Positions 1 to 64,000 of a DNA stretch of 64,000 nucleotides are shown here, piece after piece. The position numbers and the translations under genes are program-made. The notes below the pieces were generated by a model. The model saw only the letters and a list, made by a program, of their open reading frames with translations. It did no database searches and had not been told where the DNA came from. Numbering within the stretch: position 1 is the first letter of the stretch; the number at the start of each line of letters is the position of its first letter. Source of the DNA: Acidobacteriota bacterium (GTDB lineage: Bacteria > Acidobacteriota > JAAYUB01); contig JAAYUB010000111.1 of assembly GCA_012517875.1 (NCBI GenBank), forward strand, positions 1-64,000, given 5' to 3'.

Positions 1-1339
1 CCGCGTTTCCCTGGGGATCCAGATCCAGATTCAGCGGCGCGATCCGGGCCGCCGGGCGCGACAGGAAGGTGTGCAGATCGGGCCCGGCGGGTGTCCAGGC
101 GGGGTCAGGATCTTCGAACCGGTGGAATCCGATGACCCCGTTGGAATACAGGAAGATTCGCCGGCAGGGAACACCGGCAAAGTCAAAGGCGAAGCCGTCG
201 GGGAGTCCGAATTCGACGGCATCATCGTCGGCGAGCGGCAACTCGTTGATGCTGAACATGAATCCGGTCACGACCTCTCCAGCGGACACATAGGTGGACA
301 TGCCGGAGGGAATCTCGCTGAAGCCGTCGATGGTGCAAGCGCCGATGCCGTCGTCCTCGATGGTGGCCGCGGTGATGTCGTCCCGGCCGTCAATCCCCTC
401 AACCACCAGCCGGTAGTCGCCGGGTGGCACGCCGGCGACGCGGAACTCGCCGCTGCCGTCGCCGGCATACCCGGACAATCCGGCGACCTGGATATTTGGA
501 TTCGAGTTCATGATGGCGCGCACATGGGCGGCGGTCACCGGAACCATGTGTCTGTAGTGCACATGGCCCTTGATCGTGCCCGTCTCCAGCACGAAGGGCA
601 GGTGATCGGGCGGCGAATAGGTCGTCTCGGGATAGAGCGCGGAGATCCCGGCCGTGTCGTCGAACTCCAGGGAGCGGCCGAACCGGTCGTCCTCGGGATT
701 GGTATACGGGTACATGGTGGGAATGTAGAGGGGCTGAATGGGATCGGCACCCGGTTCGCCGTTGACCGTGTTGATGGCGCCCACAAACGTGTGACCCAGG
801 CCCCAGATATGGCCCAGCTCGTGCGTGGCGGTGGCCTCCAGATCCAGATCGGGCGAAGAGGGGAATGTGCCGTTGAGGATCAGCAGGGCGTCCACGATCT
901 CCTGGGAGGCGGTATCCTCGATGGTGATCCCGACGCCGGCGACCGTTTCCGGATCCAGCCCCAGGGCTTCGAAAACCCCGCCGGTTTCGTCAAACACGAT
1001 TTCGTTGATTTCGTCGCCGATGATCCCGTAGTCAGTACCCAGGTTGTCCTCGTTGAAGTCGGGCACGTCGGTGTAGATGTACAGCTCGCCCCCGAGGCGC
1101 AGCGCGGTGGGCACGTTGTCCCAGGTGTCGAGCGAGTCGGCGATGAGCGGCAGACCGTCGCCGCCGGCCAGCGTCCCGGCGTCAAGAACGAATTCGACGG
1201 GCGGGTGAGCCCATCGGACGATCCGGGTGCGGTGGTCGACGCTGGACACGCCGCTCTGGTGCACGTACGCGTCAATGGCGCCGGTCAGCAGCGAGACCAG
1301 CAGGAAGAGGAACCATCGAGTGAAGGTGCGTGCGTTCAT
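1..1339 (-). CDS. Secreted matrixin-type zinc metalloprotease, C-terminus beyond window
   Basis: About 446 codons are visible; the gene runs off the left edge. A hydrophobic N-terminal signal (about residues 8-24) indicates export. Residues 173-183 read HELGHIWGLGH, the HExxHxxGxxH zinc motif, and a PTMYP Met-turn lies downstream, so a matrixin/M10-like fold is well supported. After the catalytic domain comes a carboxypeptidase-regulatory-like beta segment (TIKGHVHY onward). The last visible part (SNGVIGF ... RIAPLNLDLDP) resembles a beta module common in secreted acidobacterial and myxobacterial proteins. The start ATG overlaps the stop of the upstream gene as ATGA, implying translational coupling. 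The substrate is unknown. Confidence 0.85.
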   Translation of the reverse strand, partial: MNARTFTRWFLFLLVSLLTGAIDAYVHQSGVSSVDHRTRIVRWAHPPVEFVLDAGTLAGGDGLPLIADSLDTWDNVPTALRLGGELYIYTDVPDFNEDNLGTDYGIIGDEINEIVFDETGGVFEALGLDPETVAGVGITIEDTASQEIVDALLILNGTFPSSPDLDLEATATHELGHIWGLGHTFVGAINTVNGEPGADPIQPLYIPTMYPYTNPEDDRFGRSLEFDDTAGISALYPETTYSPPDHLPFVLETGTIKGHVHYRHMVPVTAAHVRAIMNSNPNIQVAGLSGYAGDGSGEFRVAGVPPGDYRLVVEGIDGRDDITAATIEDDGIGACTIDGFSEIPSGMSTYVSAGEVVTGFMFSINELPLADDDAVEFGLPDGFAFDFAGVPCRRIFLYSNGVIGFHRFEDPDPAWTPAGPDLHTFLSRPAARIAPLNLDLDPQGNA

Positions 1340-1911
1340 TGGGCCACCTTCCCGACGGCGTTCTGAAGCAACGGCCGGATATCATCCAGACGGCGCCAAG
1401 AGAGTGAACCGGAGGCGGCGGCTGACTGGCTTGGGCTTGCAGCCTTGGCTTCGGTGAGTGCGATCTGCCGGCGGTTCAGGGCAATCTCCCATTGTCCGGA
1501 TTCGCCGGCAATGCGCGCCGGCGCGATTCCGTTCATGGCGCCGGCCACCAGGAGCGAGCCGCTCCGAGCGGTGCGGCGGAGGAGCAGGAGGTAGGACTGC
1601 CCGGGCTGGAAGCGCGGTGCGTCGTGCAGCACGACGCGGTACTGGCCGGCGGCCCCGCCGGCCACCCGCAGGGTGAAGGTCTCACCGGGCGACTCACCGG
1701 CCAGGGTATCGAGCCGGTTGAACTCGTACACAGTGAAAATCATGCCCCCGGTTCCGGCCTGGACCCCGCAAGCGGAGGTGCACGTCGCCAGCACTGCGCT
1801 GTCGGCCCGGCGGGCGGTTTCCACCAGGGGAGCGCTCCGGGTTCGCGCCAGCACACCGCTGACCGCGGCCAGCGACAGGATCGACAGGGTGATCAGGACG
1901 CGCAGTCTCAT
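1336..1911 (-). CDS. Exported protein coupled to the matrixin protease
   Basis: The protein has 191 residues. It begins MRLRVLITL with a clear signal peptide, and I chose this ATG because GGAGGTG lies six bases upstream; a longer in-frame start exists at 1968. The mature part is a predicted beta-rich domain with two cysteines near the N-terminus and the phrases FTLRVAGG and APRFQPGQSYLLLL. From memory this matches an uncharacterised family often encoded just before matrixin-like proteases. The ATGA overlap with the protease suggests co-synthesis, perhaps as an inhibitor, chaperone or substrate. That role is inference and no catalytic motif is visible. Confidence 0.7.
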   Translation of the reverse strand: MRLRVLITLSILSLAAVSGVLARTRSAPLVETARRADSAVLATCTSACGVQAGTGGMIFTVYEFNRLDTLAGESPGETFTLRVAGGAAGQYRVVLHDAPRFQPGQSYLLLLRRTARSGSLLVAGAMNGIAPARIAGESGQWEIALNRRQIALTEAKAASPSQSAAASGSLSWRRLDDIRPLLQNAVGKVAQ

Positions 1912-2030
1912 GTTGCCACCTCCATCATGCGCACACAGATAGATCCGGTCAGGAGCGGGAAAGTTCACCGCAGAGCGTAACGTTTGGCCTGGTATCAGGG
2001 ACGGTCGCGGCGGGCGATGCGGTTCCGAAA

Positions 2031-3725
2031 CTACCGGGACGCGGTCCCTTCGGCCTCATGCCGGACCCGTCGAGACCAGGCGAACCGGATGATCACCAGG
2101 GTCAGTAGGGCGATGATGAAAAGCAGCGCCCGGGCGCCCCAGAGGTAAGGCTGGCGCTCCGTGGGAACGCCCTGCATGACCAGTTTGGGCATCGCGTCCT
2201 GGACCAGCCAGACGCCCAGGATGATCAGCAGGTAGATCGGGGTGATGTATTTCATGACAAATTTGAATACCTGCGGAACGCGGAGTTCGGCTCCGCGGGT
2301 GATCTCCTCCCAACCCCGGCGGATGCCGTACACCCAACTGAACAGGATGCTCTCGCTGGCCCCGAGCACCACCAGGCCGAAGGTCCCGGCCCAGAAATCC
2401 AGTTCGTCCAGGAATCCGTAGCGGAAATAGAGCACCACCAGCGTGGCGGAGACAAACAACACGCCGAAGACCACCAGCACCGCCCGCCGGCGGCTCCAAC
2501 CCAGGTCATCCTGCAGCAGGGCGATCGCGGGCTGGGTCAGCGCGGCCGATGAAGTGATCCCCGCGATGAACAGGAGCAGGAACCAGGCGGCGCCGAACAG
2601 TTCGCCCAGCGGCAGTTGCTGGAAGATGACCGGCAGTGCCTGGAAACCCAGGTCGTAGGCGCCCTGGCGGGCGATTTCCTGTGTTTCGACCAGACCGAAG
2701 AAAGCGACGGCGGCGGGGATGGCGATGGTGCCGCCGAGGATGACTTCGACGAATTCGTTTGTGGTGGCGGTGGCCAGTCCGTTCAAGGTGAGATCGGCAT
2801 CGCGGCGGATGTACGACGCGTAAGTGGTCATGATCCCCATGCTGATTCCGGTGGTGAAAAAAATCTGGCCGGCGGCGGCCAGCCACACGGACGCATCACC
2901 GAGGCGGCTGAAATCGGGATTCCACATGAAGCCCAGCCCGCTGGCCACGTTGCAGTCCGGGTGAGCGGGATCGGGAGTGCCCAGGAACAGTACCCGGATG
3001 GCGAGCACCACGGCGAACACGAACAGCAGGGGCATGCCGTACTTGGCCAGCACCTCGATGCCGCGGGAGATGCCGCGATAGAGGAAAATGAAATTGATGC
3101 CCAGAGTGATGACCAGAAAGACGATCAGGGTTGCGGGCGACTGGAAGAACGCGTTGCTCTCGGCGCCCTGAAAGCCCCGCAGGAACTGGCCCATCGCTTT
3201 GCGGGAGGCGTAGCCGAAATACCGGCCGGTGGCGGAGAACCATGTGTACGCCAGAGTCCACGATTCGATCACGTTGTAATAGACCACCACGACCAGCGGC
3301 AGGAAGACGCCCAGTGCGCCGAGATATTTTGCGGCGGGACGACGCCACAGCAGGGCGAACATGCCGGGGGTGGATCCGTGCCCGTGCTGGCCGCCCATCC
3401 GGCCAATCGCCCATTCCATCCACATCATCGGGATGCCCAGCAGGAGGAACGCGCAGAAGTACGGGATCAGGTAGGCCCCGCCGCCGTTGGAGGCGGCTTG
3501 GACCGGAAAACGCAGAAAATTGCCCAGACCGATGGCATTGCCGGCCATGGCCAGGATCATCCCGATCCGCGAGGCCCAGTAGTCCCGCTGGGGGCCCGCC
3601 GTCGTCTCCGGCTGCCGTCGGCGCGCACGGAACAACCGGATCACGCAGAATGCGGTGAGGGCGAAGATGCTCCCCCATCCGGCCGTCAGGAAGCACCAGC
3701 CCCAAATGCTCAAGCCGCCGTCCAT
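2031..3725 (-). CDS. Sodium-dependent neurotransmitter:sodium symporter (SLC6/LeuT family)
   Basis: This 564-residue membrane protein has about 12-13 hydrophobic segments. The segment GNAIGLGNFLRFP near residue 62 is the hallmark of TM1 of the LeuT fold, where Na+ and substrate bind. It would import an amino acid or similar amine with Na+. An additional hydrophobic segment (residues 6-28) precedes the canonical TM1, which is longer than LeuT at the N-terminus. AGGAG lies six bases before the ATG. It follows accC by 47 bases on the same strand and may be read through from the accBC promoter. The substrate cannot be told from sequence. Confidence 0.88.
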   Translation of the reverse strand: MDGGLSIWGWCFLTAGWGSIFALTAFCVIRLFRARRRQPETTAGPQRDYWASRIGMILAMAGNAIGLGNFLRFPVQAASNGGGAYLIPYFCAFLLLGIPMMWMEWAIGRMGGQHGHGSTPGMFALLWRRPAAKYLGALGVFLPLVVVVYYNVIESWTLAYTWFSATGRYFGYASRKAMGQFLRGFQGAESNAFFQSPATLIVFLVITLGINFIFLYRGISRGIEVLAKYGMPLLFVFAVVLAIRVLFLGTPDPAHPDCNVASGLGFMWNPDFSRLGDASVWLAAAGQIFFTTGISMGIMTTYASYIRRDADLTLNGLATATTNEFVEVILGGTIAIPAAVAFFGLVETQEIARQGAYDLGFQALPVIFQQLPLGELFGAAWFLLLFIAGITSSAALTQPAIALLQDDLGWSRRRAVLVVFGVLFVSATLVVLYFRYGFLDELDFWAGTFGLVVLGASESILFSWVYGIRRGWEEITRGAELRVPQVFKFVMKYITPIYLLIILGVWLVQDAMPKLVMQGVPTERQPYLWGARALLFIIALLTLVIIRFAWSRRVRHEAEGTASR

Positions 3726-3772
3726 TGTTATCTCCTGCGGATCCGGAGTTCAGCCCCGCCGGCGCCGGCAGA

Positions 3773-5119
3773 TCAGGACCAGCGAGGCAGCAGCCGCTCC
3801 AGAAAATGCGTGTCGTAATCGCCGCGGATGAAATCGTCATCCCGCAACACTTTTTGGAGGAGAGGGATGGTCGTTTGCACGCCCTCCACCACAAATTGCT
3901 CCAGGGCCCGGAGCATGCGTACGCGCGCTTTCTGCCGGTCGCAGCCCCAGACAATCAGCTTAGCGATGAGGCTGTCATAGTAGGGCAGAATCCGGTAGCC
4001 GGCGGAAACGAAGGTGTCGACCCGGACACCCGGCCCGCCGGGCGGACACCAGCCGGTGATCAGGCCCGGGCAGGGCCGGAAACTTCGCGGATCTTCGGCG
4101 TTGATCCGGCACTCGATGCTGTGGCCGGAGAAGCGGACACGGCGCTGAGCCAGCCCCAACGGCTCGCCGGCGGCGATACGCAGTTGCTGCTGGATGAGAT
4201 CCAAGCCGCTGATCATTTCCGTGACGGGGTGTTCCACCTGGATCCGCGTGTTCATCTCCATGAAGTAGAATCGGCCCTCGGCGTCGACGATGAATTCGAC
4301 GGTTCCGGCGCTCTCGTATCCCATGGCCGCGACAGCCCGAGTCACCTGCTCGCCGATCGTGCGGCGCTGGTCGGCGCGGAGCAGAGGTGAGGGCGCCTCC
4401 TCGATCAGCTTCTGGTGGCGCCGCTGGATGGAGCACTCCCGCTCGCCCGCGTGGATCACATGGTTGTACCGGTCCGCCAGGATCTGAAATTCGATGTGGC
4501 GGGGATTTTCGATGTATTTTTCCACATACAGGCCGGCATTGGCGAAAGCGGCGGCGGCTTCGCCCGAGGCGAGCGCGAACAGGTTGTCCATCTCATCCGC
4601 CGAGCGGACGATGCGCATGCCCTTGCCGCCACCGCCCGCGGTGGCCTTGAGGATGACCGGGTAGCCGATGGTTTCGGCCAGCCGGCGGGCGGCTCCGGCA
4701 TCCGGCAGGAGCCCGTCGCTGCCGGGAACGACGGGCAGCCCGGCTTCGGCCATCCGCCGGCGGGCTGCTGCCTTGTCGCCCATCAGGGCGATCGCCGGAG
4801 CGGACGGTCCCACAAACTTGATGTTGCAAGATTCGCAGATTTCGGCGAACCGGGCGTTTTCCGCCAGAAAGCCGTAGCCTGGGTGGATGGCGTCGACGTT
4901 GGTGATCTCGGCGGCGCTGATGATGGCTGGGATGTTGAGATAGCTGCGGTCGCTGCGCGCGGGCCCGATGCACACCTTCTCATCGGCCAGGCGGACGTGC
5001 AGAGAGCCGGCGTCCACATCCGAGTAGACAGCCACGGTTTCGATCCCGAGTTCGCGGCAAGCGGTGATCACCCGGACGGCGATCTCGCCCCGGTTGGCTA
5101 TCAGCACTTTTCGGAACAT
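3773..5119 (-). CDS. accC: Acetyl-CoA carboxylase, biotin carboxylase subunit
   Basis: The 449-residue product carboxylates the biotin of AccB with ATP and bicarbonate, the first half of malonyl-CoA synthesis. It begins [14 protein letters not shown], the typical family start. The glycine-rich ATP-grasp loop ([10 protein letters not shown]) and the catalytic stretch [13 protein letters not shown] are intact, and length is normal. I rejected the 28-codon N-terminal extension because it overlaps accB. The start lies four bases after the accB stop, so the two are one operon. The carboxyltransferase subunits (accA/accD) are not in this window. Confidence 0.97.
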
Positions 5120-5123
5120 GGAA

Positions 5124-5591
5124 TCAGTCCAGACGGACGGTGAAGAGACGCTCGCCGTACTCGACCGGCTCGCCGTTCTCCACCCAGACCTTCTCGACAA
5201 CACCGGCGACGTCGCATTCGATCTCGTTCATGATCTTCATCGCTTCAACGATGCAGAGCACGGTTCCGGGTTTGACCCGATCGCCGGGCTGGACGAACGG
5301 TTCGGCTCCCGGGCTGGGGGACCGGTAGAACGTGCCGATGAGCGGTGAGCTGACCAGGTGGGCCTTGGCGTCGATCGGTGCCGCATCGGTTCCGGGAGTC
5401 GCCGTCAGTGGGGCGGAGGGTGCCGCGACCGCGACCGGCGCCGGAGCATTCGCCGGGGGTGCGGGGGCCGTCGTGGGCCGGTTGTCGCCGCGGCGCGTGC
5501 GCAGGTAGAACTCGCCATTCTTCAGTTCAAATTCCTCGAACTGGCTGATTGAAATCATCTTCAATATTTCTTTCAACTCTTTCAGTTCCAC
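5124..5591 (-). CDS. accB: Acetyl-CoA carboxylase biotin carboxyl carrier protein
   Basis: This 155-residue protein carries the biotin that shuttles CO2 between AccC and the carboxyltransferase. The N-terminal 35 residues are charged, an Ala/Pro-rich swinging linker spans about 40-75, and the C-terminal biotinyl domain holds EAMKIMNE with Lys119 as the biotinylation site. The order accB-accC with four bases between them is the usual bacterial arrangement. A good promoter lies 33 bases upstream (5625-5654). Confidence 0.97.
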
Positions 5592-5624
5592 AGTGTTTAC
5601 CTTTTGTCCGGATTCTGCTCGTTG

Positions 5625-5654
5625 ATGGTATCACCGGCGGGTTTGAGCTGTCAA
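5625..5654 (-). promoter_or_regulatory. Candidate sigma-70 promoter of accBC
   Basis: On the minus strand TTGACA (5654-5649) and TACCAT (5630-5625) are separated by 18 bases. The -35 is a perfect consensus and the -10 matches at four of six. The start codon of accB is about 33 bases downstream. It sits just beyond the terminator of the pil operon. Confidence 0.55.
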
Positions 5655-5660
5655 ACCACT

Positions 5661-5689
5661 AAAAAAAAAGGAACCGGCAAGCGGTTCCC
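5661..5689 (-). terminator. Rho-independent terminator after the pil/roadblock operon
   Basis: Read on the minus strand, a 7-bp stem (5688-5682 with 5676-5670, GGAACCG/CGGTTCC) and a 5-base loop are followed by nine T residues (5669-5661). It lies 27 bases after the stop of the roadblock gene, ending the pilM-roadblock transcript and insulating accBC. Confidence 0.85.
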
Positions 5690-5715
5690 TTGGATGCATG
5701 GCCGATGCGGTAGGC

Positions 5716-6093
5716 CTAAATCCGAAAATCCTTTTCCAAAATGATCTTGGCTTTTTTCAACTCGTAACGGGCGCGTCCGTAATTGCCGCCGGGTTGCAGG
5801 ATGAACATCAGGAAGTACTCGCTGGTGATCATCTTGATCAGAAAGTGGAGCTGCTCCGTGAAAATGGTCATCTCCTGCAGCATGCCGATTTCGACGTCTT
5901 CAGCGGTGCGGACGGCATTCTTCAGTAGGGAGGTGTACTCCGCCGCCAGTAGATCGAAATTGAGCCCGTCCTTGAGGTGATCGGGATGGACGGCGCGGTC
6001 GATGATGATCCCGTCCACCCCGACAATGAGAACGAGGAGGGCGCCCTCCACTCGGGCGACCATCTCCTCGATTGTGTCTCTGAAAAGGTTCAT
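5716..6093 (-). CDS. Roadblock/LC7 domain protein (MglB-like)
   Basis: The 125-residue protein is a single roadblock/LC7 domain: MNLFRDTIEEMVARVEGALLVLIVG is followed by a D-G-I-I-I-D strand and a long helix. Proteins of this family bind small Ras-like GTPases; MglB is the GTPase activator of MglA, which sets cell polarity and controls type IV pili in myxobacteria. It follows pilQ by 16 bases, so a role in pilus polarity or switching is a reasonable inference. No MglA-like GTPase is encoded in this window. Confidence 0.75.
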   Translation of the reverse strand: MNLFRDTIEEMVARVEGALLVLIVGVDGIIIDRAVHPDHLKDGLNFDLLAAEYTSLLKNAVRTAEDVEIGMLQEMTIFTEQLHFLIKMITSEYFLMFILQPGGNYGRARYELKKAKIILEKDFRI

Positions 6094-6109
6094 TGACGCG
6101 TCCGTCGGG

Positions 6110-8137
6110 TCAGCGGATGATTCTCGGTGTCAGGAAGAACAGGATCTCCTTCGTCTCCTTGGATTTGGAGTCGCGGCGGAACGCGTGCCCCAGGATCGGG
6201 ATGTCGCCGAACAGCGGCACCTTGTCGTTGTTGGTCTGATCGGAATCGATCAGGATGCCGCCGATCACAGTGGTTCCGCCGTCCGCCACCAGCACCTCGG
6301 TGGAGGACATGCTGGTGATGATCGACGGAATGTTGTTGACCGTGTTGACGAAATCGGCCCGATTGTTCTCCACGGTGATCTTGAGCAGCACCGTGCCCTC
6401 CTCGGTGATCTGTGGCAGCACGCTGAGCTTCAACGAAGCGGAGAAGAAGCGCACCGAAATGGTGTTGTTCTCAACAACCTGGACCGGGAACTGGAGACCT
6501 TGCTCGATCATGGCCTGGCGGTTGTTCTGAGCCTGTACCTTGGGCTGGCTGATGACCCGCACCAGGCCGCTGCTTTCGGCGGCGGTCAGCGAGGCGTCCA
6601 GCAGGAAGGTGTCGAGGATGTTGCCCACGGAAATGCCGATGCCGCTGGTGGCCTGGGAAGCAGGGAAGGACCAGTTGTAGTTGCCGGTCCGGTTGTTGCC
6701 TTCCGTGCCCACGCTGATGGCGGCGTTCTCGGATGCCTGGGCTGTGGAGGCGCCGCGGCCGGTGCTGCCATCGCCGGCGTTGTAGGCTGACTTGGGCGTT
6801 TGGGATGGCCGGGAGCCGCCGATCGTCCCGTAAGTGTTCGGGCCGCCGATGGTGATCCGCTCCAGGTTGCCCACCACGAAGCCGACCTGGACACCCAGGC
6901 TGCGGGCATAGTCGCGGCTGGCCTGCACGATCCGGGCTTCAATCTCCACCTGATGCTCCGCCACATCCAGGGCCTTGACCAGCTTGCGGATCTCGGCGAT
7001 CCGTTCTGGGATATCCCGGATGACCAGCGAGTTGGTCCGGATGTCGGTCTTGATTTCGCCCGATTCGGTCAGAATGGGCACCAGCTTGTCGAGCAGCTCG
7101 GTGGCGGTGGCGTAATTCAGCTTGATGATGTCCGTGACGGTTTCACGGGTCCGCTTCAGTTCTTCCCGGGCCTTCTCTTCCGCCTTGAAGGCATCCAGAG
7201 TGCCGATGCGCACGACGTTCCCCTCGATGACCTTGGCCAGGCGGTTGTTCTTCATCGCCAGGTCGAATACCTGATCCCACGGCACGTTGTCGACCTTGAT
7301 TGAAATGGTGCCGGAGACGCTCGGATCGACGACGATATTCAGCCCCTCGATGTCGCTGATGAGTCGGAAGAAGTCGACGATGTCCGCTTCCTTGATATCC
7401 AGGGTGATGGGTTCGCCGGTGTATTGCACCGTCTGCTGAGCATCGTCCTGGACGTAGTTCACCGCATCCGCCGACGGGCCGGCCTTGGCCAACATCATCT
7501 TCGGAGCCTCGCCCAGGACCAGAGACGGCGTGTTGTCCAGGGGCTTGCTCTCCAGTGCTTTCGGCTTGACCACCGGTTCGGGGATACGGACGATGCTGGC
7601 GTCCGTCATCTCCGCCTCGGTGGCGGCAGCCGGCGGGGCGGTTGCCGCGGCGGGTTGGGTGGGGATGACATCCACCGGAATCTCCTGGGCCGCCGGCGCA
7701 GAATCAGTCCGGACCAGGGTTTCCTGTCCCACCGCGATCTTCAAACCTTCCGCCACCGGCAGTACCTGCACGTCGCGCACGTCCCGGGTCAGATCCAGCA
7801 CGATGCGGATTGTGCCTTGGCCGTCGTTGTTGAATTTGGATACCCGAATTTTTTGGACGATCTCGCCGTTCACATGCAGCACGTTCTTGCCGTAACGGGT
7901 CGCCGTGTTGGGCAGATCGACCACCAGGCGGAAGGGATCGGCCAGCCTGAATTTGCGATATTCTGCGAGGTTCTGGCCAACCAGCGTGAGTTCGAAGATC
8001 CCGTCGCGAGTCGAAAACTGGACATCATTCAACTCGCTGGGCGTCTGGGCGCCGGCCGGTGCGCTTTGAGCGATCGCGAACACAGTGGCCAATGCACTCA
8101 TGATCAACAGCGAAAGGAGCAATTTATTGGACCGCAT
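6110..8137 (-). CDS. pilQ: Type IV pilus outer-membrane secretin PilQ
   Basis: The 675-residue protein forms the outer-membrane ring through which the pilus passes. I chose the ATG at 8137 because AGGAGG lies seven bases upstream; it gives a signal peptide (LLLSLLIMSALA). An AMIN domain occupies about residues 30-120, followed by a Pro/Ala-rich linker, an STN/N0 domain (about 230-300, with GLNIVVDPSVSG), an N1 domain, and the secretin domain with VPLFGDIPILG near the C-terminus. A Gly/Ser/Asn-rich insert near residues 420-490 interrupts the secretin region. It is the last core pil gene of the operon. Confidence 0.95.
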   Translation of the reverse strand: MRSNKLLLSLLIMSALATVFAIAQSAPAGAQTPSELNDVQFSTRDGIFELTLVGQNLAEYRKFRLADPFRLVVDLPNTATRYGKNVLHVNGEIVQKIRVSKFNNDGQGTIRIVLDLTRDVRDVQVLPVAEGLKIAVGQETLVRTDSAPAAQEIPVDVIPTQPAAATAPPAAATEAEMTDASIVRIPEPVVKPKALESKPLDNTPSLVLGEAPKMMLAKAGPSADAVNYVQDDAQQTVQYTGEPITLDIKEADIVDFFRLISDIEGLNIVVDPSVSGTISIKVDNVPWDQVFDLAMKNNRLAKVIEGNVVRIGTLDAFKAEEKAREELKRTRETVTDIIKLNYATATELLDKLVPILTESGEIKTDIRTNSLVIRDIPERIAEIRKLVKALDVAEHQVEIEARIVQASRDYARSLGVQVGFVVGNLERITIGGPNTYGTIGGSRPSQTPKSAYNAGDGSTGRGASTAQASENAAISVGTEGNNRTGNYNWSFPASQATSGIGISVGNILDTFLLDASLTAAESSGLVRVISQPKVQAQNNRQAMIEQGLQFPVQVVENNTISVRFFSASLKLSVLPQITEEGTVLLKITVENNRADFVNTVNNIPSIITSMSSTEVLVADGGTTVIGGILIDSDQTNNDKVPLFGDIPILGHAFRRDSKSKETKEILFFLTPRIIR

Positions 8138-8168
8138 CAAGTGCCTCCTTATTACAATTATTTGCATT

Positions 8169-8657
8169 CTATTCATGGAGATCGACCAAAACGACGCTCT
8201 TCTCGACGCGCTTGTCCAGGTAGCGCTTGAATTCTTCGAAGACCACGCCGTCCTTCTTTATCTGTTTGACTTTGGCGTTGAATAGATCGTCACCCGGGCG
8301 AATGAAGTGGGCTTTCTTGTCAACGCCTTCAAAATAGGCAACGTTGCCGTCCGCTTTGGCGACGATGCCTTTCAGAGCAAGTTCCTTGATCAGCATGCCC
8401 CGGATGCCCGGAAACTGCTGTTGCCGCTCCTCGAAGGAGGGGACAGGTTCCAGCTGCGCCTCGGCGTTTTTCTGGCGCTCGATTTTCTGGACGTCCAGGT
8501 TGATGAAGGGATCCTGGCGACCCATCATTTCGAAGCGGATGGTCTTTTTGACCACCACGACGTCGGATTTCTCAGACGTGTCGTCCTGTTGGGCCACCAG
8601 CATCGAGGGAACCATCAGGAGCAAGCCCGCGGCAAAGATGCATTGGATCAGCTTCAT
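8169..8657 (-). CDS. pilP: Type IV pilus assembly protein PilP
   Basis: This 162-residue protein lies between pilO and pilQ. Its C-terminal half (GIRGMLIKELALKGIVA ... AHFIRPGDDLF) is the PilP/HR beta domain that contacts the secretin. The start at 8657 gives an N-terminal hydrophobic segment (IFAAGLLLMVPSMLVAQQ) and has GGGGA upstream. Unlike proteobacterial PilP there is no lipobox cysteine: the signal ends LVAQQ, so the protein may be periplasmic or anchored by an uncleaved helix. Confidence 0.85.
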   Translation of the reverse strand: MKLIQCIFAAGLLLMVPSMLVAQQDDTSEKSDVVVVKKTIRFEMMGRQDPFINLDVQKIERQKNAEAQLEPVPSFEERQQQFPGIRGMLIKELALKGIVAKADGNVAYFEGVDKKAHFIRPGDDLFNAKVKQIKKDGVVFEEFKRYLDKRVEKSVVLVDLHE

Positions 8658-8670
8658 GGCCGTTCCCCTT

Positions 8671-9264
8671 CTACTGGATTTTCTCAGTGGCATCGCCGGT
8701 GTACACGAATGTGCTGGCGATGAAACCCGCTTTGAGAGTGGGGCGGGCATCGGAGCCCTGAGCGGTGGATTCAAGCTTGAGGTTGTACACGTTCAAGATC
8801 CGGTCAAAGTTCGCCACCTGTTCGAAAAATTGCCCGATGGAACTATAGCTGGCCTCGCAATTGATGGTGATGGGCCACTCGTAGTAAAACTCGTGATCAA
8901 CGGGCTTGTCAGGCCGGAACAGGGTGATCTTCAGGTCCCGGGATTCATGGGCCAAATTCTCCAGGCGCCGAACCAGTTCATCCGTTTCGCGCTCTTTCGG
9001 CAGGATCTTCTTTTCGCGCTCCAGTTCGGCCAGCCGCGAATTGTAGATTTGCTCATTGAGCGCCTTTTTCTGTTGGAAAGCCTGGGCTTTCTTGACTTTC
9101 AGATCCAGCTCAGCGATCTGGACGTCCAGCTTGCTGAGTTCGTCGTTCATCTTGTCGAACACGTACATTTTCAAGACGAAAAAACTCAGCGCGATGATCA
9201 TGATCACCAGAGCGATCTGCAAAAGCATGGGCGTTCCGCCCTTCTTTTCACCTGTTTTAGCCAT
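8671..9264 (-). CDS. pilO: Type IV pilus inner-membrane protein PilO
   Basis: The 197-residue bitopic protein has a short basic cytoplasmic start (MAKTGEKKGG), one membrane helix (about residues 13-32), a coiled coil (about 40-85) and a C-terminal ferredoxin-like domain beginning near LKITLF. It pairs with PilN to form the alignment complex under the secretin. The chosen ATG has GAGG upstream and overlaps the pilN stop by eight bases. Confidence 0.9.
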   Translation of the reverse strand: MAKTGEKKGGTPMLLQIALVIMIIALSFFVLKMYVFDKMNDELSKLDVQIAELDLKVKKAQAFQQKKALNEQIYNSRLAELEREKKILPKERETDELVRRLENLAHESRDLKITLFRPDKPVDHEFYYEWPITINCEASYSSIGQFFEQVANFDRILNVYNLKLESTAQGSDARPTLKAGFIASTFVYTGDATEKIQ

Positions 9265-9859
9265 TTTGCGCCTCTTCCTCAGCGGGTTTCGCAAAATTCT
9301 TCCGACAGTCAAACTCGAACTTGATCGGCAGCTTGCTCTTGTCGTAGTAGAGCCAGTCGATCAAGGAATAGTAATTCTGATTCTTGAGGCTGGCATAGAA
9401 GTCGGCGATCGCGTTCACCTCGTAAGCGTACCCCACGATGTGCGTGGTCTCGCCTTCGCTGTCGCGCGTTTGAGTCATGTTCTCAACCCACAGTTTCGGG
9501 TCAGTGGCGGGCAGGCTTTGAATCAAGCCGTTCATCATTTCGATGGGGCCGGTTTGGTTTTCTTTCAGCTGTTCGATGACCTTTTTCCGCTCTTCCAGGA
9601 TCTTGTTGATCCGCTCGTATTTTTCAACTTCTTCCTGAACGTTCTGCAGCCGGTCCGCTTCTTGCTGTAACTCGACGGCCTGCTGGCGTTTTTCCTGCAG
9701 CTGATTGTATTTGGACCACCAATACCACGTCCCCAACGCCACCGCAGCGACCACGAGGACAGCGATCACTAAAATCGCCTGAATGGGTTTCGGCTCGATG
9801 GGCGCCCGTTGGACGGGCTGTTCGACAGAACGCTCGCGTAACAGGTTGATTTTTACCAT
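9257..9859 (-). CDS. pilN: Type IV pilus inner-membrane protein PilN
   Basis: This 200-residue protein starts MVKINLLRE, the conserved cytoplasmic motif (INLL) that docks into PilM. One membrane helix (about residues 28-47) is followed by a long coiled coil rich in Gln and Glu (about 50-105) and a small alpha/beta domain. It overlaps pilM by seven bases and pilO by eight, a tightly coupled operon. Confidence 0.93.
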   Translation of the reverse strand: MVKINLLRERSVEQPVQRAPIEPKPIQAILVIAVLVVAAVALGTWYWWSKYNQLQEKRQQAVELQQEADRLQNVQEEVEKYERINKILEERKKVIEQLKENQTGPIEMMNGLIQSLPATDPKLWVENMTQTRDSEGETTHIVGYAYEVNAIADFYASLKNQNYYSLIDWLYYDKSKLPIKFEFDCRKNFAKPAEEEAQNG

Positions 9860-10911
9860 TTGTCCTCCGTATTTCTCATTGCCAATCCGACGGCGATGGC
9901 AACTCGTGGAGAAATATCGTTAATAAACGATGAATCGAATTTCTGAGGATTGTATGTGATCCGCTTGAACGCATTGAAGATCTCGACCGGAACTTCGAAT
10001 TTCTGAGACAAATGCTCCGACAGACCGCGGGTGCGGGCCGCGCCGCCGCTCAGGATCATCCGGTCGATGCGGTCAGTGGTGGTGGTGGCCTTGAAGAAGT
10101 CAAAGGTTTTCTGGATCTCCAGTTCGATGATCTCGGAGACCGAGTCCATGATCCGATGGACTTCGGCCTCGTTCACACCGCCCACGGCGGCGCCCCGCTT
10201 CACCTTCTCCGCTTCTTCGAAGCTGATGCTGAGGCCTTTTTGGAGAAAGTCCGTGTACTGGTTGCCGCCGATGGAAATGTCGCGCGTGAACAGGAGCTCG
10301 GCGCCCTTGGCGATGCACAGGTTGGTGATGCTGGCGCCGATATTGAGAAGTGCCGTGACCGTCTGCCCCGTCGGCTGGTAGTTGTAGACATAGGAGGTGA
10401 GCAGCGCGAACGCATCGATATCCACGATGGACGGCACCTTGCCCGCCAGGTTGATCACGCTGGTGTGATCGGAAATCTTCTCCTTCTTGACCGCGACCAG
10501 GAGCACCTCGATTGTTCCGGTGCCCGGTACGCTTTTGAGAATTTCATAGTCTACGTTGACATCGGAAATATCGAACGGGATGTACTGTTCCGCTTCCCAC
10601 ATGATGGATTCGGACAGTTCCTCGGGGCTTTGGGCGGGGAGGTTGACTTTCTTGACGATGACGGAGTGGCCGGAGATCGATGTGGCGACATTATTGACCT
10701 TGATCCCCTGCAAGTTGTAGATTCGGTTGATGGCTTCGGCAACCGGAAGTTTGGCCATGATGGCGCCGTCCACAATCGTGTCAGGCGCCAGCTGCTCCAA
10801 TCCAAGGTGCACCAATTCAAACTCGTTCTTTTTGCCGGGTTTTAGTCCAACAATCTTCACGGAGGTGGAACCGATGTCGAGTCCGACAATTTGTTTTGAT
10901 TTAAACAGCAT
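9853..10911 (-). CDS. pilM: Type IV pilus assembly ATPase-like protein PilM
   Basis: The 352-residue cytoplasmic protein has the actin/FtsA fold: the first phosphate loop is GLDIGSTSVKIVGLK near residues 10-24 and a second lies at LLNIGASITN. It binds nucleotide and the N-terminus of PilN, linking the cytoplasmic motor to the alignment complex. It is the first gene of pilMNOPQ. The motor genes pilB, pilT, pilC and the pilin are not in this window. Confidence 0.95.
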   Translation of the reverse strand: MLFKSKQIVGLDIGSTSVKIVGLKPGKKNEFELVHLGLEQLAPDTIVDGAIMAKLPVAEAINRIYNLQGIKVNNVATSISGHSVIVKKVNLPAQSPEELSESIMWEAEQYIPFDISDVNVDYEILKSVPGTGTIEVLLVAVKKEKISDHTSVINLAGKVPSIVDIDAFALLTSYVYNYQPTGQTVTALLNIGASITNLCIAKGAELLFTRDISIGGNQYTDFLQKGLSISFEEAEKVKRGAAVGGVNEAEVHRIMDSVSEIIELEIQKTFDFFKATTTTDRIDRMILSGGAARTRGLSEHLSQKFEVPVEIFNAFKRITYNPQKFDSSFINDISPRVAIAVGLAMRNTEDKW

Positions 10912-10973
10912 AAATTCCTCTGCGTTGGAATTTCGTGTTCACCTGTCTGTTATTTAAGTGTTTATGTAGTTTA

Positions 10974-11001
10974 ATTAACAGAGGACGCGCAATTTTGTCA
11001 A
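10974..11001 (-). promoter_or_regulatory. Candidate sigma-70 promoter of the pilMNOPQ operon
   Basis: On the minus strand a perfect TTGACA (11001-10996) is followed after 16 bases by GTTAAT (10979-10974, four of six matches). It lies in an AT-rich 215-base intergenic region between the divergent pilM and pyrE, about 60 bases upstream of the pilM ATG. Confidence 0.5.
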
Positions 11002-11018
11002 GGAAATAATTGAAAAAT

Positions 11019-11049
11019 TTTACAAAAGATCGATATTGTTTTTTATAAT
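11019..11049 (+). promoter_or_regulatory. Candidate promoter of pyrE
   Basis: TTTACA (11019-11024) and a perfect TATAAT (11044-11049) are separated by 19 bases, slightly long. The leader to the pyrE ATG would be about 70 bases. It includes an imperfect inverted pair, CCAGCAT (11062-11068) and ATGCTGG (11079-11085). I see no attenuator with a U tract. Confidence 0.45.
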
Positions 11050-11126
11050 GAAGCTTCAATTTCCAGCATATTTCCCGATGCTGGGTTCAATATTGTGATG
11101 CCGATCGTAACAAGCGGAGGTGCTTG

Positions 11127-11705
11127 ATGGAGCAGGCGGATGTTCTCAATGTGTTGCGGGATTCGGGCGCATTTCTCTCCGGCCATTTCAAATTGAGCTC
11201 CGGATTGCACAGCGGCCACTACCTTCAATGTGCGGCGCTGTTTCGATTTCCCAGACCATCGGCGGATTTGTGTACGGATCTGGTGAAACAGATCCGGACG
11301 GCGGGCATTGCGTTTGATTGTGTCATCTCACCGGCACTGGGCGGTGTGTTGATGGGCTACGAGGTGGCGCGCCAGGCCAACGTGCCCAATATCTTTGCCG
11401 AGCGCGACGCCGGCAATGCCATGGCCCTGCGCCGGGGGTTCGCCATCGAAGCGGGACAGCGCACCCTGGTGGTCGAGGATGTCATCACGACCGGCGGATC
11501 CGTCAAAGAGGTAAAGGCGTTGGTGCAAGCCGCCGGGGGCATCGTGGCGGCAGTGGGCGCCATCGCTGATCGAAGCCGCGGCAAGGCTGATTTTGGAGTC
11601 CCTTTCTTCTCGCTGGTCCAACTGGACTTCCCAACCTACGAACAGAGCCAGTGCCCGCTCTGCGCGGCCGGCGTGCCGGTGGAAAAACCAGGCAGCAAGA
11701 AATAA
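11127..11705 (+). CDS. pyrE: Orotate phosphoribosyltransferase
   Basis: The 192-residue enzyme makes orotidine monophosphate from orotate and PRPP in pyrimidine synthesis. The PRPP-binding motif VVEDVITTGGS lies near residues 114-124, and PALGGVLMGYEVARQ is the conserved upstream loop. I took the ATG at 11127, six bases after GCGGAGG, rather than the adjoining TTG at 11124. Near the end CPLCAAGVPV is a two-cysteine tail seen in several bacterial PyrE proteins. No other pyr gene is adjacent. Confidence 0.95.
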   Translation: MEQADVLNVLRDSGAFLSGHFKLSSGLHSGHYLQCAALFRFPRPSADLCTDLVKQIRTAGIAFDCVISPALGGVLMGYEVARQANVPNIFAERDAGNAMALRRGFAIEAGQRTLVVEDVITTGGSVKEVKALVQAAGGIVAAVGAIADRSRGKADFGVPFFSLVQLDFPTYEQSQCPLCAAGVPVEKPGSKK

Positions 11706-11751
11706 CGGATGGTGCATCCGCTTCGGGATCGATCTGACCGCGTGGTGGCGC

Positions 11752-12522
11752 GTGCCGAACTACCGACTGGACATCGCATATGTGGGAACCCGCTACGCAG
11801 GCTGGCAAATCCAGCCGGAGCGGCAGACCATCCAGGGGATCGTGCAGGCAGCGCTGGCATTGCTCTACGGAGAGCAAATCCACCTTGTCGGCTCGGGACG
11901 CACCGACGCCGGCGCCCATGCCATGGGACAGGTGGCCAGCTTTCGGGCCCCGGCCAGACTTCCCGAAGAGCGCTTGCCGCTGATCCTGAACAGCCGCCTC
12001 CCCGCCGACATTCGGGTGCTGCGGGCGACCCGGGTACCCGCCTCCTTCCACGCCCAGCGGTCGGCTCTTTCCAAGTTGTATCGGTATCAGGTGTTCAACG
12101 GCCGCATTCTCGATCCTTTCCAGGAACCCTTCTACCACCGGGTGTTCCAGACGCTAGATGTAGCCGCGATGGCCGAGGCTGCCGGCGGCTTTCTGGGACG
12201 CCACGACTTCACTTCGTTCTGCGCCCACGCCGACGCCGAGGCGGATCATGTCCGGGAAGTGTACCGGTGTTCGATCACCAGGCGGGGGCCGCGGATCACC
12301 TTTGAGGTCGAGGCCAACGGATTTCTGCACCATATGGTTCGGAACATGGTGGGCACGCTGCTCGAGGCAGGGCAGGGGAAACGAACCCCGGCGGACATCC
12401 CCGTGATCCTCGCCGCCAGGGACCGCCGGTGCGCGGGACCCACCGCCCCGGCTTGCGGCCTGTTCCTGGTCCGCGTCTGGTACCGCCGGCGGTCAAGCGG
12501 AACCCGGCCGGAATGTGATTGA
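11752..12522 (+). CDS. truA: tRNA pseudouridine(38-40) synthase
   Basis: The 256-residue product isomerises uridines 38-40 in tRNA anticodon stems. The catalytic Asp lies in GSGRTDAGAHAMGQV, the family signature, and FLHHMVRNMVGTLL is the second conserved block. The coding frame is open well upstream, into pyrE. I chose the GTG at 11752 because the product then begins VPNYRLDIAYVGTRY, the usual family start. No clear ribosome-binding site precedes it, so the start is uncertain. Confidence 0.92.
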   Translation: MPNYRLDIAYVGTRYAGWQIQPERQTIQGIVQAALALLYGEQIHLVGSGRTDAGAHAMGQVASFRAPARLPEERLPLILNSRLPADIRVLRATRVPASFHAQRSALSKLYRYQVFNGRILDPFQEPFYHRVFQTLDVAAMAEAAGGFLGRHDFTSFCAHADAEADHVREVYRCSITRRGPRITFEVEANGFLHHMVRNMVGTLLEAGQGKRTPADIPVILAARDRRCAGPTAPACGLFLVRVWYRRRSSGTRPECD

Positions 12523-12609
12523 ACGGGCGGACCTATTGGAGTATAAGATCCAGTTTGAACCACCCCGGGCATCGCGGCGGGTGGCGGTTGCGAATCGCCG
12601 GAGGATCCA

Positions 12610-13218
12610 TTGATCGGCTACCTCAAGGGTACGCTCAGGAACAAGAAACCGGATGTCCTCTTGTTGGATGTCCACGGCGTGGGTTACCGGGTGCACATTC
12701 CGCTGTCCACGTTCTATCTGCTCCCGGGCCCGGGCGAAGAGATGGAGCTGCTCGTGCACACGCATGTCCGCGATGACCAAATCACCCTGTTCGGTTTCAG
12801 CCGTCAGGAGGAGTTGGATATCTTCCGTGCCATCACCTCGGTGCGCGGCTGCGGGCCCAGAATCGCCCTGACGGTGCTCTCGGGGATGGAGCCCGACGCC
12901 GTCCTCGAGAGCTTGACCTCCGCCGATGCGGCGCGCCTGGCCACCGTGCCCGGCATCGGCAAGAAGACGGCCGAGCGACTGATCTATGAGCTGAAGGAGA
13001 AGCTGTCCCGTTACCTGAGCGACCGGCCGGCCGCGGTGTCGGGAGCGGAGAGTCAGCCGGCGCCGGCGCGCATGGACGACCTGCTCTCGGCCCTGGTCAA
13101 TCTCGGCTACCCCAAGGCGCAGGCCGAGAAAGCCGTGCAGCAGGCATACCGGGAACAGCCCGAGGCGGCCTTCGAGATCCTCCTCCGCAAATCGTTGCGG
13201 CATATGATGAAGCGGTAA
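12610..13218 (+). CDS. ruvA: Holliday junction branch migration protein RuvA
   Basis: The 202-residue protein binds Holliday junctions as a tetramer and loads the RuvB motor. It begins MIGYLKGTL from a TTG codon with GGAGG six bases upstream. An OB-fold (about 1-62) is followed by a helix-hairpin-helix region ([17 protein letters not shown]) and a C-terminal RuvB-binding domain (about 150-200, [16 protein letters not shown]). It is followed by ruvB after one base. ruvC is not adjacent. Confidence 0.96.
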
Positions 13219-13219
13219 C

Positions 13220-14257
13220 ATGAAAGAATTCCGCGGTATCCTCAATCCCAACCGGACCGAGGAGGAACTCCTCGAGGTGCAGCTCCGGCCCCGGGCGTTT
13301 ATCGATTACATCGGCCAACGCAAGGTGACCGAAAACGTCGGGATCGCCATCGAGGCGGCCAAGGGACGCAAAGAGGCGCTGGACCACACGCTCTTGTACG
13401 GCCCCCCCGGCCTGGGTAAAACCACGCTGGCCGTGGTGATCGCCAGCGAGATGGGGGTGAACCTCCGCACGACGTCCGGTCCGGCTATCGAAAAAAAGGG
13501 CGACCTGGCGGCCATCCTGACCAACCTCGAGCCCATGGACATTCTGTTCATCGACGAAATCCACCGCCTGCACTCGACCATCGAGGAGATTCTGTATCCG
13601 GCCATGGAGGATTCTGCCATCGATCTGATCATCGGAGAGGGGCCCTCGGCTCGTTCCGTGCCCATCCCGCTGCCGCCGTTCACCCTGATCGGCGCCACCA
13701 CCCGGTTGGGGCTGCTCACCGCGCCCCTGCGCGCCCGGTTCTGCATCGTCCACCGGCTGGAATTTTACGAGGACGAAGACCTGTACATCATCCTGCAGCG
13801 TTCGGCCCGAATCCTGAACGTCCCCGCGACCGAGGACGGGTTGCGGGAAATCGCCCGCCGGGCCCGGGGGACTCCTCGCATCGCCAACAGGCTGCTGAAG
13901 CGCGTCCGTGACTTCGTCCAGGTCCGCTCCCACGGCACCATCGACCGCGACAACGCCTGCGCCGCCTTCCGCATGCTGGATGTGGATGACATCGGCATGG
14001 ACGACGTCACCCGCCACCTCCTCGAGGTGATCGTGGACAAGTTCGGCGGCGGGCCGGTGGGCATCAACACGCTGGCCGCCGCCACCGAGGAAGAGAAGGA
14101 TACCATCCAGGATATCTACGAACCGTTCCTGATCCAGAAGGGATTCCTCGACCGGACGCCCCGGGGGCGCATGGCTACCGCGTTGGCCTACCGCTACCTG
14201 GGCCGCCCCGTGCCGGCCGGCGTGCCCGACAATCAGAAAAAACTGTTTGAGAGGTAA
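13220..14257 (+). CDS. ruvB: Holliday junction branch migration ATPase RuvB
   Basis: The 345-residue AAA+ helicase drives branch migration with RuvA. Walker A (GPPGLGKTT), Walker B (LFIDEIHRL), sensor 1 (GATTRLGLL) and the arginine finger in PLRARF are all intact. The C-terminal winged-helix domain ends with a standard tail ([16 protein letters not shown]). Length is normal for the family. Confidence 0.98.
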
Positions 14258-14262
14258 AGCCC

Positions 14263-16821
14263 ATGGCCGGCCCCTCGCTGTTCCTGATCGACACCATGAG
14301 TCAGGTGTACCGGGCGTTTTTCGCCATCCCGACGCTGAGCACCGCCAATGACTTTCCCACCAACGCCCTGTACGGTTTTGTGAGCATGCTGAACCGGATC
14401 GTCGCCCAGCACCATCCCGATTACATGGCGGCGGCGGCCGAATCCCGGACCCCGACCCGACGACACGAAGTGTTCAGCGGCTACAAGGCAACCCGCAAAC
14501 CCATGCCGCCCGAACTTGCCGTGCAGCTGCCGTTCATCGACGAGCTGTGCGCGGCGTTCCGCGTGCCGATCCTGCAGCAGGACGGATTTGAAGCGGACGA
14601 TATCTTGGCCACTCTGGCCGACCGCGGCCGGGCCGAAGGATTCGTGGTCAGCATCGTCACCTCGGACAAGGATATGTACCAGTTGGTGGACGATCGTGTC
14701 ACCGTCCTGGACACCAAGGCGGACATCGCGTACGGTCCGCAGCAGGTGTTGGAAAAGATGGGCGTGAAACCGGCTCAGGTGGTGGACCTGCTGGCACTCA
14801 TGGGCGACACGTCGGACAACATACCCGGTGCGCCCGGAATCGGCCCGGTGCACGCCCGAAAGCTGCTCACTGCCTTCGGCGACCTGGATACCTGCTACCG
14901 ACGCCTCGACGAGGTGGAGCCGAAGCGCATCCGCGAAATCCTCCGCGAGCACCGCCAGCAGGTGCTCGATTCCAGAGCGCTGGCGACGCTGGACCGCCGG
15001 GTGCCCGTGCGATGGGAGTGGGCCGATCTGCGCGCCGGGACACCCGACCTGGAGCACCTGCGCGATCTGTTCACCCGGTTCGGTTTTCGAAGCCTGCTCA
15101 AGGAGCTGCCGAGCCGGCCGGCAATTGCCGCGCCGTCCGCGCGCCTGCTGGACGGCGGTGCCGAATTGCGCCGAATGTGTGACCGTCAACCTCTCCTGCC
15201 TATTGCGATGATGGTTTGGGGCCCTGACCGCGCGCTGGCGCAGGCAGCCGGGAGTGCGGACATCCTGGCGCTGAATCGGCGGCGGGACCAGCCGGCGATC
15301 CAGGCCTGGCTGGCGGAGTCGTCGCCGAAGCGCTTTCATGGGTTGAAACGGTTCGCCCTGGAGTACGAACTCCCGGTTGGATTTGAGGGGCATGTCGATG
15401 ACGCCGAGCTGATCCACTATCTGCTCTGGCCCCAGATCGAGGATCACTCCCTGGAGCGGATCGCATTGGAGCTGAGCCGGAGCGTCCCCCCGGCAACCGA
15501 GGACGAGTCGCTCCTGGTCGAGCCGCTGGCGACGCGGCTGGAGGTCATTCACGCAGCCTGTGCGGAGTGGTTGCCGCGGCTGCAGGCGGCCGGACTGGAG
15601 ACCATTTACCGTGAGGTGGAGTTGCCGCTCCTGCCCATCCTGGCTGGTATGGAACGCACCGGCATCCTGCTCGACGTGCCCTGGCTCGAGACGCTCGCTG
15701 CCGAACTGGCCGGCCGGATCGCTCGGCTGGAGAAGGAGATCTATGCGCTGGCGGGCGAGGAGTTCAACATCAACTCGCCCAAGCAGCTCGGCGAGATTCT
15801 GTTCGACAAGCTTCAACTCCCCTCTTCCAAGAAAACGAAGAAGACCAAGTCATACTCCACCGGGGTCGAGGTGCTGGAGTCGCTGGCCCCGTTATACCCG
15901 CTGCCGGCCCGCATTTTGGACTATCGGCAGTTGACCAAACTCAAGTCCACCTATGTGGACGCGCTGCCGCCGCTGGTCAATCCCGTCACGGGCCGCCTGC
16001 ACACCACGTTCAACCAGACTGTCGCAGCCACCGGCCGCCTGTCCAGCACCAATCCCAACCTCCAGAACATCCCCATCCGCACCGAGGAAGGGCAGAAGAT
16101 CCGGCGGGCGTTCGTCGCCCCACCGGGCTGGCGTCTCGTGTCGGCCGACTATTCCCAGATCGAGTTGCGGATCATGGCCCACCTGAGCGGCGACGAGTTG
16201 CTGCTGGCCGCCTTCCGCAGCGGCCAGGACGTGCACACCCAGACGGCCCGCGATGTGTTCGGGGCCGCCGCCGAGGCCAACCCGGCCGAATACCGGCGCC
16301 GGGCCAAGATCATCAATTACAGCATTCTGTACGGGAAAAGCGATTTCGGTTTGGCCCAGGATCTCAAGATCCCGCAGCGCGAAGCCAAGGCCTTCATCCA
16401 GTCGTACTTCGCCACATATCCCGGCGTACGGCGCTGGCTGGACGAGAATCTGGCGGATGCCGCGGCATCTGGAGCGGTGCGCACCATGTTCGGCCGGATA
16501 CGGCCCATTCCCGAGCTCCGGCACTCCAACTGGAATGTCCGCAGCACCGGCGAACGGATCGCGGCCAACTCGCCGATCCAGGGCGCTGCGGCCGACATCA
16601 TTAAACTGGCGATGATCCGGCTGGTCCGGCGATTGGAGGGCAGCGGGCTGCAGGCCCGGTTGCTACTCCAGGTGCACGACGAGCTCCTGCTGGAGTGTCC
16701 CGCGGAGGAGGTCGACCGCCTCCGCGGCATCTTGCGTGAGGCCATGGAAGATGTGGTGCCGCTGAAGGTTCCGCTGGTTGTGGACATCCACGACGGCGCC
16801 AACTGGCTGGAGGCCAAGTAG
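14263..16821 (+). CDS. polA: DNA polymerase I
   Basis: The 852-residue protein has a 5' nuclease domain (about 1-290, with FEADDILATLA and LMGDTSDNIPGAPGIGP), a central 3'-5' exonuclease-like domain (about 300-480) and a polymerase domain (about 490-852). Polymerase metal ligands Asp629 (DYSQIELR) and Asp806/Glu807 (VHDE) are present. The middle domain lacks the Asp-x-Glu Exo I and the Asn/Asp Exo II residues, so proofreading is probably absent. In the O helix (RRRAKIINYSILYG) residue 686 is Tyr where E. coli has Phe762. The gene starts five bases after ruvB. Confidence 0.97.
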   Translation: MAGPSLFLIDTMSQVYRAFFAIPTLSTANDFPTNALYGFVSMLNRIVAQHHPDYMAAAAESRTPTRRHEVFSGYKATRKPMPPELAVQLPFIDELCAAFRVPILQQDGFEADDILATLADRGRAEGFVVSIVTSDKDMYQLVDDRVTVLDTKADIAYGPQQVLEKMGVKPAQVVDLLALMGDTSDNIPGAPGIGPVHARKLLTAFGDLDTCYRRLDEVEPKRIREILREHRQQVLDSRALATLDRRVPVRWEWADLRAGTPDLEHLRDLFTRFGFRSLLKELPSRPAIAAPSARLLDGGAELRRMCDRQPLLPIAMMVWGPDRALAQAAGSADILALNRRRDQPAIQAWLAESSPKRFHGLKRFALEYELPVGFEGHVDDAELIHYLLWPQIEDHSLERIALELSRSVPPATEDESLLVEPLATRLEVIHAACAEWLPRLQAAGLETIYREVELPLLPILAGMERTGILLDVPWLETLAAELAGRIARLEKEIYALAGEEFNINSPKQLGEILFDKLQLPSSKKTKKTKSYSTGVEVLESLAPLYPLPARILDYRQLTKLKSTYVDALPPLVNPVTGRLHTTFNQTVAATGRLSSTNPNLQNIPIRTEEGQKIRRAFVAPPGWRLVSADYSQIELRIMAHLSGDELLLAAFRSGQDVHTQTARDVFGAAAEANPAEYRRRAKIINYSILYGKSDFGLAQDLKIPQREAKAFIQSYFATYPGVRRWLDENLADAAASGAVRTMFGRIRPIPELRHSNWNVRSTGERIAANSPIQGAAADIIKLAMIRLVRRLEGSGLQARLLLQVHDELLLECPAEEVDRLRGILREAMEDVVPLKVPLVVDIHDGANWLEAK

Positions 16822-16829
16822 GGCACCCC

Positions 16830-19232
16830 ATGCGCTTCACCGACGATTCACTGGCCAACCTGGAATTCGGCCGGCTGCTGGAACTGCTGGCAGGCCTGGC
16901 CACCTTTGACGGCGGTCGGCGGGATATCACCGCACTGGCGCCGCTGGCCTCGGCGGAGGAGTTGAAGCGGATTCACAGGCTGGTCGGCGAAATCCGCCAG
17001 GGGCTGGAACGCGGCGAAGGGTTCAACTTCAGCGGCTTGGGCGATGCACGGTCGGCGCTGAATTTCCTGGACGTCGAGGGAATCGTTCTGGAGCCGGGCG
17101 ACATCCTGGTGATCCACCAACTCATGACTGTCGCAGCCGACACGGCGCGTGCGCTGACCGCGGGGGAGGACCCGGAGTCGCCGCTGCGGGAGCTCGGCGG
17201 CTGTTTTCCGAAGCTCAGCTCCGCGATCCGGCTCGTCGAAGACAAGCTTGATCCCAGCGGCGAGGTGCCCGATCGCGCGTCACCGGAACTGGCCACCGTG
17301 CGGCGCCAGCTGCGGGACCTCAACGAGAGCATCCAGCAGGCATACGCCCGCATCCTGGACCGGGCGGCCCGACAAGGCCTCCTCCAGGACAGCTACGTCA
17401 CCGTCCGCAACAACCGCTACGTCATCCCGGTGAAATCGCAGGGGCAGGGCGCCATCGAGGGGATCGTCCACGGCACTTCCTCGTCGGGCCTGACGGTGTT
17501 TCTGGAACCGTTCGATATGGTCGCGCACAACAACCGGTTCATCGGCCTGCGCGACCGGGAGCAGGAGATCGTCCAGCAAATCTTGGCCCAGCTTACCGAG
17601 GTGCTACGGACGAGTCGGGACGACCTGGAACGCGCTTGGGAACTCCTGGGCGTCGTGGACAGCCTCACGGCGCGAGCCCGCTTCGCCATTCGCTTCCGAG
17701 CCATCGCGCCGCTGCTGGACACCGGCCGCTACCTGGTGCTGGAGGAAGCCCGGCACCCTCTGCTCGAGGACAGCCTCGTGCAGCAGGGCCGGACGGTAGT
17801 GCCCATCAGCCTGGCGCTCACTCCCACCGAATCGTGCCTCATCATCTCGGGCCCGAACACCGGCGGCAAGACCGCGGCGCTCAAAACCGCCGGTTTGCTG
17901 GCCCTCATGGCGCTGAGCGGCATTCCGGTGCCCGCGAAGCAGATGGAGTGCGCCGTGTTCACCCGCGTGTTCGCGGTGATCGGCGACCAGCAGTCGCTGA
18001 CCGACGACCTGAGCACCTTCGCCTCCCATGTCCTGAGTCTCAAGCACATGCTCGACCATTACCGCCATCCGGCGTTGCTGCTGGTGGACGAGATCGGCAC
18101 CGGAACCGATCCGGAGGAGGGTGCGGCGGTGGCCATGGCCGTACTGGACCACTTCCAGCGGCTGCAGGCGCCCCTCATCGCCACCACCCACACCCAGGCG
18201 CTCAAGGAATATGCGCTGACCACCACCGGCGTGGTCACCGCGGCAGTGGAGATTCATCCCGACACGCTGGAGCCCACGTACCACCTGCATCTGGGCGCCC
18301 TTGGGAGCAGCCGCGGCCTCTTCATCGCGCGCAAACTGGGCTTGCCCGAGCCGGTAGTGGCCGACGCCAACCGCCGCCTGTCCGGCGGCCGGCAGCTCAG
18401 CGAGGAGGTGATGACCCGGCTCAACGAGCTGGTCCGGAAACGGGAAGCCGAGCTGGCCGATATCACCCGACTCAAGCACGAACAGATCCTTCGCAAGATC
18501 CATCTGGAACGCCAGGCCGAGGAGCGGAAGCGGTCCGTGATACGGGAACTCCGGCAGGAGTTCGACTCGGTGCGCCGGCAGTTCGAGGCGGAAAAGAAAG
18601 CCCTCTTCGAGGAAGTGCACCGGCAGTCGGGTGCCGCTCTGGCCGCCGACCGGATGCAGCGTCGGGCTGAGCGGCTCCTGGATGCCGTGGAGCGAAGGCT
18701 GGAGCCGGTGATCCAGGACGCGCCCGCGGCGAGACGGCCGGCGTTGCGACCCTTGCCAGCCGGCGAGCTGGCCGTCGGCATGGCGGTCTATGTGGAACCG
18801 CTGCATACGGTGGCCACCGTGCTCGACTGCGGCCGCGACGGCGTGCTGGTCCAGGCCGGTGACAAGCGCATTCGCGTCCCCGTCGCCTGGCTGTGCCAGC
18901 GGGAGGAGTCCGCGGGGCCGCTGACGCCGGCTGAATCAGCGCCGCCGCGCCCGGCCGCAGCCGCCGAGGCGGCGGATGACACGCCCGCGGCCACCGAACT
19001 GCACGTGATCGGCCGGAGCGCCGAAGACGCTCTGGCTGAGTTGGACCGGTTCCTGGACTTGATGTTCCGCCAGGAGCAGCGAAAAATCTCGGTGGTGCAC
19101 GGCATGGGGCGGGGCATCCTCCGGGCGGCCATCCACCGCCGCCTGCGCGAGACACCGTTCGTCCGGCATTTTTACCACCCGCCGTACGCCGAAGGCGGGG
19201 AGGGGAAGACCATCGTCGAACTGGATGTCTGA
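16830..19232 (+). CDS. mutS2: MutS2 family ATPase/endonuclease
   Basis: The 800-residue protein has the MutS core and clamp helices (about 1-320), a MutS ATPase domain with Walker A GPNTGGKTAALK and Walker B LLLVDEIGTGTDPEE, a long charged coiled coil (about 510-620) and a C-terminal Smr domain (about 715-800). MutS2 acts on recombination intermediates or collided ribosomes rather than in mismatch repair. The Smr HGxG motif is present (HGMGRG), but the usual LDLRG box reads ELHVIG. It starts eight bases after polA. Confidence 0.95.
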   Translation: MRFTDDSLANLEFGRLLELLAGLATFDGGRRDITALAPLASAEELKRIHRLVGEIRQGLERGEGFNFSGLGDARSALNFLDVEGIVLEPGDILVIHQLMTVAADTARALTAGEDPESPLRELGGCFPKLSSAIRLVEDKLDPSGEVPDRASPELATVRRQLRDLNESIQQAYARILDRAARQGLLQDSYVTVRNNRYVIPVKSQGQGAIEGIVHGTSSSGLTVFLEPFDMVAHNNRFIGLRDREQEIVQQILAQLTEVLRTSRDDLERAWELLGVVDSLTARARFAIRFRAIAPLLDTGRYLVLEEARHPLLEDSLVQQGRTVVPISLALTPTESCLIISGPNTGGKTAALKTAGLLALMALSGIPVPAKQMECAVFTRVFAVIGDQQSLTDDLSTFASHVLSLKHMLDHYRHPALLLVDEIGTGTDPEEGAAVAMAVLDHFQRLQAPLIATTHTQALKEYALTTTGVVTAAVEIHPDTLEPTYHLHLGALGSSRGLFIARKLGLPEPVVADANRRLSGGRQLSEEVMTRLNELVRKREAELADITRLKHEQILRKIHLERQAEERKRSVIRELRQEFDSVRRQFEAEKKALFEEVHRQSGAALAADRMQRRAERLLDAVERRLEPVIQDAPAARRPALRPLPAGELAVGMAVYVEPLHTVATVLDCGRDGVLVQAGDKRIRVPVAWLCQREESAGPLTPAESAPPRPAAAAEAADDTPAATELHVIGRSAEDALAELDRFLDLMFRQEQRKISVVHGMGRGILRAAIHRRLRETPFVRHFYHPPYAEGGEGKTIVELDV

Positions 19233-19244
19233 GCCAAATTTCTC

Positions 19245-19273
19245 TTTACTTATTGACCTGATTTTCATACAAT
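19245..19273 (+). promoter_or_regulatory. Sigma-70-like promoter of the dnaG-rpoD operon
   Basis: TTTACT (19245-19250) and TACAAT (19268-19273) are separated by exactly 17 bases, four and five matches to consensus. They sit in the AT-rich gap between mutS2 and dnaG, with the dnaG ATG about 35 bases past the expected start site. Confidence 0.55.
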
Positions 19274-19313
19274 TTCTGATCTTTTGCCCGGCGGGCGGAG
19301 CCAGGCGTCACCC

Positions 19314-21062
19314 ATGCGCATTTCATCCCAGTTCGTCCAGCAGTTGAAGCATACCCTCAACATCGTCGAGGTGGCGGGGAATTTCCTGAAATTGACCCGC
19401 AAAGGCAAGAATTACTTCGCTCTCTGCCCCTTCCACACCGAGAAAACACCCAGTTTTTCCATCAACGAACAACTCCAGAGCTACCACTGCTTCGGCTGCG
19501 GCAAAGGCGGCGACGTGATCCAACTGGTGATGGAACTGGAAAACCTCACCTACTCCGAGGCCATCCATTTTCTGGCGGACCTGGCCCATCTCCGGGTGCC
19601 GGCGCTGGACCCGGCCGAGGAGAAGCGATACCGCGACCGGGAGCACCTGCAGACGGTGATGGCCGAGGCGTCCAAGTTTTACCAGCGCTGTCTGAAGGAC
19701 CCGGAGGGCGCCGGCGCGCGCGATTATCTCGATGGGCGCCAGATCGCACCCGGCACGATCCAGCGGTTCATGCTCGGGTTCGCGCCTGGCGACGGCCAGC
19801 GGCTGGTGAGTTACCTGCGCGGCCTGGGCATCCGGGAGCCGCTGGCCCAGCATGCCGGGCTGGTCCGTGTTTCCGAGGTCACGCAGCGCAGCTATGACCT
19901 GTTCCGCAGCCGGCTCATCGTCCCCATTCAGGACATGCACGGCCGCGTCATCGCCTTCGGCGGGCGGATTCTCGGCGAGGGCGAGCCCAAATACCTGAAT
20001 TCTCCCGAAACCCCACTGTACCAGAAGGGCTACCATCTGTTCGGTCTGGGACACGCCCTGAAGGCGATCCGGCAGGCGGACCTGGCCATCCTAGTCGAGG
20101 GGTATTTTGACATGATCGTGCCCTTCCAGGCCGGGGTCGAGAACGTGGTCGCCTCGCTGGGCACCGGCCTGACCCCGGCCCAGGTGAAGCTGCTGGGTCG
20201 GTTCACCCGCAACATCGTGATCTGCTTCGATCCAGACACCGCCGGGGCCAATGCCGCCTTCCGTTCGGTGGAGCTGTTTCTGGAGAACGAGTTCGACTGC
20301 CGGGTCGCCACCCTGCCCGGCGGGCATGATCCCGACACGTTCGTGCTGAAACATGGGGCTGATTCGTTCCGGGAAGCGGTCAAGCAGTCACTTCCGTTTC
20401 TGGATTTCCAGCTCCATCACAAGCTGCAGGCTGCGGGTGCCGATCTGTCGGTGGAGCGGAAAGTGAAGATCCTGGAGAGCATGTTCCCCTTCCTGGCTCG
20501 AATCCAGCAGGAACCTATCCGCTCAAATTATCTGACCGGCTGGGCGGACCGCCTGGGCATCCATCGGGACGCGCTGTTCAACCAGTACAACGCCTTCGCC
20601 CGCTCGCGGAAAGTGGATAAATCCGTGGTGGCTCAATACAGCCAGTCTCCCCTGACTGCGGCCGAGACCGAGCTCATCAATTTTATGCTGCATTTTCCCG
20701 AGATGGCACCGAAGATTTTTTCTGGTGTTGCTGTAACTTTTGAAGGATTGGCGACATCTAACATTCTGACCTGTATTGCGCAGCAGGTGCAGGAGGGGGG
20801 GGCCTTCCGCTTGGCTGAAATCGAAAACATGCTCACCGAATCCGACCGCACCCTGTTGCATCAGGTGATGTCGCGCGCGACGACCGTGGTTACCGAAACC
20901 GAGGCTGTCAACTGTCTGCTGTCCCTGCGCCAGCGGTCCCTCGAACAGGAACTCGAGCGTCTGACCGCAGAGTGCCAGCAGGCGGAGCAGTCCGGCGATA
21001 TGGACCGTTGCCGCGGCATCCTGGAGCGGCGGAAACGAATCATCATGCAACTCAATAAATGA
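19314..21062 (+). CDS. dnaG: DNA primase
   Basis: The 582-residue enzyme makes RNA primers for replication. It has a CHC2 zinc finger (CPFHTEK ... [11 protein letters not shown], residues about 38-66), the catalytic core (about 115-250) and a TOPRIM domain with LVEGYFDM and the acidic [12 protein letters not shown]. The C-terminal helicase-binding region (about 440-582) is poorly conserved, as is usual. I took the ATG at 19314 over an upstream TTG because the product then begins [12 protein letters not shown] run of eight G at 20795-20802 lies in frame. The stop overlaps an in-frame ATG of rpoD. Confidence 0.96.
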
Positions 21063-21076
21063 CGGAGGAGGCGCAC

Positions 21077-22747
21077 TTGTCTCTCGAGGATAAATTTGAT
21101 GAAGTCCGGCAGCTGATCTCCCGCGGCAAGGAGAAGGGTTTTCTCAGCTACGAGGAGGTCAACGACCTGCTGCCAAGCGAACTCAGTTCATCCGAGGACC
21201 TGGACGACCTGTTCGATCTGTTCGGTTCCAACGGCATCGAGCTGATCGAAGGCAGCAAGGCCTATTCGGACGCCATGATGGCGGACGGGAAGGGATACGG
21301 CGGCGGCGACGACGCGGAAGGCGCCGCCGAAGCTGTTGAGAAGACCAACGATCCGGTCCGGATGTACCTGCGCGAGATGGGCACCGTCCCCCTGCTCAAG
21401 CGCGAAGGGGAGATCGAAATCGCCAAGCAGATCGAGCGAGGCCAGAAAATGGTGCTCAAGGCGCTGTCGCGCTCGTCCATCGTGGTGCACGAGATGATGG
21501 CTCTTCAGGAGGTCCTGCAGGGCAACCCGGGCAAGCTCAAGGATATCGTCAACCTCAATGACGACGAGTACTCGGACGAACTGCTGGCTGAAAAATACCG
21601 CGAGACTATCACCCGCATCGAGGAGGTGGGCGAACTCGAGCTGAAAGCCAACAAGATCCTGGCTCAGCTCAACAAACCGGGGCTCACCACCCGCCGCGAG
21701 CGCCTTCTGGCCCTGAAACTGGCCCGCTACAAGATCCCCATCGCCCGGATCATCCGCGAGCTCGACTTCGCCAACATACAGAAGGAGAGCTTCCGCACCA
21801 GCGTGCTCAGCGTCAAGCTGCAGATCGACGAACTGGAGCGGGAAATCGAGGTGTATAAGCGCCGGCTCAACCGGACGGACAAGGAGCACATCAAGGCCGA
21901 CCTCCGCCGGAACATCAAACGCGTCCAGAAGAAGATGCGCGCCATCGAGCTGAAGTACAACACCGGCCGCGAGGATATCAAGCGGACCCTGGACAGCATC
22001 CATCAGGGCGAAATCATGGCCAACGACGCCAAGAGCCGCCTCGTGGAGGCCAATCTGCGCCTGGTGGTGTCCATCGCGAAGAAGTACACCAACCGCGGCC
22101 TCCAGTTCCTCGACCTGATCCAGGAAGGGAACATGGGGCTGATGAAGGCCGTGGACAAGTTTGAGTACCGGCGCGGGTACAAGTTCTCGACCTACGCCAC
22201 GTGGTGGATCCGCCAGGCCATCACGCGCGCCATCGCCGACCAAGCCCGCACCATCCGTATCCCCGTCCACATGATCGAGACCATCAACAAGCTGATTCGC
22301 ACCAGCCGGACGCTGGTGCAGGAATACGGGCGGGAGCCCACCTGCGAGGAGATCGCCAAGAAGATGGGCATGCCGGTGCAGAAGGTGCGCAAAGTTCTGA
22401 AAATCGCTCAGGAGCCCATTTCCCTCGAGACGCCCATCGGCGAGGAGGAGGATTCCCATCTGGGTGATTTCATCGAGGACAATGCCGTGATGAGTCCGTC
22501 CGAAGCGGTAATCAACCTGAACCTCAAGGAACAGACGATGACGGTGCTCCGCACGCTGACTCCGCGCGAATCCGAGGTCATCAAAATGCGCTTCGGCCTT
22601 GGGGACGGCAGCGAACACACGTTGGAGGAAGTCGGCAAGAAGTTCAATGTCACTCGTGAGCGCATCCGGCAGATCGAAGCCAAGGCGCTGCGAAAGCTCC
22701 GCCATCCGTCGCGGAGCAAGAAACTGCGACCGTTCCTCAACTCCTGA
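21077..22747 (+). CDS. rpoD: Primary RNA polymerase sigma factor
   Basis: The 556-residue sigma-70 has region 1.1 ([15 protein letters not shown]), 1.2 ([11 protein letters not shown]), a charged non-conserved region, region 2 ([21 protein letters not shown] as the core-binding part and [10 protein letters not shown] for -10 recognition), region 3 ([13 protein letters not shown]) and region 4 ([20 protein letters not shown]). It directs most transcription. I prefer the TTG at 21077, five bases after GGAGGAGG; an ATG at 21059 overlapping the dnaG stop gives six more residues but has no ribosome-binding site. dnaG-rpoD is the classic macromolecular-synthesis pair. Confidence 0.97.
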
Positions 22748-22763
22748 TCGCCGACCGGGGGAG

Positions 22764-22792
22764 TTGACATCGACTCCGATTTGGGGCATAAC
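22764..22792 (+). promoter_or_regulatory. Promoter of the CAU tRNA gene
   Basis: A perfect TTGACA (22764-22769) is followed after 17 bases by CATAAC (22787-22792, four of six). The expected start site is near 22799, eight bases before the mature 5' end of the tRNA. Confidence 0.6.
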
Positions 22793-22806
22793 GGACGCGT
22801 TTCCCG

Positions 22807-22880
22807 GGGCCCATAGCTCAGTTGGTCAGAGCTACCGGCTCATAACCGGTTGGTCCCAGGTTCGAATCCTGGTGGGCCCA
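22807..22880 (+). tRNA. tRNA with CAU anticodon (elongator Met or Ile2)
   Basis: A full 74-base cloverleaf folds by eye: a 7-bp acceptor stem GGGCCCA/TGGGCCC with discriminator A, a D arm GCTC/GAGC, an anticodon stem ACCGG/CCGGT with loop CTCATAA, a 5-base variable region TGGTC, and a T arm CCAGG-TTCGAAT-CCTGG. CCA is not encoded. The first pair is G-C, so it is not the initiator. CAU may be elongator Met or Ile2, which is read after lysidine modification by TilS; I cannot decide between them by eye. Confidence 0.92.
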
Positions 22881-22904
22881 CTCACTCTTCATTTAGGGGT
22901 TGCT

Positions 22905-23612
22905 TTGCATCGCGACATCAGCCTGTTATGGGATCTTCAAACCATTGATCTGAAGATCATGGAATTGCAGCACGACGTGGAACGCATACCCATCCGGCGG
23001 GCCGAGGTGGACAGCGAGATCGCCAAGCTCGGCGACCTGTCGGCGCGCGCCGATGAGGGGGTGAAGGAGCTGGAGCGCCGCATCCGGACTGAGGAGGGAG
23101 AAGTCGAGTCGTTGCGGGCTCGCCAGACCCGGCTGAAGCAGCAGCAGATGGAAGTCAAAAAGAACGAGGAATACCGAGCCATTCTGGATGAGATCGGATA
23201 CTTGGACAAGCAGATCGGCGAGAAGGAGGATTTCATCCTCGACCTCATGGAGCAGGTTGATGTGGCGCGGCGGGAGGCCGCCGAGACCGCTCGCCGCCTG
23301 CGGGATGATAGTGCCCGGCTCGCGCAGGAGAGCACCCGGCTGGACGACGCGGCCCGCTTCCTTCAGGACGAGTCGGCGAACTTGAAGCGGCGTCGGGAGG
23401 AGGCACTCGGCGGCGTGCCCGCCGACATGCTGCGGATCTACACCAAGCTGGCCAACAGCTTGGGGGGTATCGCGGTCGCAGAGGTCCGGGAGGAGATCTG
23501 CCAGGTTTGCCACGTCCGGCTCCGGCCCCAGGCCTACCAGGAACTGCGCACCACCGATAAGTTTTTGCAGTGCGAGAGCTGCTCCCGTATCCTCTACTGT
23601 CAGAACGGTTGA
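22905..23612 (+). CDS. Coiled-coil protein with C4 zinc ribbon (CT398-like)
   Basis: The 235-residue protein is almost all helical coiled coil (about residues 15-175) with a C-terminal zinc ribbon, CQVCHVRL and CESCSRIL, giving four cysteines. This is the layout of the CT398/zf-RING_7 family, whose members are linked to sigma-54 and secretion in Chlamydia and are otherwise poorly understood. The TTG start at 22905 is preceded by AGGGG and lies only 25 bases after the tRNA, so it may share the tRNA transcript. No ATG is available nearby. Confidence 0.8.
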   Translation: MHRDISLLWDLQTIDLKIMELQHDVERIPIRRAEVDSEIAKLGDLSARADEGVKELERRIRTEEGEVESLRARQTRLKQQQMEVKKNEEYRAILDEIGYLDKQIGEKEDFILDLMEQVDVARREAAETARRLRDDSARLAQESTRLDDAARFLQDESANLKRRREEALGGVPADMLRIYTKLANSLGGIAVAEVREEICQVCHVRLRPQAYQELRTTDKFLQCESCSRILYCQNG

Positions 23613-24482
23613 TCACCCGCGGCGGGGGCGGGCACCGCGCCCTCTCAGTCGGCGCAACACATCCAGATTCATCCGGTCAGCGTCACCGTCTTCGGTTTTC
23701 TCCGTTTCGATGACTCCCGGCAAGGCCCGCAGGCGTGGATCATTAAGGAGCAGCCGGAAAGCGGCGACACCTAGAGCGCCCCGGCCGATGTGCGCGTGTC
23801 GATCCACTCGGGATCCCAATTCCCGTTTCGAATCATTCAGATGCAGCGCCCGCAGGAATTCGAACCCCACCGTCCGCTCGAATGCGGCCATGGTGGTCCC
23901 ATACGACTCGGCGTCTCGGAGGTCGTACCCCGCTGCGAACAGATGGCTGGTGTCCAGACAGACGCCCAGACGCTCCGGCCGGTCCACGCCCGCCAATATG
24001 TCACGCAGGTGCTCCAGCCGATGGCCCAGCGAAGTGCCCTGGCCGGCCGTGTTCTCCAGCACCAGACCCACGCCGGAGCCGGCGGTGAGCCGGATGATCG
24101 TTCGCAGCCCCTGGACGATGCGACGGATTCCCGTCGATTCCCCGTCGCCGCCATGGGCGCCCGGGTGCAGGATCACGAACGGGAGCTCCAGTTCTGCACA
24201 CCGCTCCACCTCCTGCACCATGGCGTCGACGGACCGGCGCCGGATGGCGGCGTCAGCCGAAGCCAGGTTGACCAGGTAACAGTTGTGGGCGAAGACGGGG
24301 TCGATGTGAGTGGCGCGGCGCAGCGCCTGGAACTCACGCACCGCATCCGGCTCCAGCCGCTTGCCCACCCACCGGTTGTTGTTCTGAGTGAAGATCTGAA
24401 CCGTCTCGCATCCTACGGCGGCCCCGCGGGACAGGGCCAGGCCGATTCTGCCGGCGATGGACATGTGGGCGCCGAGTCTCAC
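23613..24482 (-). CDS. nfo: Endonuclease IV
   Basis: The 289-residue AP endonuclease cleaves DNA at abasic sites with a trinuclear zinc centre. Ligand motifs are visible in order: HPGAHGG, LENTAGQG, CLDTSHLFAAGYD, LHLNDSK and DRHAHIGRG. I chose the GTG at 24482 because GAGGGAA lies six bases upstream and the product then begins with the family's RLGAHMSIAGG-like start. It lies 10 bases after the PduS-like gene on the same strand. It is convergent with the zinc-ribbon gene; the two stop codons abut. Confidence 0.96.
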   Translation of the reverse strand: MRLGAHMSIAGRIGLALSRGAAVGCETVQIFTQNNNRWVGKRLEPDAVREFQALRRATHIDPVFAHNCYLVNLASADAAIRRRSVDAMVQEVERCAELELPFVILHPGAHGGDGESTGIRRIVQGLRTIIRLTAGSGVGLVLENTAGQGTSLGHRLEHLRDILAGVDRPERLGVCLDTSHLFAAGYDLRDAESYGTTMAAFERTVGFEFLRALHLNDSKRELGSRVDRHAHIGRGALGVAAFRLLLNDPRLRALPGVIETEKTEDGDADRMNLDVLRRLRGRGARPRRG

Positions 24483-24492
24483 CGCCGTTCCC

Positions 24493-25848
24493 TCATCCGG
24501 CTTGAATCTCGACGCTCCGGCCGGCGGCGCGGACCACCCCACCGATGGAGGCATGAAACGGGGTGTGCCGGCCCTGACCCACGACCTCCCCGGGGAGCAC
24601 GTGCTGCCCGGCGGTGACCGCCGGTTCGGCGCTGCCGCCGCCGAATTCAGCCAGATCGATCCGGACATGATCCACGCCGACCACCGGGCCGCTGAAAGCG
24701 TTCGGCGCGTCGTAGCGCGCCAAGTCAAGCCGCGCCATCACATACCGGATGGGCAACCCCTTGCGATGATAATCGGGGTGAAGCGTGTAATCCGCCTTGC
24801 CGCGCCTGGCGGACGGGGCCAGCTTCCGCTTCATGGCGCCGATCAGCCGCCGCGGCGTGATCCGGAGCGGACAGGCGATGAGTGAGCAGACGCCGCACTC
24901 GCAGCAGTACCATGCGATGTGGTCGGCGTCCGCCGGCTGCTCGAGCACCTGCGGGGCTCGTCGCATCAGCAGGTGCGGTTGGATGTCGTGGCCCAGCAGG
25001 TAGCGGGGGCACAGCTCGGTGCAGGTGAAGCATTGGTCGCAGACCGACATGGATACGCGCGCGGCCCGCTCCAGCGACTGGACGCGTTCTTCAACCGCGG
25101 GATTCTGCGCCGGCAGAACCAGGATGCCGCTGGTGGTTTTTCGGATGCCGAAATCCAGCTCGACCAGTTCGCCCATCATCGCGCCGCCGGCCAGAAAACG
25201 GGGCTCGGGGCAGGTGATGCCGCCCGATTGTTCCACCAGGTGCGCCAGGGGGGTGCCGATGGGGGCCTCGAACGTCGACGGCCTGGCCACGGCGCCGGCG
25301 ATGGTGACGAAGCGGTGTGTCACGGGGCGGCCGTCCAGCGCGTCGTAGATGTGCGCGAGTGTCTGGACGTTCTGGACCAGGCAGCCCACCGCCAGGGGGA
25401 TGCCCCCCTGCGGTACGATGCGCCCCGTGGCCGATTGAACCAGCAGGTGCTCGTCCCCGGACGGATACGTGTCGTGGAGTTCCAGCATGCGGAAGCCCGG
25501 ATACGCCGCCGCCAGCCGCGCCATGTGCTCCCGCAGGCGCCGTCGTTTTTTCTTAACAGCCACGACGATGTCGCGGATGCCGAGCAGACCGCGGATCACG
25601 TCCGCGGCGGCCAGCACCTTGTCTCCGTAGTGGAGGAGGCAGTAGTAGTCCGCATGGAGCAGGGGTTCGCATTCCGCACCGTTGAGGATCAACGTGTCGG
25701 CGCCCGGTGCGCCCTCCAGCTTACGCCACGTGGGGAAGCCCGCGCCGCCGGCGCCCACCACCCCGGCCGCCCGGACGCACGCGACCAAATCACGGAGCTG
25801 CTCGTTGCTAGTCTTTTTGGATGATGTCCAGGAAGTATTTGGCTTCAT
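24493..25848 (-). CDS. PduS/RnfC-like SLBB iron-sulfur flavoprotein
   Basis: About 451 residues. The N-terminal Complex I 51-kDa-like nucleotide/FMN domain has VVGAGGAGFPTW, and an SLBB region sits near IGTPLAHLVEQSGG. Two ferredoxin-type clusters follow: CDQCFTCTELCPRYLLG and CCECGVCSLIACP, the second with one extra spacer residue. The C-terminus is a barrel-sandwich domain. That order, and CTELCPRYLLGH in particular, matches PduS, the cobalamin reductase of propanediol microcompartments, better than RnfC, whose sandwich domain is N-terminal. The start is uncertain: the ATG at 25848 overlaps the upstream gene by 41 bases, and a TTG at 25788 is the alternative. Confidence 0.8.
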   Translation of the reverse strand: MKPNTSWTSSKKTSNEQLRDLVACVRAAGVVGAGGAGFPTWRKLEGAPGADTLILNGAECEPLLHADYYCLLHYGDKVLAAADVIRGLLGIRDIVVAVKKKRRRLREHMARLAAAYPGFRMLELHDTYPSGDEHLLVQSATGRIVPQGGIPLAVGCLVQNVQTLAHIYDALDGRPVTHRFVTIAGAVARPSTFEAPIGTPLAHLVEQSGGITCPEPRFLAGGAMMGELVELDFGIRKTTSGILVLPAQNPAVEERVQSLERAARVSMSVCDQCFTCTELCPRYLLGHDIQPHLLMRRAPQVLEQPADADHIAWYCCECGVCSLIACPLRITPRRLIGAMKRKLAPSARRGKADYTLHPDYHRKGLPIRYVMARLDLARYDAPNAFSGPVVGVDHVRIDLAEFGGGSAEPAVTAGQHVLPGEVVGQGRHTPFHASIGGVVRAAGRSVEIQAG

Positions 25849-26914
25849 ACATGTTGGCGACGAACTTGCGAGGAGGCACCAGCATAGCCGCGGCGGTATC
25901 CTCCTTGAGACACTCCTTGTCCACAAGGATGTAGTCCTTGTTCAGAAAGGGAATCCGCAGCGTCGGGGAAAGCCCGAGAAAATTCTGAATGTGCTTGCCC
26001 TGAACCTGGGGATAGACCAGGTTGATGATCTCGCGGTCATCGGTCATGGGGGATGTGTCGATGAAATTCTTCACCATCATGTTGATCCATTTGGTGTTGG
26101 TGCACAACTCCAGGGTATTGATCACATGCGGCTTTTCCACAATCAGGTAGGTGGCCGACTCGATGTCGGTGTTGTTGTAAAACGTGCGGCCAATCAGGTA
26201 ATGGCCGCGCAGCGAGTAAATCTTGCTCTTCTGGAACGCGACTTCATCCAGCGAGGCCACCGAGTACTTTTTCAGATCGACTTTGATGATGTGCTTCTTC
26301 ATCTCGGGATCTTCTTTGACCGCCGTGATGGCCTTGTCTTCGGGGATGACGATGTTGTTCAGCCGGTCGAAAATGGTATACACCTTTTCGAAATGGAAAA
26401 TCTGGAAACCCACGTCCAGATTGGTTTTCATGCGATCGGCCAGACCGGCGTCAGCCTGGACGGGGTTTTCGCGGATGAACTGCGTGTTGGACATGGTGCC
26501 GCCGAGGAATGACGGATCCCGGAGGGGGGTGCGCTCCAACGGCCGGGTCTTGCCCTTGTCATCCGGATACAGGATGTCGTAGAAAAACTCCTCCACGGAT
26601 GAAAACGTGTGGATCAGTTTGGTCTTGTCCAGCACCAGCATGTCGTAACGGGTGGGTTTGAGATAGTTGTAGAACGAGTTGATCAAGACCTTGATGTTTT
26701 TCTTGGCTAGGACATCCTTGATGATCATCCCACTGAGGATGAGGTAGGGATTCAAGTACGCCTGGTAGATCCGCGCATCGATGTTGCCCGGCATCGGGTC
26801 GACTTTTTTCGCGAACAAAGCGATCTTTGTCTGCGGCAGCAGATCGTGGTTGGAATCGGAATTGTCGTAGAAAATGATGTGGTATTCCGCCCTGGAATCC
26901 GTTTCTTGAACCAT
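25808..26914 (-). CDS. Unrecognised 368-residue cytoplasmic protein
   Basis: I do not recognise this family. The start at 26914 (MVQETDSRAEYHIIFYD) follows GGGGAA. There is no signal peptide or obvious membrane helix. The sequence is rich in Asp, Lys, Asn, Ile and Tyr, with AT-leaning codons unlike the flanking GC-rich genes, and it looks like a globular alpha/beta protein. Phrases such as KYDMLVLD-like strands and HFEKVYTIFDRLNN give no catalytic motif I know. Its 3' end overlaps or abuts the start of the PduS-like gene, suggesting co-expression. Function unknown. Confidence 0.75.
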   Translation of the reverse strand: MVQETDSRAEYHIIFYDNSDSNHDLLPQTKIALFAKKVDPMPGNIDARIYQAYLNPYLILSGMIIKDVLAKKNIKVLINSFYNYLKPTRYDMLVLDKTKLIHTFSSVEEFFYDILYPDDKGKTRPLERTPLRDPSFLGGTMSNTQFIRENPVQADAGLADRMKTNLDVGFQIFHFEKVYTIFDRLNNIVIPEDKAITAVKEDPEMKKHIIKVDLKKYSVASLDEVAFQKSKIYSLRGHYLIGRTFYNNTDIESATYLIVEKPHVINTLELCTNTKWINMMVKNFIDTSPMTDDREIINLVYPQVQGKHIQNFLGLSPTLRIPFLNKDYILVDKECLKEDTAAAMLVPPRKFVANMYEAKYFLDIIQKD

Positions 26915-27034
26915 GAATTCCCCGTTGAGTGCAGTGTTTCTCAAATTATACCCGATCCGAACATTCAAGCCAACAGAATTTCCCCGGCAAGTGTCGGATG
27001 TGCTTCAAAAATATATGGCCTTGCGATGCGACGG

Positions 27035-27043
27035 TGGTATAAT
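27035..27043 (+). promoter_or_regulatory. Extended -10 element upstream of the APC transporter
   Basis: TGGTATAAT (27035-27043) is a perfect -10 with the TGn extension. No convincing -35 is seen. The start codon of the permease is about 50 bases downstream. Confidence 0.4.
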
Positions 27044-27093
27044 AACCCGCCTGCAAGTCTTGGAATGATGGGTGGAGAAGTCACGGAGCCGAG

Positions 27094-29181
27094 ATGCTGT
27101 CCCGGCCGGATCTGGTTCGGCGGATAATCCAGCAGGTCGCACGAGTGGGCATGTCGCTGAAAAAGCTCTTCCAGGTCAAATCTCTCGACCAGATCCTGGT
27201 TGATGCCGAAAAACCGGAATACCGGTTGAATCGGGCGCTGGGCCCGGTCCACCTGATCATGCTTGGCATCGGCGCCATCATCGGCGCCGGCATCTTCGCC
27301 ACCATTGGAACCGCTGCGGCAGGCGACGCCTATCGGCCGGGGGCGGGGCCGGCCCTGATGATCTCGTTCATCATCACCGCGGTCGTCTGCGGGTTCACCG
27401 CGCTCTGCTATGCCGAATTCGCGTCGATGGTCCCCATATCCGGTTCGGCCTACACGTACTCCTATGTCACCCTGGGCGAGATCGTGGCCTGGATCATCGG
27501 CTGGGACCTCATCATCGAGTACGCCGTGGGCAACATCGCCGTGGCCATCAGCTGGGCGAACTACTTCAAGACGCTGTTGCGCGGGCTCGGCATTATCATC
27601 CCCGACTGGCTCTCCATGGATTACCGGACCGCCGCCCGGATCGTCGACGCGACCGGGCAGTCGACCGTGTTCCGCGACGCGCCCCATGTGTTCGGTGTCC
27701 CCATCGTCTTCAACCTGCTGGCCGTACTCATCGTGGCTGCCATTTCCATTGTGCTGGTGATGGGGATCCGCGGCAGCGCCCGCTTCAACGCGATCATGGT
27801 GGGGATCAAGATCCTGGTGCTGTCCTTTTTCATTGTGGTGGGGCTGAAGTGGGTCCAGCCGGAGAATTGGACACCGTTTGCACCGAACGGCTGGGCGGGC
27901 ATCAGCGCGGGCGCGGCCATAGTCTTTTTCGCGTACATCGGGTTCGACGCGGTCTCCACGGTCGCTGAGGAAACCCGCAATCCGAAGCGCAACCTGCCCA
28001 TCGGCATAATCGGGTCGCTGATCCTCTGCACATTTTTCTACGTGGTCGTCTCCGCCGTCTTTACCGGCCTGATCTCGTACCCGGACCTCCGGACGAAGCT
28101 GGCCACCGAGCAGGCCGAGCCCCTCACCATGGCGCTGGAACACGCCATCCCCCATTTGGGGTGGGCGGTGGGCATCGTCGCGCTGGGCTCGGTCATCGCC
28201 CACACGGCTGTCCTGCTGGTGTTCCAATTGGGCCAGCCGCGGATTTTCTTCTCCATGGCCCGGGACGGACTGCTTCCGGCCATGTTCCAAAAGGTCCATC
28301 CCCGCTTCCGCACCCCCCACGTGGCCACACTCATGACGGGCGCGTTCGTCGCTTTCTTCTCGGCCATCGCCAGCATCGACGAGATGGTGGATTTGACGAA
28401 CATCGGCACGCTGTTCGCGTTCATCCTGGTCTGCAGCGGCATCATTGTGATCCGCAAGCGCGATCCCGACCGGAAGCCGTCGTTCCGAGTGCCGGGCGGG
28501 TGGGGCTGGACGATCGGACTCTACGTCGCGTTTGCCCTCGGCTTGTCGCTGTTCACTTTTTCGATCCTCACCAAGCTGATCATTCTCGGTGTCGCCGGCG
28601 TGGTGTTCGTGCTGGCGCGGAATCACATCTTCCCCGTGCTGGGGATCCTGTCCTGCTTGTACCTGATTTACTATCTCCCGCCCACCTCGTGGCTTCGGTT
28701 CGCCGCGTGGCTGAATTTCGGCTTCGTGATCTACGCCGGCTACGGAGTAGTCCATTCCCGCCTGCGCGGACGTGCTGTCAGCGAGGATCCCGCCACCCAC
28801 GACCGGTACACGGCGCTCACCGGGGCCATCCTCGGGCTGGTGGGGACGGCGCTGCTGCTGGTGACCCGGGGGCTGGACATCATCCTGGTTGCGTTTCAGG
28901 CGATCCGGGGCCCGGAGGGGTGGGCGCGCGTTCAGGAAGCCGCCGGCCACATCCAGAGCCTCGATGCCTGGCTGCAGTCGTCCTGGTTCCTCACCGCGCC
29001 TCTACTGCTGAATACCATCGTGCTGGGGCCCCTCTCCCTGCGGCGCGCTTGGCGGGCCCGCCAAGCGGAGACCGCTGCAACGGGCCGTCCGTCCGGCACC
29101 CTCGCCATCGGACTCAGCGCGCTGTTGCTGGCGTTGGGCGCCGTCTACCTGATCGCCATGCTGGTGCACAGCATCGCCTGA
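27094..29181 (+). CDS. APC-family amino acid permease
   Basis: The 695-residue membrane protein has 12 core helices of the APC superfamily beginning near residue 50; GIGAIIGAGIFATIG is the TM1 substrate loop of the cationic amino acid transporter type. About 190 residues beyond the core contain two or three further hydrophobic segments (for example ALLLALGAVYLIAML at the end). The ATG at 27094 has CGGAG five bases upstream; a second ATG at 27151 begins MSLKKLFQVK, a common start for the family. The substrate is not evident. DHH phosphoesterase follows after 55 bases. Confidence 0.88.
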   Translation: MLSRPDLVRRIIQQVARVGMSLKKLFQVKSLDQILVDAEKPEYRLNRALGPVHLIMLGIGAIIGAGIFATIGTAAAGDAYRPGAGPALMISFIITAVVCGFTALCYAEFASMVPISGSAYTYSYVTLGEIVAWIIGWDLIIEYAVGNIAVAISWANYFKTLLRGLGIIIPDWLSMDYRTAARIVDATGQSTVFRDAPHVFGVPIVFNLLAVLIVAAISIVLVMGIRGSARFNAIMVGIKILVLSFFIVVGLKWVQPENWTPFAPNGWAGISAGAAIVFFAYIGFDAVSTVAEETRNPKRNLPIGIIGSLILCTFFYVVVSAVFTGLISYPDLRTKLATEQAEPLTMALEHAIPHLGWAVGIVALGSVIAHTAVLLVFQLGQPRIFFSMARDGLLPAMFQKVHPRFRTPHVATLMTGAFVAFFSAIASIDEMVDLTNIGTLFAFILVCSGIIVIRKRDPDRKPSFRVPGGWGWTIGLYVAFALGLSLFTFSILTKLIILGVAGVVFVLARNHIFPVLGILSCLYLIYYLPPTSWLRFAAWLNFGFVIYAGYGVVHSRLRGRAVSEDPATHDRYTALTGAILGLVGTALLLVTRGLDIILVAFQAIRGPEGWARVQEAAGHIQSLDAWLQSSWFLTAPLLLNTIVLGPLSLRRAWRARQAETAATGRPSGTLAIGLSALLLALGAVYLIAMLVHSIA

Positions 29182-29236
29182 CGCGGAGAAACGGCCAGTC
29201 GGAACCGCATCAACATCCACACCGGAAGGCGCACAC

Positions 29237-30235
29237 ATGTCCATCGAGGTGGTCTACACGCATGACGATTTTGACGGTATCGGCTCGGCGGCCATCTTCG
29301 CCCATCATTTCCGACCGGCGGAGTTCCGCTTCACGTCGCCGAAACGCCTTGCCGACGAACCGGTGGGCGAGCGAGACGCCGTACTGGATCTGCCGTTCGC
29401 CCGGCGGTGCGCCGTCTGGTTCGACCACCACGAACAGAATTTTGACGAACCGGGCTTTCACGGCGTAGATCCCGCCAGCCTGCCGGGGTTGAGGCAGCCG
29501 GCCCCGTCGTGCGCGCGGGTCATCCTGAACTGGTATCAGGCCGAAGGCATCTCGTATCCGGATCATTTCACCGAGCTGGTGGACGCCATCGACCAGTTCG
29601 ACGCAATGAGTTTTGCCGACCTGGACGCCTGGCTGCAGGTGACGCCGGGCCGGGTGGTCAACGAGAGCCTGGTCCTGCCCAACGAGCCGCCGCGCGACCG
29701 TTTCCGGTACTACGCCTTCCTGGCCGGGCTGCTGGAGCAGCGACCCCTGGCTGCGTGCGCCGCCGAACCCACGGTGGCCGCCCGCTACCGGGAACACAGC
29801 CGGCTCAGCGAGCAATACCGCGACGTGTTGCGCAAGATCAGCCGGTTCGATCCCCGCGACCAGAACCGGCGGCTGCTGCTGCTCGATTTCACCGGACTCA
29901 AGTTCCAGCCCGCGGTGGACAAGAAGCTGGCGCTGATCGATCACCCGAGCGTCGACTACATCCTCAGCGTCTACCCCGTTTTCGAGAACAAGGTCAAGAC
30001 GAACGCCGTCACCATTTCCATCGGCCGGAACTTCCTGCGACCCGACGGGCGGCGGGTGGATTGGGGCGAGTTTTTCGCTCAGAAGAACATCGGCGGCGGG
30101 CACCCGGACGCCGCCGGAGCCCGGCTCGACGCCCGCAGCAAGCCGGAGCGTGACCGCCTGCTGGAGGAGCTTGTCCAGGAGATCATCCGGCTGGTGAATG
30201 AACCGCCAGAAACAGGCGACGCGGAGGGAGCGTGA
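29237..30235 (+). CDS. DHH-family phosphoesterase
   Basis: The 332-residue protein has the DHH domain (HDDFDGIGSA near residue 9, FDHHEQN near 62) and a C-terminal DHHA1 domain with NIGGGHPDAAGARL. The motifs fit Mn2+-dependent phosphoesterases such as nanoRNase/pAp phosphatase or cyclic-dinucleotide hydrolases. The family has several substrates and I cannot assign one. The stop overlaps the next gene's GTG start (GTGA), so the pair is translationally coupled. Confidence 0.85.
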   Translation: MSIEVVYTHDDFDGIGSAAIFAHHFRPAEFRFTSPKRLADEPVGERDAVLDLPFARRCAVWFDHHEQNFDEPGFHGVDPASLPGLRQPAPSCARVILNWYQAEGISYPDHFTELVDAIDQFDAMSFADLDAWLQVTPGRVVNESLVLPNEPPRDRFRYYAFLAGLLEQRPLAACAAEPTVAARYREHSRLSEQYRDVLRKISRFDPRDQNRRLLLLDFTGLKFQPAVDKKLALIDHPSVDYILSVYPVFENKVKTNAVTISIGRNFLRPDGRRVDWGEFFAQKNIGGGHPDAAGARLDARSKPERDRLLEELVQEIIRLVNEPPETGDAEGA

Positions 30236-31866
30236 AGCCGCTCTGCCGCACCCGGTGGCTCATCGCTGCGGTATGCCTGGCTGTGGGCGTCGCCGCCGGT
30301 TGCGCGATCTGGCTCGCCTCCGGCGACAATTCGCCCGCCCTGCCGGAGAGCGCCTATTGCTGGGGCGCCTTTCACGTTCACTCGACGTATTCCGACGGCC
30401 TGGGCACCTTGTCGGAGATTGCCGCCGCGGCGCGGGACCGGGGGATTTCATTCGTGATCCTCGGTGATCACGGAGCCCCCAATCCTTCCGCCGGCGCTCT
30501 GGACTGCTCTGTCGACGGCGTCCGGTTCTGCGGCGGATCGGAGACCAGCCACCCGGACGGCCATCTGCTGGTGGTCGGCCTGAACCGAATCCCGCGCTAC
30601 ATTCTGCCGCCCTCGCCGCCGGATGCGATCGCTGACGTCCGGGCGCTGGGCGGTTTCACGGTTCTGCTCTACCCCGAATGGGCGAAATACCGCTGGCGCT
30701 ACTGGGACGACGATTTCCGCCCGCAAGGCATCGAGGTGCTGAATCTGTTCAGCGCCCTGCGTCAAGCCGGGACCATCCAGCAGATCGACATGCTGATGAC
30801 GTCACCCTTCGGAGATTTTCACATCCTGAAAGTGCTGCAGCGGCCGCAGCCGGAAATCCGTCGCTGGGACGAGTTGTTGGAGCGGGGGATGACATACGGA
30901 TTCTATGGTTTGGATCTCCACGGCGGATTCCGCTCGATCCTGGAACTGCCGGTGCGGGTGCCGTCGTACCGGCTGGGCTTCGGAATGCTCGCGCTCGGCA
31001 TCCGGCAGACCGATGCCGGCGATCCCATGGCCGCCGTGCGACGAGGAGATTTTTTCTCGGTGATCCGCGCCGCGGCCGTGCCGAATCGATTCGAGTTCTG
31101 CGCGCGGCAGGATGGCCGCACCATCCCGCCCGGCCGCATCGTTTCGGGCAGGGCCGACCTGGAGGTCGAGGTCGCGGTGTCCGGGTATGCCACGCGCATC
31201 GTCCTGTTCCGAAATGGTGAGCCCGTTAGCCAGACGGACGCAGGGCGGCTGGAACTGGCTGATGCGCCGGACGGCATGTACCGGGTGGAGGTGTACCTCC
31301 GGGACCATCCGTCGCTCGCGATGGGGATGCCGTGGATTAGTTCCAACCCGATCGGGATCGGCGACCGCCAGACGGGTCCGCCGGTTGATGAGACCGCACC
31401 GCCCGCAGCCCGGTCCGCCATCGACTGGAGGCGGTTCCGGGTGGAGACCGATGTCGTCTCGCAGGCGGCGTTCACCGCCACGGGATCGGACGGCGAATTC
31501 GCGTACACGCTGACACGGCCGAACGACCCGGGCGACCCCAGTTGGTGTGCGCTGGCGCTGCGTGAGCCGCTGGACCTGTCCGGTGGCCGGGGTGTCTACA
31601 TCGACGCCAGGTCCGATCCCGAGATGCGCTACAATCTGGAGCTACGCAGCGGCGACCGCTGGTACTACGCCTCGTTCCGGGCGGGCCCGGACGGGGAGGG
31701 GCAGCCGGTGTACATTCCGTTCCGGCGCTTCTACCGGGTGAGCGGCGGCCGCGAGACCTTGCCGCTCAATACGCTCGACGGGCTGTTTGTCACCATCAGC
31801 AGTCAGAACGCGATGCCTGGCTTTTCGGGCCGGCTCAACATCCGGGAGATCGGCTGGTACCGCTGA
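30232..31866 (+). CDS. PHP-domain phosphoesterase-like protein, membrane-anchored or exported
   Basis: The 544-residue protein starts at a GTG with GGAGG upstream. An N-terminal hydrophobic segment ending VAAGC is either a weak lipobox or an anchor. The PHP domain (about 42-270) has HVHSTYSDG (His48/His50), GDHG and GLDLHG. The position that is usually HP is YPEW (Tyr147), so one metal ligand may be missing. Residues about 280-370 look beta-rich, and the last 130 resemble a CBM11/CIA30-like jelly roll (DLSGGRGVYIDAR ... ). Location outside the cytoplasm and carbohydrate binding are inference. Confidence 0.75.
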   Translation: MKPLCRTRWLIAAVCLAVGVAAGCAIWLASGDNSPALPESAYCWGAFHVHSTYSDGLGTLSEIAAAARDRGISFVILGDHGAPNPSAGALDCSVDGVRFCGGSETSHPDGHLLVVGLNRIPRYILPPSPPDAIADVRALGGFTVLLYPEWAKYRWRYWDDDFRPQGIEVLNLFSALRQAGTIQQIDMLMTSPFGDFHILKVLQRPQPEIRRWDELLERGMTYGFYGLDLHGGFRSILELPVRVPSYRLGFGMLALGIRQTDAGDPMAAVRRGDFFSVIRAAAVPNRFEFCARQDGRTIPPGRIVSGRADLEVEVAVSGYATRIVLFRNGEPVSQTDAGRLELADAPDGMYRVEVYLRDHPSLAMGMPWISSNPIGIGDRQTGPPVDETAPPAARSAIDWRRFRVETDVVSQAAFTATGSDGEFAYTLTRPNDPGDPSWCALALREPLDLSGGRGVYIDARSDPEMRYNLELRSGDRWYYASFRAGPDGEGQPVYIPFRRFYRVSGGRETLPLNTLDGLFVTISSQNAMPGFSGRLNIREIGWYR

Positions 31867-31888
31867 GCCCACCGCCACAGGATTCCAG

Positions 31889-31916
31889 TTGCTCGCGGTC
31901 CAGCCTCCGGTATAAT
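31889..31916 (+). promoter_or_regulatory. Candidate promoter of rpiB-deoC
   Basis: TTGCTC (31889-31894) and a perfect TATAAT (31911-31916) are 16 bases apart. The expected start site near 31923 is only about four bases before the rpiB ATG, which would exclude the AGGGG ribosome-binding site at 31916-31920. The transcript would be nearly leaderless, or the real promoter lies elsewhere. Confidence 0.4.
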
Positions 31917-31926
31917 AGGGGCACCT

Positions 31927-32724
31927 ATGGAACCCGATTCTTTGCGGCAGCTCATCCAGGAAATCGTCCGGCGGGAGGTGGAGCGCGTTCAGGCCCCCGT
32001 CGCGCCAATCGCGCCGGTGGCCTCCGTTGCCTCCGCCGCACCGCCACCGGTCGCGGGAGGGGGCACGGCGCCTGCTCCGGCGTCGCCGCCCACCGGGAAC
32101 TGCCTGCGGGAGTTTCGTTTCGCGGGCAAGGTGCTCACCGCCTCCGACTTGGCGGAGATTGCCCCGCAGACGGATGTGGTGATCGCCCCGGGCACAATCG
32201 TCTCGCCCCTGGTTCATGATGTCGTCCGCGAGCGCCGGCTCCGGCTGCGTGTCGAGGGTGACACCGGACATCCCACGATCGCGGTGGGTTCCGACCACGG
32301 CGGTTTCGCGCTGAAGGAGGCGGTGAAACGCTGGCTTCAGGAGTGGGGGTATCTGTTCTTCGATTATGGCACCCACACCGACAGCGCCGTCGACTATCCG
32401 GAATTCGCCCACAAGGTGGCTCGGGCCGTGGCTGATAACCACCAGGACCTGGGCATCATCGTCGACGGCGCCGGCATCGGCTCCTGCATCGCGGCCAACA
32501 AGGTGCCGGGGATCCGGGCGGCCCTCTGCCACGACGCCGCCACCGCCCGCAACAGCCGGGAGCATAACTACGCCAATGTCCTCACGCTCGGCGGGCGGAT
32601 GCTCCAGCCGGCCGACGCGATGGTCGTCGTGCGCACGTGGCTGGACACGCCGTACGGTGAGGAACGGCACGCCCGCCGCGTCCGTCTGATCGGTGAGATC
32701 GAGAAAAAGTACCTCAAGGACTGA
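31927..32724 (+). CDS. rpiB: RpiB-like isomerase with N-terminal microcompartment-type targeting peptide
   Basis: At 265 residues it is over 100 longer than ordinary RpiB (about 150). Residues 1-22 form an amphipathic helix (LRQLIQEIVRREVERV), then a Pro/Ala/Gly linker (about 23-56), as in encapsulation peptides of microcompartment cargo. Residues about 57-115 form a small domain with the phrase VVIAPGTIVSPLVHD, like a module I recall from other microcompartment-associated proteins. The RpiB domain (about 116-265) keeps SDHGGF, AANKVPGIRAALCHD and REHNYANVL. The catalytic cysteine position (Cys66 in E. coli) is Asp180 in VDGAGIGS. deoC follows after three bases. Confidence 0.88.
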   Translation: MEPDSLRQLIQEIVRREVERVQAPVAPIAPVASVASAAPPPVAGGGTAPAPASPPTGNCLREFRFAGKVLTASDLAEIAPQTDVVIAPGTIVSPLVHDVVRERRLRLRVEGDTGHPTIAVGSDHGGFALKEAVKRWLQEWGYLFFDYGTHTDSAVDYPEFAHKVARAVADNHQDLGIIVDGAGIGSCIAANKVPGIRAALCHDAATARNSREHNYANVLTLGGRMLQPADAMVVVRTWLDTPYGEERHARRVRLIGEIEKKYLKD

Positions 32725-32727
32725 GCC

Positions 32728-33489
32728 ATGAAGCCTCTCCCCGACCTGAACCGACTGGTCGACCGCATCACGGACGAGGTGATGCGGGAGCTGGCCCGGC
32801 GTGCCGCGGTGCCGGCCACCGCCGGCGGGCCGCAGCCGGCGACTTTGGCGGGCATGATCGACCACACCATCCTGAAACCGGATGCGGTCCGCGACGACAT
32901 CGTCAAGCTGGCACGCGAAGCCCTGCAGTACGGGTTCGCCGCGGTCTGCGTGAACGCCTGCTGGGTGCCGCTGGTGGCCGAGATCCTGCGGGGTTCCACG
33001 GTCAAAACATGCGCGGTGATCGGCTTCCCCCTCGGGGCGATGGTGACGGAGCTGAAAGTCGCGGAGGCGCGCCGGGCGATCGCGGACGGCGCCGCCGAAA
33101 TCGATATGGTGATCAATGTGGGAGCGCTCAAGGGCGGCGAGCTGGACTTCGTCGAGAGCGACATCCGGGCCGTCGTGCAGGCGGCCCGGGAACAAGGCGC
33201 CATCGTCAAGGTCATCCTGGAGACGTGCCTGCTCACCCGGGACGAGAAAGTCACCGCCTGTCTGCTGTCCAAAAAAGCCGGGGCCCAGTTTGTGAAGACG
33301 TCAACGGGCTTTGCGTCCGGAGGCGCCACGGTGGCCGACGTCCGGCTGATGCGCGAGACAGTGGGCGACACCATGCAGGTGAAGGCCTCGGGCGGCATCC
33401 GAAACTACTCCACGGCGGTGGAGATGATCCAGGCGGGGGCGACGCGGATCGGCACCAGCTCGGGCGTGGCCATTGTGTCCGGCCGCTGA
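32728..33489 (+). CDS. deoC: Deoxyribose-phosphate aldolase with N-terminal targeting-type helix
   Basis: The 253-residue enzyme cleaves 2-deoxyribose 5-phosphate to acetaldehyde and glyceraldehyde 3-phosphate. The Schiff-base Lys190 lies in VKTSTGF and the second lysine in VKASGGIR; MIDHTILKPDA opens the barrel. About 40 residues precede the usual start: an amphipathic helix (LNRLVDRITDEVMREL) and a short Ala/Pro/Gly linker, like the microcompartment targeting peptide on the adjacent RpiB. The active site looks intact. Acetaldehyde is the toxic volatile intermediate that compartments retain. Confidence 0.95.
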   Translation: MKPLPDLNRLVDRITDEVMRELARRAAVPATAGGPQPATLAGMIDHTILKPDAVRDDIVKLAREALQYGFAAVCVNACWVPLVAEILRGSTVKTCAVIGFPLGAMVTELKVAEARRAIADGAAEIDMVINVGALKGGELDFVESDIRAVVQAAREQGAIVKVILETCLLTRDEKVTACLLSKKAGAQFVKTSTGFASGGATVADVRLMRETVGDTMQVKASGGIRNYSTAVEMIQAGATRIGTSSGVAIVSGR

Positions 33490-33541
33490 CAAGCGGGCGC
33501 TGCCGACAGGATTTCTGCGCGATGCTTGCGGGAGAGGAGAC

Positions 33542-33566
33542 GGGGGACGCCGCGCGGGCGTCCCCC
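33542..33566. terminator. GC-rich hairpin between convergent deoC and a DUF948-like gene
   Basis: A perfect 10-bp inverted repeat (33542-33551 with 33557-33566) has a 5-base loop. It lies between two converging stop codons, 12 bases from the one at 33578. Neither side has a clear U tract, so it may be an intrinsic terminator of modest strength or only an RNA end-protecting hairpin. Confidence 0.5.
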
Positions 33567-33577
33567 CGCGGTAATTC

Positions 33578-34096
33578 TCAGATGAACATTTCTTCGTCGG
33601 CGATCGCCTGATTGACGTCCCGGTGGCGCCGGTCGCCCCGCAGGTACATCATTGCAGCGCGTACGCCCTTGACCACCGCCGAGATTTCCGCCAACGGGTT
33701 CAGCAGGTTGTTGGTAATGGACGTGGTGACGAGCTCCATCTTCTTGACGGTGTCCGTCAGGACGTTGTCGATCTTGGAAACCTGCTGCCGGGCGGCAGCC
33801 GTGGTCTCGCGGAGGAAACCGGCGATGTCATCGGTGGTTTCGCGGGTGGTCTGGAAAACTTCCTTCAGGTTCAAACTGATGTCCACAAGCTGCTCACCCA
33901 CCGGCCGGACGGCCTTCACGAAATCACCCATGCCGTTCAAAACTTCGGTGATTTTCGGGGCGGAGTCCTCAAGGAAGCGATCCAGCTTGCGCGCGCTCTC
34001 TTCCAACTTGCGGGTGGCGCGGAATGCGACGACGGTCAACACCACCATCGCGGTCGATTGAATGGCGAGAATCAGGACCAACAGCGTCATTTCCAT
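33578..34096 (-). CDS. DUF948-like membrane-anchored coiled-coil protein
   Basis: The 172-residue protein has one N-terminal membrane helix (about 4-25) followed by a long heptad-rich helix (LEESARKLDRFLEDSAPKI onward to about 145). This layout fits the DUF948 family, whose members often sit beside YtxH-domain genes, as here. Role unknown; cell-envelope stress has been suggested for the partner family. AGGA is upstream of the ATG. It follows the YtxH gene by 27 bases. Confidence 0.7.
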   Translation of the reverse strand: MEMTLLVLILAIQSTAMVVLTVVAFRATRKLEESARKLDRFLEDSAPKITEVLNGMGDFVKAVRPVGEQLVDISLNLKEVFQTTRETTDDIAGFLRETTAAARQQVSKIDNVLTDTVKKMELVTTSITNNLLNPLAEISAVVKGVRAAMMYLRGDRRHRDVNQAIADEEMFI

Positions 34097-34123
34097 GTCC
34101 GGTTTCCTGTCATGGTATCGGAA

Positions 34124-34465
34124 TCAGATCTTCTTCTTGACGGATTCTTTCTCTCCCTTGTAGGCCTGCTTGCCGGCTTCGATGGCGGCACTGATGACCT
34201 CTTTCTCACGGGCAACCATTTCCTTGCCACGGGAGATCAGGTCGGCGGTGTCGGCTTCAAGCTTTTCCTTCGTTTCCACGAGTTTCTGGCGGGCGGTCTG
34301 GAGGTGATCCTTGAGCGCCTCCGTCCCGTCCTTGACCTTGGTGGCGATCAGCTCGCGGGTCTCCTCGCCCGAACGCGGGGCGAACAACAGGGCGATGGTG
34401 GCGCCCACAAATCCGCCCAGAAGGAAGTACAGCGTCCGATCTCCCCACCTGCTTTTCTCTTCCAT
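34124..34465 (-). CDS. YtxH-domain protein
   Basis: The 113-residue protein has a short polar start, one hydrophobic helix (YFLLGGFVGATIALLFAPRSG, the YtxH signature ending in APRSG) and a charged Lys/Glu-rich helix. YtxH proteins are small, often stress-induced and of unknown mechanism. I took the ATG at 34465 because GAGGAGG lies six bases upstream; an upstream ATG lacks one. It forms a two-gene operon with the DUF948-like gene. Confidence 0.8.
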   Translation of the reverse strand: MEEKSRWGDRTLYFLLGGFVGATIALLFAPRSGEETRELIATKVKDGTEALKDHLQTARQKLVETKEKLEADTADLISRGKEMVAREKEVISAAIEAGKQAYKGEKESVKKKI

Positions 34466-34521
34466 CGCGACCTCCTCGAAATTCGGAACTGAATCCGGTG
34501 CAGTGTATCTCAAGCTGTCTC

Positions 34522-34550
34522 ATTCTAGCAAATCTCATCAAGCCAGTAAA
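34522..34550 (-). promoter_or_regulatory. Promoter of the YtxH/DUF948 operon
   Basis: On the minus strand TTTACT (34550-34545) and TAGAAT (34527-34522) are 17 bases apart, with four and five consensus matches. The YtxH start codon is about 57 bases downstream. Confidence 0.5.
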
Positions 34551-34637
34551 ACATGTTTGTGTCATTTGTCGAAGATCGAGCCGGGCGCCGTCGGGGCGAG
34601 TGATACCGGTGCGGGCGGGGGGCGCGGAGCAATCCCC

Positions 34638-34666
34638 TTTCCAATTGGCCGCACGTGTCGTATCAT
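34638..34666 (+). promoter_or_regulatory. Candidate promoter of thiD
   Basis: TTTCCA (34638-34643) and TATCAT (34661-34666) are 17 bases apart. The thiD ATG is 31 bases after the -10. No TPP riboswitch (no CTGAGA box) is seen in the leader. Confidence 0.4.
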
Positions 34667-34696
34667 GGGCTCTGAGCGCCATACCGAGGAGCTCCC

Positions 34697-35542
34697 ATGA
34701 ATGCCGAACGCAAGATCAAAGATCTCATCGGTTCCCATCGGCCCTTTCGGTCCATCCTGGTCAAACCCCGTGTATTCAAGGCGTTGACAGTGGCGGGATC
34801 CGACCCCTCCGGCGGTGCCGGGATCCAGGCTGACTTGAAGACATTCTCCAGCTTCGATGTCTACGGCAGCGCCGTGATCACCGCGCTCACCGCCCAGAAC
34901 ACCACGGGCGTGGACGGCATCTTCACGGTGGAGCCGGACTTCATCCGACGCCAACTGACCATGGTGTTGGACGACCTCGGCCCCCAGCCGCTGAAGACCG
35001 GCATGATTCCGACCACGGCCGCCATCGAGGTCATCGTGGCCGCCGTGGAGCAGTATAAGCTGAAGCAGCTCGTGGTGGACCCGGTGCTCATCGCGACCAG
35101 CGGCGACAAGCTGGTGGTCGAGACCACCCTGGATGCGCTCCGCCGCCTCATGGGACACGCGCTCCTGGTCACGCCGAACCTGTCGGAGGCGGCCCAATTG
35201 TCCGGCCTGACCCTAACCTCGTTCGACGACATGAAGGACGCGGCGCTCCAGATCTATCAGACCGGTGTGCGGAATGTCCTGATCAAAGGCGGGCATCTTC
35301 TCGATGACGCCACCGACCTGTTCTTCGATGGCAAGGAATTCATCTTCCTGAAAGAAAAGCGGATACCCGTGGGCGACACGCATGGCACCGGTTGTACCTA
35401 TTCAGCGGCGATCACCGCCGGGCTGGCCAAAGGGATGCCGCTGCTGGACGCGATCGTCAACGCCAAGATCTACATCACCCGGGCGCTGAAATTCCACCTC
35501 GATGTGGGCAAGGGATCGAAGGTGCTGAATTTCAGGGTCTAG
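34697..35542 (+). CDS. thiD: Hydroxymethylpyrimidine (phosphate) kinase
   Basis: The 281-residue ribokinase-fold enzyme phosphorylates HMP and HMP-P for thiamin synthesis. AGSDPSGGAGIQADLKTF near residue 33 is the substrate loop and GDTHGTGCTYSAAI the anion hole. About 27 residues precede the usual start (FKALTVAGSD), with an internal Val codon that could serve as an alternative start. No other thi gene is near. The next gene begins 12 bases later. Confidence 0.93.
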   Translation: MNAERKIKDLIGSHRPFRSILVKPRVFKALTVAGSDPSGGAGIQADLKTFSSFDVYGSAVITALTAQNTTGVDGIFTVEPDFIRRQLTMVLDDLGPQPLKTGMIPTTAAIEVIVAAVEQYKLKQLVVDPVLIATSGDKLVVETTLDALRRLMGHALLVTPNLSEAAQLSGLTLTSFDDMKDAALQIYQTGVRNVLIKGGHLLDDATDLFFDGKEFIFLKEKRIPVGDTHGTGCTYSAAITAGLAKGMPLLDAIVNAKIYITRALKFHLDVGKGSKVLNFRV

Positions 35543-35554
35543 CACAGGAGTGCG

Positions 35555-36508
35555 ATGACAGCCAACGGCCAGGACCTGGAACAGATCCGCTCCCTCATCG
35601 ACAACATCGGTTCCGTGCTGCTGGGCAAGGAGGATGTCGTCCGGCTGGCCGTTCTGGCCCTGCTGGCGGAGGGCCACCTCCTCATTGAGGACGTGCCGGG
35701 TGTCGGCAAGACCACGTTGGCGCAGGCGCTGGCCCGTTCCATCGACGGGACGTTCAAGCGCGTTCAGTTCACCAGCGACCTGCTGCCGTCGGACATCCTG
35801 GGCGTTTCCGTCTTCTTTCCCGAGGCCGGTGAGTTCCAGTTCAAGAAGGGCCCGGTCTTCGCCAACGTCGTGCTGGCCGACGAGATCAACCGGGCGACGC
35901 CCAAGACTCAGAGCGCCCTGCTTGAGGCCATGAACGAGCGCCGGGTGACCATGGACAACGTCACCTACCAGCTTCCGGCGCCGTTCCTCGTGCTCGCCAC
36001 CCAGAATCCCGTAGAGTATCACGGCACGTTCCCGTTGCCCGAGTCGCAGCTGGACCGTTTTCTCATGCGCATCCGCGTGGGCTACCCCGATCCTGGCGAG
36101 GAGCGCCGCATCCTGCTGCAGAGCCGCGGGCCGGAGGCTGTGGAACGGCTGGCTCCGGCGATCGGCGTGGCGGCAGTTCAGGCGCTCAGCCAGCGCGCGC
36201 GGCAGGTGGAGGTCGAGGAAAGCCTCCTCGACTACATCATGGAAATCGTCACCGCCTCCCGACGCTCTCCGGCCATCCAGGTGGGGGTGAGCCCGCGCGG
36301 CTCGCTGGCGCTGTATCGGGCCGCCCAGGTCCAGGCGTTCCTGTCCGGCCGGTCCTACTGCATTCCCGATGACGTGAAACACGTGGCCGTGCCGGTGCTC
36401 TCCCACCGCATCATCCTGAAAAAGAAATACGCCCACCTGATGGATATCCGGGAAGAGGCCGAGGCCGTCATCGCCGAATTGATCGGGGGTATCCCGGTCC
36501 CGGTCTGA
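35555..36508 (+). CDS. MoxR-family AAA+ ATPase
   Basis: The 317-residue ATPase has Walker A (DVPGVGKTTLA), Walker B (VVLADEINRATPKTQ) and sensor 1 (LATQNPVE). MoxR proteins act as chaperones, commonly with DUF58 proteins, which follow here 17 bases later. The cluster MoxR-DUF58-transglutaminase is widespread; its target is generally unknown, with roles in envelope stress and complex maturation suggested. Confidence 0.93.
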   Translation: MTANGQDLEQIRSLIDNIGSVLLGKEDVVRLAVLALLAEGHLLIEDVPGVGKTTLAQALARSIDGTFKRVQFTSDLLPSDILGVSVFFPEAGEFQFKKGPVFANVVLADEINRATPKTQSALLEAMNERRVTMDNVTYQLPAPFLVLATQNPVEYHGTFPLPESQLDRFLMRIRVGYPDPGEERRILLQSRGPEAVERLAPAIGVAAVQALSQRARQVEVEESLLDYIMEIVTASRRSPAIQVGVSPRGSLALYRAAQVQAFLSGRSYCIPDDVKHVAVPVLSHRIILKKKYAHLMDIREEAEAVIAELIGGIPVPV

Positions 36509-36525
36509 GTCCGTCACGGAGCCCG

Positions 36526-37902
36526 ATGAAAACGTCCATCTGGAACCTGAAACGACCGTTTTTCTGGTCGCTGGTGCTGTCCGGCCTGTCGCTGGTCTGC
36601 CTCCAGCTGGCGGTGGCCATGTTCCGCCAGGGACTGCGCCGGCCGGGGTTCTTTCTGGCGCTGGCCGGCATGATCTGCCTGCTGGCGGAAGTGGTGCTCT
36701 TCGTGCCCGTGCTGGCCCGCAACGCCCTGCGCAGCGCGGGGCTGTCCATCCGGTTCCGCATCACCCAGGCGGGCTGGATCTACATCGGGCTGATCTTCCT
36801 GATCGCCGTTGCCGCGGTCAACACCGGCAACAACCTGCTGTACATCGTGCTGGCGTTCATGATCTCGGCCATCGCCGTGTCCGGCGAGCTGTCCCGCATC
36901 CTGCTGTCCAGCCTGCGGGTGGCGGTGGATTACCAGGATTCGATCTTCGCCGGGGAATTCACCAGCTACCGCCTGCGGCTGCTTAACGCCAAGCGCTGGT
37001 TCCCGGCGTTTTCCGTGGGCGTGGATGGCCACCTGGTCAACAAGACGTGGCTGGCCGCCGCTGGGCTGGCCGAGACCAAGCCGAAGCGGCTGGACGCGCA
37101 AGCGCTCCAGGCGCGCGGCGTCCCCTGCATGCGGACCGTGGCCTACTTCCCGTACCTGTCGCCGCGCGGCACCGACACCCAGTCCTTCCAGGTGCGGTTC
37201 CTGCACCGCGGCCTCTACCGGATCGACGCCATCGAGGTGCTGACTGCCTTTCCCTTCGGTTTCTTCCGCAAGGGACGCAAGATCCAGGCGGCCGGCGAGC
37301 TCGTCGTCTTTCCCGAGCTGCTGGAGAAGGGCGATTTCCAGTCCTCTCTGGAACACCAGCTGGAGACCATACCGATCCTGCGGAAAGGCCTGGGGGCGGA
37401 ACTCTTCGCGCTGCGGGAGTACATCCCCGGCGAGGACGTCCGCCACATTCATTGGAAGGCTTCGGCCCGCGTGGGACGCTACCTGGTCAAGGAGTACAGC
37501 ACGGAGACCCTCCAATCCTACGTCCTGGTGCTCGATGAGGGCTACCCGGGCAACCTGGACGAGGTGCGGGTGCGCTACGAGCGGGCCATCTCGTTCCTGG
37601 CCACGCTGGCCATGGAGTTGTACCAGCGTGGTAAAAGCGTGCGGGTCGTGCCCAGTCACAGCCGACCGCCGGAGGCGGGCGCGCGTTGCGATCTGCCGTC
37701 CGTGCTGGAGGATCTGGCGCTGTCATACCTGCGCCCGGTGGAAGACGCGCCCAATGCGCATCCCCTCAACAGTGCGCCGTTCGAGACCTGGCTGTCCGAG
37801 GAAGCGCCCGGCAGTCTGATTCTGTGCTCCTTTCGGAGTCCGGCGATGTTTTTCCGGCTCGCGCCGCACCTGGACGGCTACCTGGACCTGAACCAGATAT
37901 GA
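36526..37902 (+). CDS. DUF58 membrane protein
   Basis: The 458-residue protein has two pairs of N-terminal hydrophobic segments (about 12-65 and 82-125) and a soluble portion containing the DUF58 hallmark (GEDVRHIHWKASARVGRYLVKEY, near residue 300), part of a von Willebrand A-like fold. It is the typical partner of the upstream MoxR ATPase. Its stop overlaps the ATG of the transglutaminase gene (ATGA). Confidence 0.9.
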   Translation: MKTSIWNLKRPFFWSLVLSGLSLVCLQLAVAMFRQGLRRPGFFLALAGMICLLAEVVLFVPVLARNALRSAGLSIRFRITQAGWIYIGLIFLIAVAAVNTGNNLLYIVLAFMISAIAVSGELSRILLSSLRVAVDYQDSIFAGEFTSYRLRLLNAKRWFPAFSVGVDGHLVNKTWLAAAGLAETKPKRLDAQALQARGVPCMRTVAYFPYLSPRGTDTQSFQVRFLHRGLYRIDAIEVLTAFPFGFFRKGRKIQAAGELVVFPELLEKGDFQSSLEHQLETIPILRKGLGAELFALREYIPGEDVRHIHWKASARVGRYLVKEYSTETLQSYVLVLDEGYPGNLDEVRVRYERAISFLATLAMELYQRGKSVRVVPSHSRPPEAGARCDLPSVLEDLALSYLRPVEDAPNAHPLNSAPFETWLSEEAPGSLILCSFRSPAMFFRLAPHLDGYLDLNQI

Positions 37903-40109
37903 AATACCGGCGCCTCTTCAAAACCGTGTTCTACCAGCTGATCCTGTCGGGATTCGGAGCGCTGGCCTTCACCGGCAAGCTCGGTTGGCTCACCTGCGCC
38001 GTCTACCTGGCGGCGCTGGCCGCGGCTTACGTCAAAGGAGAGGAGATCTCGCGCCGCCATGCCGGGTTTACGCGCGGCTCGATGCTGGCGATTTTCGTCG
38101 CGTTCGTGGCCGGTTTCGCGGTGGATTTCCTCCTGTTGGCGGGCGAGTTCACCGTGGCGGTGATCCACGTGGCCATGGCGGTGTCGATCCTGAAGCTGTT
38201 CACCGCCCGCACGGCGCGGGACTACCTGTACCTGTTCCTCATCGCGTTCGGTTATCTGCTGGTGTCCACGACCTTCACGATTGACATCGGCTTCGCGCTG
38301 TTCGCGTCCTGGTTCATGATTGCGGGGATCCTGGCGCTGATGCTGTTCGAGATCCGGACGGCGTCCATCTACTTCTCCCAGCGCGGCGATACGGATGTTG
38401 ACGAGACGCCGCGGCCGCCGCTGGAACCGGCCTCGCCCGGCCGGATCAACGTGTCGGCGGGACTGGTCACCGCGCTGGGCGGGTTGATCTACGTGCTGAT
38501 GATCGGTTTGACGATCCCGCTGTTCACCATCCTGCCCCGGTTGTCTTTCGGCATGTGGCAGTTGAACCTGTCGGACCGGCAGGAGATCAGTGGGTTTTCC
38601 GACACCACCGAGCTCGGCGACGTCACCTCGATCAAACTCAACGACGCGGTGGTCATGCGGATCCGCACCGATCCGGAACCGGACCGGCTGCCGCCGGACC
38701 TGAAATGGAAGGGCATCGCCCTGGACCGGTACGACGGGCGCGGGTGGGGGCTGTCGGTGCCCTGGAAGCAGGTGGTGGCGCTCAGCCCGGAGGGGCTCTA
38801 TCCGCTGGCCCGACGTCACAGTCCCGAACGGCTGCTGTATCAGGAGGTGTTCCTTGAGCCCATCACGTCGCAGGTGCTGTTCCTGGCCCACCGGCAACTG
38901 GCTCTCACCCGCGACGTCCGGAGCGTCTCGCTGGCCTGCACGGGCACGCCCACCAAGGGATACGAGCATTATCAGAAATTCCGCTACGCCGGTTACTCGG
39001 ACATTCACCGCTACAGCGAGGCGGAGCTCGGCCAGGCGCCGGCCGGCTATCCGCTCGGCCTCTCGACGACGCTGCTGGAGATCCCGGCGTACTCGCCGCG
39101 GATCGCCCAGCGAGTGGCCGATGTCACCCGTGGCATCGATTCGCCCTTCCGACAGGCCCGGGCGCTGGAGGCTTACCTCCGCACTAATTACGCCTATGCG
39201 CTGGAGATGGAGCCGTGTCCTCCGGACCGTGACCCGGTGGAGTTCTTCCTCTTCGACATGAAGCGCGGCCACTGCGAGTACTTCGCCTCGGCCTTGGCCA
39301 TCATGTTGCGGTATGCCAAGATCCCGGCGCAGGTGGTCAACGGCTTTCAACGGGGCGACATCAATCCGTTCAACGGCGTCATCGTCGTCCGGCAATCCGA
39401 TGCCCACAGCTGGGTGGAAGCCTGTTTCGTCAAGTCCGGTTGGGTGGAGTTCGATGCCACGCCGCCGGTGCGAGAACCCGATCGGTCCCGCTACCTGGCG
39501 TTTCTGGATAATCTGCTCGAATCAGTGGAGTTTCTCTGGATCCAGGACGTGGTCAACTATGATGTCTCCGATCAGGTGCAACTCCTCCGTTCCCTTCGGT
39601 CGGGCGCGGCGGGTTGGCGTCAGACCGTCGCCCGGACGCTCAAGCGGGTTCAGGAGTGGCTGAACGATCAAGTGGCTGTGGCGTGGCTCCGCGCCGCCGA
39701 TCTGGCGGAGGCGCGGGGCGGCGCGCTCACGGCGATAGGTGCGGCGGTTCTCGTGGCTCTCGTGGCGCTGTGGGGGCTGCGGCGGCGGTTCGATGCCTCC
39801 GGTCGGCGGTTGCGTCGCGAAGGCGGGCCGGGCCGGGCCGCCGGACTGGTCTATCAGCGTTTCCTGAAACTGGCCGCCCGGGCCGGCTTCCGGAAGGAGG
39901 CGCGTGAGACGCCGCGCGAATTCGCCCAGCGGTTGGGCGGCGCCCTGCCCGCCGGACTGCTACTGGAATTCACCGACCTTTACTATGACCTGCGCTTCAA
40001 CCCGCGCAGCGTCGTGGCCGAGATTATGCCGCGGCTGCACGGGTTGATGCGCCAGCTCGAATCCCTGGCCGAGGGACCCAGGCGGCCGGGCCGGGGGCGC
40101 CGAGCTTGA
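37899..40109 (+). CDS. TgpA-like transmembrane transglutaminase
   Basis: The 736-residue protein starts with five or six membrane helices (about 10-210), a periplasmic transglutaminase-like domain with the triad Cys459 (RGHCEYFA), His503 (DAHSWVE) and Asp519 (FDATPP), then a further helix (about 605-625) and a C-terminal DUF4129-like tail. This is the TgpA layout. The domain may crosslink or cleave envelope proteins or peptidoglycan. The ATGA overlap with DUF58 makes it the third gene of the operon. Confidence 0.92.
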   Translation: MKYRRLFKTVFYQLILSGFGALAFTGKLGWLTCAVYLAALAAAYVKGEEISRRHAGFTRGSMLAIFVAFVAGFAVDFLLLAGEFTVAVIHVAMAVSILKLFTARTARDYLYLFLIAFGYLLVSTTFTIDIGFALFASWFMIAGILALMLFEIRTASIYFSQRGDTDVDETPRPPLEPASPGRINVSAGLVTALGGLIYVLMIGLTIPLFTILPRLSFGMWQLNLSDRQEISGFSDTTELGDVTSIKLNDAVVMRIRTDPEPDRLPPDLKWKGIALDRYDGRGWGLSVPWKQVVALSPEGLYPLARRHSPERLLYQEVFLEPITSQVLFLAHRQLALTRDVRSVSLACTGTPTKGYEHYQKFRYAGYSDIHRYSEAELGQAPAGYPLGLSTTLLEIPAYSPRIAQRVADVTRGIDSPFRQARALEAYLRTNYAYALEMEPCPPDRDPVEFFLFDMKRGHCEYFASALAIMLRYAKIPAQVVNGFQRGDINPFNGVIVVRQSDAHSWVEACFVKSGWVEFDATPPVREPDRSRYLAFLDNLLESVEFLWIQDVVNYDVSDQVQLLRSLRSGAAGWRQTVARTLKRVQEWLNDQVAVAWLRAADLAEARGGALTAIGAAVLVALVALWGLRRRFDASGRRLRREGGPGRAAGLVYQRFLKLAARAGFRKEARETPREFAQRLGGALPAGLLLEFTDLYYDLRFNPRSVVAEIMPRLHGLMRQLESLAEGPRRPGRGRRA

Positions 40110-40126
40110 TTCGGCAGGAGGCAACC

Positions 40127-42817
40127 ATGAACCGGCAACCCGAGCATCCCGATTCCCCGCCCGCCGGCGGCGAAGCGCCCACCGAACGGGTGGAGCGGAG
40201 CGGCCCGGCGCTGCGCCCGGCCTTGGGTCCCGACGACCGGGTCGGCCCTTACACCATCCTCGACCGGCTGGGGGAAGGGGGAATGGGGGTTGTGTACCTG
40301 GCCGAGCAGCGCGAGCCGGTCAGCCGACGCGTGGCGCTCAAACTGATGCGGTGGGGCGGCGATTCCGAGTCGGTGGTCGCCCGGTTCGAATCGGAACGCC
40401 AAGCGTTGGCCCTCATGAGCCATCCCCACATCGCCCAGGTCTTCGACGCCGGCACCACGCCCGACGGACGCCCCTTCTTCGTCATGGAGTTCGTCCAGGG
40501 AGTGCCCATCACATCATACTGCGATGCGCGGAAAGCCGACACCCGCCGGCGCCTCGAGTTGTTCATGCAGGTCTGCCATGCCATCCAGCACGCCCATTTC
40601 AAGGGGATCATCCACCGGGACATCAAGCCGTCGAACGTCCTCGTGACGGACCGGGAGGGGCAGGCGGTTCCCAAGGTGATCGATTTCGGCGTGGCCAAGG
40701 CCACCGGCCGGCGCCTCACCGACCGCGAGGTCCACACCGAGATCGGCCAGCTCATCGGCACGCCGGCCTACATGAGCCCGGAGCAGGCGGAGATGAGCGC
40801 CCTCGACGTGGACACGCGCAGCGACATCTACAGCCTCGGGGTCCTGCTCTACGAGCTGCTGGCCGGGCGACTCCCCTTCGACCTGACGGAGGCGCGGCAG
40901 AAGGGCTACGCCGAGGTGCAGCGGCAGATCCGCGACGTGGAGCCGCCCACGCCAAGCTCCAAACTCAGCACGCTGGGTGAGGCGGCGGCGGAAGTGGCCG
41001 GCCGGCGAGGCGCCGAGCCGCGCGCGCTGGCCCGGGACCTGCGCGGCGACCTGGACTGGATCACCATGAAGGCCATGGCCAAGGACCGGAACCGCCGCTA
41101 CGCCACGGCGGCGGAGATGGCGGCGGACATCCAGCGCCATCTGAATCACCAGCCGGTGTTCGCCGGACCGCCCGAGTGGAGCTACCGTTTCCGCAAATTC
41201 GTCCGGCGGCACCGGCCGGCGGTCATTGCCACCGCCGCCATCGCGGCCGCCCTGCTGCTCGGTCTGGCGGGCACGACCGCGGCCCTGCTGCAGGCCCGCC
41301 GCGCGGAGCAGGAGGCCCGGCGCCAGGCCCAGCGGGCCGAGGAGGTGACGGCGTTTCTGACCGGGATGCTCCAATCTCCGGATCCGTACCTGGACGGCCG
41401 GGATGTGCGGGTGGCGGACCTGCTGCGACGGGCTACGATCAACCTAAACAACGACACCACCCTGGACTCTGAGACCAAAGCCGCCGTGCACATGGCCCTG
41501 TCCAGGCCGTACATGGTCCTGGGACAGTTTGAGGACGCCGCCGCCCAGCTCAACGCGGCGCTGGAACTGCGCCGCCGGACTCTCGGTCTCCGGCATCCCG
41601 ACACTCTGATGACAATATCCGACCTTGCGCTCCTGTACACCAACCAGGGCCGTCTCGACCAGGCCCAGCCGCTGCATGAGCAGGCGGTCGAGGGCTTGAA
41701 GGCCTTGCAAGCCCCGGCTGGCCTGGAACGGCTGACTGCCCTCGAACGATGGGGGGATTTCTGGCTGGCCAAGGGGGATCCGGCCCGCGCGGAGAAGATC
41801 TATCGGGAAACTCTGGAGTTCTGGCAAACGCCGACGGCCCGCGCCAAGACCTGTCTGCGGCTGGCCACGTCGAGTCAGGAACAGGGCCGGCTGGAGGAGG
41901 CGGAGACGTTCGCCCGCCAGGCGCTGGCGGCTGCCTCGTCGGGGTTGGGTCCGGACCATCCGGAGGTGCTCGACGCCGAGGGCGTGCTGGCGTCCATCCT
42001 GACATACCGCGGCAAGAACGCCGAGGCCGTCCCGCTCATGGAGCACGCCCTCGCCGCCCATGAGAAACAGTTTGGCCCGGAGCACACGGTCGTGGCGACG
42101 GATCTGTTCACGCTGGCCAACGCCCAACTGGCGCTCGGGCGCCTCGATGACGCCGAGCGCAGCGTCCGCCGGGGGCTGGATATCATGGCCCGCCGACCGG
42201 AGCGCGGCACGATCGCCGAACTGATGCTCACCAACACCTATGCCAGCGTGCTGCGCCTGCGGGGCCGTCCGGACGAGGCCGCGGCGGTCCTGCAAGACGA
42301 GCTGGCTCTCGGCGCCAAGCAGATGGGGCGCGAACACAACGTGGTGCTCAACGCGTACTCCGAACTAGCTCTCAACCTGTTGCGGGCGGGACGCGGCCCG
42401 GAGGCCGAACAGATCATCCGGGAGAATCTGGCCGTTCGGGAGCGGACCCAGGGACCGAACCATCCGGGCACGATCATTGAAACCCTGAATCTGGCCAGCG
42501 GACTGGTCCGTCGGCAAGCGTATGCCGAGGCGGAACAACTGGCCCGATCGGCGCTGGAGCGGGCCAGCGCGATTTGGCCGCCGGGCCACGAGGCCATCCT
42601 CAGCCTGCAGACGACGCTGGCGAAATGCCACATGGGCCGACGGCAGTATGCCGAGGCGGCGGCGGTCCTGCAGCCTGCCTATGCCACCGCGCGATCAAGC
42701 CTGGGGGAGGAGCACCGCGTCACCCTGCGGATCCGCGAACTGCTCACCGAGCTCAACACGGTCCGGGGAAGGCCGGAGAGAGTCCCGGCGCTGGATTCCG
42801 GCAAGACCCCTGGTTGA
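40127..42817 (+). CDS. Membrane Ser/Thr protein kinase with C-terminal TPR repeats
   Basis: At 896 residues, the Hanks-type kinase domain (about 40-335) has GEGGMGVVY, the VALK lysine, HRDIKPSN (His163/Asp165), DFGVAK and GTPAYMSPEQA, all intact. One membrane helix (about 358-382) is followed by about 500 residues of TPR/tetratricopeptide-like repeats (DAAAQLNAALELRRRTLG, DQAQPLHEQAVE, AERSVRRGLDIM). AGGAGG lies six bases before the ATG at 40127. This architecture is common in Acidobacteriota and Planctomycetota. It overlaps no neighbour but follows the transglutaminase by 17 bases. Confidence 0.93.
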   Translation: MNRQPEHPDSPPAGGEAPTERVERSGPALRPALGPDDRVGPYTILDRLGEGGMGVVYLAEQREPVSRRVALKLMRWGGDSESVVARFESERQALALMSHPHIAQVFDAGTTPDGRPFFVMEFVQGVPITSYCDARKADTRRRLELFMQVCHAIQHAHFKGIIHRDIKPSNVLVTDREGQAVPKVIDFGVAKATGRRLTDREVHTEIGQLIGTPAYMSPEQAEMSALDVDTRSDIYSLGVLLYELLAGRLPFDLTEARQKGYAEVQRQIRDVEPPTPSSKLSTLGEAAAEVAGRRGAEPRALARDLRGDLDWITMKAMAKDRNRRYATAAEMAADIQRHLNHQPVFAGPPEWSYRFRKFVRRHRPAVIATAAIAAALLLGLAGTTAALLQARRAEQEARRQAQRAEEVTAFLTGMLQSPDPYLDGRDVRVADLLRRATINLNNDTTLDSETKAAVHMALSRPYMVLGQFEDAAAQLNAALELRRRTLGLRHPDTLMTISDLALLYTNQGRLDQAQPLHEQAVEGLKALQAPAGLERLTALERWGDFWLAKGDPARAEKIYRETLEFWQTPTARAKTCLRLATSSQEQGRLEEAETFARQALAAASSGLGPDHPEVLDAEGVLASILTYRGKNAEAVPLMEHALAAHEKQFGPEHTVVATDLFTLANAQLALGRLDDAERSVRRGLDIMARRPERGTIAELMLTNTYASVLRLRGRPDEAAAVLQDELALGAKQMGREHNVVLNAYSELALNLLRAGRGPEAEQIIRENLAVRERTQGPNHPGTIIETLNLASGLVRRQAYAEAEQLARSALERASAIWPPGHEAILSLQTTLAKCHMGRRQYAEAAAVLQPAYATARSSLGEEHRVTLRIRELLTELNTVRGRPERVPALDSGKTPG

Positions 42818-42926
42818 TCCGGTTGTTCGGGCCGGTTGTATTCCCGTCGTCCGTGAAATAGAATGCCACGATGGCAAACAAAACCCGTCAATATGATTCC
42901 AACTTGAACCGAGGAGGTAACCCCGC

Positions 42927-43827
<901 letters not shown>

Positions 43828-43838
<11 letters not shown>

Positions 43839-45126
43839 AACCTGGGAAATCATCCGTCGGGAATACCTGGAGCGGGTCACCAAAAAGAGCTTCTGGATCG
43901 GCACCGTGCTGATGCCGGTACTGATGCTGGCCATGCTCTTCGTGCCGGGTCTGCTGATGCAGGTGTCGCTGGACAAGGAGCTGCGGATTGCCGTGATCGA
44001 CCGGAGCGGCAAGGTGTTCGAACCGCTCAAGGAGAACCTGGAAAAAGCACAGGCGGAGGCAGCGAAGGCCGAGCCCAGTCCGTTCATCATCGAACGTCGC
44101 GAGGCCGGAGCCGACCTGGATGCCACCCTGGCCGGCATCAAGCAGGAGATTGGAGACAAGAAGCTCGAGGGATGCCTCATCGTCGGGCCCGACTTCGACG
44201 CGGAGGACAACTTTCATTACTTCGGGCGCAACGTCAACAACCTGACGGTCATCCGCGGCCTGCAGGGCGGGCTGAATCCCATCGTCGTCGCCGACCGGCT
44301 CACCCGCAACAACATCAACGCTCCGCCGGAGAAGATCCGCGAGTGGATCCGCCGCGTGGAACTGGTCACGTTCCAGGTGGCCGCAGGCGGCGACAGCAAG
44401 AAGAGCGATCTCGGCTCCTCGATCTTCATCACGTTCACCTTCGTGATGATCCTGTACGTGTCGCTGCTGGTCTATGGCATCGCCAACCTGCGCGGTGTCC
44501 TTGAGGAGAAGACCACCCGCATCATGGAGGTGCTGCTGGCCAACTTCACGGCGAAGCAGATCATGACCGGCAAGCTGATCGGGATCGGCCTGGTGGGGCT
44601 CACCCAGATGCTGGTCTACTCCCTGACCGGCGGCGTCATCGCGGCGTACGGGGCGGTCACGGCCGCGCAGATGAGCCCGGAGCTCGCCGAAGGGCTGGCT
44701 GCGGTCAATCCCATGTCGCTCGTGTACTTCGTTGTCTTCTTCGTGCTGGGTTATTTCATCTTCTCGGCGATGTTCCTGGCCATCGGGTCGCTCTGCTCCA
44801 CGGAGGAAGACGCCCAGAACATGCAGGGGCCGGTGATCATGCTGCTGGTCGTTCCCATGGTCAGCACGATGTTCTTCATCTCCAATCCCGACTCGCTCAT
44901 CGCGGTGATCATCTCGTTGATTCCCGTGTTCACGCCCATGGTGATGATGATGCGGATCCTGGTGCAGACCCCGCCGTTGTGGCAGATCCTGCTGTCGATC
45001 GTCCTGAGCGTGGCGTTCATGGTGGGCCTGATGTGGGCGGTGGCCAAGATCTTCCGCATCGGGGTGCTCATGTACGGCAAGCGGCCATCGGTCAAGGAAA
45101 TCATCCACTGGTTCAAGGCGGCCTGA
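43828..45126 (+). CDS. ABC-2 type permease (NatB-like)
   Basis: The 432-residue protein has one N-terminal membrane helix (about 24-46), a periplasmic domain of about 150 residues, and five or six C-terminal helices starting near residue 205. RGVLEEKTTRIMEVLLANFTAKQIMTGK is the cytoplasmic ABC-2 motif. With the upstream ATPase it forms an exporter. The substrate is unknown. Confidence 0.9.
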
Positions 45127-45146
45127 GCGCTGCCGCCAGGGAACGG

Positions 45147-45183
45147 AAAACAAGCGGCCGGGTCACGGGGACCCGGCCGCTTG
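45147..45183 (-). terminator. Strong hairpin terminator between convergent operons
   Basis: A perfect 14-bp stem (45151-45164 with 45170-45183) has a 5-base loop. Read on the minus strand it is followed by CAAGC then TTTT from 45150 down, serving the CoA-transferase operon. In plus direction it is followed by a CTCTTT stretch, so it may also stop the ABC transporter transcript. Confidence 0.8.
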
Positions 45184-45227
45184 CTCTTTGCCGGCCGCTG
45201 ACAGCCGGCCGGGGCGGGCAGGATTGG

Positions 45228-46727
45228 TTACCGGGGTTTACGCATGTCGCCGGTATCCATGTAGCGCGTATGCATCTGAAACACTTCGCGGATCAGATGC
45301 GGTTCATGACCGCCCACCTCGCGGCAGGCACGTTCATAGTAATCCATCAATTCATCGCGGTAATCAGGGTGGACGCACTGGCGGATGATCTCCGGCGCCA
45401 CCTCGCGGGGGCATTTGCCCCGCAGGTCTGCCAGACCTTGTTCCGTCACCACCACCTTGACGTCGTGCTCGGAGTGGTCGAAATGGGTGACGAATGGCAC
45501 GATGCTGGAGATTTTGCCGCCCTTGGCGACGGAGGGCGTGACAAAAATGGACAGGTACGCGTTGCGCTCGAAATCGCCACTGCCACCGATGCCGTTCATC
45601 AGGTGCGTGCCCATCACGTGGGTGGAGTTCACATGACCATAAATGTCCGCTTCCAGGGCGGTGTTGACGGCGATGACACCCAACCGGCGGATTATTTCCG
45701 GATTGTTGGACATCTCCTGCGGACGCAACAGGATGTGGCGCTTGTACCGGGCGAGGTCCTGATGAAACCGCTTCTCGCCTTCGGCCGACAGCGTGATGGA
45801 AGTGCCTGAGGCGAAGACGACCTTGCCGGCATCGATCAGGTCCAGCACCGAATCCTGAATGACTTCGGAATAGAACTCCATGTTCTGGAATTCGGAGTTG
45901 AGGAATCCTTGCAGCACCGCGTTGGCCACCCCGCCCACGCCCGACTGCCACGGCAGGCCCCGGGGCATCCGACCGGAGCGGATCTCATGGGTGATGAAAT
46001 CGATGATCAGTTCGGCGATTCGTTTTTCCGCATCGCTGCAGGGGGTGAAGGAGCCGTGGCTGTCCGGCTTGTCCGAGACGACAATGTGGCGGATGCGATC
46101 GACGTCCGTGACCATGTAAGGCCGGCCGATCCGGTTGGACGCTTTCACGATGGGGATGGGCTGCCGGTCGGGCTGGTCCTGGGGCACGTAGATGTCGTGG
46201 ATCCCTTCCAGTTCCAGCGGGTGCGTTGTGTTCAGCTCCACGATGATTGTTTTGGCGAGCCGGCACAGCGTGGGGGAGATGCCGACGCTGGTCGTGGGGA
46301 CGAGGTGGCCCTCCTCGGTGATGGCATGGGCTTCGATCACGGCCACGTCGATGGGGCCAAAGTAGCCGTAGCGGATCTCCGAGGACACATGGCTCAGGTG
46401 CTGATCGTAGAACCGGGTTGCCCCGGCGTTGATCTGGTCGCGGAGCTTCTTGTTGGACTGGTAGGGCATTCGGCGGTCGATGGCGCCCACCTCCGCCAGT
46501 GCTCCATCCAACTCGTCGCCAACGCTGGCGCCGGTGAACAGGTTGATGCGCGTCTTCTCACCGGTGCGTTTGATCCGCTCGGCCAAGGCTTTGGGTACCA
46601 GCTTGGGGTAGCCGGCCGGGGTGAAGCCGCTGCACCCGACATTCATGCCGTTCTGAATGAGATCGGCGGCTTCCTCCGCTGTGGTGATCTTGTCCGACAG
46701 TTTGGGATGACGAATTCGATTTTTCAT
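45228..46727 (-). CDS. Acetyl-CoA hydrolase/transferase family CoA-transferase
   Basis: The 499-residue protein belongs to the Cat1/ScpC/AarC class: GCSGFTPAGYPK near the start, the catalytic glutamate in EFYSEVIQD and the glycine loop GIGGSGDFERNA. It likely transfers CoA between acetate and succinate or hydrolyses acetyl-CoA. It is the last gene of the minus-strand run that starts with the Lol genes; the link to them is positional only. Confidence 0.93.
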   Translation of the reverse strand: MKNRIRHPKLSDKITTAEEAADLIQNGMNVGCSGFTPAGYPKLVPKALAERIKRTGEKTRINLFTGASVGDELDGALAEVGAIDRRMPYQSNKKLRDQINAGATRFYDQHLSHVSSEIRYGYFGPIDVAVIEAHAITEEGHLVPTTSVGISPTLCRLAKTIIVELNTTHPLELEGIHDIYVPQDQPDRQPIPIVKASNRIGRPYMVTDVDRIRHIVVSDKPDSHGSFTPCSDAEKRIAELIIDFITHEIRSGRMPRGLPWQSGVGGVANAVLQGFLNSEFQNMEFYSEVIQDSVLDLIDAGKVVFASGTSITLSAEGEKRFHQDLARYKRHILLRPQEMSNNPEIIRRLGVIAVNTALEADIYGHVNSTHVMGTHLMNGIGGSGDFERNAYLSIFVTPSVAKGGKISSIVPFVTHFDHSEHDVKVVVTEQGLADLRGKCPREVAPEIIRQCVHPDYRDELMDYYERACREVGGHEPHLIREVFQMHTRYMDTGDMRKPR

Positions 46728-46757
46728 CGCACGATTCTCCTGGCTGTGAAGGTACTT

Positions 46758-47192
46758 TCATGTGATGGATTCCAACTTGCGGATGACCACCCGCTTGCCG
46801 GCGGCGCCCACCACCTCGACGGTGTCGCCGAGGGCGACGGAGCCGGGCTTTTCCGGCAGGCCGATCCAGTCGGCGCCCTCGCAATGGAGCATGAAGAGTC
46901 CGGCGTGCGGATCGACGATGTCTTGAAGCCGGCCGGTGCGGCCGACGATGGCCTGGATCTTCGGATCGTCCGCCGGCCGGATGCACCGCCGGAACAGCCA
47001 ACGGGTGAACGGTTCCAGAATCAGCACGCCGCCAGCCACGGCCAGCCACTGGCACCAGGTGGGGGCGCGCAGGTGCGCGGCGGCCGATGCCAGCAGGCAC
47101 CCCCCGATCAGCGGCAGCAGCGGCCGGAAGCGGGTCACCAGGTAGAAAATCAGCAACAGGATGGCGGGAACCAGCCAGTACCAGTGGGTCAT
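46758..47192 (-). CDS. NfeD-like membrane protein
   Basis: The 144-residue protein has two or three hydrophobic segments (about 5-70) and a C-terminal OB-like NfeD domain (GRTGRLQDIV ... LGDTVEVVGAAGKRVVIRKLE). NfeD proteins commonly pair with stomatin/flotillin proteins or ClpP-like proteases; neither is here. The start at 47192 (MTHWYW) has GAAGG just upstream; an ATG at 47216 adds eight residues. Confidence 0.7.
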   Translation of the reverse strand: MTHWYWLVPAILLLIFYLVTRFRPLLPLIGGCLLASAAAHLRAPTWCQWLAVAGGVLILEPFTRWLFRRCIRPADDPKIQAIVGRTGRLQDIVDPHAGLFMLHCEGADWIGLPEKPGSVALGDTVEVVGAAGKRVVIRKLESIT

Positions 47193-47282
47193 GTATCCTT
47201 CCCTGAAATCATCCAAATGATCGGCGTGTGGCTTGTCCGACGGCAGTCACACACACAAGGCTGCCCGGACTGCGGCCGGCGC

Positions 47283-47963
47283 TTATGAGATGAACTCAAC
47301 GTCTCGAGGCATCTTGAGCTCGAAGGTCTTGTCCTTCACCTTCTTATTAATTTCGATCTTTCGGAACTGAATATCCGTGTAGTCGCCGTTGGGTTCCTCG
47401 ATTCGCTGGCGGGCCGGAATGCCGGTGCCGGCCTCGATCCACAGGTTCAGGCTCTTGAAATACGACTTCAGCTTCGGGCTTTTCGGGTACAGCGTAAGCA
47501 CGTGGTAGACCATCTTCCCTTCCACTTCATCGTGGAGGTAGGTGATGTCGAAATTGCTCTTGAGATCATCCACCGAAGTGCCGATGCCGAAGTTGGCATA
47601 ACGCGCCTGCGATTCGTCGATCTTTCTCCTGACCGCCTGGTTTTTTTTGGGGTAGAACACCAGGATCTCCCGGGGAGTGACCAGCAGGATGGTTTTGCGG
47701 GGTTCCTCGATCTCCTTTTTCAGGTAAATCCCGTCGGTTTCTTTCTTGAAGTAAAATTTCCCTTTTTCGAGCTCGTCGTATTCCTGAATGATGTTGAGGT
47801 ATTTGCGCTGGATGATGTCGGCCTGGAACGTGCGCAGCACCTTGTTAAGCTGATTGAGCTTTCGCAGCACCCGATCGAGTTTGGCGCTGTCGCCCGCGGC
47901 GGCTGAGGGAACGCTCAGCGTCGCAAACAGGAACAGCAAGCCGGTCAGAACCATGCGTTTCAT
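47283..47963 (-). CDS. lolA: LolA-like periplasmic lipoprotein carrier
   Basis: The 226-residue protein has a signal peptide (LLFLFATLSVPSAAA) and a LolA-fold beta sheet (LRTFQADIIQRKYL, GKFYFKKETDGIYLKK, PREILVFYPKKNQAVRRK, VLTLYPKSPKLKSYFKSLNLWIE). LolA ferries lipoproteins across the periplasm from LolCDE to the outer membrane. The position just after lolD and the permease supports this. Lipoprotein-sorting neighbours make the assignment stronger than fold similarity alone. Confidence 0.82.
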   Translation of the reverse strand: MKRMVLTGLLFLFATLSVPSAAAGDSAKLDRVLRKLNQLNKVLRTFQADIIQRKYLNIIQEYDELEKGKFYFKKETDGIYLKKEIEEPRKTILLVTPREILVFYPKKNQAVRRKIDESQARYANFGIGTSVDDLKSNFDITYLHDEVEGKMVYHVLTLYPKSPKLKSYFKSLNLWIEAGTGIPARQRIEEPNGDYTDIQFRKIEINKKVKDKTFELKMPRDVEFIS

Positions 47964-47977
47964 CTGTGGCCTCGAGA

Positions 47978-48172
47978 CTACCCGATGAGGTGGAGGTGGG
48001 CGGCCGGCGGATGAGTGACGGCCGGGGTCGGCTTGGCCCGCCGCTCGAAGCAGCTGTGCGGCACCAGGAAGATGAACAACAGGATGAGTATGACGATGAT
48101 GTCGTAGGCAATGCTGCCGCGCTCATACTTCCACAGGAAAATATTGTGCAACAGACTTTTGATTCTGCCCAT
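47978..48172 (-). CDS. Small single-helix membrane protein (64 residues)
   Basis: It begins MGRIKSLLHNIFLWKYERGS, followed by one hydrophobic helix (about residues 23-42, IIVILILLFIFLVP), then a basic and Pro/His-rich tail. It sits 14 bases before lolA and 16 bases after lolD, between two recognised genes of the same operon. I do not know the family. An accessory role in Lol transport is inference from position. Confidence 0.65.
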   Translation of the reverse strand: MGRIKSLLHNIFLWKYERGSIAYDIIVILILLFIFLVPHSCFERRAKPTPAVTHPPAAHLHLIG

Positions 48173-48188
48173 GCCGTACGCCCGTCGC

Positions 48189-48908
48189 TCAGCGACTGAA
48201 GATGTCCTCGTGTTCCACGAGGAGTTCGCTACGGGGCTGCCGCAGGATCTGGCCGTCCCGCATCTCCACAATCCGATGCGCGTACGACGCCGCTTCGGAG
48301 TTGTGGGTGATCATGACCACGGTCTGGTTGAACCGGAGATTGAGATCCCGGAGCATCGTCAGGACGATCTGCGAATTCACGGTGTCGAGGTTGCCGGTGG
48401 GTTCGTCTGCGAGGATGAGAGCGGGCCGGTTGATGAGCGCCCGGGCGAGGGCCACGCGCTGCTGTTCGCCGCCCGACAGCTCCAGCGGTTTGTGGTCCAT
48501 CTTGTCCTGAAGGCCCAGGATGCCGAGAATCTCCTCCACGGTGTGGGTGTCGAACGTCCCGTTGCCGCGGATCTGGCGCGCCAGCTGGAGATTTTCCCGG
48601 GCGGAGATTGTTGAAAACAGATTGAATCGCTGGAACACAAAACCGATCTTGGCCCGGCGGATCTCGGTCCGCTCGCGGTCTGAGCAGTCGGCCAGGTTCC
48701 GGTCCTCGATCAGGACGTCGCCGGATGTCGGACAGAGCAGGCCGCCCATGATGTGCAGCAGGGTGGATTTGCCACAACCCGACGGCCCCATGATGGCGAT
48801 GAATTCCCCGCGTCTGATCTGCAAATCGACTCCGCGCAGTGCCGGTACGTCCACCTTGCCGATGCGGTAAATTTTGGTCAGTTTGCGGATAGTGACGATA
48901 TCTTGCAT
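48189..48908 (-). CDS. lolD: LolD-like ABC transporter ATPase
   Basis: The 239-residue ATPase begins [17 protein letters not shown]. Walker A (GPSGCGKST), the signature [15 protein letters not shown] and Walker B ([12 protein letters not shown]) are intact. It is a MacB/LolD/FtsE-class protein. LolCDE is inferred from the adjoining FtsX-type permease, LolA and LolB-like lipoprotein. I chose the ATG at 48908 over a longer frame that runs into the permease gene. Confidence 0.9.
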
Positions 48909-48938
48909 CAATCCAATCCGGTGAAAACGTAACAAACC

Positions 48939-48967
48939 AGTATATTTTGATTTGCCCGCCTGTTCAA
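48939..48967 (-). promoter_or_regulatory. Internal promoter of lolD-lolA
   Basis: On the minus strand TTGAAC (48967-48962) and TATACT (48944-48939) are 17 bases apart, with four to five matches each. It lies in the 80-base gap between the permease and lolD, so lolD, the small membrane gene and lolA may be expressed separately from the permease. Confidence 0.55.
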
Positions 48968-48988
48968 GGTGAAAGGCAGGCACGCGCT

Positions 48989-50092
48989 TTATTCGTACAT
49001 CAGCGCTTCGACGGGATCCTGGCGGGCGGCCCGGTAAGCGGGATAGGTGGACCCGAAGATCCCGCTCGCCAACGCGATGAGCGCCACGTAGATGATCCAC
49101 TCCAGCCGAATCTCGAACGGCAGCGACGGGTACAACACGTGCAGCACCCGCGTCGCCAGGAAGGTGAGCACCAGCCCGACACCGACGCCGACGACGGTGA
49201 GCAGCATCGACTCCTTCAGGATCAGGTTGACGATGTAACCCTTCGAAGCGCCCAGCGATTTCAGGATGCCGATTTCGCGGGTGCGTTCGGTGATGGTGGT
49301 GTACATGGTGAGCAGGATCACCAGGAAGCTGATGAGGACCGCGCTGACGATGATCGCCGCGGTGAACTCCTTGAGGCCGGGCAGGTTCGAGGCCATGACC
49401 TTGTAAATGTCCGAGGCCCGCGTCACGTTGTAGCCTTTGAACGGATCGACGCGGAGCAGGTGCTGGTAGACCGGCTCGATCCGGGAGTCCGAGTCGCATT
49501 TGATATAGAAGATGGAGACCTTTTCCTTCGAATCGTTCAGGTCCTGCAGCGTTTCCAGCGGCACCAGGATGCGGGCGGCAATGCCCGCCTTGAAAATGCC
49601 TACAATCGTGAAGGTGTGGTTCAGGATGTTCAACGTGTCGCCAAGCTTGGTGTGGTGGGATTGCTGGTATACATCGTCCACGATGCACTCGAATGGAGCC
49701 TGGAACAGGCGGCCCTGCAAGACTATGATGCCGTCACCGCTCACTTGGTTGAAGGAATGGGGATCGATGCCGAAAATCAGCGAGAAACTCTGCTTGGAAA
49801 ACTGATGGAGCATGGGGGAAACATGCCGGATGCCATCGACTTCCAGCAGTTTGTCCTTGATCCGGATGGGCATGGTGGCGTTATTGAGGGCCAGCAGGAG
49901 CGAGGAGCCGGGAGGTTGAAACAACAGATCCGCCTTGATGTTTTGCGTGCGGTACGCCGAATCCTTCAGCATGCCCTGGGTCAGCCCGACGAACAGCAGA
50001 ATCATCACCACACCCAGGCTGACCGCCAGGATGCTGACGATGGTCCGGGTGGGACGCTTCTTGACGTTGGCGATGATCAGGCCCACGGGCAC
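48989..50092 (-). CDS. FtsX-type ABC permease (LolC/LolE/LolF-like)
   Basis: The 367-residue protein has one N-terminal membrane helix (about 17-40), a periplasmic domain (about 45-240) and three C-terminal helices with [20 protein letters not shown], the FtsX/MacB hallmark. It is the only permease of the locus, so it probably works as a homodimer with LolD. It begins one base after the stop of the lipoprotein gene. Confidence 0.88.
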
Positions 50093-50093
50093 C

Positions 50094-51008
50094 TCATGAC
50101 TTGGGGGATATCTGTTCCACCGTGGCGTCGTCCGGAACGCTCAAGGCGAACATCTGGTCATTGAGCGGCGCATCGACTTCCAGCCGTTTGACCGAGAAGT
50201 CCACCCGATAGCCCTCGCGCGGGCGATAGAGCCGGATCTCCGCGGGGAACTCGCCGGAGGTGAACGGGCGGTGGGGGCCGTAGCTCACCTCGCTGACCGG
50301 TGCTCCGTCGGGGGCGTACAGGACCTTCTTGCGGATGCTGAGGCTGGAACGTTCCAGCCAGATTTTCTGGAGCACCAGCGGCGCGCCACCCGTGACGTCC
50401 AGCTCATGGATCACGTAGTACCGCTCGACGGCGGTGTCTTCCTGGGTGACGGCCAGGCGGGAGTCCGGCTTGAGCCGTTGATGGAAAAATGTCTGGGTGA
50501 TGTGCCAGGGGCGCAGCTGGGACAAGTTGTAGCGGGGTGAGCGCTCGTCGGCAGCCGGTTCCTGGGGCAGGGCGGCGAGGTCATCGCCCATGACGCCCCG
50601 GTACAGGGTGTTGCGGCGGGGATACCAGATCTCAAACTGGGCTCCCCGGGCCACGACGTCCAGGGCGGTGGTCTTGATCATGGGGAGGTGGATCTGCAGC
50701 CGGAGGTCGCCCTGCCGGTTGACGATCATCACCGCGTCGGCGGACGGCAGTTTCTCGCGTTTCTGTCGGGTTGCGGATTCGGCGGAGAAGGTCAACTCCG
50801 CTTTCCGGATCAGCAGCGTGCTGGGCGCACCACAGAGCCGGTCGAACCGGGCCAGAAGCTCCTCCCGGCTCAGCGTCTGGGCCTGCTGGAACGCAGGGCT
50901 GACCCGCACGGTTTCCTTGTGCACGCCACACGCGCCGGTAGCCATAGCGGCGGCCAGGGCCAGGCCGGCCGATGCGGTTCTCAGGTGATGCTGCCAGCTG
51001 CGGTTCAA
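50094..51008 (-). CDS. LolB-like or DUF4292-like lipoprotein
   Basis: The 304-residue protein has a signal with a candidate lipid-anchored cysteine at residue 27 (ATGAC, a weak lipobox). The mature part (about 50-230) has beta strands like the LolA/LolB fold (IRKAELTFSAESATR, ADAVMIVNRQGDLRLQIHLP, FEIWYPRRNTLYRG). It is immediately followed by the permease. It could be the outer-membrane acceptor LolB, otherwise unknown in many non-proteobacteria. This is inference from fold resemblance and position. Confidence 0.6.
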   Translation of the reverse strand: MNRSWQHHLRTASAGLALAAAMATGACGVHKETVRVSPAFQQAQTLSREELLARFDRLCGAPSTLLIRKAELTFSAESATRQKREKLPSADAVMIVNRQGDLRLQIHLPMIKTTALDVVARGAQFEIWYPRRNTLYRGVMGDDLAALPQEPAADERSPRYNLSQLRPWHITQTFFHQRLKPDSRLAVTQEDTAVERYYVIHELDVTGGAPLVLQKIWLERSSLSIRKKVLYAPDGAPVSEVSYGPHRPFTSGEFPAEIRLYRPREGYRVDFSVKRLEVDAPLNDQMFALSVPDDATVEQISPKS

Positions 51009-51095
51009 GGCGTTCCGCCCTCCAAAAAATCCAGAGAAATCTATCAGAAAGGGCCTTCCGAGTCAAGGTTTACGCTGGATTTCACCCCTGTTTCT

Positions 51096-51103
51096 GGTAA
51101 AAT
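51096..51103 (+). promoter_or_regulatory. Extended -10 element of ftsK
   Basis: GGTAAAAT preceded by CT gives TGGTAAAAT (51095-51103), an extended -10. No good -35 is seen. The ftsK ATG is 26 bases downstream. It lies in the short divergent gap between ftsK and the LolB-like gene. Confidence 0.35.
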
Positions 51104-51128
51104 CGAGGCCATTGAAGGCGGGGGAGTC

Positions 51129-53402
51129 ATGAATCGTTCCCAACAAAAGAAATTCCGCGAACTGCTCGGGTTCCTGCTGCTGTTTCTGGTTTTCCTGTTC
51201 GGGCTGGCCCTCGTCTCGTACAGCCCTGAGGATGCGTCGCTCAACGTCAGCACCACCCTGAGCCAGTCGCGGAATTTCATCGGCCGTACCGGCGCCTGGA
51301 TCAGTGATTTCTGCTGTCATCTGTTCGGATACGGCGCCGTCCTGCTGGCCCTGCCGGTGGTCTTCCTGGCGGTCCGGATGATCCGGAGCCGGGAGATGGC
51401 GGGGCTGTTCGTCCAGTGGTTGGGGACCGTGGTGCTGATGGCGGCCGTATGCGGGCTGCTGGACCTGCTGTTCTCCACGCCGGTGGGATTGGCCAATTTC
51501 ACACCGGGCGGCATCCTCGGCGGCACGCTGAAGCACTTTCTGGTGTACTACCTGAACACGGGCGGCGCCGCTCTGCTGCTTGGCGCCTGCCTCCTGGCCG
51601 GGCTCCTGCTGCTCACCCCAAGGACTCTGGGCGAGCTCTTCGGTCGAATCGGTGGTTTGTTCCGGCGACAGTCCGCGGCCGGCCCGGAGCAGCCGGACGA
51701 GGCTGACTCCGACGCTTCGGCACCCAAGGCCGAAACGAAGTCGTTCTCTCCGGCGGAGACCGAACCGGTCCAGCGGCGCGGCGCTCCTGAACCGGAGACT
51801 GTCGCCGGCGACGCCCGGACGGAGGAGGCGGCGACCGCGGGCGGTGACGCGCGGGCCGCGGCGGCCAAACCCGGGTTCCGAATTCCCATCACCCCGCTTG
51901 AGTTCACCGAAGAGGCGGGGCCCGAACCGGACGTGCACACCAGCAACCGCCGCCAGATCGGACGCTTCCGCCTGCCGCCGTTCTCCCTCCTCGAGCGCGC
52001 CGACAGCGTGGCCAAGATCAGCGAAACCGAGCTGATGGAAAAGGCTCAGCAGATCATCCGCAAGTATCAGGAGTTCGGCATCGAGGGGGCCATCGATGCC
52101 ATCCATCCGGGGCCCGTGGTCACCCTCTTCGAGTTCAAACCCGCACCCGGCGTCAAGTACAGCAAGATGATCTCCCTGGTGGACGACTTGTGCCTGGGAC
52201 TCCGGGCGGAGTCGATCCGGATCGACCGCATCCCCGGCAAGTCCACCGTCGGTATCGAGGTGCCCAACTCCCAGCGGCAGACCATCCACATCCGCGAGGT
52301 CATCGAGTCGAAGGAAGTCCAGAACTCCCGCTCCCGGCTCACGCTGGCCCTGGGCAAGCGGATCAACGGCGACGTTTTCGTCACCGACCTGATGAAGATG
52401 CCCCACCTTCTGGTGGCCGGGGCGACGGGTTCGGGCAAGAGCGTGGGCCTGAACACCATGATCACCTCCATCCTGTATCGGGCCACTCCGGACGAGGTCC
52501 GGTTCATCTTCATCGATCCGAAACGGCTGGAACTGGGGGCGTACGCCGACATCCCCCATCTCCTGACCCCCATTGTCACCGATGCCAAGCTTGCCGCCAA
52601 CACGCTGCTGTGGGCCGTCCATGAGATGGAGGAGCGGTACAAGCTGCTGGCGAAATACTCCGTGCGGGAGATCGATGGTTTCAACCGGCTGTGCCTGGAA
52701 AACGAGGACCTCGATCCGCTCCCCATGATCGTCATCGTCATCGACGCGTTGGCCGAGCTGCTCAGCGTGGCGTCCAAGGAGGTGGAGTTGTGCCTCCAGC
52801 GGCTGGCCCAGATGGCCCGGGCGGTGGGCATTCACCTGATCATCGCCACCCAGCGTCCGTCGGTGGAAGTGGTGACCGGCGTGATCAAGGCGAATTTCCC
52901 CTCGCGCATCTCCTTCCGGCTCCTGTCGCGGCACGACTCCAAGACCATCCTGGACACCATCGGTGCCGAGCATCTCCTGGGCAAGGGCGACATGCTGTTC
53001 CTGCCGCCCAATTCGGCCAAGCTCATCCGCGTGCACGGCGCGTTCGTCTCCGAAGAGGAGACCAAGAAACTGGTGGACTTCCTCAAAGGGCAGGGAGAGC
53101 CGAGCTACACCGAGCTTCTCACGCCGGAGGCGGACAGCGCCGAAGACTCGGACAACGGCAACGGTCTGGGCGACGATCCGCTGTTTGACGAGGTGGCCCG
53201 ATTCGTGGTCAAGAACCGCAAGGCGTCCACCTCGGTGCTCCAACGCCGTTTCCGCATCGGCTATGGCCGGGCGGCTCGCCTGATGGATATCCTCGAGGAA
53301 GAGGGCATCATCGGACAGTCGATCGGCAGCCGGCCCCGCGACGTCTTGGTACCCCCCGACTATTTCGACTCGGTCAGCGAAACCCAGAACCCCGAAGCCT
53401 GA
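51129..53402 (+). CDS. ftsK: FtsK/SpoIIIE DNA translocase
   Basis: The 757-residue protein has four or five N-terminal membrane helices (about 15-165), a Pro/Glu/Ala-rich linker (about 180-290), an alpha-beta motor (about 300-675) and a gamma winged-helix domain (about 685-757, VLQRRFRIGYGRAARLMDILEEEG). Walker A (GATGSGKS, Lys437) is intact. Walker B reads IVIVIDALAEL where FtsK proteins normally have DE(L/F)AD: Ala540 replaces the catalytic glutamate. It segregates chromosomes at division. Confidence 0.96.
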   Translation: MNRSQQKKFRELLGFLLLFLVFLFGLALVSYSPEDASLNVSTTLSQSRNFIGRTGAWISDFCCHLFGYGAVLLALPVVFLAVRMIRSREMAGLFVQWLGTVVLMAAVCGLLDLLFSTPVGLANFTPGGILGGTLKHFLVYYLNTGGAALLLGACLLAGLLLLTPRTLGELFGRIGGLFRRQSAAGPEQPDEADSDASAPKAETKSFSPAETEPVQRRGAPEPETVAGDARTEEAATAGGDARAAAAKPGFRIPITPLEFTEEAGPEPDVHTSNRRQIGRFRLPPFSLLERADSVAKISETELMEKAQQIIRKYQEFGIEGAIDAIHPGPVVTLFEFKPAPGVKYSKMISLVDDLCLGLRAESIRIDRIPGKSTVGIEVPNSQRQTIHIREVIESKEVQNSRSRLTLALGKRINGDVFVTDLMKMPHLLVAGATGSGKSVGLNTMITSILYRATPDEVRFIFIDPKRLELGAYADIPHLLTPIVTDAKLAANTLLWAVHEMEERYKLLAKYSVREIDGFNRLCLENEDLDPLPMIVIVIDALAELLSVASKEVELCLQRLAQMARAVGIHLIIATQRPSVEVVTGVIKANFPSRISFRLLSRHDSKTILDTIGAEHLLGKGDMLFLPPNSAKLIRVHGAFVSEEETKKLVDFLKGQGEPSYTELLTPEADSAEDSDNGNGLGDDPLFDEVARFVVKNRKASTSVLQRRFRIGYGRAARLMDILEEEGIIGQSIGSRPRDVLVPPDYFDSVSETQNPEA

Positions 53403-53543
53403 CAACTCTGGATCAGCGCGAGTGCACCCAGACGGTGCCGCCGGCATGCCGCCGCATGGGATCTGGCCGCCCGGGCGGGAACCGTCCGCGCCTTGCGGCG
53501 TAATAGAAGCTGACAATTCATTGCGGAGAGCGGGAGGTGCTCC

Positions 53544-54404
53544 ATGAAACGGTTGATTGTGTTGACGGCGGTGGCCCTGATCACGGTGGCGGCTGTGCCG
53601 GTGTTTGCCGGACCGCCGGATGATGGCGACCGGCAAGTGTACGTACATGTGTCCGGCGACGCCAGCCGGGCTTTTCTGGGAGTCAACCTGCGCGATCTGA
53701 ACGCGAAGGAACTCGATGAGTGGAAGGAACCGGACGATCTGGGGGCCTACGTGGTGAAGGTGACGGCCGATTCGCCGGCGGCCAAAGCCGGCTTGGCGGA
53801 GGGGGACATCATCATGCGGTATGCCGGAATCCCGGTGCTCGGCGTCACCCATCTGACCGGCTTGGTCCGCGCGACTCCTCCCGGCAAGACGGTGAGCATC
53901 GAGATCGCCCGCGGCGGCAAGCGCCAGACCCTTCAGGCGACCCTGGGCAAGCGGGACGGCGATTACTTCGTCGGCGTGCCCGGCGAGTCTTTATTCACCA
54001 TCCCGGAAATGCCCAAACGAATACCGGATGAATTTAAGGATTACAACCGCACCTTGCGGCAGTATTTTGTGACGCGCCGGCCCCGGTTGGGTATCTTCTA
54101 CGATGACCTGACCGATCAGCTCGCCAAGTTTTTCGGTGTGCCTGAAGGCAAGGGTGTGCTCATCACCTCGGTGGCCGAGGATTCGCCGGCCGCAAAGGCC
54201 GGCTTGGCGGCCGGTGACGTCATTGTGGCGATCGGCGATTCGAAGGTGACGGATTCCAGCGACCTGATGCGGGCCCTGTCCGGAGAGGAAGACGATGGAA
54301 CGTTGGCGGTCAAGATATACCGGAAAGGAAAGGCCATGGATGTGCGCGTCACACTGGATGATGACAAACCCGAGCTTCCGAAAGCCCGGAAGCTGTCTGT
54401 CTGA
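53544..54404 (+). CDS. Exported protein with two PDZ domains
   Basis: The 286-residue protein has a signal peptide (ending VPVFAG) and two PDZ domains: residues about 40-125 (AYVVKVTADSPAAKAGLAEGDIIMRY) and about 180-275 (GVLITSVAEDSPAAKAGLAAGDVIVAIGD). It lacks a protease domain, unlike DegP/HtrA. It may be a scaffold or regulator of a periplasmic protease. It stands alone with its own terminator. Confidence 0.8.
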   Translation: MKRLIVLTAVALITVAAVPVFAGPPDDGDRQVYVHVSGDASRAFLGVNLRDLNAKELDEWKEPDDLGAYVVKVTADSPAAKAGLAEGDIIMRYAGIPVLGVTHLTGLVRATPPGKTVSIEIARGGKRQTLQATLGKRDGDYFVGVPGESLFTIPEMPKRIPDEFKDYNRTLRQYFVTRRPRLGIFYDDLTDQLAKFFGVPEGKGVLITSVAEDSPAAKAGLAAGDVIVAIGDSKVTDSSDLMRALSGEEDDGTLAVKIYRKGKAMDVRVTLDDDKPELPKARKLSV

Positions 54405-54430
54405 ACCGTCCCCCGATTGACGGGCATAAA

Positions 54431-54460
54431 AAAACCCACCCCGAGGGGTGGGTTTTTCAT
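54431..54460. terminator. Bidirectional Rho-independent terminator
   Basis: A 12-bp stem AAAACCCACCCC/GGGGTGGGTTTT (54431-54442 with 54446-54457) has a 3-base loop and T/A runs on both sides. It lies between the convergent PDZ and TPR genes. Confidence 0.88.
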
Positions 54461-54474
54461 TTTCCAGAGACGGA

Positions 54475-55248
54475 TCAGAAGATCTTTTTCTTCTTCTTTT
54501 CCTCTTCCGCCTGCAGCTTCTTTTTCAGGATCAGCGACTGGGCGGCCAGACGGTCGGCCTTGAGAGTGTAATCGTCCTTGAGCGCCTGGTCGTCCACGAG
54601 CATGGCCTTCTTGCGGTAGCACAGGTTAAGGAAGCTCATGGCGTCGGCGTAGTTCGGATCGATCTCCATGGCCTTCTGCAGGGAGGTGATACCTTCCTCG
54701 ATGACTTGGTCGGCCTTGGCCTTGTCCTCGGGAGTCATGTTAGGCACATTCTCTCCGTTGGGCCCGGTGGACTGGTTGACGATGTTCCAGTCGATGACCC
54801 CGATGCCGTATAGAGGCACGGGATTGTTGGGTTCCAGCTCGATGCGCTTGCGATACCAGGTTTTCGATTTTTCGTACTCGTTCATTGCGTTGTAAAGGCT
54901 GGCAATGCTCTGGATCGCATTCACGTTGTCGGGACTGTATTCCAGCACTTTCTCGAAGGTCTTGATCGCCATGTTGGCCGTCTTGAGGTTGCGGTCGGTG
55001 AAGAGGTTGGGCACGTACTGTTGCATGTAGGAAGTAGCCAGGTATTCGTAGGCGATGTGGAGATCGGGGTCCAGTTCGATGGCCTTCTGAAAATTGGTGG
55101 CGGCTTCTTCGTACGATTTGTTCTTGAAGGCTTTGACGCCCTTGTTGAGCTGGTCGCGGGCCTTGAGGTTGTTCATCAGATCACAACCGCAGAGCCCCGC
55201 CACGAGCACAAGAGTAACCAGCAGCGTGAGGAAATGTTTGATTTTCAT
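54475..55248 (-). CDS. TPR lipoprotein
   Basis: The 257-residue protein has a lipobox (LCGC, Cys22) and about four TPR units (KGVKAFKNKSYEEAATNFQKAIELDPD, and others at about 90-130 and 165-210). The tail is Lys-rich. It ends the exbD/exbB/tonB gene run; it may be an outer-membrane or periplasmic scaffold. Function unknown. Confidence 0.8.
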   Translation of the reverse strand: MKIKHFLTLLVTLVLVAGLCGCDLMNNLKARDQLNKGVKAFKNKSYEEAATNFQKAIELDPDLHIAYEYLATSYMQQYVPNLFTDRNLKTANMAIKTFEKVLEYSPDNVNAIQSIASLYNAMNEYEKSKTWYRKRIELEPNNPVPLYGIGVIDWNIVNQSTGPNGENVPNMTPEDKAKADQVIEEGITSLQKAMEIDPNYADAMSFLNLCYRKKAMLVDDQALKDDYTLKADRLAAQSLILKKKLQAEEEKKKKKIF

Positions 55249-55267
55249 TTGGTCGCTCCCTTGTGGC

Positions 55268-55684
55268 TCACTCGAGTTCCGTCATCAACCCGATCTGCTC
55301 CACGCCGGCTCCCTTCGCGATGTCGATCGCCTTGACGATGTCGCCGTAGATCAGCCCCTTGGCGCCCTTGATGAAGATGGACTTGTCGGCGCGGGCGCTG
55401 TAGATCTGGGTCAGCCGCTGGCTCAACGAGTCGAAGGTGACCGGATCTTTGTTGATGAACATGGAGCCGTCAGTGTTGAGGCTGACGACGATGCCCAGGA
55501 ACCGGTCCGCGATCTCCTGGGTGACTTCCGGCGGCAACTTCTCGGGAACCCGCACATCGAGGCCGTGTGGTGTGAACGGCGTGATAACCATGAAGATGAT
55601 GAGGAGCACCAGCAGAATGTCGATGTACGGGGTCACATTGATATCCGATTTGGGGCCTCCTCCGCCCCCGACTGCCATTCCCAT
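55268..55684 (-). CDS. exbD: ExbD/TolR-family protein (second copy)
   Basis: The 138-residue protein has a short Gly-rich start, one membrane helix with the conserved Asp in NVTPYIDILLVLLIIF and a periplasmic C-domain. It couples proton-motive force with ExbB to TonB. Its Gly-rich N-terminus (VGGGGGPKSD) distinguishes it from the copy just upstream. Confidence 0.92.
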   Translation of the reverse strand: MGMAVGGGGGPKSDINVTPYIDILLVLLIIFMVITPFTPHGLDVRVPEKLPPEVTQEIADRFLGIVVSLNTDGSMFINKDPVTFDSLSQRLTQIYSARADKSIFIKGAKGLIYGDIVKAIDIAKGAGVEQIGLMTELE

Positions 55685-55696
55685 AGTGGCTCTCCT

Positions 55697-56122
55697 TTAG
55701 ATTTTTTGCTTGTCGACCAGCAGGCCGATCTGCTCAAAGCCGACTTCCCGGATAAGGTCCAGCGTCTCGGTGACCTTTTCGTAGACGACACCCTGATCGC
55801 ACTTGAGGAACACCCGGTCCTGCTGACGGACCTCCATCGCGGTGATCAGACCATCTTTAAGGTTGGCAGCGTCCTGCGGCACGTTGCCAAGGTAGAGCCG
55901 CATGGTCCGGTCCATGCCGACGACCAGGGCCTCGCGGTTTTCAGCTTCGGGCATCTCGATCACGTTCCGGCCCTTCGGCAGGTTGACCGTGATGCCTTTC
56001 TGCAGCAGCGGCGTCGTGATCATGAAAATGATCAGCAACACCAGCATGATGTCGGCCATCGGGGTCACGTTGATATCCGAGTTGACCCCGCTGGCTTTGT
56101 GTTTGACCTTAGAGGTTGCCAC
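55697..56122 (-). CDS. exbD: ExbD/TolR-family protein (first copy)
   Basis: The 141-residue protein has the helix NVTPMADIMLVLLIIFMI with the conserved Asp and a periplasmic domain. The start overlaps the exbB stop by 14 bases. Two different exbD genes in tandem after one exbB suggest a heteromeric proton channel or two TonB-type outputs. Confidence 0.92.
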   Translation of the reverse strand: MATSKVKHKASGVNSDINVTPMADIMLVLLIIFMITTPLLQKGITVNLPKGRNVIEMPEAENREALVVGMDRTMRLYLGNVPQDAANLKDGLITAMEVRQQDRVFLKCDQGVVYEKVTETLDLIREVGFEQIGLLVDKQKI

Positions 56123-56816
56123 GGCTCACTGACCTGCGCTTGATGAAATAGTCAATCAACTCGGAGGAGGAGTTGTCCATCTCCACGGTGAAGGCTTCGA
56201 TCCGGGTGGTGAAGTAGTTGAACAGCCACACGGCGGGGACTGCGACGAAGAGGCCGAACGCGGTGGTCACGAGGGCTTCCGAGATGCCGCCGGCGACGGC
56301 GCCGATGCCGGTGTCCTCGCCCTTGCTCATGCCGGCGAACGCGTTGATGATGCCGATGGTCGTGCCGAACAGGCCGACGAACGGGGCCGTGGCGCCGATG
56401 GTGGCCAGGGCGCCGGTGCCGCGCTTGAGCTCCTCACGGTTGATGGCGGCAGCGCGCTCCAGCGCACGTTTGGAGGCCTCGATCAGCTCGCCCGGCAGCT
56501 CGCTGGAGGCGGTGTGGGCCTGGAATTCCTTCAGACCGGCCACCACCACCTTGGCCAGGTGGGACTTGGTGTAGCGTTCGGACACCATGATCGCTTCTTC
56601 AATCTTGCCGTCCTTCAGCGCCTCGGCCACGGCCGGGGCGAATTCACGGCTCTGTTTCTTGGCGGCGCGGAACGTGAAGTAACGCTCCAGCATCACCGCG
56701 ATCGACCAGACGGACATGATGGCGAGGATGAAAACCACGGCGCGCGCGGTCCAGCCCATCTTGTTCCACATGTCCATGTAATCCATGCCGCCTTCTTGAA
56801 GCAAAAATAGATACAT
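56109..56816 (-). CDS. exbB: ExbB/TolQ/MotA-family proton channel
   Basis: The 235-residue protein has three membrane helices (about 20-42, 130-155, 175-200) and the TM2-3 motif (GATAPFVGLFGTTIGIINAF), the ExbB/TolQ proton channel signature. It forms the pentamer that energises TonB with ExbD. It begins 27 bases after tonB. Confidence 0.93.
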   Translation of the reverse strand: MYLFLLQEGGMDYMDMWNKMGWTARAVVFILAIMSVWSIAVMLERYFTFRAAKKQSREFAPAVAEALKDGKIEEAIMVSERYTKSHLAKVVVAGLKEFQAHTASSELPGELIEASKRALERAAAINREELKRGTGALATIGATAPFVGLFGTTIGIINAFAGMSKGEDTGIGAVAGGISEALVTTAFGLFVAVPAVWLFNYFTTRIEAFTVEMDNSSSELIDYFIKRRSVSRGNL

Positions 56817-56843
56817 CGTCGTACCTCCCAGTATTAGATTTGG

Positions 56844-57638
56844 TTATTGTGCGCCGAGCGTGAATCTGACCGTGACGGTGCCGATCACCGGGATCGGCTC
56901 GCCATTGAGCAAGGTGGGGGAGTATACCCACTGGGTCACCGCGTCAACCGCGGCCTGGGTAAGCAGGGGATGTCCGCTGATGACCTTGGTCTCGCGGACC
57001 CGGCCCGACTCATCCACCACAACCTGGAGGATCACCGTTCCCTGGACGCGCGCGGCGCGGGCCAGAGGCGGATAAACGGGTTGGACCTGATTGATCAACC
57101 GGGACGTCAACACCTGGCCGCCGACCCGGACCGGTTCCTTCTTCGGCGGGGGCGGAGGTGGCGCCACATTGGCCGTGCCGCCGACAACCGCCGGGCCGGT
57201 GCTGCCCACCACGCCGCCGACAACGCCGCCGGGCACGCCGCCGGGCACGCCGCCAGCCACACCGCTGCCGCCTGTGTTCAGGCCGAGCAGGTCGGCCAGG
57301 TCGGACTTGTCAGAAGGAGGCGGGATCTCGTTGGAGATCTCTTTCGGGGCGTAAGTTTTCGACAAGTCAATATTGACTTGCGGCCGATCCACCTTGGGGG
57401 CCTGCTTGGGCGCCTCAGACGGCGGCGGCGGAGGGGGGGGCGGCGGCGGTGGTGGCGGAGGCGCCGCCAGGAACGTCAGCAGCTCGCCCACCTGGGCGGG
57501 AAGCGCCTCGGGAAAGAGCAATGGGACCAAGACGAGCGCCAACAGGGCCACACCGTGTATGATCAAGGCCACCACCATGGTCACACCGGTCTTGGTCTTT
57601 GCCCTGTTGGTTGAAGATTCCAACAAGTTCTCAAACAT
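56844..57638 (-). CDS. tonB: TonB-like energy transducer
   Basis: The 264-residue protein has an N-terminal membrane helix (about 20-43), a run of 14 prolines (about 60-73), a Gly/Val/Pro repeat region (GGVPGGVPGGVVGGVVG, about 128-145) and a C-terminal TonB domain (YPPLARAARVQGTVILQVVVDESGRV, QWVYSPTLLNG). It transmits proton energy to outer-membrane receptors. Operon order tonB-exbB-exbD-exbD. Confidence 0.93.
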   Translation of the reverse strand: MFENLLESSTNRAKTKTGVTMVVALIIHGVALLALVLVPLLFPEALPAQVGELLTFLAAPPPPPPPPPPPPPPSEAPKQAPKVDRPQVNIDLSKTYAPKEISNEIPPPSDKSDLADLLGLNTGGSGVAGGVPGGVPGGVVGGVVGSTGPAVVGGTANVAPPPPPPKKEPVRVGGQVLTSRLINQVQPVYPPLARAARVQGTVILQVVVDESGRVRETKVISGHPLLTQAAVDAVTQWVYSPTLLNGEPIPVIGTVTVRFTLGAQ

Positions 57639-57720
57639 CTGCGCCTCCTGGCCCCCGCAAGGGTAGTGGTCCGACGCGGGAGCTTAGATATGACATTATC
57701 AATTCAGAGACCAGCCGAGA

Positions 57721-58929
57721 TCAAGCGAATTTATAGACCTTTTTCTCCTTGGCGGTGCCGAGGTATCGCATCCAGAGGTAGGTCAGCGGGCTGGCGACGG
57801 CGATCGAGGAGTAGGTGCCGATGATGATGCCGATCACCAGCACGAACGAAAAGCCGTCCAGCGTCTCGCCGCCGAGCAGCCACAGGCAGAAGACCGAGAT
57901 GAACGTCAGGCCCGAGGTGATGACGGTCCGCGATAGCGTCTGGTTGATGGACTTGTTGATGATGGTCCGGAAGGTGTCGGCGCGGTTGAGCTTGATGTTT
58001 TCGCGAATCCGGTCGAACACCACGATGGTGTCGTTGATGGAATAACCCACCAGGGTGAGGAATCCCGCCACGACGATGAGGGAGATCTCCTTGCCCAGAA
58101 GACTCATCAGACCCATGGTAATCAACACATCATGGAAGAGGGCGATCACGGCGCCGACACCGAAAGCGAATTTGAATCGCAGCGCGATATAGACCAGCAT
58201 GCCCAGCAGCGAGAAGAACACCGCCTTGGTGGCCTTGTCCTGCAGCTCCTTGCCGATCTTGGGACCGACGCTGTCGACGCTCAGCACGGTGAATGAGCCC
58301 GGATAGTAGTGCTGCTTGAGCACGCCCAGAACGGGGTTGCTGATGCCGGGGAGGGAGCCGAGCTGGCCGATATCGGTGATCAGGCCACCCCGGTCGGTGC
58401 GGTGGTTCACGATGGTCTCGGCCAGTTCCCGGTACACCCGCTGGGTTTCCTCGATGGTCGCGCCCGCCGTGAGCCGACCCATGTTCTCCAGCACCCGGCT
58501 TTCGCTCAAGGTGGCGGCCAGCTGATCGATTCCCACCCGATTCAGGTCCTGCTTGCCCTGAACCTTTGCCTTGTCCAAAATCCCGTGCAGCGCGTCGTAA
58601 ATGTTCTGGCCCAGATTCTGGAAGGATGCGGAGTCCTCGCTCTCGATCTTCTTCATCCGGATCTGGACGAGGTTCTTCTCCTCGGCGTCGAACCGGGTGA
58701 CGTCCGCGGCCCCGAGGCTCTGCTTGAGCGCGTCGCGCAGACGGTCCACGTCGGGTTTCTGGGCAGTCTTGACCTTGATCAGGGTGCCGCCGGTGAAATC
58801 GATGCTGTAGGTGAATCCGCCGTGCTGGAGCACCGAAAACCATCCCACAACCAGCAGAACGAGCGAAGCGGACAGGAAGAGCCACACTTTGCCCATCCAG
58901 TCCACATTGATATTCTTGAACAGTTCCAT
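57721..58929 (-). CDS. secF: Protein translocase subunit SecF
   Basis: The 402-residue protein has six membrane helices. Signature motifs are SIDFTGGTLIKVK near the start, RFKFAFGVGAVIALFHDVLIT and YSINDTIVVFDRIREN. The periplasmic segment between helices 1 and 2 is unusually long (about residues 60-215) compared with E. coli SecF (323 residues in total). It follows secD by 51 bases. Confidence 0.95.
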   Translation of the reverse strand: MELFKNINVDWMGKVWLFLSASLVLLVVGWFSVLQHGGFTYSIDFTGGTLIKVKTAQKPDVDRLRDALKQSLGAADVTRFDAEEKNLVQIRMKKIESEDSASFQNLGQNIYDALHGILDKAKVQGKQDLNRVGIDQLAATLSESRVLENMGRLTAGATIEETQRVYRELAETIVNHRTDRGGLITDIGQLGSLPGISNPVLGVLKQHYYPGSFTVLSVDSVGPKIGKELQDKATKAVFFSLLGMLVYIALRFKFAFGVGAVIALFHDVLITMGLMSLLGKEISLIVVAGFLTLVGYSINDTIVVFDRIRENIKLNRADTFRTIINKSINQTLSRTVITSGLTFISVFCLWLLGGETLDGFSFVLVIGIIIGTYSSIAVASPLTYLWMRYLGTAKEKKVYKFA

Positions 58930-58980
58930 GACGACTCCTCAGGCGATGAAGTTAGACACGGGGTGTTGGATTTAGTTCCG

Positions 58981-60585
<1,605 letters not shown>

Positions 60586-60607
60586 GGGGGAATACCTTGA
60601 TGGGATT

Positions 60608-60937
60608 TCAGCTCTTTTCTTCGGGGGAGGTCGGCTGGAGGCCGGCGACGGCGCTCTTGCCCACTTCGATCTTCACGTTGTCGGCGATCTTCAGGATAAT
60701 CGAATGGTCCTTGATTCCGGTGATGGTGCCGTAGATGCCGCCGGACGTGATCACGCGGTCGCCGTTCTTGAGGTTGGTGATGAGCGATTCCTGGTCTTTC
60801 TGGCGCTTGCGCATGGGCCGAAAGATCAGGAAGTAGAAAATGGCGGCGATGAGAGCCATGGGGATGAGCATGCCGAAAATCGGGTCACCCCCTTGTGCCG
60901 CCTGCAGCAGGTACAAGGAGTGCCTGGATCCAATCAT
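60608..60937 (-). CDS. yajC: Preprotein translocase accessory protein YajC
   Basis: The 109-residue protein has one membrane helix (about 20-39, ending FLIFRPMRKRQKD, the family signature) and a cytoplasmic domain with LKNGDRVITSGGIYGTI. It associates with SecDF. It follows tgt by 49 bases. Confidence 0.95.
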   Translation of the reverse strand: MIGSRHSLYLLQAAQGGDPIFGMLIPMALIAAIFYFLIFRPMRKRQKDQESLITNLKNGDRVITSGGIYGTITGIKDHSIILKIADNVKIEVGKSAVAGLQPTSPEEKS

Positions 60938-60986
60938 GAATGCACCTCGAAATTACCTGGATTTGCTGCCGCGTCGTGACCGCAGA

Positions 60987-62111
60987 TTACTCGGTGGCGG
61001 AATGATACCGGGCCAGGAAATTCTGTTTGAAATCCGCGAACGCGCCAAGCTCGATAGATTGCCTGATCTGCCCCATGATGTCAAGATAAAAGTACAGGTT
61101 GTGGAAGGTGTTGAGTGTGGCCGAGAGCATCTCCGATGACATGAACAGATGCCGCAGATAAGCCCGCGAATAGCGGCGGCAGACCCGGCAGCCGCACTCC
61201 GGGTCGAGCGGTCGGTCCTCCCGCGCGTGACGGGCGTTTTTGATGATGATCCGGCCGTCACGGGTGAACAGGCAGCCGTTTCGGCCGTTGCGGGTGGGCA
61301 GGACGCAGTCGAACATGTCCACCCCCAAGGCGACGGCTTCCAACAGGTCTTCCGGCGTACCCACGCCCATCAGGTAGCGCGGCCGGTCCTCCGGCAGCAG
61401 CGCGGCCGTCGCGCCGGTCACCGCGTACATCGTCTCTTTGGGTTCGCCCACGCTCAGGCCGCCGATGGCGTAACCCCGGAAACCGATCTCGGCCAGCCGG
61501 CCGGCGCATTCCGCCCGTAGGTCGGGATAGACGCTGCCCTGCACGATCCCGAACAGCAACTGGGTGTCCTCATCCGGGTGCGCGGCCCGGCTGCGCCGGG
61601 CCCACTGCAGCGTGGTCTCCATCGAGGCGCGTGCCTCCTCGCGCGTCGCGGGGTAGGGAGTGCAGTCGTCGAACGCCATGATGATGTCTGCACCCAGGGC
61701 CTGCTGGATCCCGATGCTGACTTCGGGCGTGATGACGTGGCTGCTGCCGTCGATATGGGAGCGGAAGTGGACGCCTGCCGGATCGATGCGCCGCAGTTCG
61801 CGGTGGCTGAAGACCTGATAACCGCCGCTGTCGGTGAGCAGGGCGCGCGGCCAGCCCGAGAACCGGTGCAGTCCGCCAAGGGCGCGCACGAGCTCGTGCC
61901 CCGGCCGGAGGTACAGGTGGTACATGTTGGCCAGCAAAATGCGCGCGTCGATCTCCTCGAGCCAGTCGTGAGGGATGGCCTTGACGGTGCCGGCGGTGCC
62001 CACGGGCATGAAGACCGGCGTCTCCACCACCGCGTGCGGGGTGATGAGGCGTCCCCGGCGGGCGGCGGTGTGCGGATCGCGATGAGTGACGGTGAAGTGG
62101 AACGCAGGCAT
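60987..62111 (-). CDS. tgt: Queuine tRNA-ribosyltransferase
   Basis: The 374-residue enzyme inserts preQ1 into tRNA anticodons. LLTDSGGYQVFS and FDCVLPTRNGRNG hold the catalytic aspartates; CGCRVCRRYSRAYLRHL supplies the zinc cysteines. The order tgt-yajC-secD-secF is widely conserved. Normal length. Confidence 0.97.
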   Translation of the reverse strand: MPAFHFTVTHRDPHTAARRGRLITPHAVVETPVFMPVGTAGTVKAIPHDWLEEIDARILLANMYHLYLRPGHELVRALGGLHRFSGWPRALLTDSGGYQVFSHRELRRIDPAGVHFRSHIDGSSHVITPEVSIGIQQALGADIIMAFDDCTPYPATREEARASMETTLQWARRSRAAHPDEDTQLLFGIVQGSVYPDLRAECAGRLAEIGFRGYAIGGLSVGEPKETMYAVTGATAALLPEDRPRYLMGVGTPEDLLEAVALGVDMFDCVLPTRNGRNGCLFTRDGRIIIKNARHAREDRPLDPECGCRVCRRYSRAYLRHLFMSSEMLSATLNTFHNLYFYLDIMGQIRQSIELGAFADFKQNFLARYHSATE

Positions 62112-62142
62112 GATGCGGCACCCTCAAGTTCTGAAAGGGGGG

Positions 62143-62170
62143 ATTATAAGCGAAAGCGGACCGGAGCCAA
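62143..62170 (-). promoter_or_regulatory. Promoter of the tgt-yajC-secDF operon
   Basis: On the minus strand TTGGCT (62170-62165) and a perfect TATAAT (62148-62143) are 16 bases apart. The tgt ATG lies about 32 bases after the -10. Confidence 0.5.
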
Positions 62171-62219
62171 CGGGTTTTTTCCATCCCGATGCAGATGAGG
62201 CGGTTCGGCACATTTGGGG

Positions 62220-62249
62220 TTGAGTCGGCGACGGCGGCTATGCTATAAC
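62220..62249 (+). promoter_or_regulatory. Promoter of the binding-protein gene
   Basis: TTGAGT (62220-62225) and TATAAC (62244-62249), 18 bases apart, with a TGC extension before the -10. The ATG at 62290 is preceded by GAGGGAA. Confidence 0.5.
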
Positions 62250-62289
62250 AGTCAATGGTTTCTGATTGAAAACCAGGACAGAGGGAATT

Positions 62290-64000
62290 ATGAGCAAATC
62301 CTTGCGTCTGTTGGCCGCGCTGGCCGTGACGGGCTGCCTCCTGCTGGTGCTGGCCGGCTGCGACACGTTCCGCAATCTGCCGGGGATCCGCTCGGAGCAG
62401 AACCCGGAGTACAAAATTGCCGACTGCGAGCCCGGCATCCCGTCCAAACTCTTGCGGATCAGCGTTCTTCATCCGCCCTTGACCTTCAATCCGGTCCTGG
62501 CTCAGGACCGCGTCTCGATACTGGTCGCCCAACAATTCACCGCGGCCCTGTATCGGTACAACCCCATCGCCGACACCTTTGAGCCGGGTCTGGCCACCGG
62601 TTTTGACCGCGACAAGGACAGCAAGGTATTCACCATCCACCTGCGCCGCAACGTGTTCTTCAGCGACGGCACGCCGTTCACCGCCGACGACGTGATGACC
62701 ACGCTCAACTACATCGGCAACACCGACATCAAATCACCCCTGCGCGCCTATCTTGAAGTCGCCGATCAGAAACTCCAATTCCAGAAACTCGATACCGAGA
62801 GCATCCGGTGCAGCAGCCCGGAACCGCTCTACGCCCTGGAACCCATCCTGGCCAAGATCGTCGTGCTCCCCCGTGCGCTTATCGAAGGCGCCGCCAGCCG
62901 CAATCGCATGGACCGTCTCTACGGCGTCGATACGCCGCCAACCGAGCTGGTCAGCATCGGCCCGTTCGTTTTGAAATCGTTCTCCCGCGAAGAAAAGAAA
63001 CTCGTCCTCGGCCGCAATCCTTACTACTGGGTGGTGGACGCAGTGGGCCGCCCGCTGCCCTACCTGGACGAAGTGGTGCTCGATTTCACCGGCACCTCGG
63101 CCGACATCTCCGTCAAGTTCCGGACCGGCGAGTCCGACCTGATCGATTTCATCGACCCGGCGGACGCCGCCCGGCTGGAGAACGTGCGCGGGTTGCGCAT
63201 TTTCGACACCGGTCCCAGCAGCGCCACCTACGTGGCCTGGATCAACCAGAACATGAAGACCGACCCGGCCAGCCGGGAGAACTACATCCCGGCATTCCGC
63301 CTCCAATGGTTTTTCGACGCGAAGTTCCGGCACGCCCTGAGCCTGCTGTTCGATCGCGAGAACATCATCGCCAATGTCTTTCAGCGGAAGGCGGTCACCA
63401 CGGGCGGCCTGATCGCACCGGGTGACGGCCCGTGGTGGTCCGGCCTCCAGGCCGACTCGTTCTCGACGACGAACGCCCGCCAGTTACTGACCGAGAGCGG
63501 CTTCGTCATGAACACCAGCGTGACCCCCAACTCACTCTACGGGGCCAACAAGAGCCCGGTGCAGTTCACGATCACCGTCCTGACCGGCGACGCATTCGCC
63601 GAGCGGATCGGGATCCAGACGGAGCGGATCTGCGCCAGCCTGGGCATGAAAGCCACCATGGTGTCGCTCCCGTACGACCTGTTTTACCAGAAAATCCACT
63701 CCACGTATGATTACGACATGGCCGTTATGCTGCTCGAACAGCCCACCCATCCGTTCTTCCTGAAGGAACTGATGAGCTGGTCCAGCCCGGGCCATCTCTG
63801 GTACCCGGAACAGGGCGCGCCCGCCACGCCGCTCGAGAAGGACATGGCCGTCGCCCTGGCCACGATGTACGGCAGCCCGGACTGGGGGAAACGCTTCGAG
63901 GCCGCGCACCAGATCGAGCAGTACAACGCCCAGGGCCGGTACCTGATCCCCATTGCGAAACCTCACGGACTGTTCGGCGCCAAGGGCAAGGTGCAGAACC
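62290..64000 (+). CDS. Solute-binding lipoprotein, family 5 (oligopeptide type), C-terminus beyond window
   Basis: At least 570 residues are visible. A lipobox (LAGC, Cys24) follows a signal peptide. The SBP_bac_5 fold is shown by YNPIADTFEPGLATGF, KVFTIHLRRNVFFSDGTPFTADDV, GPFVLKSFSREEKKLVLGRNPYYW and FRHALSLLFDRENI. Such proteins deliver peptides or other solutes to an ABC importer, whose genes may lie past the right edge. Confidence 0.9.
   Translation, partial: MSKSLRLLAALAVTGCLLLVLAGCDTFRNLPGIRSEQNPEYKIADCEPGIPSKLLRISVLHPPLTFNPVLAQDRVSILVAQQFTAALYRYNPIADTFEPGLATGFDRDKDSKVFTIHLRRNVFFSDGTPFTADDVMTTLNYIGNTDIKSPLRAYLEVADQKLQFQKLDTESIRCSSPEPLYALEPILAKIVVLPRALIEGAASRNRMDRLYGVDTPPTELVSIGPFVLKSFSREEKKLVLGRNPYYWVVDAVGRPLPYLDEVVLDFTGTSADISVKFRTGESDLIDFIDPADAARLENVRGLRIFDTGPSSATYVAWINQNMKTDPASRENYIPAFRLQWFFDAKFRHALSLLFDRENIIANVFQRKAVTTGGLIAPGDGPWWSGLQADSFSTTNARQLLTESGFVMNTSVTPNSLYGANKSPVQFTITVLTGDAFAERIGIQTERICASLGMKATMVSLPYDLFYQKIHSTYDYDMAVMLLEQPTHPFFLKELMSWSSPGHLWYPEQGAPATPLEKDMAVALATMYGSPDWGKRFEAAHQIEQYNAQGRYLIPIAKPHGLFGAKGKVQN

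Follow-up and report, generated by a model that had tools for sequence, protein, structure and literature searches.

A second PduS-type protein encoded beside nfo, without a pduT neighbour, in an Acidobacteriota lineage with scattered microcompartment genes

PduS is described, in excerpts of PMC2982820, as a protein that passes electrons from NADH to FMN and on to two 4Fe-4S clusters, reduces corrinoids and binds PduT via its own N terminus; the second cluster of the Citrobacter protein is given there as C309xxC312xxC315xxxxC320. For GRM loci, a passage of PMC6325248 states that PduS is almost always encoded beside pduT, and passages of that paper and of PMC4207490 describe the role of PduS as unexplained in compartments that lack B12 chemistry. 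In the open-licence literature we found nothing on PduS together with endonuclease IV, or on PduS together with microcompartments of Acidobacteria. Here, we describe a second PduS paralog, encoded beside nfo, which is an exception to the pairing of pduS with pduT in the other loci examined.

The window, that is, the whole stretch of 64,000 nucleotides which was analysed, is contig C111 of a 4.0 Mb genome in 182 contigs (G000). The features relevant here are as follows.

23613-24482, minus strand: nfo, endonuclease IV (deoxyribonuclease IV); TIGR00587 match of 267 bits (cut-off 129.65)
24493-25848, minus strand: PduS1, PduS-type NADH/FMN/2x[4Fe-4S] oxidoreductase of 451 aa without PduT linkage, assigned from domains, motifs, tree and model
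25808-26914, minus strand: upstream orphan protein, 368 aa from a conserved ATG
31927-32724, plus strand: rpiB, with an N-terminal extension of about 115 aa; profile match from residue 117-118
32728-33489, plus strand: deoC, with an N-terminal extension of about 39 aa; TIGR00126 match from residue 40

The PduS1 frame is read from an ATG at 25848; the listed open reading frame starts upstream of it, at a TTG (25926). Its Pfam domains are arranged as Complex1_51K (residues 25-168), SLBB (181-226), Fer4_17 (270-329) and RnfC_N (395-442), which is the order published for PduS in a passage of PMC6325248. RnfC_N scores 20.7 bits (E 4e-4) in PduS1, under the Pfam cut-off of 25.6 bits, and higher in two other proteins of the class, the shell-linked paralog PduS2 (46.7 bits) and the copy in genome G005 (32.9 bits). 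The protein contains CTELCPRYLLGH, the phrase which an earlier note on this DNA had read as that of PduS, as well as both tetracysteine motifs, and its cofactor motifs are intact. Four-domain order, C-x2-C-x2-C-x3-C plus C-x2-C-x2-C-x4-C and the glycine-rich NADH motif are shared with PduS of the Citrobacter and Salmonella compartments, as described in parts of PMC2982820 and PMC6325248. The differences lie elsewhere: PduS1 adjoins nfo, neither pduT nor any shell gene, and its genome also has a PduS of the usual kind. The four-residue last gap of the second cluster, pointed out in the earlier note, is present, but it is not a distinctive trait of PduS1, as CxxCxxCxxxxC was found in 48/48 PduS-type proteins, with a three-residue last gap in 11/11 RnfC (59 sequences). 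Of the 71 columns that are conserved across 43 shell-linked PduS proteins, 58 are identical in all five PduS1 sequences, and the 31 residues preceding the glycine-rich motif compare with 11-34 in 34 of 37 PduT-linked PduS proteins. Within the genus, dN/dS of PduS1 is 0.067-0.112, well below 1, rising to 0.25-0.27 in comparison with G003, a distance at which synonymous sites approach saturation; the values for PduS2 are 0.26 (one pair) and 0.39-0.40.

The possibility that the gene encodes RnfC of a respiratory Rnf complex must be considered. PduS1 matches TIGR01945 (rnfC) with 222 bits, under the cut-off of 245.95, and RnfC chains were the best matches in a PDB sequence search (7zc6 chain C at 151.9 bits). 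Among solved structures, the AlphaFold2 model (mean pLDDT 80, pTM 0.82) likewise pointed to RnfC chains first (E 2e-22, TM-score about 0.6), one of them an NADH-bound entry, and to NuoF-type flavoproteins next. Such a result is expected from the shared core of 51K, SLBB and dicluster domains, with no PduS chain among the listed matches. RnfC/RsxC proteins differ from PduS1 by domain permutation, by the x3 second cluster (RnfC) and by forming a separate clade: residues 396-441 of PduS1 align with the N-terminal part of RnfC in 7zc6, which means that RnfC_N, N-terminal in RnfC, is C-terminal here, and the PduS/RnfC split was supported 100/100 in both a 49-protein and a 59-protein tree. The earlier note had named clustering with RnfC, together with rnfABDGE elsewhere in the genome, as the outcome that would speak against PduS; the window protein grouped with PduS. 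A search of its own genome with PduS1, at E up to 0.01, returned two relatives, both PduS-type, and PF13375 matched the window gene only, the second copy being cut by a contig end before its PF13375 domain; with both searches, no RnfC was detected in the G000 assembly, which is 96% complete. Similarity to PrdC (145.7 bits) is far under the cut-off of 490. An RnfC of a respiratory complex is therefore extremely improbable at this locus, and from its sequence we firmly assign the window protein as a full-length, true PduS-family member, in agreement with the earlier note. An RnfC-type gene was seen in the relative G003 (contig C119).

The class to which the window belongs is sampled by six genomes, G000 to G005, of which G000-G002 are of the same genus and G003 of the same family. 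When 396 Acidobacteriota genomes were searched with a PduS alignment, 80 matched at E up to 1e-30, and we divided these at a gap in the E values into two groups of 40: genomes with a match of PduS type (E up to 1.2e-80), and genomes whose matches are all of RnfC type (E 3.3e-61 or worse). Two PduS-type matches per genome were found in 4/40, namely G000-G003, all of one family, a count which rests on the best four candidates per genome. Comparison of neighbourhoods revealed that PduT adjacency, a typical though not defining feature of PduS like a place in a shell locus, is lacking in PduS1 and its counterparts (0/5), as against 35/35 other Acidobacteriota PduS loci, which are all PduS-type loci outside the class. 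In each of the 35, a PduT-type BMC-T lies downstream on the same strand, its match starting at most 189 nt after the end of the PduS match; nfo occurs in 0/35 of the flanks fetched for these loci. A further 80 named loci were sorted by motif alone, not by neighbours. Five have the x4 motif: in four, which lie outside this lineage, PduT comes directly after pduS, and the fifth is PduS1 of G002, which has nfo beside it. The other 75 named loci are x3/x3, and thus RnfC-type by motif, and their fetched flanks contain neither PduT nor nfo.

Instead of pduT, nfo directly follows PduS1 in 5/5 genomes with an nfo-linked PduS, which represent two families of the order. In G000 the gene starts, with GTG, 10 nt past the PduS1 stop codon; in G005 it overlaps the PduS gene by 4 nt. 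The five carriers make up one small lineage, and it is likely that they record one evolutionary event rather than five.

As regards the origin of PduS1, its nearest relatives are the PduT-linked proteins of G025 and G017 (support 93/91 in the 49-protein tree and 88/88 in the 59-protein tree), which share with it the absence of the QH of the RnfC_N domain. This QH is missing from 5/5 PduS1 sequences; we rejected its loss as a sign of uncoupling from PduT, since the PduT-linked proteins of G025, G017, G279 and G384 are also without it. A single clade of PduS1 and PduS2 was not rejected by the AU test (p 0.54 when the G005 copy is included, 0.58 when it is left out), and it is possible, as far as the trees go, that PduS1 arose by duplication of the shell-linked copy within the class. 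The G005 copy grouped weakly with PduS1 (80/76 with 49 proteins, 72/74 with 59), and a tree placing it elsewhere was not rejected either (p 0.72); in view of both results we dropped the claim of orthology and call this copy a positional counterpart only. The tree from each constrained search was slightly better than that from the unconstrained one.

The earlier note had supposed a putative compartment, and shell genes are present in the genome: one BMC-H, one BMC-T with two domains and three BMC-P, on contigs C173, C21 and C144. What could not be seen in the window is that these genes have a PduS of their own, PduS2, on another contig and 41% identical to PduS1, so that the window copy is the second one, set apart. 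C173 ends within PduS2, which comes after BMC-H and BMC-P, and C21 has the BMC-T about 0.16 kb from one of its ends. The order BMC-H, BMC-P, PduS2, PduT-type BMC-T is intact in G001, G002 and G003; by comparison with G001 and G002, C173 and C21 probably adjoin each other, with the break close to the end of PduS2. The BMC-T resembles PduT-like structures, and the cysteine of its CPGK stretch aligns with those of 3nwg and 3pac. A cysteine in such a stretch is described as an Fe-S ligand in a passage of PMC6325248. As the protein reaches 129 of the 250 bits required by TIGR02526, "PduT-type" denotes similarity here and not an equivalog call. Throughout the phylum sample, PF00936 was found in 39/40 genomes with PduS-type proteins compared with 4/40 of those with RnfC only (Fisher p about 1e-16 for these two groups, a value which ignores kinship; 173/396 overall). 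The fortieth genome, G005, has no PF00936 match but contains two BMC-P genes, and we withdrew the statement that it has no shell. BMC-P genes without a PF00936 match were seen in both G004 and G005, which may mean that the assemblies are incomplete or that the shell system is reduced. In G000, G004 and G005, a BMC-P gene was read directly before a gene resembling D-2-hydroxyacid dehydrogenase and purine genes (L009 6328-7704, L194 3487-4761 and L195 5063-6295); a hydroxyacid dehydrogenase is mentioned for ACI compartments in a part of Sutter 2021.

As to the type of this compartment, DeoC (PF01791) and RpiB (PF02502) in a genome with shell genes are features of the SPU type. Together with an acylating aldehyde dehydrogenase (AldDH) and PduS they recall the SPU and FRAG types of Axen 2014 and Sutter 2021, while three BMC-P genes and the scattering of genes recall FRAG (portions of PMC4207490 and PMC8217296), a likeness drawn without the original authors' HMMs. 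The enzymes of G000 differ from both in not being beside the shell genes, since rpiB-deoC is on C111 and the shell genes are on C173, C21 and C144, and no PduL was found. The AldDH gene, on C3, scores 605.9 bits with TIGR02518, just under the cut-off of 620.1, which its G005 counterpart passes (648.2). Judged by gene content, the compartment is similar to the SPU type, with its genes dispersed as they are in FRAG. Its CoA recycling is unexplained, because PduL was found in 0/6 genomes of the class. The acylating AldDH (L145 3637-5373) has a long C-terminal tail containing a TPLARDLG stretch; similar stretches, we assume, occur in other compartment proteins.

Within the window, rpiB is 6.1 kb from PduS1, matching the distance of 6 kb to rpiB-deoC given in the earlier note, and it lies within about 6 kb in 3/3 members of the genus. 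The pair is not near PduS1 in the fetched contig of G003 (15.7 kb) or stretch of G005 (20 kb), and its proximity may therefore be incidental. The N-terminal extension of DeoC resembles an encapsulation peptide, with a hydrophobic moment equalled by 15/5000 shuffles. It is possible that the extension of RpiB is an encapsulation peptide plus linker, though its amphipathicity is not above that of shuffles (804/5000 reach it); the tail of the genome's own AldDH is equalled by 1502/5000, and only DeoC clearly beats the shuffles. The N terminus of PduS1 is equalled by 461/5000 and has no evident encapsulation signal, which counts against an organelle role; it should be read beside RpiB and AldDH, both putative cargo, which fare no better.

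A separate matter is the orphan gene upstream of PduS1. The two overlap, as stated in the earlier note; with PduS1 starting at the ATG at 25848, the overlap measures 41 nt, and in G003 there is none. The orphan gene adjoins PduS1 in G000-G003 and is on another contig in G005, and its product was found in 5/396 genomes of the phylum, all of this class. The protein is extremely conserved (dN/dS 0.007-0.017 within the genus). Searches of Pfam and NCBIfam at E 0.001 and of PADLOC at 0.01 gave no match for it, further matches against PDB and Pfam were all insignificant, and its predicted structure is useless (mean pLDDT 35). In G005, the nfo-linked PduS is preceded by a gene for a radical SAM/SPASM protein (L149 897-2387), nearest to the heme-synthase AhbD/NirJ models and under their cut-offs.

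From the lack of a co-encoded PduT we infer that PduS1 is not a conduit of the standard, shell-anchored kind. The simplest reading of its sequence and position would be an NADH oxidoreductase that is either soluble or anchored in some other way. By what is known of the family, it would take a hydride from NADH onto FMN and send single electrons on through two [4Fe-4S] clusters, most likely unanchored, either in the cytosol or in the lumen, reached by another route. DeoC would yield acetaldehyde, which the acylating AldDH would oxidise to acetyl-CoA with NAD+; one possible site of action for PduS1 is the conduit end that lies opposite to PduS2/PduT. A second, unanchored PduS handling the NADH and electron balance of the same scattered SPU-like compartment is the reading that we favour, with a probability of about 0.5; its tie to the compartment stands at about even odds because it is based on genome-level co-occurrence and genus-level proximity. 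The fact that PduS-type genes fall in shell-bearing genomes (39/40) lends support to a compartment role. The linkage to nfo suggests no organelle function and counts against it.

One plausible alternative, which we regard as possible and somewhat less probable, is that PduS1 derives from a compartment PduS but has become a redox protein free in the cytosol, where it takes part in another process; it might, for example, be a general NADH:Fe-S or corrinoid reductase, and PduS2 alone would serve the compartment. The earlier note had offered service to the putative compartment and a free redox protein as its two options. The absence of a PduT neighbour in all five genomes, the constant adjacency of nfo, the existence of a PduS2-PduT pair and the proximity of rpiB-deoC in the genus only would all agree with it. 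However, every genome of the phylum sample that has a PduS-type gene, all five PduS1 carriers included, also has some shell gene, and most of the family-conserved columns are unchanged in PduS1. It is also conceivable, but unlikely, that PduS1 still binds PduT in trans, serving as a duplicate subunit of the normal conduit or as one for particular conditions, and that the position of its gene has no functional meaning. The genome does offer a BMC-T of PduT type in which the CPGK cysteine is conserved, the compartment genes are scattered anyway, and the clade of PduS1 with PduS2 that was not rejected leaves room for duplication within the class; yet pduS and pduT are found together in the 39 other loci examined. 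PduS-PduT contact via the PduS N terminus, as published in the excerpts of PMC2982820, also bears on docking in trans, and the N-terminal length of PduS1 does not discriminate. As for nfo, its linkage may be an operon convenience only. That PduS1 and Nfo form a functional unit, in which a compartment redox protein was recruited into an operon for DNA damage or DNA-sugar salvage, appears quite improbable; if true, the breakdown of abasic sites or of DNA would be coupled to an organelle in which deoxyribose phosphate is burned.

Returning to the unanchored second PduS, the presence of one PduT-linked and one PduT-free PduS in the same lineage means that comparison of the two paralogs can tell apart two possible roles, that of a shell conduit and that of a soluble reductase.
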